From Archaeoglobales archaeon (GTDB lineage: Archaea > Halobacteriota > Archaeoglobi > Archaeoglobales > Archaeoglobaceae): DNA of 33,054 bases. The position numbers were made by a program, and so were the translations under genes. A model generated the notes under the pieces. The model worked only from the letters and a program-made list of their open reading frames with translations. It did not search any database and was not told the DNA's origin. The stretch covers positions 1-33,054 of the forward strand of contig QMZC01000019.1 in the NCBI GenBank assembly GCA_003662995.1, in the 5' to 3' direction. Below, one piece after another: positions 1-33,054 of the stretch. Position 1 is the stretch's first letter, and every line of letters begins with the position of its first letter.

Positions 1-1
1 A

Positions 2-814
2 AACCCTTGGAAGACAAAAATCGACCCGTATTGGGGTACTGCATCGACATTCGATGAGATGGTTAGGAACTTGGTTGCAGTTAATTCAAAGCCTCACAGC
101 TTTGCAGACTGTCTAAACTTTGGAAATCCTGAAAAACCTGAAAGGATGGGAGAGTTCGTTGAGAGCGTTAAAGCCTTAGGTTGGATGGCTTCAGGTTTTG
201 GGCTGCCATGTGTTAGTGGTAACGTTAGCTTTTATAATGAGACGCCTTATCAATCAATTCCGCCAACACCAACTTTGCTTGGGGTGGGCATTGTTGAGGA
301 TATAAGAAAAGCAATAACCTCCTACTTCAAAACGAAGGGTAATGCGGTTGTGTTAATTGGTGAGACCTCAAAGGAGTTTGGAGGTAGCGTTTATTCAGCT
401 GTAACAAATCAAAAAAGCTTTTTAGTGCCAAGAACGTCTCCTGAAAAACTCAAAAGTTACAGCAATGCGATGTTAGAATCTTTCAAGAATTTCAAGGTTT
501 ACGCATGCCACGACGTTTCAGATGGTGGATTAGCTATAACCATTGCGGAGATGTGCTTTGGCAGTAAAGGATTTGAATCTGTAAACAATCTGGATTACGT
601 CGATCTTTTCTCAGAATCTAATACGAGGTGGGTCGTTGAAATTAAAGAGTCGGATTTAAAGGATTACATTGATTTCTTTGCCAGCAAAGGTTTGAAAGCC
701 AAGCATGTAGGCTTCGTTGTCGATGAAACGATCTCTTTTGGTTCATTCGAGATAGACGTTGATGAAGCTGAAAAGGCATGGAGAGAAGGATTGACTAGAT
801 TTACAGGATGGTAG
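2..814 (+). CDS. purL: Phosphoribosylformylglycinamidine synthase subunit PurL, C-terminal part (5' end outside the window)
   Basis: PurL makes formylglycinamidine ribonucleotide from FGAR, ATP and glutamine-derived ammonia in purine biosynthesis. The frame is open from base 2, before the first ATG at 59, so this is the 3' part of a longer gene. The visible start reads [20 protein letters not shown], then [10 protein letters not shown] and GNVSFYNE, which are typical of the PurL catalytic core. A later [10 protein letters not shown] block is the conserved motif of the second half of the PurM/PurL fold. About 270 of the usual 700-odd residues are present and the C-terminus (RFTGW) looks natural. 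No adjacent purQ or purS is visible. The family call is firm; the true start cannot be seen. Confidence 0.95.
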
Positions 815-1015
815 TTAGATATCAGTATCCGATTATGATTTACATTTTTATATTTTAATAATTTAAAAAATCAATCAAAAATCAAACCATCGATTCCAGC
901 TATTGTTATTTCGAGATTGTTTATCTTAAACTTCTGCATTCTGCCACCAAACAACAATAAGCATTCAATTATTTAATTTTTTTCTTTGTATTGTTTATTA
1001 TTATTCACATGTTTC

Positions 1016-1118
1016 TGAATTATTCGAATAAGTCTTAATATTAAATGTAGTTCGAATGATTCGAGTGATATGAATGTAAAAAGTAGTCCGAATTATTCGA
1101 TACAGTATGAATCATTCG
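1016..1118. promoter_or_regulatory. Array of four near-palindromic 11-mers, consensus YGAATNATTCG
   Basis: Four copies of a CGAAT-N-ATTCG type palindrome lie at 1016-1026 (TGAATTATTCG), 1053-1063 (CGAATGATTCG), 1089-1099 (CGAATTATTCG) and 1108-1118 (TGAATCATTCG). A half-match, TGAATG, lies at 1071. Start-to-start distances are 37, 36 and 19 bp, so all sites fall on an approximately 18-19 bp ladder. The last copy overlaps the first possible ATG (1107) of the downstream UbiA-like frame. The rest of 815-1106 is very AT-rich and holds no gene that I can see. Regular spacing and symmetry suggest cooperative binding by a dimeric regulator; the binding protein is unknown. Confidence 0.5.
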
Positions 1119-1680
1119 GAGAGTTATAGAAAAGTAGGGGTAAGATTGATTATCAGCATGGAAGCTTTGAAGGCTTCGATGTTTGTTGGAGTTTCAGCTT
1201 TCTTCAGAATTCTGTTTGCCCAACAGTTATCAAATTCCTTCGATTTAAAGTTGTGCTTAGCCTTCTGCTTTACCGCATTGGCTATTTACATCCTCGACAG
1301 GAGTTTTGATTATGAATCAAACGAATTTGTCTTTGCTATACTTTTCGTACTACTATCTTTCGTGTTGTTTAGCTCGTTTATGCCATTCATCGCCCTATTT
1401 ATCGGTTTTCTTTACTCCAAAGGCGTAAAGGGTTTCAGGCTGAAGAGGGGCTACGGAGTGAAGAATCTCGTAACTGCTCTGACTTGGGGAGTCAACATAG
1501 CATTCTACTCTAAAATCAATACACTTATCATCGTTTTCTTTACCGTTAAAAGTTTTATTATCACCCTCTTAAACGATTTCAAAGATACTGGAAGTAATAT
1601 AAAATAAGGAGTGTAGAGAAATACCGTCAATTATTAGAGAAAAGATGATTTGCTTAATATCGAATATTTATTTTAATTAA
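1107..1680 (+). pseudogene. Truncated or decayed UbiA-like prenyltransferase-family membrane protein
   Basis: The uninterrupted frame 1107-1607 would encode up to 166 aa with several hydrophobic segments; an alternative ATG is at 1158 (MEALKASMFVG). YILDRSFDYES resembles the first Asp-rich motif of archaeal UbiA-like proteins. KGFRLKRGYGVKNLVTALTWG is a typical loop of that family, and NDFKDTGSN sits where the second Asp-rich motif belongs. The family usually continues for about 100 more residues. Here the frame stops at TAA 1605, and the sequence resumes in the +1 frame from 1621 as IPSIIREKMICLIS, where the family has a GVxTxP-type segment. The gene therefore looks broken by a stop and a frame change, then truncated. 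The N-terminal piece could still be expressed. Family assignment is moderately sure. Confidence 0.55.
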
Positions 1681-1744
1681 TGTTATATTATATATGTCAT
1701 AATACCAAAAAAAATATATAACAAAAAAGTATACGATTATACCA

Positions 1745-2146
1745 ATGATAGTAATGATTATTAGATTTATTTGGAGTATATTAATTGTTTCAGTAGCGAG
1801 TATGGGATGTCTACAATTGGAAAAGGCTAATGTAAAATCCGAGATTATTGGAGATTCATACGATTTTGACGCTACAAGCATGAAAATCACACTTAAACTA
1901 ACGGTAAAAGTGATGAACGTTGGAGATACTGAAGCAAAAGATTGTACAGTTTCTGTTGTAGTTAAAACGCCAGACGGAAAAGTTCTCGGATCTAACACAG
2001 TGGATTTTGGAGATCTCCCAAAAGGGGGCAGTAAAGTGAAGGACACATATATAGTACTATCTCTTGAAAATTTATCTGATCTTTTCTGGAATGCGTTAAG
2101 AGGCCAGACAAAGCTAAAGTATGAAACTGAAGTGAGCTGCAGGTGA
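1745..2146 (+). CDS. Small secreted lipoprotein, unknown function
   Basis: The 133-residue product starts with a hydrophobic stretch (IIRFIWSILIVSVASMGC) ending in a lipobox-like ASMGC, so Cys20 or a nearby residue could be lipidated after export. The rest (KITLKLTVKVMNVGDTEAKD, then TPDGKVLGS and DLPKGGSKV) reads as a single beta-sandwich of the kind found in archaeal CARDB/FxLYD-type surface proteins. No catalytic residues are evident. A TATA-like tract (aatatataac, about 1712-1721) lies about 25 bp before the ATG, suggesting a near-leaderless transcript; ATG 1754 is an alternative start. Its stop overlaps the start of the next gene, so it is probably the first gene of a four-gene envelope operon. 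Confidence 0.7.
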   Translation: MIVMIIRFIWSILIVSVASMGCLQLEKANVKSEIIGDSYDFDATSMKITLKLTVKVMNVGDTEAKDCTVSVVVKTPDGKVLGSNTVDFGDLPKGGSKVKDTYIVLSLENLSDLFWNALRGQTKLKYETEVSCR

Positions 2147-2904
2147 TTAAAATGTCTGCAAAAGACATTGCCTATGCTTTGGTAGGTGGTAGAACTGGCA
2201 TTAGAGGGCTTACTATTGTTCTACCATGTCTGCTAGTATTTTTCTTCACTTTAATACTGAGTTTCAATTTAAGATCGCTCACTTTGATGTCTGTCGCTGC
2301 ATTCTCACTTGCAATTCCTGTGAGTATCAGGCATGGCGAAGTGAGTAAAGGAATGGGATATGCTGTCTACATCTTTGTTATTTTCAGCTCTTTCATAGTA
2401 GTGCCTTTTCAGCATTTCATTGATCGACCTTTGGGATTAATGGTAGCAATTGGTTTAGGAGTGGTTCTTAACCCAGTAATTGACAGAATGAAAACGTACA
2501 TTGAAAAAGCATACTACACAGACTTATATAGTGTTATCCTTGGTGTGGATGACAAAATTGCAGAAATTCTCACAATTAGTCAAGAAGATGGTTTTGATTT
2601 TTTAATTCATAAATTAAAAAGGGACTACAAATTCAGGGAAGAAGTAACTAAACAATTGCTCATTTGGATACACAACAAAGAAAGAAAACTCCAAAACATA
2701 AGGTATTTTGCAATATTGCTTCTTGGAGAAATAGGTGATAAAAACATTATCCCAGAATTGGAAAAGTTGTTGGATGAAGATACAGTAATTGAAATAGAGG
2801 TTGGTGAGATAAAAGGCATAGGGCCTGTATCTAAAGAGTACAAAATATCACAACTTGCAAGAGAGGCCATAGAAAAGATAAAAGAACGAGAAGGGGTGAG
2901 TTGA
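2143..2904 (+). CDS. Membrane protein with C-terminal HEAT-like repeat, unknown function
   Basis: The product is 253 aa from GTG 2143, or 250 aa from ATG 2152. GTG 2143 overlaps the TGA of the preceding lipoprotein gene, so translational coupling is likely. Residues about 20-110 hold three to four hydrophobic membrane segments. The soluble C-terminal half contains RYFAILLLGEIGDKNIIPEL, a typical HEAT/PBS-type helical repeat, and ends SQLAREAIEKIKERE, a second repeat-like helix. HEAT repeats usually bind proteins, so a cytoplasmic scaffold attached to a membrane anchor is a reasonable inference. I do not recognise the family. Its stop overlaps the ATG of the next lipoprotein gene at 2904. Confidence 0.7.
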   Translation: MIKMSAKDIAYALVGGRTGIRGLTIVLPCLLVFFFTLILSFNLRSLTLMSVAAFSLAIPVSIRHGEVSKGMGYAVYIFVIFSSFIVVPFQHFIDRPLGLMVAIGLGVVLNPVIDRMKTYIEKAYYTDLYSVILGVDDKIAEILTISQEDGFDFLIHKLKRDYKFREEVTKQLLIWIHNKERKLQNIRYFAILLLGEIGDKNIIPELEKLLDEDTVIEIEVGEIKGIGPVSKEYKISQLAREAIEKIKEREGVS

Positions 2905-3548
2905 TGTTTGGAACATATAGAATTTTTGTGTTATTTGTATTAATACTTTCAATATCTCTATTGTTTTCTGGATGTTTGGGCATTATGAAGTCTAAGGAAG
3001 ACTACTATAAAGAAGCTAAGGAATTAATACAACAAGGATCAATAGAAATAAAAACTGGTATTGATGAGATGTCAGAAGTTCTGCATATTCTCCAAAGTAA
3101 GGATATTTTGAAGGAGAAAGAAATCGAATCTCCTCATTTTGATATATCTGTTGGTGATAAAGATATAAATCCAAATGTAAAAATTACTAAAAGAAAGATA
3201 TATTATTTAGATACAACATTTATACCAAAGTGTAGTGATTGGTGCATCGAAGTCGCATCGAAAGCCAAAAAAGCATCAGAACGTATCTCTACTGGACAAT
3301 CTAAAGCTAGTAAAGCTGTAAAAATATTTTGGAAAATAGGGTCTGATAATGAAGCTAAAGCTATTACTAGAACGATAACAGCAAATAATAACATTTATTG
3401 GTTATCAGAGTTAGGAGATAAAATTTCAAAAGCTTTCGAATCTCTTAACAAGGGTGATAGTGATAAATATAAGTCATATCTAGAAGCAGCAAACCAAATT
3501 CTAGTAGATTGGTTACAGTACGATCCATTTTCTATATCAATTCATTAA
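2904..3548 (+). CDS. Secreted lipoprotein with helical ectodomain, unknown function
   Basis: The start is ATG 2904, overlapping the TGA of the upstream gene and preceded by a GGGGTGA ribosome-binding site; a TTG at 2901 is less likely. The N-terminus is a clear lipoprotein signal (FVLFVLILSISLLFSGC), with Cys after LFSG as the predicted lipidation site. The remaining roughly 190 residues are Lys/Glu/Ser-rich and look mainly alpha-helical (YYKEAKELIQQGSIEI, ASKAKKASERISTG), like helical-bundle surface proteins. No known motif is visible. It lies third in the operon, after another lipoprotein and a HEAT-bearing membrane protein, which suggests a shared envelope-associated role. Confidence 0.7.
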   Translation: MFGTYRIFVLFVLILSISLLFSGCLGIMKSKEDYYKEAKELIQQGSIEIKTGIDEMSEVLHILQSKDILKEKEIESPHFDISVGDKDINPNVKITKRKIYYLDTTFIPKCSDWCIEVASKAKKASERISTGQSKASKAVKIFWKIGSDNEAKAITRTITANNNIYWLSELGDKISKAFESLNKGDSDKYKSYLEAANQILVDWLQYDPFSISIH

Positions 3549-3561
3549 AGGGTGAATCCAT

Positions 3562-3948
3562 ATGGTTTCATCTGAAAGCAGAGATTATATTGAGTGGTGT
3601 TTAGTATCTCTTGTGCTAAATGCATTCGTTTTGTTCGTTCTAATTGCCAATAATAGTGGTTATGTGTTGCAGGAGGGTCTATCCTTAATTGCCTTAGTTG
3701 TTCTTTTTATAATTCCTGTTTTAGCAGGGACAACTCTCGTTCCTGTAGCAATTCGAGTTGCTAAAATTAAGTTTAGTGATGGGACCTTATACACCATAAG
3801 TTTTGGGTATATAATCATATACTATTTATTTTTGATTTTTGTGTTAACATCCTTTGGTGGTGTTGCTTTAGTGATATTGGGTATGCTACTAATTGGAAAC
3901 ATCTTGATAGCATTATATGGGATTAGATTGGGAATTAAATTTGGATAA
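3562..3948 (+). CDS. Small four-helix membrane protein, unknown function
   Basis: A 128-aa hydrophobic protein with four likely transmembrane helices at about residues 14-30, 38-56, 78-96 and 98-122, separated by short charged loops (ESRDYIEW, RVAKIKFSDG). It starts 13 bp after the preceding lipoprotein gene, with GGGTGA upstream of the ATG, so it is probably the last gene of the same operon. I recognise no family; the general look is of a small integral membrane subunit. It is followed by about 110 bp before the 3' end of the convergent regulator gene. Confidence 0.65.
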   Translation: MVSSESRDYIEWCLVSLVLNAFVLFVLIANNSGYVLQEGLSLIALVVLFIIPVLAGTTLVPVAIRVAKIKFSDGTLYTISFGYIIIYYLFLIFVLTSFGGVALVILGMLLIGNILIALYGIRLGIKFG

Positions 3949-4061
3949 CTTCTCAATCCTCACCACATCTTTTGAGCTTTGTCCTAACAGTGAATTTTCC
4001 ACTCAAGCTTTTGGATTCTACACCATACTAAAAGTAAAACCGAAAATTTCTCAGGCTGAAT

Positions 4062-4853
4062 TCATAATTCAACCCTTCTTGATTGAGATAAGTAATAACT
4101 GAAAAGCTTTAAACCCCATTCAACTGCATCTTTGGTTTTGCATATCAGGATTTGAGAAGCATCGTAGGAGTTTTCGTAAAGGTTCATTGTAAAACCTTTT
4201 TCTGCGGTGACGAAAGTCAGCTTAACACTCTTGCACACAAACATCTCTCCTCTGTTTAAGAATTCATTCAATTCTCTTTCGTTCACTTCTATAATCCTCT
4301 CAAATATACTCTCGGTTACGATTAGCTTGACCTCCTTTTTCTTTGATAATTCAGTAAAAATATTGGGAAAGTCCTTGTGATAGACGGAAGACAAACCATA
4401 AATCCATCTTGAGCTTAGAAGAATGTTCCACCATTCTTTATGAAATTCGTATGGATTTTCTTTTTCAAAAACTACTCCACCATAGAGCATATAAATGTCT
4501 TTTAGTAAAAAATCTGGTATGGGTGTTAAATCGTGTTGTTTAAAGAACTTTTTTAAGTTTGCAACAACATCGAAAAATTTGATAATTTCTACAAGCTTTT
4601 TGTAAGCTACTTCTCCAATTTCTGAAATTACATACATCTCGTTGTCCCTTTCAATTAAACCCAATTCGATTAGGGTTTTTAAGTGTGGTGCAACCGTTGG
4701 TTTAGCCTTTTTTAGAGATTCAGAAATTTCCGATAAATTTTGGGGTTTGTTTAACACTTCTAGTATCTTAAGCTTAGAGAGGCTGTACGAGAGTGCTTTA
4801 ATTGTTTCTAATCCTTTTTCCATGTTTTGTGTAATCGAATTTTTACTTAACAC
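4062..4853 (-). CDS. FilR1-type winged-helix transcriptional regulator
   Basis: The product has an N-terminal winged helix of ArsR/MarR type: LSKLKILEVLNKPQNLSEIS, then KAKPTVAPHLKTLIELGLIE as recognition helix and turn, then a wing (NEMYVISEIGEVAYKKL). The C-terminal part (about residues 90-255) resembles the FilR1/DUF1724 domain, with FFKQHDLTPIPDFLL, KEVKLIVTESIFERI and GFTMNLYENSYDASQ. Many such proteins occur in Archaeoglobales and methanogens. FilR1 is linked to methanogenesis and filament regulation in Methanosaeta; other members are uncharacterised. The start is GTG 4853 or, more likely, ATG 4823 (MEKGLETI). Its target is unknown; the convergent envelope operon next door is one candidate. 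Family confidence is good. Confidence 0.8.
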   Translation of the reverse strand: MLSKNSITQNMEKGLETIKALSYSLSKLKILEVLNKPQNLSEISESLKKAKPTVAPHLKTLIELGLIERDNEMYVISEIGEVAYKKLVEIIKFFDVVANLKKFFKQHDLTPIPDFLLKDIYMLYGGVVFEKENPYEFHKEWWNILLSSRWIYGLSSVYHKDFPNIFTELSKKKEVKLIVTESIFERIIEVNERELNEFLNRGEMFVCKSVKLTFVTAEKGFTMNLYENSYDASQILICKTKDAVEWGLKLFSYYLSQSRRVEL

Positions 4854-4992
4854 TTTTGGTTTAGTTATGAGTATTTTTCTTAGAATTTTTTGTTATACAC
4901 ATTGCTATATGAAAAGCTATTAGATTAGTGGAAAAGAAAACATCAAATCTGTGTAGTAATAAAAAGTGAGAGACGCTTAAAAACTTAGAGAA

Positions 4993-5002
4993 GCATATAT
5001 AA
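4993..5002 (+). promoter_or_regulatory. TATA-box-like promoter of the Rqc2/NFACT gene
   Basis: GCATATATAA lies 25-34 bp before the ATG at 5027, the usual archaeal TATA position for a leaderless or nearly leaderless transcript. No Shine-Dalgarno-like sequence precedes the start, consistent with leaderless translation. Confidence 0.5.
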
Positions 5003-5026
5003 TTCCCAACACAAAAACCAACTAAG

Positions 5027-6952
5027 ATGATATCAATGTCTTCATTTGACATAAGGGCTTGTGTGAATGAACTGCAAGCACTAATCGATGGCAAAATCGA
5101 GAAGATTTATCATTACCCACCTGACGAAATTAGGATTAAGGTTTACTCGAAAGAGGGAAGAAAAGACCTCATAATCGAGGCTGGAAGGAGAATACACCTC
5201 ACAAAATTCCCCAAACAAAGTCCAAGATTCCCATCAAGTTTTGCAATGATTTTGAGGAAGCATTTGGAAGGAGGAAGAATTAGAAAAATAGAGCAGTACG
5301 ATTTTGATAGGATTGTTAAAATTGAAATTGAGAGAAAAGAAGAAAAGAAGACGATAATTGCTGAACTGTTCTCCAAAGGCAACGTAATACTTGCAAACGA
5401 AGATTTGGAGATAATTATGCCATTAAAGTTCAGATTTAAGCCAAAAGAAGTGTATAGGTTTCCTGAACCAAGAAATCCCGTTGAACTGGTTGATTATATT
5501 GATGGGACTAAAGACAAAGAAATCGTTAGGGCTTTGGCAAATATTGGTTTAGGCGGTTTGTATGCTGAGGAGGTTTGTTTAAGGGCAAACATCGACAAAA
5601 ACAGGAAGGTTGAGGAGTTGAGCGATGGAGAAGTCAGCCAAATAAAGAATGTGGTCACATCTCTTTTTAAAGCAGTGGAAAAACCAGAACCACAAATAAT
5701 AATCAAAGATGGAAATTACCACGATGTCGTACCCTTAAGCCTGAAATACTACGAAAAATACGAAAAGAAATTTTTTGATGAATTTAATTCAGCATTAGAT
5801 GAATTCTACTCAAAAAAGATAGTCGAAATGGCTGAGATGGAAGAGAAAAAGTCAGAGAAATTGGAAAAACTGAAAAAAAGATTAGAAATGCAATTTGAAA
5901 CCAAAAAGAGGTTTGAGGAGGAGATAGAGAAGTATAAAAGAATTGGAGATTTGATTTACGAAAATTATTCAACAATTGAGAAAATAATGGATGCATTTAA
6001 AAAAGCAAGGGAAAAGATGTCTTGGGATGAGATAAGGAACTTCTTGGATAAAAACAAGGATAAACAAGGGGTAATCTCACTAATCAAATCTGTAAGTCCA
6101 AAAAACAACAGTATAACTATTGAACTTGAATATCCCGTTGAGTTGAGCTTAAACAAGACGATTCACCAGATTGCTGATGAGTACTACAACAAGGCTAAGA
6201 AGATTAAAGAGAAGTTGGATGGTTTATTGAAGGCTATTGAGAAAACGAAGGAGGACATGGAAAAAGTTGAAGAAATTGAAGCTAAAAAGTATGTGGAAAG
6301 CATAAGGGTGGTTAGAAAGCGTGAATGGTTTGAGAGATTTAGATGGTTTGTAACTTCAGACGGCTTTCTGGTTATTGGAGGAAGAAATGCGGCAATGAAC
6401 GAAGAAATCGTTTCAAAGTATCTTGAAACCAATGACCTATTTTTCCACACACAAACTCCCGGAGCACCAGCAACAATTTTAAAGAATGGGCAAAATGCCC
6501 CAGAACAAAGCTTGATTGAAGCAGCAAAATTTGCTGTGACGTACTCAGCATTGTGGAAAGAAGGAAAGTATGGTGGAGATGTTTACTACGTAAAACCTGA
6601 GCAGGTTAAAAGAACTGCTAAAGCTGGGGAGTACTTGCCAAAGGGTAGCTTTTACATTGTTGGAAAGAGGGAATACATTAAAGCTTCTGTTTCTTGTGGT
6701 GTGGGTGTTGAAATGGACAAATTTAGGGTTTTTGGAGGCCCAATAACTGCCGTTAAGAAATATTGCGACTACTACGTTGAATTGGACATTGGAAACGAAT
6801 CGCCCAATGAGCTATCTAAAGAAATAGCATTTAAGCTGATTTCAATGGCTAAAGAGGGTGAAAAGCATTTGGTGAGGAGTATAGCAACTCCCGATGAGAT
6901 TATGAAGTTTTTACCTCCTGGTAAATCAAGGATTAAGGAGATTATGAAATAA
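5027..6952 (+). CDS. rqcH: Archaeal Rqc2/NEMF-family ribosome quality control protein (NFACT)
   Basis: A 641-aa protein with the whole NFACT layout. The NFACT-N domain covers about residues 1-200, with FDIRACVNELQ near the start and the Asp-Arg pair D94-R95 (YDFDR) at the position that matters for tRNA binding in Rqc2/RqcH. A middle helical part is followed by a Lys/Glu-rich coiled coil (about 255-425). The NFACT-R domain is at about 450-575 (GFLVIGGRNAAMNEEIV, then LFFHTQTPGAPATILKNG). Relatives bind split 60S/50S subunits carrying stalled nascent chains and recruit tRNA to add C-terminal tails. The archaeal protein lacks the extra eukaryotic C-terminal domain. ATG 5027 or ATG 5036 could start it. 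Monocistronic by spacing. Confidence 0.93.
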   Translation: MISMSSFDIRACVNELQALIDGKIEKIYHYPPDEIRIKVYSKEGRKDLIIEAGRRIHLTKFPKQSPRFPSSFAMILRKHLEGGRIRKIEQYDFDRIVKIEIERKEEKKTIIAELFSKGNVILANEDLEIIMPLKFRFKPKEVYRFPEPRNPVELVDYIDGTKDKEIVRALANIGLGGLYAEEVCLRANIDKNRKVEELSDGEVSQIKNVVTSLFKAVEKPEPQIIIKDGNYHDVVPLSLKYYEKYEKKFFDEFNSALDEFYSKKIVEMAEMEEKKSEKLEKLKKRLEMQFETKKRFEEEIEKYKRIGDLIYENYSTIEKIMDAFKKAREKMSWDEIRNFLDKNKDKQGVISLIKSVSPKNNSITIELEYPVELSLNKTIHQIADEYYNKAKKIKEKLDGLLKAIEKTKEDMEKVEEIEAKKYVESIRVVRKREWFERFRWFVTSDGFLVIGGRNAAMNEEIVSKYLETNDLFFHTQTPGAPATILKNGQNAPEQSLIEAAKFAVTYSALWKEGKYGGDVYYVKPEQVKRTAKAGEYLPKGSFYIVGKREYIKASVSCGVGVEMDKFRVFGGPITAVKKYCDYYVELDIGNESPNELSKEIAFKLISMAKEGEKHLVRSIATPDEIMKFLPPGKSRIKEIMK

Positions 6953-7014
6953 TAAAACACACCACTTACAACCACGACTCACAAACTTATATATGATTAA
7001 AAACTAATTTGAGT

Positions 7015-7374
7015 ATGTACGAAATGATGAATCTGCTTAAACACTCTGAAAGAATCAAGTCAGAGCTAATTATAGGCTCAAAGATGCTTGTGGCTTTGAA
7101 GGGTTTTAAGGATGCTGAATTTACTGGAGCATTGAAAATGCTGGAGCAGTACTTCCAAGCATTGCTGACAGAAGTCGGAATTGCTTTAAACTCGACCAAA
7201 GATTTAAGGTTTAAAGATATACTCGATTTGATCTCAAATTTAAATTTTGCCGATTACAACACTTCAATGGAGAGCATATCCAAAGCTGTAAGTATAACAA
7301 CAACATGTGCAAATGAGGCTTTTCAAACGCTTTTTGGAGATAAAGCAGAAAAAGATAGAATCAGTAAGGGGTAG
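7015..7374 (+). CDS. Small helical protein, unknown function
   Basis: A 119-aa product from ATG 7015; a TTG at 7009 would add two residues. A TATA-like tract (cttatatatg, about 6986-6995) lies 20-30 bp upstream and no ribosome-binding site is evident. The sequence is predicted mostly alpha-helical and soluble (MLVALKGFKDAEFTGALKML, then ISKAVSITTTCANEAFQTLF), with no membrane segment. I recognise no motif. The 3' end overlaps the convergent bpsA gene by 14 bp, an arrangement that usually reflects compaction rather than shared function. Its base composition matches its neighbours. It is likely real because of the promoter position and coding-like sequence, but the function is unknown. Confidence 0.6.
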   Translation: MYEMMNLLKHSERIKSELIIGSKMLVALKGFKDAEFTGALKMLEQYFQALLTEVGIALNSTKDLRFKDILDLISNLNFADYNTSMESISKAVSITTTCANEAFQTLFGDKAEKDRISKG

Positions 7375-8395
7375 CCCAACTCTCATCATCCTTGTAAACT
7401 TTCTCGTCAATCATCATCTCTCCCTCCACAACAGGTTTTGGTTGCTTAACAGCTTCAATCCTGTATAAAGTCGATCTATACCAGTTATAGTCAATTTTAG
7501 CCCCTATTTTTTTCACAATTGGCAGTTTATCCTGAAATCTGAAGAAGTTTTTATCATCTTGCGGATAAACGTTGAAACGCCTTCTCAAATCTGTAATGAT
7601 GAATCCCATGTCATGAATAATTTTCTGGATCTCATACCACTTCTTTCTTGAAGCTTCAAGTGTTGTAATGCCGAAATAACCTGAACAGCCAACTCCTTTC
7701 AACGTTGAGACTCCTCTCGACAAAAACAGCTTTAAGCCCGGGATGGTCTCGACGGGGTCTGTAACAAAAATGTCAAACTTCCCTTTCAGCTCTTCAGGAA
7801 ATACTTGCTGAACATCGTAAACCATAGCCTCAATCGGAAGCTTGTATTCCTTTGCAATTTCATTAATAAAATCTATCAGCCTATCATCAATATCAACCAC
7901 CACAACCTTCTCCGGAAAGCCCGTTAGCGATGCTGCAATACTCAATAAATCATCATCTCCAACGATGAACATTCTCGAATTTACCAAATCCCCCCTCTCG
8001 TAGATTAACTCGACTCTCTTGATAACTCCATCCAAGCTGATAAACCCCTGATCATACTTCTCTATTGCCTCAGGTCTGTCTTTGGCTATTTCTGAATATT
8101 TCTTGAAGACATCTTTAAAGTAGTCTGAGATTTGGTATCCAGTGCCATCACAAGTGTTGCAAACAAAATTTGAAATTTTTTTCAAATTTAGCGATTTGCA
8201 CTCTTTTAACCCTTTCTCAGTTAAGCTAACCAACCCTTTTTCAACGGAGATAAATCCATCCTTCTCTAAACCTTGCATGAGTTCAAAAAACTCCTTAAGG
8301 CTTGCGTCCTGACTGTCAATAAGCTCGTAAACGCTAATGTCCCCTAAGTACAATTTTTGGAGGATCTGATTTCTAATTCTTCTCATTTCGCTCAT
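7361..8395 (-). CDS. bpsA: N4-bis(aminopropyl)spermidine synthase (branched-chain polyamine synthase)
   Basis: BpsA adds two aminopropyl groups from decarboxylated S-adenosylmethionine to spermidine, giving the branched polyamine N4-bis(aminopropyl)spermidine of thermophiles. The 344-aa protein has an N-terminal winged-helix-like domain (ILQKLYLGDISVYELI, to about residue 70). CNTCDGTG follows at 79-86. The Rossmann-type catalytic domain has the family's GDDDL at 146-150, then VVVVDIDDRLI and DPVETIPGLKLFLSRG. All are characteristic of the former DUF43 family. It lies 35 bp downstream of speD on the same strand, so the substrate-making and substrate-using enzymes are probably co-transcribed. 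GAGGT lies 6-7 bp before the ATG. Confidence 0.92.
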   Translation of the reverse strand: MSEMRRIRNQILQKLYLGDISVYELIDSQDASLKEFFELMQGLEKDGFISVEKGLVSLTEKGLKECKSLNLKKISNFVCNTCDGTGYQISDYFKDVFKKYSEIAKDRPEAIEKYDQGFISLDGVIKRVELIYERGDLVNSRMFIVGDDDLLSIAASLTGFPEKVVVVDIDDRLIDFINEIAKEYKLPIEAMVYDVQQVFPEELKGKFDIFVTDPVETIPGLKLFLSRGVSTLKGVGCSGYFGITTLEASRKKWYEIQKIIHDMGFIITDLRRRFNVYPQDDKNFFRFQDKLPIVKKIGAKIDYNWYRSTLYRIEAVKQPKPVVEGEMMIDEKVYKDDESWATPY

Positions 8396-8430
8396 CTTTT
8401 ACCTCTTTTTAGGGGTTTTTAGTCTTTTGA

Positions 8431-8769
8431 CTATCCCCTGTCTAAGACATAGTGTCTGTAAGACTTGGGCTTGAACTTTTGCAAAAACAGCCTAAAAGCC
8501 TTTTCAACCTTGCTAACATCCCCACACGTAAAAACATCGAGATTAACAAGCTCGTATTCCGGCCATGTGTGTATGGACACATGGCTTTCGGCAATCAAAA
8601 CAACGCCCGTAACGCCGTGGGGATTGAACTGTTTATACACACTTCCAACTTTCGTAAGCTCAGCTTCTTCCACCACCTCCTCAATGATCCTCCTTACCTC
8701 GCTCTCATTTGAAATCAGCTCCTTTGGAACTCCATACAATTCCGCAATTATGTGCCTCCCCACTATCAT
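8431..8769 (-). CDS. speD: S-adenosylmethionine decarboxylase proenzyme
   Basis: SpeD makes decarboxylated AdoMet, the aminopropyl donor for polyamines. The proenzyme cleaves itself at the Glu-Ser bond and the Ser becomes the pyruvoyl group. The block AESHVSIHTWPE gives Ser62 (cleavage) and His67, and FTCGD gives Cys82. This matches the Thermotoga enzyme (Ser63, His68, Cys83). At about 112 aa it is a short class 1B prokaryotic enzyme. I chose ATG 8769 because GGGGGATGA ends just upstream; ATG 8775 would overlap that site. Archaeal relatives can be arginine decarboxylases (Crenarchaeota), but the adjacent bpsA supports AdoMet as substrate. Confidence 0.92.
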   Translation of the reverse strand: MIVGRHIIAELYGVPKELISNESEVRRIIEEVVEEAELTKVGSVYKQFNPHGVTGVVLIAESHVSIHTWPEYELVNLDVFTCGDVSKVEKAFRLFLQKFKPKSYRHYVLDRG

Positions 8770-8775
8770 GGTCAT

Positions 8776-9200
8776 CCCCCATCATTTTTCACCCCGTTTT
8801 TTAAAGCCCATACGGGCATTTTTTTCTTTTTTCATCGCTTACACACGTTTTTATCTTTTTATTTCACAAAATCTTGAATTATAACGATTTCTCATCTTAC
8901 AGACTGAAATATTCCTGTGATATTTTGATTTTTAAATTTTTCGCAATGTTTGATTAGTTTTGTAAAGCCTAAAACAGTAAATTAGTTTAAAGAATTGTTC
9001 AAAATAGCTCAAAAAAATTAGATTTAATTAGTTTTTAAGGAATACAGCCCAAACTCTTCGATTTTAAACCAATTTTTGAATTAATTAATATTTTCACAGA
9101 AAATATTAATATTTCTGCATTCGCGTTGTTGAAGTTTTGTTCTCGGAATTTATGCATGTATAACGATTTATTTAAAAATCCTCTTGTCATCCAAACAACG
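8776..9200. other. 425-bp intergenic region between divergent speD and gltX
   Basis: No convincing gene is present. A long plus-strand frame at the start of this region is the antisense of speD. Next to speD there is a weak GCCC-ATAC-GGGC hairpin followed by a T-run on the plus strand. The middle is AT-rich. The right part holds the 27-bp palindrome listed separately, and a TATA-like TTTATTTAAAA at about 9166-9176, roughly 25-35 bp before the gltX start. Confidence 0.5.
9084..9110. promoter_or_regulatory. 27-bp perfect palindrome (12-bp arms) upstream of gltX
   Basis: ATTAATATTTTC and its exact complement GAAAATATTAAT flank a 3-bp ACA spacer. The centre is about 104 bp before the gltX ATG and about 330 bp before speD on the other strand. 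It is too AT-rich to be a strong RNA hairpin, and it resembles an operator for a dimeric regulator. No matching copy was noticed elsewhere in the window. Confidence 0.4.
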
Positions 9201-10868
9201 ATGAAAGATACTATAATGAAGTACGTGGTTCAGAACGCCGCTAAGTATGGCAAAGCTAACGAGAAGGCAGTAATGGGAAAAGTGATGGCTGAGAATCCAG
9301 AGTTAAGAAAGAATCCAAAGGAGGTCTTGGAGTTGATCAAGCAATGCATTGAGGAGTTTGAGAGCTTGGATGATGAAACTAAGGCAAAACTGCTCGATAA
9401 GTATAAAGAAGAGAGAAAAGAGGAAGTAAAAACCAAGGCTTTGCTCCCATTAAAAAACGCTGAAAAAGGAAAAGTGGTGATGAGGTTCGCTCCGAACCCA
9501 AACGGACCCCCAACTTTAGGCTCTGCCAGAGGTATAATCGTCAACGGCGAGTATGCGAAGATGTACGATGGAAAGTTCATTCTCAGGTTTGATGACACCG
9601 ATCCAAGAACAAAGAGACCTATGCTTGAGGCTTACGATTGGTACGTAGAGGATTGTAAATGGCTGGGTTATGAGCCAGATGAGATAATTTATGCATCGAA
9701 GAGAATTCCGATATACTATGAATACGTTGAGAAGTTGCTAAAAATGGAGAAAGCCTATCCTTGTTTTTGTTCAAAGGAGGAATTTAAGAAGTTCAGGGAC
9801 AAAGGGGTTGAATGTCCCCACAGAGACACAGATGGTGAGAAGGCTTTGGAGATCTGGCAGGAGATGCTTGATGGTAAGTATAAGGAAGGAGAAGTTGTAA
9901 TTAGAATTAAAACAGACATGAAGCACAAGGATCCAGCTATACGGGATTGGGTTGCTTTTAGGATAATTTATGAATCTCATCCTTTAGTTAAAGATTCATT
10001 TCATGTTTATCCAACCTTGGATTTTGAATCGGCAATTGAAGATCACCTGAATGGTGTGACACACATCATAAGGGGAAAGGATTTGATAGATTCTGAGAGA
10101 AGACAGAGATTTATCTACAAGTACTTTGGCTGGGAGTACCCAATTACAAAACACTGGGGAAGGGTAAAAATCCACGAATTCGGTAAGCTCTCAACGAGTG
10201 GCATAAGAAAGGACATTGAAGCTGGCAAGTATTCGGGATGGGATGATCCTAGATTGCCAACACTGAAAGCTTTGAGGAGGAGGGGTTTTGAGGCTGAGGC
10301 AATAAAAAACTTCTTCATCTCGTTGGGTGTTAGTGAAAATGACGTGGCAGTTAGCATGAAAAATCTGTATGCTGAAAACAGGAAGATTGTTGATGCAAAG
10401 GCAAACAGGTACTTCTTTGTCTGGAATCCTGTTGAAGTGAGAATAGAGGGTGTTGAGGCGAAAGAGGTTAAAATTCCTTTAAATCCAAACGATGCAAACA
10501 GGTTTAGGGTGCTTAAAGGGAGCGACACAGTTTATATAACTAAGGATGACTTTGAGATGTTTAAGGAGGGTGAGATTTTTCGATTAAAGGATTTCTGCAA
10601 TATTAGATTAATCGATAAGGCAAATAGAAAGACTGAATTTGTTAGTTATGAATTGGGGGAGGTAAAGAAGGGCAAAAACATAATACATTGGCTACCGAAG
10701 AATGATACAATTCCATGCGTCGTTTTGGGATTTGAAAAATACGAGGGTTTAGCGGAGAAAAATGTTTTGGATGACGTTGGTAATGTGGTTCAATTTGAGA
10801 GGTTTGCCTTTTGCAGGCTTGAAAAGTTTGATGGGGAAGAATTGGTTGCAATTTATGCCCATCCATAA
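9201..10868 (+). CDS. gltX: Glutamyl-tRNA synthetase, archaeal type
   Basis: GluRS charges tRNA with glutamate; most archaeal enzymes also charge tRNA-Gln for later amidation by GatDE. The product is 555 aa from ATG 9201 (MKDTIMKYVVQNAAKYGKAN). An upstream in-frame start at 9126 would add 25 unrelated residues containing the promoter. Motifs: the HIGH equivalent PTLGSARG at about 104-111 within FAPNPNGPPTLGSARG; RFDDTDPRTKRP just after; and the KMSKS equivalent KLSTS at about 332-336. The all-beta anticodon-binding domain of the GlnRS-like (archaeal/eukaryal) type follows, with VEVRIEGVEAKEVKIPLNP and VVQFERFAFCRLE. The length is typical. It stands alone after a TATA-like element. Confidence 0.96.
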   Translation: MKDTIMKYVVQNAAKYGKANEKAVMGKVMAENPELRKNPKEVLELIKQCIEEFESLDDETKAKLLDKYKEERKEEVKTKALLPLKNAEKGKVVMRFAPNPNGPPTLGSARGIIVNGEYAKMYDGKFILRFDDTDPRTKRPMLEAYDWYVEDCKWLGYEPDEIIYASKRIPIYYEYVEKLLKMEKAYPCFCSKEEFKKFRDKGVECPHRDTDGEKALEIWQEMLDGKYKEGEVVIRIKTDMKHKDPAIRDWVAFRIIYESHPLVKDSFHVYPTLDFESAIEDHLNGVTHIIRGKDLIDSERRQRFIYKYFGWEYPITKHWGRVKIHEFGKLSTSGIRKDIEAGKYSGWDDPRLPTLKALRRRGFEAEAIKNFFISLGVSENDVAVSMKNLYAENRKIVDAKANRYFFVWNPVEVRIEGVEAKEVKIPLNPNDANRFRVLKGSDTVYITKDDFEMFKEGEIFRLKDFCNIRLIDKANRKTEFVSYELGEVKKGKNIIHWLPKNDTIPCVVLGFEKYEGLAEKNVLDDVGNVVQFERFAFCRLEKFDGEELVAIYAHP

Positions 10869-10901
10869 AAGTCCATAAAAAGTAGGGGACAAATAAATGT
10901 G

Positions 10902-10920
10902 AAGTAGCTAAACTACTTCC
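10902..10920. terminator. Hairpin between convergent gltX and copper-domain genes
   Basis: GAAGTAG and its exact complement CTACTTC (7 bp) flank a CTAAA loop, 34 bp after the gltX stop and 48 bp before the end of the convergent minus-strand ORF. No long T-run follows directly, so a terminator role is only suggested by its position between two convergent gene ends. Confidence 0.3.
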
Positions 10921-10967
10921 TTATTACGTGTTTGTTAATCTAACACAGTTTTATTAAAACATTTACC

Positions 10968-11168
10968 TTAGCTTTTACCCTTTAGCTTTGCATCGTAGCC
11001 TACTTCTTTGATTGCTTTCAAGTACTTCTCTACATCACCCTCAATCTCGATTTCTACCTCTTTAAGGGTAATTTTCTCAACCTTAGCTCCAGCATTTTCT
11101 AGGGTTGCCTTAACTACACCTATACAACCACCACATGAAAGTCCAGATAGTTCAAGTCTAACCTTCAC
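10968..11168 (-). CDS. Small heavy-metal-associated (HMA) domain protein, CopZ-like or detached CopA C-terminal domain
   Basis: A 66-aa ferredoxin-fold metal-binding domain. The loop is GLSCGGCIGVV, with the CxxC that binds Cu(I) in Atx1/CopZ proteins, followed by the usual fold ending IKEVGYDAKLKG. It begins with GTG 11168 just after a strong AGGAGGTGA ribosome-binding site that overlaps the TGA (11175-11173) of the copA frame. As I recall A. fulgidus CopA, the same domain is fused to the ATPase C-terminus through PPIRRGGD. Here PPIRR is followed by a stop. Either this is a separately translated chaperone or domain coupled to copA, or part of the frame damage seen in copA. The reading frame itself is intact. 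Confidence 0.75.
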   Translation of the reverse strand: MKVRLELSGLSCGGCIGVVKATLENAGAKVEKITLKEVEIEIEGDVEKYLKAIKEVGYDAKLKGKS

Positions 11169-11172
11169 ATCC

Positions 11173-13576
11173 TCACCTCCTAATTGGTGGTGTGTAGTTC
11201 TTCATCAACAACGAATTTGTCACAACACTTACACTGCTTATAGCCATTTGCCGCTCCAGCCCATTCCGGTCTAAAAATCAATCCAAAAATAGGATACAGT
11301 AAACCAGCCGCAACGGATATTAGTATGGTGTTGTATATCATTGCCCAGAAAAGGTTTTGTTTAATCTTGTTGAGTGTTTTATTGCTAAGTTGAATTGCAG
11401 CTACAACATCTTTAAGGTTATTCCTCATTAACACAACATCGCCACTCTCAATGGCTATATCTGTCCCACCTCCAATAGCAATTCCTAAATCAGCTTGGGC
11501 TAAAGCGGGAGCATCGTTTATACCATCACCAACAAATGCAACGATTTCTTTGTTTTGCAATCTTTTAACCTCTTCAGCCTTCTGGTGGGGTAGGACTTCT
11601 GCAATGACAACGTCTATTCCGAGTTTTTTTGGCTATTGCCATAGCAGTCGTTTTGTTATCTCCTGTCATCATCGCCACCCTTTTACCCATTTTGTGTAGG
11701 GCTTTTATAGCATCCAATGCAAATTCCTTTAACGTGTCTGCAATGCCAATTGCTCCAACAATTTTGCCGTTTGAAGCAACAAGAATAGCTGTTTTTGCCT
11801 CTCTCTCAAGCTCTTGTAAAGTTTTTTCTAAATCTTCATTAATAACAAGTCCATTTTCGAGCATCAGTTTTCTACTGCCAACTATTATGCGATTACCATT
11901 GAATGAGGCAACAGTTCCTTTACCTGCAACAACTTCAAACTTTTCAGGGTCTTCAACATCTATTCCTTCATCCATAACTTTCTGAACTATTGCTTCTGCC
12001 AGTGGATGTTCGCTTCTCTTTTCTGCTATTGCAGCAATCCTCAACACCTCTACTTTGCTACCATTAAAAGTCACAATGTCTGTAACCTCTGGTTTCCCTT
12101 TTGTAAGTGTACCAGTCTTGTCAAAGACAACAACACTAACTTTTCCTGCCACTTCAAGAGCATCCCCATGTTTTATAAGTATCCCAAGCTCCGCTCCTTT
12201 TCCCATCCCAACAGTTAAAGCTGTAGGTGTTGCTAAACCAAAAGCACAAGGACATGCCACAACCAAGACTGATATGAGAGTTGTAAAGGCGAATATTGCT
12301 GGGGTGTTGGTAATAAAGTACCAGTAAACAAAAGATGCCATCGCTACTGTTAGAACTATCGGGATGAAGTATGTGACTACTCTATCAGCCAGCCTCTGTA
12401 TTGGAGGCTTGCTGCCCATTGCCTCTTCTACTAACTTTATAATTTGTGAAAGCAACGTATCCTTTCCAACTCTCGTAGCTTTAATCTTTAGAAAGCTGTT
12501 CTTGTTTATCGTGGCTGCAACAACCTCATCACCAACTTTTTTGAGGTTTGGAGTTGGCTCACCAGTAATCATCGACTCATCAACATAACTTTCCCCTCTG
12601 TTACTTCACCATCAACCGGTATCTTTTCTCCCGGTTTGACGATTACAATGTCATTAACTTCCACATCTTTGATTAGCACTTCTATTTCTCTACCATCTCT
12701 AACCACTACTGCTGTCTTTGCCTGTAAACCCATCAGCTTCTTTATTGCCTCACTCGTCCTACTCTTCGCCATGGTTTCAAGAATCTCCTGCCAAGCATGA
12801 GAAATGCTAAAAGTAAAACGGATGTTTCGAAGAAGAGGTAATCTGGTGGTAAAAAGCCAAAAGTTGATAGAATGCTTGCTGCAAAAGCGCTTCCAATACC
12901 CATTGAATACATGACATCCATGTTTAGTATTCTGTTGCTTAATGCCTTTACTGCTGCTGAAAACATTTCTTTGCCCGAATAGAGCATCACTGCAGATGCA
13001 AGAATAAGTTGTACCCACTTGTTAAAAGGTACGTTTAGCCCAACAAATTTTCCGTAAGTTAGAATTAGAAGGGTTGTTCCTATTGTAGCGGCAAAAAATA
13101 ATCTTTTCTTCATTTGTGCGATGCGCTCGTAATCATCTATATCTACATCAACACCGAGGAATTGATATCCAACACTTTCTATCGCCTGTTTTATGACCTC
13201 TATGTTTGTAAGTGATGGGTCGAACACGATTCGGGCGGATTGTGTAGAAAAATTGACATCAACGCTTTTAACCGGTAATTTGCTAACTGCAACCTCTATG
13301 GCTTTAGCACACATGATGCAGTTCATTCCACCTATCTTCACAGTTATGACTTTCTCATCTTCTAAAACACCATAGCCTATGCTTTTTATGGTCTCAATTA
13401 TCTTTTCAAGATTTATCTTGGAGGGGTCATATTCAACTTGAGCAGATTCGGTGACAAGATTGACGGAAACACTCTCAACTCCTTCGAGTTTTTTCAACGC
13501 TACTTCAATAGCCTTAACGCATGATGCACAATTTATTCCAGCGATTCTGATATCCTTCTTTTTCCAATCTGTTCAT
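11173..13576 (-). pseudogene. copA: Copper-transporting P1B-type ATPase (CopA), broken by five frame changes
   Basis: Joining frames gives an approximately 800-aa Cu(I) exporter. It has two N-terminal metal-binding domains (GINCASC, GMNCIMC), membrane helices with the CPC metal site (VVACPCAFGLATPTALTVGM), the TGEP actuator, DKTGTLT phosphorylation site, SEHPLAE nucleotide-binding motif and [18 protein letters not shown]. The frame changes at five places: an extra A at 13559-13563, near 12781-12793, a missing G in the run at 12593-12596, an extra A in the A7 run at 11624-11630, and an extra A at 11247-11249. It ends PPIRR-TGA at 11173. No in-frame stop occurs within the correct frames and all motifs are intact, so the damage is recent or a sequence error. 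Start ATG 13576 (MNRLEK). Confidence 0.85.
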
Positions 13577-13855
13577 GCAGTGTTTATACGAGATGACACT
13601 AAATAAAGTTATTTTTGAGGTATTGTTACATCAAAAATAAAACAGAACGGTGCAACCTTCTGCTTGTTTCCTTAGAAGTTTGAACATCAAACCTTTGCTG
13701 AATCTGTGTTTTCTTCGCTAAAGCAAAGGAATTAAGATTCTGTTCGATTAGTTGTTTAAATCTGAGGAATTGGAATGGTTGTAAGCTCTTTATGCTTTAC
13801 TGAGGTTGAGGTGGGGTTGTGTTATAGTAATATATCTAATATTAAAATGCAATCT

Positions 13856-14569
13856 TCAAACTTCAAATTCGTCCATATCCCTGGCAATCAGAATTTCTTT
13901 ACCACTCTGCATCAGATAACCAACTATTTCGTCAATTATTTCGTAAGCCATCGGATAGATGTGTGTCAGGTATATCCTTTCAGCTTTGCAGTATTTCAGA
14001 TTTTCAAGTAAATTCTCCGGAGTTGTGTGGTCTATTGCCTCATATCCAAAAGGCAACGACAACTCGTGAATCAAAACATTGCAATCCACTTCCATAAGCT
14101 CCTTAAATGCTCTAGTGTCACCGCTGATTACAACTTTATCATTTACAACATAAGCCTGACTCGTGATTGAATGGAATGTTTTAATCGTCTTTATCTCAAA
14201 TTCGTTTATCCAAAATTTGTCATTCTCAAAAACCTCGTATTTTATTTTTCCATCTAAATATTTATAAACGTTCAACAAATCATTTAAAAATTGTTTCGTC
14301 CCCTTTGGCCCGTATATTTCAATCTTATCTGAGTTTAGGAGCCATCTTGCCTTCAGTATAGCCAACAAATCCCCGTTGTGGTCAAGATGATTGTGCGTGA
14401 TAAGGATAGCATCCAAATCCCTAACATCTACTCCCGCCTGCTCAAGCCTTAAAAAAGTGCCTATTCCACAATCAACCAGAATCCTTGATTCATCCTCAAT
14501 TAAAATTCCGCTCTGGGCTTTTTTGCTGTTGTGTACAGCTACCCCGGTCCCCAAAAACTTAATTCTCAT
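13856..14569 (-). CDS. Metallo-beta-lactamase-fold hydrolase, RNase Z-like
   Basis: A 237-aa MBL-fold protein. The metal-binding HxHxDH is THNHLDH at residues 58-64. The bridging Asp is in ISGDTRAF (D151), and further metal ligands are probably H133, H168 (LIHELS) and H203 (LTHIYP). The DHTTPENL block at 180-187 is typical of RNase Z/ElaC-like and related archaeal enzymes. It lacks the long flexible arm of true tRNase Z, so tRNA 3' processing should not be assumed; phosphodiesterase or another hydrolase activity is possible. It lies 27 bp downstream of cdhE on the same strand, so it may be read from the end of the ACDS operon, but it has no known role there. Fold assignment is firm and substrate is unknown. 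Confidence 0.85.
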   Translation of the reverse strand: MRIKFLGTGVAVHNSKKAQSGILIEDESRILVDCGIGTFLRLEQAGVDVRDLDAILITHNHLDHNGDLLAILKARWLLNSDKIEIYGPKGTKQFLNDLLNVYKYLDGKIKYEVFENDKFWINEFEIKTIKTFHSITSQAYVVNDKVVISGDTRAFKELMEVDCNVLIHELSLPFGYEAIDHTTPENLLENLKYCKAERIYLTHIYPMAYEIIDEIVGYLMQSGKEILIARDMDEFEV

Positions 14570-14596
14570 AAGTGCAACTAAATAAAAAATATAAGG

Positions 14597-16018
14597 TTAT
14601 TCTTCCTTAGGTTTTGGTGGCCAGTTTTTCTCCAACCAGCCTTTGATTCTTCCAGAATCCACTGGACCAACTAATACATTCCAGCCCGTATCGTCTTCAA
14701 TTGCCCCTGCTAACCTTGCTGCTAAACCTGGAATCACAAGATATTTGTGATTAACTTTATCGGCAATTCCTGTCTCTTCAATTAAATCTTTTACTTTACC
14801 AGAGGTGAAAGCTCCACCTGCTACACTGACTTCTACACCTAAACCTTCTGTATCCAAAACAAGTAACCAGCAGGAAATTCCACCACTTGTAAGATCACTC
14901 TCAACCGTATAATATGTCAAAGCAAAGTTGGTTGTTATAAATACCGGCGAATCCGAGGTAGGATTGTTTATTTCCTTAAGTCCAGCCTCAACTTGAACTG
15001 GAGTTCTTGGATCTGTGTAGATGTTATAGTTCAGTAACACTAAAGGCATTACAGAATACGGCTCTAAGCTCCTGAAGATCATTATGTCTCCATACTTTAC
15101 AATAAACGTTGAACCTATTACAGTCTCCCAGTAAGCTTTTGTAACATCATCAGCATCCATCAGCCAAGCAGCAATGGGTGTTATCATTATTGGATATGCA
15201 ACATCCTTATCTTCAGCCAGAATTGCTGTTCTGCGAAGCTGAATGACTCTTTCATACGTTCCTTGTAATCCTTCTCCAAGCGGTTCAGTAACTGGGTCTA
15301 AAACAATCTCTTCAACTCCTGCCTCTTTAAACGTTTTTGCGATGCTCTTCAACACATTGAGATCTTTTGCCCTTATAGTTACTGGCACCTTGTAATCCAA
15401 AGCAAGCTTTAAGAAGTCCTTCCAGTTCCCTTCAGTTGCGGCATAAATCAATGGTTTGGTATCAGCAACCTCTTCCAAGGCAGCTTTCATACATTCAGCA
15501 TCTAAACAAACCAATATCATCGGCTTTCCATAGCCTGCAACCTTCTTTGCCACTTCTCTGTACCTCTTTGGATCGTTTGATGTACATCTTACAGCAATTC
15601 CATCGAGTGTTAAGAATTGCCCAACATAGAATTTCTTGTATTCAACTACCTTACTACATCTCTCATCCAAATCCTTGTCATCCATTGTGTCCCACACATC
15701 GTAGAAGAAGGCTACTGGATTGAAGAATGTAAGCTCATGCCTGTGCAACACCTCTTCGCCACCAATCTTGACAGCGTTATCACCCGTCCCTATGATCACT
15801 TCTGCAATCTCTGGTGATGTAATTTCAATTAGCTTTTCCAACGTCTCCTTAGCCTTTGGGTTTTTCTCAGCATCTTCAACTAACGGCTTACACTGCAAAA
15901 CTTTGGCAGATCTATCTATGATGTGTGCGGCGAAGCTCATGCATGTGTCGTATCCACACTCACCACAATTTGTTCTTGGCAGATAATTGTAAATTTCGAG
16001 CGGACTTTTTACTTTCAT
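14597..16018 (-). CDS. cdhE: ACDS gamma subunit (large corrinoid iron-sulfur protein subunit)
   Basis: CdhE carries the corrinoid and an N-terminal 4Fe-4S cluster, and passes methyl groups between tetrahydromethanopterin and the acetyl-CoA synthase CdhC. From ATG 16018 (MKVKSPLEIYNYL) it has 473 aa. The cluster motif has C18, C21, C26 and C43 (NCGECGYDTC and later LQC), as in CFeSP/AcsC. The TIM barrel follows (HRHELTFFNPVAFFYDVWD), then a C-terminal corrinoid-binding part with SGGISCWLLVLDTEGLGVEV and FTSGKVKDLIEETG. A longer frame to 16066 would overlap cdhD and lacks support, while GGAGGGGTGA sits just before ATG 16018. It is the last cdh gene and lies directly after cdhD. Confidence 0.96.
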   Translation of the reverse strand: MKVKSPLEIYNYLPRTNCGECGYDTCMSFAAHIIDRSAKVLQCKPLVEDAEKNPKAKETLEKLIEITSPEIAEVIIGTGDNAVKIGGEEVLHRHELTFFNPVAFFYDVWDTMDDKDLDERCSKVVEYKKFYVGQFLTLDGIAVRCTSNDPKRYREVAKKVAGYGKPMILVCLDAECMKAALEEVADTKPLIYAATEGNWKDFLKLALDYKVPVTIRAKDLNVLKSIAKTFKEAGVEEIVLDPVTEPLGEGLQGTYERVIQLRRTAILAEDKDVAYPIMITPIAAWLMDADDVTKAYWETVIGSTFIVKYGDIMIFRSLEPYSVMPLVLLNYNIYTDPRTPVQVEAGLKEINNPTSDSPVFITTNFALTYYTVESDLTSGGISCWLLVLDTEGLGVEVSVAGGAFTSGKVKDLIEETGIADKVNHKYLVIPGLAARLAGAIEDDTGWNVLVGPVDSGRIKGWLEKNWPPKPKEE

Positions 16019-16022
16019 TTTC

Positions 16023-17378
16023 TCACCCCTCCATGAAGATCCATTCTCCAGGATCTGCCACTCCACCTTTTATTCTACCGCCGAGCGTGTTTGAGATTTC
16101 TTTAAGTGTAGCACAAGCTCCGGGATGCATCATCATGAACAAGTCCACGCCTGCTAAAGCCAAGGTTAAACCTGTAACAATTTCCCAAATCGGACCTCTC
16201 AACTCTCTTGGACCCCAGTCTGAATCACCTTCAATTGGCGACTCTGTCATCCAAGCTTCTCTTGCACCCCACGCATTTGTTGTACCACTTGAAATTGGGA
16301 ATGCCAAATCTGCATCACCTTTCAAACCAGCAATTCTAGCTCTCTCCATTGTCGTGTATGCGTAATCCAAACCGTAACCCAATGCAGCAGTTGTTGTGTC
16401 TTGAATTATGTTCTCCCTTGGCACCTCAGCCCTCTTTAACAGATACTTGTTCAAAGTCTTCTGGTTGTTTATGTCCATCTGCGTCCAAGAAAGTACAACA
16501 TGGTCGTACTTTTTAGCTGCTTCTGCTATCATCTCCCACTCATCCAGTGTAGCTGATGCAAGCATTATCCTTTCCCCTTCACAAACTTCTGCAGCCTTAG
16601 CAAGTACTTTTGGATCTTTTTCTTTATTACCGCTCCCACCAACTATTATTGGGCATTTTACAGCCTGTAAAACATCCTCCAAAACCTTTACAGCCTCATT
16701 GACAGGCGTGTCTTTTAGTAGTGGATCTGTACTAATTAAGTGTACAGTCACCAAATCAGCACCGAACTTATCAACAGCTTTCTTAGCCCATTCTGCTGGA
16801 TCATCCATAACGTCATCGTAGTGCATTCTCACTGCCTTAGCCAATCCAATCCTCATATCAAAAACGTCAACAGCTATTACTGGCAGATATTCCTGCTTTG
16901 CATCGAATATATAGAATGGCAGACTTTTTTCACCTCCAACTGTAACAGTGTATCCTCTTGTCCCACCTTCACTTTTTGTGGCTCCCAACGTAACCTCCTC
17001 AATTGTTCCAGGATACTCCATCTTGTACGGCTCAAACTTAGCCTCAACAAGTTTCTCAGGTATCTTAACCTCTGGAATCGGAGGCGCTACTTCAGGAACT
17101 GCTGGAGCTGGAGGCATAGCAGGCATAGCAAATGGCGTAGGAATTCCGAGCATTGCAGATAGTCTTTGCAAATAGCTCAGAGCCATATTAGAATGGTACA
17201 AAAAGTTTCCAAATTCGCTTAAAAGTGTATAGGCTGCTGTTAATGCTGTTAGATCGATTCCTGCTCCCTCTTCAAATTCAATTTCCAAATCTCCTTCAAT
17301 TTCAACGCCTTCCAATTCCTCTACATTGTACTTTTTGAGTAACTCTAAAAACTCCTCAAGGGTAAACTTTTTTGCCAT
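16023..17378 (-). CDS. cdhD: ACDS delta subunit (small corrinoid iron-sulfur protein subunit)
   Basis: CdhD pairs with CdhE to form the corrinoid iron-sulfur protein of the ACDS complex. The 451-aa protein has three parts: an N-terminal module at about 1-80 (LEGVEIEGDLEIEFEEG, then FGNFLYHSNMALSYLQRL), a Pro/Ala-rich flexible linker at about 80-105 (PAMPPAPAVPEVAPPIPEV), and a TIM barrel for the rest. The barrel carries typical CdhD blocks (GGTRGYTVTVGGE, IVGGSGNKEKDPKVL, PISSGTTNAWGAREAWM, MMHPGACATLKEI). Its stop is 4 bp before the cdhE ATG. Its N-terminal module is repeated as the separate small protein encoded just upstream (17402-17644). Confidence is very high. Confidence 0.96.
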   Translation of the reverse strand: MAKKFTLEEFLELLKKYNVEELEGVEIEGDLEIEFEEGAGIDLTALTAAYTLLSEFGNFLYHSNMALSYLQRLSAMLGIPTPFAMPAMPPAPAVPEVAPPIPEVKIPEKLVEAKFEPYKMEYPGTIEEVTLGATKSEGGTRGYTVTVGGEKSLPFYIFDAKQEYLPVIAVDVFDMRIGLAKAVRMHYDDVMDDPAEWAKKAVDKFGADLVTVHLISTDPLLKDTPVNEAVKVLEDVLQAVKCPIIVGGSGNKEKDPKVLAKAAEVCEGERIMLASATLDEWEMIAEAAKKYDHVVLSWTQMDINNQKTLNKYLLKRAEVPRENIIQDTTTAALGYGLDYAYTTMERARIAGLKGDADLAFPISSGTTNAWGAREAWMTESPIEGDSDWGPRELRGPIWEIVTGLTLALAGVDLFMMMHPGACATLKEISNTLGGRIKGGVADPGEWIFMEG

Positions 17379-17401
17379 CTTCCTCTCCTCCCCATAAACT
17401 T

Positions 17402-17644
17402 TTAACCCTCACTTTCATTAACATTATTAACGTTTATAACGTCCATAAAACCCAACCTATTTATAAACGACATTGCCATGTTTGCGTGATATAAAAAGTT
17501 TTGTAGCTCTTGAAGCACAGGCAAAGGTAAGATTGCTGGAATGTCCTCATTTATTTCAATTTCTAAGTCACCCTCTATCACGACATTCTCAAGTTTTTCT
17601 ACATCATGTCCTTCAATAAACTTTAAGAAAGATTCCAGGTCCAT
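17402..17644 (-). CDS. Free-standing copy of the CdhD N-terminal module (80 aa)
   Basis: The 80-aa product from ATG 17644 is plainly homologous to residues 4-77 of CdhD, encoded next. Both share IEGDLEIE (residues 23-30 here, 27-34 in CdhD) and NFLYH-x-NMA-x-S-xxx-RL (from residue 49 here, 58 in CdhD). Both also have the same N-terminal helix (LESFLKFIEGHDVEKLENV versus LEEFLELLKKYNVEELEGV). The Pro-rich linker and TIM barrel are absent; it ends in a short Asn-rich tail. A TTG at 17647 is a less likely start, since AGGTG lies 5 bp before the ATG. It sits between cooC and cdhD inside the ACDS operon. I know no assigned function; a role in complex assembly or competition for the CdhD docking site is inference. 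Confidence 0.85.
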   Translation of the reverse strand: MDLESFLKFIEGHDVEKLENVVIEGDLEIEINEDIPAILPLPVLQELQNFLYHANMAMSFINRLGFMDVINVNNVNESEG

Positions 17645-17659
17645 CAAAACACCTACATC

Positions 17660-18436
17660 CTAATTTATCTTGATACTTGCTCCAACAACCAATTCAGCAA
17701 TCTCTTTAACTTTTCTGGCAAATTCAGAGTTTTCAGGCAAATATGTTATAGGTAATCCTTTCATGTCCAATTCTGCAATTTTTTCATCATACGGTAGAAA
17801 TCCTATGAGTGGAATGCCCTCCTCATCTGCAAATTTTTTAATTATTTCTTCAGCCTCCTTTGACATTATTCTGTTTCCAATTAAATAGATTCCTTTGAAA
17901 TCCAATTTTAGCTCTTTCGACATTTTCTTAATTCTTTTTGCCGTAGCCAATCCTTTTTTAGACATATCCGTAATGACGAAGATGTAGTCTGCAGTATCTA
18001 TCGTTTTTCTGCTGAAGTGTTCCAAGCCTGCTTCACTGTCGATGATTATGTAATCGTAGTGTCTCATAAGCTTTCTTAAAACCCCCCTTAGTAAAGAATT
18101 TGCAAAGCAGTAGCAACCTTCACCTTCAGGCCTTCCCATAACTAGCAAATCGTAAGAGTCGCATTCACAAATTGCCTCGGTGTAAATTTTCCCTTCCAAC
18201 CACTGTTCTTTGTTCATAGCCCCCATATCATCTCTGCTAACTTGAAAAACTTCCCTAATATCTCCTAAAGTCTTTTTGACTTCGTTAGCTACCCCCAAAG
18301 CATCTGGCAGATTAGAGTCTGGGTCTGCATCCACTGCCAAAACTCTCGTCGTTACCTTGGAAATAAAATGAATAAGGAGGGCTGAAACTACTGTTTTGCC
18401 CGTCCCTCCTTTGCCTGTTACTGCTACAACTACCAA
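17660..18436 (-). CDS. cooC: CooC-type CO dehydrogenase maturation ATPase (nickel insertion)
   Basis: CooC is a dimeric MinD/SIMIBI-class ATPase that helps insert nickel into the C-cluster of CO dehydrogenase. The 258-aa product has the deviant Walker A GKGGTGKT at 8-15, DADPDSNLPDALG at 36-48 and the CxC metal site at C108-C110 (EGEGCYCFANSLLRG). YIIIDSEAGLEHFSRKT is the Walker B/switch region, followed by the usual IGNRI. The frame begins with TTG 18436, directly after the TAG of the 28-codon ORF, and the GAGGAGGAGG ribosome-binding site is coded by that ORF's last codons. No ATG near the start fits. The position between cdhC and cdhD matches archaeal cdh operons. Confidence 0.93.
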   Translation of the reverse strand: MVVVAVTGKGGTGKTVVSALLIHFISKVTTRVLAVDADPDSNLPDALGVANEVKKTLGDIREVFQVSRDDMGAMNKEQWLEGKIYTEAICECDSYDLLVMGRPEGEGCYCFANSLLRGVLRKLMRHYDYIIIDSEAGLEHFSRKTIDTADYIFVITDMSKKGLATAKRIKKMSKELKLDFKGIYLIGNRIMSKEAEEIIKKFADEEGIPLIGFLPYDEKIAELDMKGLPITYLPENSEFARKVKEIAELVVGASIKIN

Positions 18437-18523
18437 CTATTCCTCCTCCTCGATTATTAACTCTGGAACGTGTATTGTTGCTCCTTTCAATATGATTTTC
18501 GCAGTTTTCTTTTTCTCCTCCAT
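18437..18523 (-). CDS. 28-codon ORF resembling the CdhC C-terminal tail
   Basis: ATG 18523 starts 4 bp after the cdhC stop and the frame ends with TAG directly before the cooC TTG, so it exactly fills the cdhC-cooC gap. The product reads MEEKKKTAKIILKGAT, then IHVPELIIEEEE. Residues 9-24 (KIILKGATIHVPELII) align with CdhC residues 501-516 (KLVIKDAKIKIDKVII): 6 of 16 are identical and nearly all other positions are conservative hydrophobics. The CdhC tail ends in lysines while this one ends in glutamates. The Glu codons also form the ribosome-binding site of cooC, so part of the sequence has another reason to exist. A real small protein is plausible but unproven. Confidence 0.45.
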   Translation of the reverse strand: MEEKKKTAKIILKGATIHVPELIIEEEE

Positions 18524-18527
18524 CCTA

Positions 18528-20096
18528 TCACTTCTTTTTCTTTTCCTCAGCCTTCCTTATTATTACCTTGTCAATCTTTATCTTTGCATCCTTGATTACC
18601 AGCTTAACTCCGCCTGCTGGAGCTGCAGTTGGGGTTGGCATCTGGAATTGGGGCATCGGCATCTGCATAGGCATTTGCATCGGCTGCATTGGCTGCATTG
18701 GCATTGCTGTTGGTTGAGCTGGAGTAGCCTCTGCTGGAGCTTCAGCTACTTCTGCAACCTCTTCGACAACCTCTTCCTCAACCCATCCGTCGGTTATCTT
18801 CTGCCCATCAACCTCTCTAACGACTCCTGTTACGACGGGATGATCAACTTTCTTCAAGAACTCTTTTAGCTCATCCAACGTTTTTGCATCCTCTTCAGTT
18901 GCTATTTTATCCCTCATTTCCTCTGGTATGTAATCCTTAATTCTCTCCTTAAGCTCCTTAGCCATCCATACTACCCTTCTCCAACCACCGTCAGCCTGTA
19001 AGAACTTCTTGCTTCTGAAGTATGCTACACCAACACCCAAGAAACCGAGTATCTGCTTTCCACCACCTGTCTGTCCAGCCATTGTTGAGAACGGCAAACC
19101 ATTTGGCGCAACATCAGGATAGCCTCTGTGCACGAATCCTATACCGTCAACTTCGGGCATGTAAAAGCCTATGGTTTCGAAACAACCGCAGCTTGTGTGT
19201 GGGGCATCGAAGAATGAGTGCAAGCAAATTCTTGTATATTCTCCACCACTCTCCTCGGCAGCATACTTGTTAACTCCAGAATACTCACCCTTTATCGGAT
19301 CGATGCACTCTCCTTTTGGTACAGGTCTGTTGGGACCTTCAGGATCGACCCTTGCTGCTGCTCTACCATCAAACCAAGTTATTGCACCGCAGAGTGCAGG
19401 TCTGTCTGGACTAACAATGCACACGTTCGTTGGAGCAAACGACTGGCAGAGATGGCAGGAATAGAATTCATCAACCTCCTCATCGCTTATAGCCTCAACT
19501 CTAGCATCTCTTGCATTGTAAATAGGCCATGCAAGTTCGTCAAGAACCTTTTTATTGAATTCCTCATCTGTTGAGTAGATGGCTTCAATCTTCTCAATAA
19601 ATGGTAACTCGTTCTTAAACAACATCATTGTAGCTTTTGCAATTTCAGCTAAACTCTTTAGCCCCTTCTTTACAGCGCTTTTTGCAATTCTGCACCATAT
19701 GTCATGCCTTTGCTGCAGATGCATGTAGCCTTCGATGTAATTCTGGAAGTCGTGGTTTCTTCTTTCAATGACTGGTTCCAAGTCTTCCTCAATCATCTCT
19801 CCTGCAACATAGTATATCATTGCAAGACCATACGCCCCTTCTTCTTCCATTTCATCCAAGTCTTTTCCTACAATTGTTACTTTCATGTCTTCCACTTGAT
19901 CTGGTGGCAAAGCTATAACAAGCTCAAAACCCGGTTTGCCTAGGGGTTGTCCACCAAGCTCTACAAAGTATTCTCCTTTTCTAATTCTCTCTCCTTCATA
20001 CATTGGGCTAATATCAAATGGGTACTCCTCCATCTCTCCCGGAACTTCCTTCACCTTCACTCCTTCTGGGATTTCAATTCTTTTTCTTTCTACCAA
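18528..20096 (-). CDS. cdhC: ACDS beta subunit (acetyl-CoA synthase)
   Basis: CdhC joins a methyl group, CO and CoA at the Ni-Ni-4Fe4S A-cluster, or runs the reverse cleavage. Counting from GTG 20105, cysteines lie at 217, 220, 229 and 239 (YSCHLCQSFAPTNVCIV, then PALCGAITWFDG). The C306-G307-C308 motif is in APHTSCGCFETIG. The spacings 3, 9, 10 and 67 equal those of the Moorella A-cluster (506, 509, 518, 528, 595/597). A Met/Pro/Gln-rich linker (about 465-495) leads to a short C-terminal module (KLVIKDAKIKIDKVIIRK). The start is uncertain: AGGAGGTG overlaps GTG 20105, so TTG 20096 (six bases after it) is preferred; no ATG is nearby. It follows cdhB by about 20 bp. Confidence 0.96.
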   Translation of the reverse strand: MVERKRIEIPEGVKVKEVPGEMEEYPFDISPMYEGERIRKGEYFVELGGQPLGKPGFELVIALPPDQVEDMKVTIVGKDLDEMEEEGAYGLAMIYYVAGEMIEEDLEPVIERRNHDFQNYIEGYMHLQQRHDIWCRIAKSAVKKGLKSLAEIAKATMMLFKNELPFIEKIEAIYSTDEEFNKKVLDELAWPIYNARDARVEAISDEEVDEFYSCHLCQSFAPTNVCIVSPDRPALCGAITWFDGRAAARVDPEGPNRPVPKGECIDPIKGEYSGVNKYAAEESGGEYTRICLHSFFDAPHTSCGCFETIGFYMPEVDGIGFVHRGYPDVAPNGLPFSTMAGQTGGGKQILGFLGVGVAYFRSKKFLQADGGWRRVVWMAKELKERIKDYIPEEMRDKIATEEDAKTLDELKEFLKKVDHPVVTGVVREVDGQKITDGWVEEEVVEEVAEVAEAPAEATPAQPTAMPMQPMQPMQMPMQMPMPQFQMPTPTAAPAGGVKLVIKDAKIKIDKVIIRKAEEKKKK

Positions 20097-20124
20097 ATTC
20101 AACACCTCCTAAATCAAATAAAAA

Positions 20125-20643
20125 TTATAAAGCATCCAAAACCTCATCCAACAGCTTTATATATTCATCCTCCTTCTTCCACAAGTCTGGAAAGCTTTGC
20201 AATGCGTTAGGATGATAGTAGCGATCAATCGCTATAGCCCTTATGTGTGGTGCAAAGTTTTTGATTGCTGCCATCATCTGCGAGCCGTGGTAGTAAATTG
20301 TGCCCATGAACAAGACAACGTCATAGTTACCCTTGCCATCAAATCCTGGCCAGTCAGGGTCTAATAGGAAGTTCGTCAATTCATGCAACACAGCATACTT
20401 CACACCATCAGCCACACCAGCTTCAACAAATCTTTTGATTGCTGTCCCAGTTGCCACCACTTGTACACCTTTCTCAACAAATTTTAGTACCCTTTCAAAC
20501 ATCTCATCCGTTAAGTCTGGACCTACAACTAGCAATGGTCTTTTCGCCTTTTTAATCATCGCAGCAACAGCCTTTGTCTTTGCAATCATAGCCATCTTTG
20601 GTCCAGGAATATTCGCAGTATCAAAAGGTTTTGAGGCTGGCAT
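20125..20643 (-). CDS. cdhB: ACDS epsilon subunit (CO dehydrogenase partner)
   Basis: CdhB is the small partner of CdhA in the archaeal alpha2-epsilon2 CO dehydrogenase. It has a Rossmann-like fold related to the central domain of thiamine-diphosphate enzymes and may influence electron transfer or flavin docking. The 172-aa product is typical in length, with [39 protein letters not shown] and [19 protein letters not shown] as recognisable blocks. Its ATG overlaps the TAA of cdhA by one base (TAATG), indicating tight translational coupling and fitting their 1:1 stoichiometry. Confidence is very high. Confidence 0.95.
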
Positions 20644-23048
20644 TACTCACCACCTCCTATTGGCAATGGACCTTGTTCAAATATCCTCTTCACGTTTGTT
20701 GGGTTGAAAGCTGCATCATACCCTCTTATTGGACCTTCAAGTATTTTCTTCTTCTTCCAGTCAATCTTCCATCCATGCTCATCTTCAAGAATCTTCAACA
20801 ATTCTTCTTTTTTAGCCAGTGGCAAATCAGATTCGGTTCTCACAAACAAATGCCAATCATCAGGCAACCTTCCAAGGTACTTCAAGCTTAAGTCAATGTA
20901 ATGCGTTAGCTTGATCGATCTACCTCTATCAGTATCTGCTGGTCTGAAACAAAGCTTAGCCATCAACGGTATTGCCTCTTCAAGTGTTTCTGCTGCTACG
21001 AGTAAATCTTGCGGAGCAGGTTCAACCCTAATCTCTTCGCCTCTCCTGAGATCGTACATCTGCCAATCCTCATCTCTGTACGGTTGTCCAAGGAAGGCTC
21101 TTCTATACTTACTACCATGCGGTCCAACTACTGCTGGAACACCAAGTCTGTTAAAGCCCGTAGCAATACTTGCTGCTTTTTGACTCATCGCACCCCAAGC
21201 AACACCGCACGCACCAACTCTGTTGAGTATGTAGTCAGCTATCTCCTCATAGTTCGCTCTTATGTTTCTCATGGCGAATATTCTCGCAACCTTAATTGCC
21301 GCTCCATGTATATGAGCATTTGAAACACAGCTACCTATATTTATCACACCGCCAGCATCAAATCTGTCGTGGAATTCTTCAAAGACACTCAGACCCTCCT
21401 CATTCTTGTACAAGGCAGCATCAAATGCCATACACCCTGTTAAAGTAACAATGTAGTTTCTTGAGGCAAATTCCCTAACAATTGTATAAACTTCTTCAGT
21501 ACCATTTGGGTAATTTCCACAGCCAATCGGTGCAATAATACCCGGAATTGTACCAAGAACAATTGGTGCACCAACTTCTCTGATCTCTGTATCCCTCACA
21601 GGCCCTCTTGCCCTCCTTATCTTACCTTTTTCGTTGATTATTAAATTCCAAGCTGCATAATTTAGCACATCAATGATTGGAATTCCCTTCGGACATACCT
21701 GTTCACATCTACCACATGCAATGCAGATGTCCCAATACCTCTCAAGTTTACTTCTATCTCCATTCTCAGCCGCTTCCATTGCCTCTCCAATTCTTATTCC
21801 TTGTGGACATGCGTATGTACAATTACCACACTGTGTGCATGACTTTACATAGTTCATGAATTCCTCATCACTGAGTTTGGGTTCAATCTTGTCCCCCCTC
21901 TTCTTTCTTCTTTCCCTAGCAATTGTTACCGCAACCTCTCCAACTTTGAGTGGATCCAAAACCACTACTCCAGGAGCACCATCAAGTACATACTTTATGA
22001 TATCTTTTGGATCCTCTTTTGTCATGTCTCTCAATCCATGCATTGCCTTTTCGTTTGTGCAAATCACTGGAATGCCCAGTTTACCAGCGTGATATAGTAT
22101 GTCTGCCCTAATACACTGTTCATCAATAACAATTACATCGGCCAAACCAGCTCTAACAACTTTAAGTTGTCTACTTAAAGCTGCAGCAATCTTGGCTTTC
22201 TGATAGTATCTTGTCATATCGTTTGCTGTACAGCAAATGCCTGCCAAATCAACTTCATCCTCCAATCCATTTTCTTCAATGTAATCAGCTATGTTTGTGG
22301 CAGGTGGTGCGTGGTGACCAATTACCAAAACAATCGCCTTGTTGTGGTCTAAAACTCCCATACCAATATCAATAAAAGGCTGGTTATCTTCACCCTTTGG
22401 AAAACCAAATGCACACATCTGAATTATATCTGCTACCTCTTTGGACAACGAGTCAATCATACCCAAATGAAGTGCCTTAGATTCATAGTCCAAATAGCTC
22501 CCTTCCTGACCTGTATGTATTGAGTCCACAACTTGTACAATTTGCTCCTCACAGTAATCCAAAACTTTCTTGAAGTCTGCAACAGTTTTAGGTCTCATTC
22601 CAGTAATTAGTTCTGTTAATGGTGCCACAACATCAATTTCTGGACCAAAATCCACAGGTATTTCACTTGAATCTCCAAAAATGTGTTCTATGTCATGCAT
22701 CATATGCCTTGCATGCCCGCAGTGTGCTGAAACGCCAATAGCGCATGCTATTGTCACGATTCTTCCCGTTTGTGCAGCCAAATCAATTCCACAAGCACCC
22801 CTCTTATTTCCTGTTAAATCACACTTACCCATTGTACAAAGGCAGCACATGTCACAGTATGGGGCATAGAAGGGTTTGTACCTCTTCAACAAAAAGAAGT
22901 CCCAGTCTCGCAAATCTGCAATGCCTGGCATCGGTGTTGGACCCATTAGAGCCCATTCCTCTTCCTCTTCTACTATATCGCCTATTCTGATGCTTACGTT
23001 TTTTAACTCATCCACTACAAAAGCTCCTTTCTTTAATTCATATACCAT
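20643..23048 (-). CDS. cdhA: ACDS alpha subunit (Ni-Fe CO dehydrogenase)
   Basis: CdhA oxidises CO or reduces CO2 at the Ni-4Fe-5S C-cluster. The 801-aa protein is full length. The B/D-cluster cysteines lie near the N-terminus (C65, C68, C69, C71, C76, C86 in [18 protein letters not shown] and after). Two 4Fe-4S ferredoxin motifs typical of the archaeal subunit follow at C404/C407/C410/C414 and C442/C445/C448/C452. C-cluster region blocks are [43 protein letters not shown] and [15 protein letters not shown]. It is the first gene of the minus-strand ACDS operon. ATG 23048 is preceded by GGGGGTG and a roughly 200-bp upstream gap that should hold the promoter; no strong TATA box stands out. Confidence 0.97.
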
Positions 23049-23250
23049 CTGTACACCCCCGATTTACCAAACTTATGTTTTATTTGTATTTACGCTTTTC
23101 CCTCAAATTATCTATTCTGCGTTAGAGACTCGCAATTTAGCCTTTTTAAATTCATCGAAATTTAATCGATGCTTGTTATTTTTTAATCAATTGTTAACAC
23201 TTTTTGTGATGATGAATCCAGTGGTATTAATCATTTAAGTTAAGCCTAAT

Positions 23251-23958
23251 TTATCTGTCACAAATCCACCTGATAACACGGCAAGCCTTATCTATCTGCT
23301 CGAATTCTGTAAATCCAACCACGAGTGAATGAGCATAACTTAAAGCGAATTGAAAGCCTTTATAAGCATCAATTCTACCAGCAGCAAGAGTTTTCATTCC
23401 GAAAACGACTTTGTCTTCTTTAACACTCTCAATAGCTTTGATTGTCGTGTAGAACGAGGGCTCCATATAAAGGCCAAAAGGATTTATTGGTGTCATATAT
23501 GCTTCAAATCCACCAACCTCTTCGAGATAAGGAATAACTTTGCCTAGACAATGAGTTGCAGCTCCTGGAACAGAACCAAACTCCTCGCAAACCCTCAAAA
23601 AATTCGTGAGTTTTTCCTTTTTCATCTCATCAGTCGTTGAGGCATGGAGGAAGATCACGATTGGAGTGTACTTTGCCACAACATCAATTTCATCTTCACT
23701 CTCAACCGTTACAATTACATCAAACTGCATGACATTCATAGCTAAGTCAAGGGCTTTGAGAAGTGACGGATAGGGAAGAATATGTAAACACGGATAGCAC
23801 TTTTCAGCAAAACAAATAAAAAATTTTGCCATCAACTCAGGGTTTTTGTAAAATCTGTTGTAATACTCTTTAGACTTGCTCCCAAACTGACCAGCGCCGA
23901 TAAACGGTGATGTGCCGTGAATAAGAACCGGAATTGTTTTACCACCAATCCTGGGCAT
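23251..23958 (-). CDS. Conserved-looking TIM-barrel-like protein, function unknown
   Basis: The 235-aa product begins with a beta strand and loop LIHGTSPFIGAGQFGSKSKEY and continues in an alternating alpha/beta pattern (FDVIVTVESEDEIDVVAKYT, then TPIVIFLHASTTDEM) consistent with a TIM barrel of aldo-keto-reductase-like type. Possible functional residues are in FAEKCYPCLHILPY (two Cys) and AATHCLGKVIPYL (His, Cys). The last segment FGMKTLAAGRIDAYKGFQFA also fits the end of an aldo-keto-reductase-like barrel, but no Tyr/Lys/His catalytic set can be assigned with confidence. It is transcribed toward the ACDS operon, 200 bp upstream of cdhA on the same strand. AGGAGG lies about 15 bp before the ATG, further than usual. 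I do not recognise an assigned function. Confidence 0.7.
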   Translation of the reverse strand: MPRIGGKTIPVLIHGTSPFIGAGQFGSKSKEYYNRFYKNPELMAKFFICFAEKCYPCLHILPYPSLLKALDLAMNVMQFDVIVTVESEDEIDVVAKYTPIVIFLHASTTDEMKKEKLTNFLRVCEEFGSVPGAATHCLGKVIPYLEEVGGFEAYMTPINPFGLYMEPSFYTTIKAIESVKEDKVVFGMKTLAAGRIDAYKGFQFALSYAHSLVVGFTEFEQIDKACRVIRWICDR

Positions 23959-24076
23959 GGTTAATGTTAGCTTCCTCCTAATAAAAATATCGCAGCAATC
24001 AGTTATTTTTTAACCAAAAAACCCTAAAATCATAAAAGTTAAAGACACAACCAAAGCATTTCGTTTGGTGATTCAG

Positions 24077-24964
24077 ATGAAGATTGGTTTTGTTGGTGCT
24101 GGTAGGGTAGGTTCAACAACCGCATTTACCTGCATTTTAAATTTAGATGTGGATGAAATAGCATTAGTTGACATAATAGAGAACTTAGCTGTCGGTGAAG
24201 CGATGGACTTAGCTCATGCCGCAGCAGCCATAGATAAATATCCAAAAGTTGTTGGTGGGAGCGATTACTCGTTGCTTAAGGGCAGTGAAATTATAATTGT
24301 AACCGCAGGATTGGCAAGAAAGCCGGGAATGACGAGGCTTGATTTAGCAACGAAGAATGCTGGCATTATAAAGGAGATTGCGAAAAACATAATGCAAAGT
24401 TCGCCAGAAAGCAAGATTTTGGTTGTAACAAATCCAATGGATGTGATGAACTACATAATGTGGAAGGAGACAGGAAAGCCGAGAAACGAAGTGTTTGGAA
24501 TGGGTAACATGCTCGACTCTTCAAGGTTGAAAGAGAGATTGAATGCCTTTGGTGTTAAAAACATAAGAAAAGCCTACATGATTGGTGAGCATGGGGACAG
24601 CATGTTTCCAGCTAAAACTCTTGCAGATTTTGATGGGAGAGTGAATTGGGATGAGATTGTTGAGCAAACAAGGTTTGTTGCAGCAGAGGTTATAAAGAGG
24701 AAGGGTGCAACGATTTATGGGCCTGCAGTATCAATTTATAGGATGGTGAGGGCTGTTGTTGAGGACACGAAAGAGGAAATTCCAACAAGCGTTGTGTTGC
24801 AGGGAGAGTACGGGATTGAGGATGTAGCCTTGGGTTTGCCAGTAATACTTGGCAAAAATGGAGTTGAAGAGATAGTGCAGTATGAATTTAGTGAGGAGGA
24901 GCTTGAGGGGTTGAAAAATTCTGCTAAAATACTGAAGGAGAGGCTGAAGGAATTGGGGTATTAG
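24077..24964 (+). CDS. mdh: Malate dehydrogenase (LDH-like type)
   Basis: The enzyme interconverts malate and oxaloacetate with NAD(H). The 295-aa product from ATG 24077 (MKIGFVGAGRVGST) has the Rossmann GxGxxG at 7-12. An acidic residue in EIALVDI favours NAD. ARKPGMTR is the mobile loop with substrate arginines, VVTNPMD follows, and the catalytic His lies in MIGEHGDSM. As I recall the Archaeoglobus fulgidus enzyme, this is nearly the same sequence throughout, including GPAVxIYRMVxAVVEDT near the end. An earlier in-frame GTG at 24065 adds four residues and is less likely. A TATA-like tract (cataaaagtt, about 24031-24040) lies about 40 bp upstream. It is divergent from the unknown gene at 23958. 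Confidence 0.96.
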   Translation: MKIGFVGAGRVGSTTAFTCILNLDVDEIALVDIIENLAVGEAMDLAHAAAAIDKYPKVVGGSDYSLLKGSEIIIVTAGLARKPGMTRLDLATKNAGIIKEIAKNIMQSSPESKILVVTNPMDVMNYIMWKETGKPRNEVFGMGNMLDSSRLKERLNAFGVKNIRKAYMIGEHGDSMFPAKTLADFDGRVNWDEIVEQTRFVAAEVIKRKGATIYGPAVSIYRMVRAVVEDTKEEIPTSVVLQGEYGIEDVALGLPVILGKNGVEEIVQYEFSEEELEGLKNSAKILKERLKELGY

Positions 24965-25009
24965 CTATTTCCACGCAAAATCCAACCCCAACCATACCAT
25001 AATCATATA

Positions 25010-25019
25010 TTTTTATATA
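25010..25019 (+). promoter_or_regulatory. TATA-box-like promoter of the manC-type gene
   Basis: TTTTTATATA lies 23-32 bp before the ATG at 25042. There is no ribosome-binding site before that ATG, so the mRNA is probably leaderless. Confidence 0.5.
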
Positions 25020-25041
25020 CCTCTAAATAACCACAATAATT

Positions 25042-26397
25042 ATGGTAAAAACCATAGTATTGGCAGGGGGCAGTGGTACTAGACTCTGGCCTCTAAGCAG
25101 AGAGTATTTACCAAAGCAGTTCATAAACATCTTGGATAGCAAATCCCTCTTTCAGAAAACCATTGAGAGGGCTTTGATTTTTTCTGCACCCGATGAATTG
25201 TTTATCGTAACAAACGAAAATCACAAATTTTTGGTTTACAGTCAACTTGATGATTTAAATGCTGATGTACCCCATGAAAACGTGCTAGTTGAACCAAAAG
25301 CAAAAAACACCCTTCCAGCAATATACTATGCAATCAAATATGCAGAAATTGATGGTGTGGTTGCTGTTTTACCATCAGACCACATCGTAGAAATTGATGA
25401 AAACTACAAAAATGCGTTTAAGAATGCGATAAATCTTGCTAAAGACCATTTAGTTACTTTTGGTGTAAAGCCATATAAGCCCCACACCGGTTACGGTTAC
25501 ATAAAACCCGGAATTGAGTTAGAAGGTGGATATAAGGTAGAGGCTTTTGTGGAAAAGCCAGATCAAAAAACAGCCAAAAAATACGTTAAAGAAGGATACC
25601 TTTGGAACAGTGGAATGTTCGTATTTAATTCTGAATTGTTCGTTGAAGAATGTTCAAAGCATGCAAAGGACGTTGTTGAATCGTTTGAAAAACCGTTAAA
25701 CGAGGCATACGAATTAACACCCAACATCTCAATTGATTATGGTATTATGGAGAAAACGGATAAGGCGGCAGTTGTTAAATTGGAATCTTTTTGGAGTGAT
25801 GTTGGGAGCTTTGACGCTGTGTACGAGTTGATGGATAAAAAAGATAGCAATGCTGTTAAAGGAGAGGTTATTGCATTAAACTCAAAGGATAACTTGTTTA
25901 TTGGAGACAGACTCATTGCCTCAATTGGCTTAAAAAATACAATCGTTATTGACACCAGAGATGCAATTTTAGTGTGTTCTAAGGATGAGGCTCAAAATGT
26001 AAAAAAGATTGTAGAAAAACTTAAAGAAAAGGGCGATGAAAGGGTTTTGTATCACAAAACGGTCTATAGACCTTGGGGGTCATATACTGTTTTAGAAGAG
26101 GGGCAATTTTACAAGATAAAAAGAGTTACAGTTTTACCAAAGAAAAAACTAAGTTTGCAAATGCATTATCACAGAAGTGAACACTGGGTTGTTGTTAAAG
26201 GAACGGCAAAGGTTACAATTGGCGATAAGGAGTTTTTGGTAAAGAATGGGGAGAGTACGTTCGTTCCTGCCGGTTCGTTGCATAGGCTTGAGAACCCTGG
26301 ATTGCTACCATTAGAAGTTATCGAAGTTCAGATTGGAGAGTATTTGGGTGAAGATGATATAGTAAGGTTTGAGGATGACTTTGGGAGAGTGGGGTAA
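25042..26397 (+). CDS. manC: Bifunctional mannose-1-phosphate guanylyltransferase / mannose-6-phosphate isomerase
   Basis: The enzyme supplies GDP-mannose for glycans and, in some thermophiles, mannosylated solutes. The 451-aa length is typical of ManC/AlgA. The N-terminal nucleotidyltransferase domain begins with LAGGSGTRLWPLSREYLPKQ, the signature of the family, and continues with VLPSDHIVE, GYGYIKPG and AFVEKPD. The C-terminal type II isomerase cupin (about 340-445) has VYRPWGSYTVLEEG and the metal-binding block QMHYHRSEHWVVVKGTA near residue 373. The gene is monocistronic by spacing, with its own TATA-like box; the gene downstream is debris. No linked glycosyltransferase is seen, so the downstream use of GDP-mannose is open. 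Confidence 0.95.
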   Translation: MVKTIVLAGGSGTRLWPLSREYLPKQFINILDSKSLFQKTIERALIFSAPDELFIVTNENHKFLVYSQLDDLNADVPHENVLVEPKAKNTLPAIYYAIKYAEIDGVVAVLPSDHIVEIDENYKNAFKNAINLAKDHLVTFGVKPYKPHTGYGYIKPGIELEGGYKVEAFVEKPDQKTAKKYVKEGYLWNSGMFVFNSELFVEECSKHAKDVVESFEKPLNEAYELTPNISIDYGIMEKTDKAAVVKLESFWSDVGSFDAVYELMDKKDSNAVKGEVIALNSKDNLFIGDRLIASIGLKNTIVIDTRDAILVCSKDEAQNVKKIVEKLKEKGDERVLYHKTVYRPWGSYTVLEEGQFYKIKRVTVLPKKKLSLQMHYHRSEHWVVVKGTAKVTIGDKEFLVKNGESTFVPAGSLHRLENPGLLPLEVIEVQIGEYLGEDDIVRFEDDFGRVG

Positions 26398-26450
26398 GTC
26401 GTGGGTATCAGTTATATCCTTATAGAGTATTAGTTTATCATTAGTCTATC

Positions 26451-26502
26451 ATTAATATTATTAATATAATATTATTAATAATATTAATATTAATATATTA
26501 AT
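26451..26502. repeat. 52-bp pure A/T tract of TTAATATT-like units
   Basis: Every base from 26451 to 26502 is A or T, made of overlapping ATTAATATT and TATTAATA units, many of them self-complementary. It lies 50 bp after the manC-type gene, followed by decayed coding sequence. It could mark a strand-opening or bent-DNA site, or be neutral low-complexity sequence in a degraded region. No known origin element is recognisable beside it. Confidence 0.6.
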
Positions 26503-26530
26503 GCAAGAGCAATCAAAATTAGCTTAGAAT

Positions 26531-26662
26531 TTGGACATCAACCTTTGTGTTAAGTGGATATATTCCTATACAGTAGCAAAATATGGATTCGAAAAACTTG
26601 GAACTGAAAAGTTATTTGAAAAGGAAGAGGCAGTACTTGCCTTAAAACTTGCTAAAAAGTAA
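26531..26662 (+). other. Short 43-codon frame, possible gene remnant
   Basis: From TTG 26531 a frame runs 43 codons to TAA 26660-26662 (it contains KWIYSYTVAKYGFEKLGTEK, then LFEKEEAVLALKLAKK). The amino-acid composition is protein-like, but there is no ATG, no clear ribosome-binding site and an in-frame TAG just upstream. It could be the C-terminal end of a lost gene. The surrounding 26398-26787 region contains only this, the A/T tract and an inverted repeat. Confidence 0.25.
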
Positions 26663-26723
26663 ATCTGCAGCAAACAGTTAGAAAGTTATGTAAAATACCC
26701 ATGGTGACAAAATGAAATGAAAA

Positions 26724-26746
26724 ACTATTTTTTAACAAAAAATAGT
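26724..26746. repeat. 10-bp inverted repeat with 3-bp spacer
   Basis: ACTATTTTTT and its exact complement AAAAAATAGT flank AAC. It lies 41 bp before the ATG of the frameshifted gene at 26788. It could act as an operator for that gene or as a weak terminator for sequence upstream. Confidence 0.35.
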
Positions 26747-26787
26747 AGAGGCTCGAATGTTTTCCTAAACTCTTAAATATTTAAACT

Positions 26788-27080
26788 ATGTTTAAATTAC
26801 AAAAAATTTTTGAATTAAAAATAACAGCACCAAAACCAAGTAAAAACGAATCTACCCTCCTATTCGCCTACCTAAAGAATACTCAAAAATTGTCGGAAAG
26901 AAAGCCAATATATTTCTAACAGAACAGAAAGGAAAGCTGGCATTTTTGGTGGTTGTAGATACCGAAAGTTTAAACATTGAAGTTGAAGATACAATAGAAG
27001 CTCGTCTTGGCAAGCTGGAAAATATTGTTGGTAAATTATGTGATGCTGTTCTTGGAAGAAACAACCTATATAACACCTAA
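26788..27080 (+). pseudogene. Small gene broken by one frameshift, function unknown
   Basis: ATG 26788 opens MFKLQKIFELKITAPKPSK. After an AAAAA run near 26843-26850 the sensible sequence continues in another frame as RIYPPIRLPKEYSKIVGKKA, then LAFLVVVDTESLNIEVED and KLCDAVLGRNNLYNT, to TAA 27078-27080. One added A in the run would join them into a protein of about 97 aa. The second part has no start codon of its own, which argues that the two halves belong together. IRLPKEYSKIVGKKA looks like the short DNA-binding or antitoxin-like proteins of archaea, but I cannot assign a family. A TATA-like TTAAATATTTAAA lies just upstream (26773-26785). Confidence 0.5.
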
Positions 27081-27093
27081 TCTCAATCAAATG

Positions 27094-27167
27094 TGGGGCG
27101 GCGGAGATTTGAACTCCGGTCGCCGGCTCCCAAAGCCGGAAGGATAACCAGGCTACCCTACCGCCCC
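27094..27167 (-). tRNA. tRNA-Pro (anticodon TGG)
   Basis: On the minus strand a 74-nt cloverleaf can be folded. The acceptor stem is GGGGCGG/CCGCCCC with discriminator A. The D arm is GGGT/ATCC with GG in its loop. The anticodon stem CCGGC/GCCGG encloses TTTGGGA, giving anticodon TGG. The T arm is CGGAG-TTCAAAT-CTCCG. No intron is present and CCA is not encoded. A TATA-like TTTTTAAAA lies about 25 bp upstream on the minus strand. It reads CCA and, by wobble, other proline codons. Confidence 0.95.
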
Positions 27168-27399
27168 TGACCTATTAACAAACCTTGGTTTTAAAAATCT
27201 TCTGAAAAGTTTTTTGGAGTGGGCACACTTCTATTAATCCCACAATAGCAGCTATAAGTAGGTTAAAATCTTCTATTCCCACATATTATGTTTAGTAATT
27301 AAAAATTAAAGTGATATACCCTTTAGACAGAAATCGTTTCTTTGCCAATTTCGCTAATTTTTTATAAGGTAATGCCAGATTAGTTAAGGGGTTAAAAGT

Positions 27400-27972
27400 A
27401 TGGTGGGTATTCTTGAGTTAGATGATAAAGATAAAAAAATACTTGAAATTTTGGAGAAAGACCCTGAAATCTCGCAAAACGAGATTGCCAAGGTTGTGGG
27501 CTTATCACAACCATCTGTAGGTAGCAGAATCAAAAAAATGAAAGAATTGGGCATAATAAATCACGCATACGGCATAAACATCAAAAATGCAGGATTGTAT
27601 ATATTAAAAGCAGATATTAAATGTAGACAACCCAGAGAAATACTCAAGCTCTTTGACGGTTGCCCTTTCTTCCTGAACGGATTTGTGGTTGCCGGGAACA
27701 AAAATCTGTCAATGTTGTTCATTGGCGAAGATTTATCGTCATTAGAGGCTATCGTTGATCAACACATCCGAACAAATCCCCAGGTTTATGATGTTGATGT
27801 TGGCATTATCGTTAGGGCTGAGAACGACACAATCATACCGATGAAAATACACGTGGAGAGGGCTGATAAATCACCATGCAACTCAAATTGTGGAGAGTGT
27901 GACTATTGGGGTTATGAACTGTGTTTGGGTTGCCCAATAACTGGGTATTACAGAGGTAAGATTTGGAAGTAG
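27400..27972 (+). CDS. Lrp/AsnC-family regulator with Cys-rich C-terminal tail
   Basis: A 190-aa protein. Residues 5-55 form an AsnC-type helix-turn-helix (LDDKDKKILEILEKDPEISQ, then VVGLSQPSVGSRIKKMKELG). Residues about 60-150 resemble the Lrp effector (RAM) domain but are diverged. The tail holds five cysteines at 160, 164, 167, 175 and 178 (CNSNCGECDYW, then CLGCPITGYY). These could bind zinc or an Fe-S cluster or act as a redox switch. Its start has AAGGGG 10 bp upstream and a TATA-like TTTTTTATAA at about 27358-27367. The gene ends 18 bp before a CDP-alcohol phosphotransferase gene, suggesting co-transcription and possibly control of membrane lipid headgroup synthesis. Confidence 0.85.
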   Translation: MVGILELDDKDKKILEILEKDPEISQNEIAKVVGLSQPSVGSRIKKMKELGIINHAYGINIKNAGLYILKADIKCRQPREILKLFDGCPFFLNGFVVAGNKNLSMLFIGEDLSSLEAIVDQHIRTNPQVYDVDVGIIVRAENDTIIPMKIHVERADKSPCNSNCGECDYWGYELCLGCPITGYYRGKIWK

Positions 27973-27990
27973 CAGCAATGGAGATAAAGG

Positions 27991-28551
27991 ATGTTAAGTA
28001 AGCTCAAAGAGCATGTTACAAATCTTTTGTTGCCGTTAACCGAGTTGACAATAAAAGCGGGAATAAAACCCAACCATCTTACATTTATTGGATTGATTAT
28101 AGGCTTCACCTCAGCTTGTTTTATAGCGGTTGGTGAACTAACTATTGGTGCTTTTGTATTGTTACTGAGCGGATTTTTTGACATGCTCGATGGTGCATTG
28201 GCAAGAAATCAGAATTTAACTACTCCTTTTGGCGGATTTTTGGATTCTGTTTTTGATAGATACGTTGACGTTGCAATCTTTGTTGCGTTGGGAATTTATG
28301 GGATAGACTGGCTTTACGTTGCTTTAGCTTTGAGTGGTGCTTTGCTTGTAAGTTATACGAGGGCTAGGGCAGAGAAAATAATAGATAAGTGTGATGTTGG
28401 AATTGCAGAGAGGGGAGAGAGAATGATAATTCTATTTGTTGGTTTAATCACCAACTATGTTTTGTATGCTGTAATGGTTATTGCTTTATTGGCACATTTG
28501 ACCGCAATTCATCGCGTAGTGTTTACATTTTCAAGTACTCACAAGAAATAG
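27991..28551 (+). CDS. CDP-alcohol phosphotransferase, probably archaetidylinositol-phosphate synthase
   Basis: The enzyme joins a CDP-activated archaeol lipid to an alcohol headgroup in the membrane. The 186-aa protein has about six transmembrane helices. The complete catalytic motif D-G-x2-A-R-x8-G-x3-D-x3-D is at D67, G68, A71, R72, G81, D85 and D89 (MLDGALARNQNLTTPFGG, then FLDSVFDRYVD). The length and the region IKPNHLTFIGLIIG fit the archaeal inositol-1-phosphate-using branch, but glycerol-phosphate or serine as acceptor cannot be excluded from sequence alone. ATG 27991 follows GGAGATAAAGG. It lies in tandem after the Lrp-type regulator, and its 3' end overlaps the convergent transporter gene by 13 bp. 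Confidence 0.88.
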   Translation: MLSKLKEHVTNLLLPLTELTIKAGIKPNHLTFIGLIIGFTSACFIAVGELTIGAFVLLLSGFFDMLDGALARNQNLTTPFGGFLDSVFDRYVDVAIFVALGIYGIDWLYVALALSGALLVSYTRARAEKIIDKCDVGIAERGERMIILFVGLITNYVLYAVMVIALLAHLTAIHRVVFTFSSTHKK

Positions 28552-29366
28552 AAGTTGATGCCCAGAAGTATTGAAATCGTTCCCAGCACAACTCTGAAAC
28601 TGAATATTTCCTTTTCTTTAAGGAATATGTATGACAGCAAGATCGTGAAGAGCGGGTAGATGCTAAAAACTGGTTCTACAACGCTTACAGGCATCTTTAT
28701 AAGCTCGTAGTATCTCAAGAAGTGACCAAATCCAACAAAAATGCCACCTAACACAAAGAACTTCCCTTTTTTTAAGTTAAACTCTATGTTTCTAAAAAAG
28801 ATTGGGTATATGGCTAAAGATGACAAATAGCCTATTGCACTCCCAAATATTGCATCCGGATAAATCTGCATTCCAAACTTAACCAAGACTGATGAAAACG
28901 CTGCAGTTAAACCAGTTGCTATACCCAAAAGTATGCCAACAAGGTCAGCCTTAACTCCTTTCTTCGGATTTGAAAGTAAAACGATGCCTATGAAAATCAA
29001 GGTGGTCATAAGCACAATTTTTATTGAAATCGTTTCACCAATCAAGAATCCAAATAAAGCGGCAAAGTATATTCGAGTTGCAGATAATGGGCCAGCTAAA
29101 TTCGCACCAATCCTATCTATGCAGTTGTAAAAGGCAGTTCTTGCCACAAAGAAGTGTAGTATCCCGGCTAAAATCATGAAGATGATAAAACGAGCGTTGA
29201 AATGTATTCTGTTAATCGATAAAGCCGAAAAAATGAATGCAGTTGTAAATATGCTAATAAACGTGCCGGAGATTACATCAAATTCTATTGTTCCCTTTCT
29301 TATGCAGATTTGGTGTAGGCTGAATAAGATGGCAACTGCAATCAGTAAGATGAAATCAAGCAACAC
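28539..29366 (-). CDS. EamA/DMT-superfamily membrane transporter
   Basis: A 275-aa protein with about ten transmembrane helices in two repeated halves of five, as in drug/metabolite transporters (EamA). Typical features are the first-half end TLIFIGIVLLSNPKKG before a charged loop and start of the second repeat, and the second-half block KMPVSVVEPVFSIYPLFTIL followed by LSYIFLKEKEIFS, the family's hallmark end of the repeat. The substrate cannot be told from sequence; relatives export amino acids, nucleotides or sugars. It is convergent with the lipid synthase gene, overlapping by 13 bp, and divergent from rfcS. Confidence 0.85.
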   Translation of the reverse strand: MLLDFILLIAVAILFSLHQICIRKGTIEFDVISGTFISIFTTAFIFSALSINRIHFNARFIIFMILAGILHFFVARTAFYNCIDRIGANLAGPLSATRIYFAALFGFLIGETISIKIVLMTTLIFIGIVLLSNPKKGVKADLVGILLGIATGLTAAFSSVLVKFGMQIYPDAIFGSAIGYLSSLAIYPIFFRNIEFNLKKGKFFVLGGIFVGFGHFLRYYELIKMPVSVVEPVFSIYPLFTILLSYIFLKEKEIFSFRVVLGTISILLGINFYFL

Positions 29367-29441
29367 AGCACGAGTTTACAATTATTTTAAAAGTCCTTTC
29401 TATTTGGTGAATTTTTTATACTTTACAACTAATTCCATGCA

Positions 29442-30410
29442 ATGATTGCTGAAATCTGGGTTGAAAAGTACAGACCAAGAACACTCGATGAGGTTGTTGG
29501 GCAGGAAGAAGTCGTGCAGAGATTGAAAAGTTACGTTGATCAGGAAAACATCCCTCATTTGCTGTTTGCTGGTCCTCCTGGTACTGGAAAAACAGCTTCT
29601 GCCATAGCTTTGGCGAGGGATCTGTTTGGGGAGAACTGGAGAGACAACTTTGTAGAGATGAATGCGAGCGATGAGAGGGGTATAGATGTTGTTAGGCACA
29701 AGATAAAGGAGTTTGCCAGAACAGCCCCGATTGGGGGGGCGCCGTTTAAGATAATATTCCTTGACGAAGCAGATGCTTTGACTGCTGACGCTCAAGCAGC
29801 TTTAAGAAGAACAATGGAGATGTATTCTAAAACTTGCAGGTTTATTTTGAGCTGTAACTACGTTAGTAGGATTATTGAACCCATACAGAGTAGGTGTGCC
29901 GTCTTCAAGTTTAGACCAGTGCCAGCTGAAGCGATGAGGAAGAGGTTGCTTGAAATCTGCGAGAAAGAGAATGTTAAAATTACAGATGAGGGTTTAGAAG
30001 CTTTGATTTACATAGCAAATGGGGACTTTAGGAAGGCGATTAATGCGCTGCAGGGGGCAGCAGCCTTTGGTGAGATAATAGATGCTGATGCAATTTATCA
30101 GATTACCGCCACTGCAAAACCAGAGGAGTTAGAGGAGTTGTTGGAGGTAGCATTAAACGGCAATTTTATGGAGGCAAGGGAGATGCTCGATAAGATGATG
30201 ATTGAATACGGAATGAGTGGAGAAGACATAGTCTCACAGCTTTTTAGGGAGATTGTATCTTCTGCAATAGATGAAAAAATGAAGGTTTTGCTAATAGACA
30301 AACTTGGAGAGATTGATTTTAGACTAACTGAAGGTGCGCATGAGAGAATTCAGCTTGATGCGTATTTGGCGTATCTGTCAACTTTGAGCAGGAAAAAGAA
30401 GGAAAGCTGA
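29442..30410 (+). CDS. rfcS: Replication factor C small subunit
   Basis: RfcS with RfcL forms the clamp loader that opens and loads the PCNA ring in an ATP-dependent way. The 322-aa product has IWVEKYRPRTLDEVVGQEE at the N-terminus, Walker A GPPGTGKT at 44-51 and Walker B DEAD at 108-111 (IIFLDEADAL). Sensor 1 is in SCNYVSRIIE, and the SRC trans-acting arginine motif is at 150-152 (IQSRCAVFKF). The C-terminal collar has GDFRKAINALQGAA. The length matches an intein-free gene, although inteins occur in some archaeal copies. A TATA-like TTTTTTATAC lies about 25-35 bp before the ATG, which has no ribosome-binding site, implying a leaderless mRNA. Confidence 0.96.
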   Translation: MIAEIWVEKYRPRTLDEVVGQEEVVQRLKSYVDQENIPHLLFAGPPGTGKTASAIALARDLFGENWRDNFVEMNASDERGIDVVRHKIKEFARTAPIGGAPFKIIFLDEADALTADAQAALRRTMEMYSKTCRFILSCNYVSRIIEPIQSRCAVFKFRPVPAEAMRKRLLEICEKENVKITDEGLEALIYIANGDFRKAINALQGAAAFGEIIDADAIYQITATAKPEELEELLEVALNGNFMEAREMLDKMMIEYGMSGEDIVSQLFREIVSSAIDEKMKVLLIDKLGEIDFRLTEGAHERIQLDAYLAYLSTLSRKKKES

Positions 30411-30444
30411 TAATTATGTTTGTTTCGCTAAAATACCAAATATC

Positions 30445-31245
30445 TCAAAAGCTTGCTTCAAGTATTGCTAAGAATTCTCCAGCCTCTGTAAGCTTAAGGA
30501 ACACGTTCTTCCCTATTTTCTCTCTTTTAATGTATCCTTTTGATTCAAGTTTATCCATAACACGTCGGTTCAACTTTGTAAGTAACTTTTGTAAGCCTCT
30601 TCTAGTAATTGCACCTTTCTCGTCCCTCTCACAAGAATAGATGTGAGGGAACTCGTCACAAAACTTCTCAGCTATATCACCTAATTTTACATATTCTTTG
30701 CCATCTTTTTTCTTAGAATGTATCAATAATATAGTGAACCTGTCCTCCTCACTCGGTCTTACAAGCTCTACTTGAGGAACTTCGATTATAACTGGCTTAT
30801 CACAAACACTTCTACCATATAACTTTCTTTCTTCTTCATTTTTTGCGTATCTGTTTGCAAGTACATAGTACATTCTTATACCATGATACCATCCAACGAG
30901 TGCAGAGGCTATTGAAACAAGCCTCCCATGTGAAGAGAGATTAAGATAAACCTCTTTTCCACTTTTCTTCTCCTCCACAACGATCTCAGCAATAGCTTTA
31001 ATAGCTTGCTTGAAATCGAAAAGGTCAGCATAATGGATATCCACTTCTACACCCATTTTCTCTAAATCATTCACAACAGCTTCTATGAAATATCTTTGTT
31101 CTTCAGATAACTCATATTTCTCAGCATGCTTTCCACCAATTGTAATTATATGCACACTTGTACCACCTAAAACTCTCACTGGTTTAACTGCAACGCTCCT
31201 CTCAAATCCCAGCGGTATTATATGAACTTTCTCTAATGTTATCAT
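30445..31245 (-). CDS. CARF-like / winged-helix regulator of the HFX_2341 (DUF6293) type
   Basis: From ATG 31245 (MITLEKVHIIPLG) the product has 266 aa. The N-terminal half is a Rossmann-like domain: SVHIITIGGKHAEKY, then MGVEVDIHYADLFDFKQAIK, then VYLNLSSHGRLVSIASALVG, where the last block is the ligand-binding-type loop of CARF domains. The C-terminal part (about 190-262) is a winged helix (GLQKLLTKLNRRVMDKLESK, then KREKIGKNVFLKLTEAG). CARF domains bind cyclic oligoadenylate or related nucleotides in CRISPR signalling, but the HFX_2341 branch has no proven ligand. No CRISPR genes lie in the window. A TTG at 31263 would add six residues that repeat ITL/ITM. Family call is fairly sure and the ligand is unknown. 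Confidence 0.75.
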   Translation of the reverse strand: MITLEKVHIIPLGFERSVAVKPVRVLGGTSVHIITIGGKHAEKYELSEEQRYFIEAVVNDLEKMGVEVDIHYADLFDFKQAIKAIAEIVVEEKKSGKEVYLNLSSHGRLVSIASALVGWYHGIRMYYVLANRYAKNEEERKLYGRSVCDKPVIIEVPQVELVRPSEEDRFTILLIHSKKKDGKEYVKLGDIAEKFCDEFPHIYSCERDEKGAITRRGLQKLLTKLNRRVMDKLESKGYIKREKIGKNVFLKLTEAGEFLAILEASF

Positions 31246-31261
31246 TGTTATTAATGTTATC
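31234..31261. promoter_or_regulatory. Tandem TAATGTTATC repeats at the start of the CARF-like regulator gene
   Basis: TAATGTTATC occurs at 31234-31243 and again at 31252-31261, an 18-bp period, with a related ATTGTTAT between them. They overlap the start codon (31245) of the minus-strand regulator and lie about 40-65 bp before the plus-strand lipoprotein gene. Autoregulation from these repeats is an inference. Confidence 0.35.
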
Positions 31262-31299
31262 AAATTAAAGTTAAAATAGTTTTTGGTTAATTGTTATAC

Positions 31300-31887
31300 A
31301 TGAGGTGGGTAGTAGTAGTTTTGTTGGCTATGCTCTGTTTGTTGGTGTGTGGATGCGTTGAGGAACCAAAAGTTGTGACTAAAGAGAATACGAAAGATGT
31401 GAATTTGACAAACAATAAGAGTGATAAGAAAAATGAGGTAGAAGAGAACGTAAAGGGGAGCTACTCCAACCCAGCATCTATGAATGACATCGTTGCAGTG
31501 GATACCCTCTCTGGTCAATTTGAGGTTCAAGTGTTAGATTGTATGAGAGGAATCAAGGCAAATAGAGTTATTAAAGAGGCAAATATGTTCAATCTAAAGC
31601 CGGATAGGGGATTTGAATACCTGCTCGTTAAGGTTAAATTTACCTACACCTCTGGAAAGAATCCACATTATCTCTCAGCTTACAGTTTTAAGGTCTATGC
31701 TGACGGAGTAGGATATTCTCCTTCCTTTGTAATCTTACCCGAAGAATTGCCAGAATTTAAGGACGTTGATTTAATGGCTGGAGGCTCTGCTGAAGGTTGG
31801 ATTGCATTCATGGTTCCAGAGAATACGGAAACACTAATTGCATATGAGTATTTATTTAAACCTGTATGTTTCATAAAAGTATGTTAA
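31300..31887 (+). CDS. Secreted lipoprotein with DUF4352-like beta-sandwich domain
   Basis: From ATG 31300 the product has 195 aa; a TTG at 31291 is less likely. The signal segment VVVVLLAMLCLLVCGC ends in a lipobox (VCGC), followed by a charged Asn/Lys/Glu linker to about residue 50. The remainder (GQFEVQVLDCMRGIKANRV, then RGFEYLLVKVKFTYTSGK, then GGSAEGWIAFMVPENTET) follows the pattern of DUF4352/telokin-like immunoglobulin domains on archaeal and bacterial cell surfaces. The final KVC adds a second free cysteine. It is divergent from the CARF-like regulator and 21 bp upstream of the helicase fragment. No function is assigned. Confidence 0.75.
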   Translation: MRWVVVVLLAMLCLLVCGCVEEPKVVTKENTKDVNLTNNKSDKKNEVEENVKGSYSNPASMNDIVAVDTLSGQFEVQVLDCMRGIKANRVIKEANMFNLKPDRGFEYLLVKVKFTYTSGKNPHYLSAYSFKVYADGVGYSPSFVILPEELPEFKDVDLMAGGSAEGWIAFMVPENTETLIAYEYLFKPVCFIKVC

Positions 31888-31908
31888 AATCAAGCATGGA
31901 GGGAGATT

Positions 31909-32736
31909 ATGCAAATTGGATGGGAGTTGGGGAGAAGGTTAGAGAAATTGAGAGAATTTTTAGCGGATGAGATTAAAAGGACTAAAGATGAAGCTAAAGC
32001 TAAGAGAAACCGTGCTGGTGCTAAAATTGAAAGTTCGGCATCGGGTGTGGTTATTGTACAGACAGATATGGAATTGAATTCCGGCGAACTTGTCGGTGCC
32101 TTTAGATATTCCAACGATCCTGAACCGATCGGTTTTGTTGTTCGAAAGTTTGAAAGATTTGGTAAAAAATACTACGTTATTAACACCAAATCGATCGATT
32201 ATACCGGTTCACGAGACATCCTCGAAATTTGTAAAGTGGACTTTCTGTATTCGTTAGAGAAAAGATTAGAAGCTATAAGTGATGAAATGCAGGATTTCAA
32301 AGTTATAGAAGGGTTTGAAATTATAGATTCTCGAAGTTTTGTTGAAGGAGTGTCTGAATACAAGCTTGAAAACAAATTGCCTTTAGATGAATTTCAGAAA
32401 ATGGCATTAGAATCGTCCTTCCAGCTTGAGAGGGGTGAAATGCTCCTCGTAGTTGGTCCACCTGGAACGGGGAAGACACAGTTTATCACAGAAGCGGGAA
32501 GAATACTAGGAAAAACAAGAAAAACACTTGTGGTTTCGCAAATACACCAAGCAGTTGATAACGTTTTCGAGAGGCTTGCTGATTTTGAAGAAGGATATAA
32601 TGAAAACATTGATTATGCAATCAGGGTAGGGCACATTTCTAAAGTTTCTAAACATGCTAAAAAGTTTTCACCTGAAAATAGGCATTTAGATGACATTTCA
32701 GAAGATTTACCTTTCGACGGAATGATTGATCGCTAA
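31909..32736 (+). pseudogene. N-terminal fragment of an SF1 (Upf1/Dna2-like) helicase
   Basis: The 275-aa frame has an N-terminal coiled coil and beta-barrel-like region (to about 140), then a Q-motif-like segment LPLDEFQKMALESSF. The Walker A motif is VGPPGTGKTQFITEA at about residue 182, and motif Ia is VVSQIHQAVDNVFERL. These are typical of superfamily 1 Upf1/Dna2-like helicases. It stops at residue 275, before Walker B (DEAA/DEAG) and all of RecA domain 2, so it cannot be an active helicase alone. No continuation is seen in other frames up to 32880. GGAGGGA precedes ATG 31909. The truncation lies next to a probable integrated-element boundary, so a deletion joined to that event is likely. 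The fragment may still be translated. Confidence 0.75.
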
Positions 32737-32861
32737 CTCCCCATATAGGGTATACCTATTTTTTGTAACCATAAAAGCTACCCTTCAGGTAATGAGATAA
32801 TCAATTACATTTTATATTTATTTTATAATAAACTCTTTCCTTAGTAAGTTTTATGTGAGTT

Positions 32862-32873
32862 TTATACGTATAA
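32862..32873. promoter_or_regulatory. 12-bp perfect palindrome before the integrase-like ORF
   Basis: TTATACGTATAA lies 7-18 bp before ATG 32881, at the expected start-site region of the gene. The encoded N-terminus looks like a ribbon-helix-helix protein, a fold that binds short palindromes, so an autoregulatory operator is possible. Confidence 0.35.
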
Positions 32874-32880
32874 TACTATC

Positions 32881-33054
32881 ATGGGAAGGTCAAATTTAAA
32901 TAAAACCCGAATTAACATAACAGTGAATAAAGAAGTTCTGGAGGCTGCCAGGGGAGTTATACCCAATTTAAGCCACTTTGTCGAAACAAAACTCTTAGAA
33001 TTCCTATACTCGATAAACCACCCAATAGCAAAGAAATCGATGTGGGCCCGGAGG
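32881..33054 (+). CDS. N-terminal part of an archaeal SSV-type integrase (intN) running into a tRNA gene; incomplete at window edge
   Basis: The frame begins MGRSNLNKTRINITV, continues EVLEAARGVIPNLSHFVETK and then LLEFLYSI, and reads SMWARR at the window end with no stop. The first 45 residues look like a ribbon-helix-helix domain. M-W-A-R-R is the usual beginning of a translated tRNA 3' half in integrases whose attachment site is a tRNA gene; Thermococcales and SSV-like elements show a similar start (RINI-x-V) followed by a tRNA-coded segment. The full gene is split on integration, leaving intN next to the tRNA. An RHH regulator that happens to overlap a tRNA is the alternative. The call rests on pattern memory and on the tRNA-like end. 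Confidence 0.55.
   Translation, partial: MGRSNLNKTRINITVNKEVLEAARGVIPNLSHFVETKLLEFLYSINHPIAKKSMWARR
33043..33054 (-). tRNA. 3' end of a tRNA gene (partial), likely integration site
   Basis: Plus-strand TGGGCCCGGAGG at the window edge fits, on the minus strand, discriminator A after acceptor 3' strand CGGGCCC, preceded by the 3' half of the T stem (CCTC...). It has the same layout as the tRNA-Pro at 27094. Only 12 bases are visible, so the anticodon is unknown. Confidence 0.5.

Follow-up and report, generated by a model that had tools for sequence, protein, structure and literature searches.

The small ORF in the ACDS operon

In the 2.2-MDa archaeal ACDS complex, which makes and breaks acetyl-CoA, acetyl-CoA synthase has to be attached both to CO dehydrogenase and to the corrinoid protein and yet has to move from one to the other. 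The locus described here bears on how this is achieved. Between the cooC and cdhD genes of its ACDS operon lies an 80-aa ORF that resembles the beginning of CdhD, and it may be asked what this ORF is, where it came from and what it could bind. In the window (the whole stretch of 33,054 nucleotides that was analysed; contig C19 of genome G000, which its relatives place in the Archaeoglobaceae), the operon is located on the minus strand in the order cdhA (23048-20643), cdhB (20643-20125), cdhC (18528-20105), cooC (17660-18436), small ORF (17402-17644, stop included), cdhD (17378-16023) and cdhE (14597-16066). Among them, cdhC encodes the ACDS beta subunit, acetyl-CoA synthase (PF19436, PF03598; TIGR00316), cooC encodes a CbiA/ParA-type P-loop ATPase directly upstream of the small ORF, and cdhE encodes the gamma subunit (PF03599 and PF04060). 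CdhD consists of three parts: the N-terminal module of residues 1-78 (17145-17378; helix, IEGDLEIE strand, helix), a Pro/Ala-rich linker IPTPFAMPAMPPAPAVPEVAPPIPEVKIPEKL (17046-17144) and the barrel domain of the delta subunit (16023-17045; PF03599, E=1e-77). The Pfam CdhD match does not take in the module, and solved CdhD chains align to the barrel only.

The small ORF starts with ATG at 17644, runs for 80 codons and ends with TAA at 17402-17404. Its ATG follows the cooC stop (17660) after 15 nt, with AGGTG 5 nt upstream, and 23 nt separate its end from the cdhD ATG (17378); an alternative TTG start is possible one codon upstream but is not needed. In a search of the whole genome, the only match to its product besides itself was CdhD, at about residues 7-76, with 52% identity over 65 aa (query 3-67, E=6e-13). 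The local alignment score was 151, compared with a mean of 27.4 (sd 5.0, maximum 55) in 2000 shuffles, and the NCBIfam model of the CdhD subfamily, NF003375, matches the ORF at profile positions 6-72 (E=2e-5). The small ORF has diverged from residues ~1-78 of CdhD, of which it is a copy. The initial annotation had likewise taken it for a free-standing version of a module that is tethered in CdhD, as in a docking domain, and had noted that it lacks the linker and barrel, both of which are real in CdhD. The same annotation gave the IEGDLEIE and NFLYH motifs one order and spacing in the two proteins; the order stands, while the gap is 18 residues in the small ORF and 23 in CdhD, the loop being 5 residues shorter.

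The copy retains the make-up of the module, namely the N-terminal helix, the acidic E-x-V-x-IEGDLEIE segment and the long second helix. It has a net charge of -13, and its 80 residues include two His and no Cys. No Pfam family was found in it and a PDB sequence search returned no relative. The protein would act like a docking module; it is not a delta subunit, the PF03599 barrel having been tested for and found absent.

Conservation and selection in the Archaeoglobaceae

An ortholog of the small ORF, again between cooC and cdhD, is present in the sister species Archaeoglobaceae archaeon AUK153 (G001, L032). The genus has no further species besides these two, and none of the other genomes among 60 relatives has an ortholog; a profile search of 55 family members likewise limited the small ORF to this genus. 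In the other Archaeoglobaceae that were read, cooC abuts or overlaps cdhD, and no free module lies between them.

The two orthologs are 54% identical, whereas cooC and CdhD of the same two species are 90-93% identical. The pair gives pN/pS 0.33 (bootstrap 0.21-0.48) at saturated synonymous sites, while the CdhD module stands at 0.06, and cooC and the CdhD barrel at 0.08-0.09; that is to say, the small ORF is under purifying selection, which is looser than that on the enzyme subunits. IEGDLEIE is unchanged between the two species, and the last 18 codons diverge most. Because an ortholog occupies the same position in the sister species and is under purifying selection, the small ORF is not a decaying fragment; a pseudogene, for which the initial annotation had named lack of the ORF in related genomes or a ratio near 1 as the sign, is contradicted by the ortholog, by the pN/pS value and by the open frame in both species.

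Free modules across the phylum

A profile built from 19 modules was run over 80 and then 76 further genomes of the phylum, and a free-standing CdhD N-module was defined as a module in an open frame of less than about 110 aa without the barrel, a group to which the 80-aa small ORF belongs. The module begins nearly every archaeal-type CdhD, and it also occurs in short open frames: besides the Archaeoglobaceae, nine families of the phylum have free copies, two of them in the form of mini-copies alone, and the notion of a duplication restricted to one genus was dropped after this search. The free module is present in the ACDS operon as first noted, but to tie it to this operon would be too narrow. 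Located between cooC and cdhD or just before cdhD are copies of 75 aa in Methanolliviera (L058, L060), 82 aa in G054, 74 aa in G061, 78 aa in G304, 108 aa in G388, and 104 aa in G215 and G197; G139, G164 and G044 have mini-copies of 32-39 aa that consist of helix and strand only. Unlinked copies occur in four genomes each of family f21 (G306, G284, G327, G378) and family f5 (G383, G242, G141, G330), which we take to be the Methanothrix and the Methanosarcina family, respectively; the copy in G383 is located at C1:480095-480292. Adjacency to cooC, which the initial annotation had proposed to test, holds in several lineages and fails in others, several free modules not being near cooC. CbiQ-type genes are found some kilobases away from the unlinked module at two f5 loci (L159, L162), where a DsrE-family gene is also close by, and the DsrE-family neighbour recurs in L160.

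All free copies retain the core strand. In a tree of 50 modules, whose few columns leave fine branching unsure, each free copy groups with CdhD from the lineage to which it belongs, which points to repeated origin: branches with support of at least 95 force at least 8 changes between the free and the attached state. The Archaeoglobaceae CdhD group takes in the window pair (support 97), with the branching order within the group not settled. The simpler reading is that free modules arose several times by tandem duplication, and concerted evolution of one old gene could also give this pattern. Some copies are very young: that of G304 is 91% and that of G215 is 88% identical to the CdhD of the same genome, and in G215 the duplicated unit visibly takes in the 5′ leader; others are patchy within a genus, being present in G061 and absent in G110. 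The pN/pS values are 0.21-0.32 for the f21 copies, which are kept across three genera, 0.16 for G215/G197 and 0.32 for Methanolliviera, and the f5 pairs, at 0.4-1.3, are weakly constrained. The repeated rise of loose modules suggests a role in controlling ACDS assembly.

The CdhC tail as the likely partner

CdhC ends in a basic segment, GGVKLVIKDAKIKIDKVIIRKAEEKKKK (18531-18614, charge +6.8 against -13 for the small ORF), behind a long flexible linker rich in Pro, Met and Gln (approximately 18615-18788). Archaeal-type loci numbered 49 as listed and 48 as distinct loci, L060 and L154 being one contig. The tail is present in all 48, fused to CdhC in 43 and encoded as a separate small gene in 5; the CdhD module is detectable in 45 of these tail-bearing loci, and in the other three (L090, L100, L101), where the HMM did not detect it, degenerate versions are visible by eye. 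In bacterial-type operons of the same phylum, both tail and module are absent in 18 of 18, a count that overstates independence, since these operons may stem from few transfers; the bacterial-type operon may have been passed on as a unit, so that few evolutionary events stand behind the co-occurrence.

Structure prediction with AlphaFold2 is consistent with contact. The small ORF alone was modelled with helices at 3-12 and 41-78 and no strand, the motif being coil (pLDDT 67). In a read-through chain from Ferroglobus (CdhC tail, CooC and CdhD module), the tail was predicted to form strands at 21-31 and 34-37 and the module at 358-362 and 365-374, with strand pLDDT of about 71-83 overall (tail ~80, module ~71-79). 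This model is a single chain through stop codons, with a model of low quality for CooC and with a few residues at the end of the tail misplaced in the alignment; the two folds compare different modules (the small ORF and the Ferroglobus CdhD) and so form an imperfect control, and the strands of tail and module could each be self-paired hairpins. Even so, the module strand was modelled only when the tail was included, which supports pairing with the tail without demonstrating it. Taken with the co-occurrence and the opposite charges, this makes the basic CdhC tail the likely partner of the module, and the docking role proposed in the initial annotation has gained support.

The tail, too, occurs in loose form. 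Between cdhC and cooC lies a 28-aa ORF, MEEKKKTAKIILKGATIHVPELIIEEEE (18437-18523, minus strand), which was absent from the listed ORFs and which reads as a loose copy of the tail strand (tail HMM E=1e-3). Most of the Archaeoglobaceae genera that were read carry it, and its start and frame are conserved; genus g4 does not have it. Because its final GAGGAGGAGGAA doubles as the cooC ribosome site, part of this conservation may be regulatory. Separate tail genes of about 58-94 aa occur in Methanolliviera, G044, G045, G054 and genomes of family f21. A tail split off in this way was noted at L107 about 7794-8252 (minus), L060 1031-1255 (plus) and L144 5931-6131 (minus), where the small gene encodes an N-terminal basic stretch (KLTLKKKE-like) and CdhC itself ends in an extra, probably helical segment.

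Possible functions

The role of a loose module can be approached from that proposed for the attached one. The CdhD module, on its flexible linker, would grip the CdhC tail, likewise on a flexible linker, by beta-strand pairing, and would in this way hold CdhDE, the corrinoid protein, on acetyl-CoA synthase. Having the acidic strand and helices but no enzyme domain, a loose module would therefore replace CdhD on CdhC tails and occupy them in its place, whether it caps them for a time while the complex is assembled or sets the number of CdhDE per complex. Tentatively, the product of the small ORF may well be such a soluble protein, which would compete for or cap the site where CdhC and CdhD dock. 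Homology, position, purifying selection, repeated origin and the co-occurrence of module and tail are observed, and contact, competition and benefit are inferred. That most Archaeoglobaceae do without a free copy and that the f5 pairs are weakly constrained count against it. In a wider and more doubtful form, archaeal ACDS might be held by a two-piece detachable clasp of CdhD module and CdhC tail, both halves of which would have been freed repeatedly as small competing genes that regulate attachment between the corrinoid protein and acetyl-CoA synthase.

Recurrent neutral duplication is the main rival. On this account, which we consider unlikely but the weightiest of the alternatives, the 5′ end of cdhD with its leader is often duplicated in tandem, and the short ORFs are mostly tolerated and then decay without a dedicated function. 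The very young copies in G304 and G215, the duplicated leader in the latter, the patchiness between G061 and G110 and the Methanosarcina-family pairs that reach pN/pS of about 1 speak for it; the upper limit of 0.48 for the window pair at saturated synonymous sites, the retention of the Methanothrix-family copies over three genera at 0.21-0.32 and the core strand retained in every copy run against it. Slightly less probable still is that the module serves another partner, such as the CdhD module itself (homotypic), CdhA, CdhE, CooC or the 28-aa peptide, for example as a scaffold in nickel or corrinoid loading. The position between cooC and cdhD in several lineages would fit, as would the CbiQ-type cobalt transport genes some kilobases from unlinked Methanosarcina-family copies in two genomes and one Methanothrix-family copy that adjoins Peripla_BP_2 binding proteins, a class including corrinoid binders. 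This transporter neighbourhood is loose, however, and is not common to all copies, operons with CooC mostly have no free module, and by its residues the small ORF offers no metal site.

The same observations bear on the CooC-dependent nickel loading invoked in the initial annotation, which is not supported here: many cooC operons lack a free module and several free modules are not near cooC. A CooC-linked nickel chaperone was rejected on this distribution and on the residues. It is also improbable that the small ORF encodes an extra permanent structural subunit of this lineage's complex, filling tail sites left empty by CdhD. Its place in the same operon, the selection on it and the retention of both helices and the strand speak for this, but the product evolves faster than the operon neighbours compared (54% against 90-93%), which is unusual for a core subunit. 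Returning to the competitor or cap, if it is true, small-protein control would be added to the reaction behind most biological methane from acetate.

Comparison with known systems

The nearest relative is the N-terminal region of CdhD in NF003375, whose first 72 positions align with the small ORF in the same helix-strand-helix arrangement; the small ORF differs from this protein in having neither the linker nor the PF03599 barrel. The CdhC C-terminal extension provides a matching flexible end on the other subunit and, like the module, is also found free, as a separate small gene and as the 28-aa ORF, but it is basic where the module is acidic, and no sequence homology between them is claimed. 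In Methanosarcina thermophila, this extension of ACS (~75 aa, residues 398-472) was not resolved in the structure and has no known function, and the cryo-EM study lacked a view of the interaction between ACS and CFeSP (PMC11474084). The present pattern points to a partner of that extension which can be tested, and it offers putative natural competitor proteins, which apparently exist in cultivated Methanosarcina and Methanothrix as well, if the families are correctly named.

MtrR and MtrI of Methanosarcina mazei are likewise small proteins on a central C1-metabolism complex, and MtrR has been reported to tune the activity of its target complex; in the parts of these sources that were available, they are not described as docking-module copies of their target (PMC13370731, PMC12774963). 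The nickel accessory proteins CooJ and CooT share with the small ORF a small gene near cooC, but the latter has no metal-binding residues to speak of, lacks a His/Cys-rich site and shows clear CdhD homology. In a literature search, with subscription journals mostly outside its reach, no description was found of the free module as such or of a contact between tail and module.

Other ACDS-related genes

Further ACDS-related frames were noticed during the survey. A second ACS-like protein (PF19436, frame of about 355 aa) lies away from the operon at G000:C60:877-1437 (L069), and such proteins also occur in G011, G004 and G024. G000:C68:6522-6860 and G001:C90:4513-4890 encode a short CdhE-like protein (frame of ~214 aa) whose match to PF03599 covers the C-terminal portion of that family; among the 7 genomes compared it is present only in this genus. 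In L071 (5250-9380, minus strand), CO dehydrogenase and acetyl-CoA synthase are fused in one chain of 1377 aa, and the same fusion is seen in G058 and f4 relatives.
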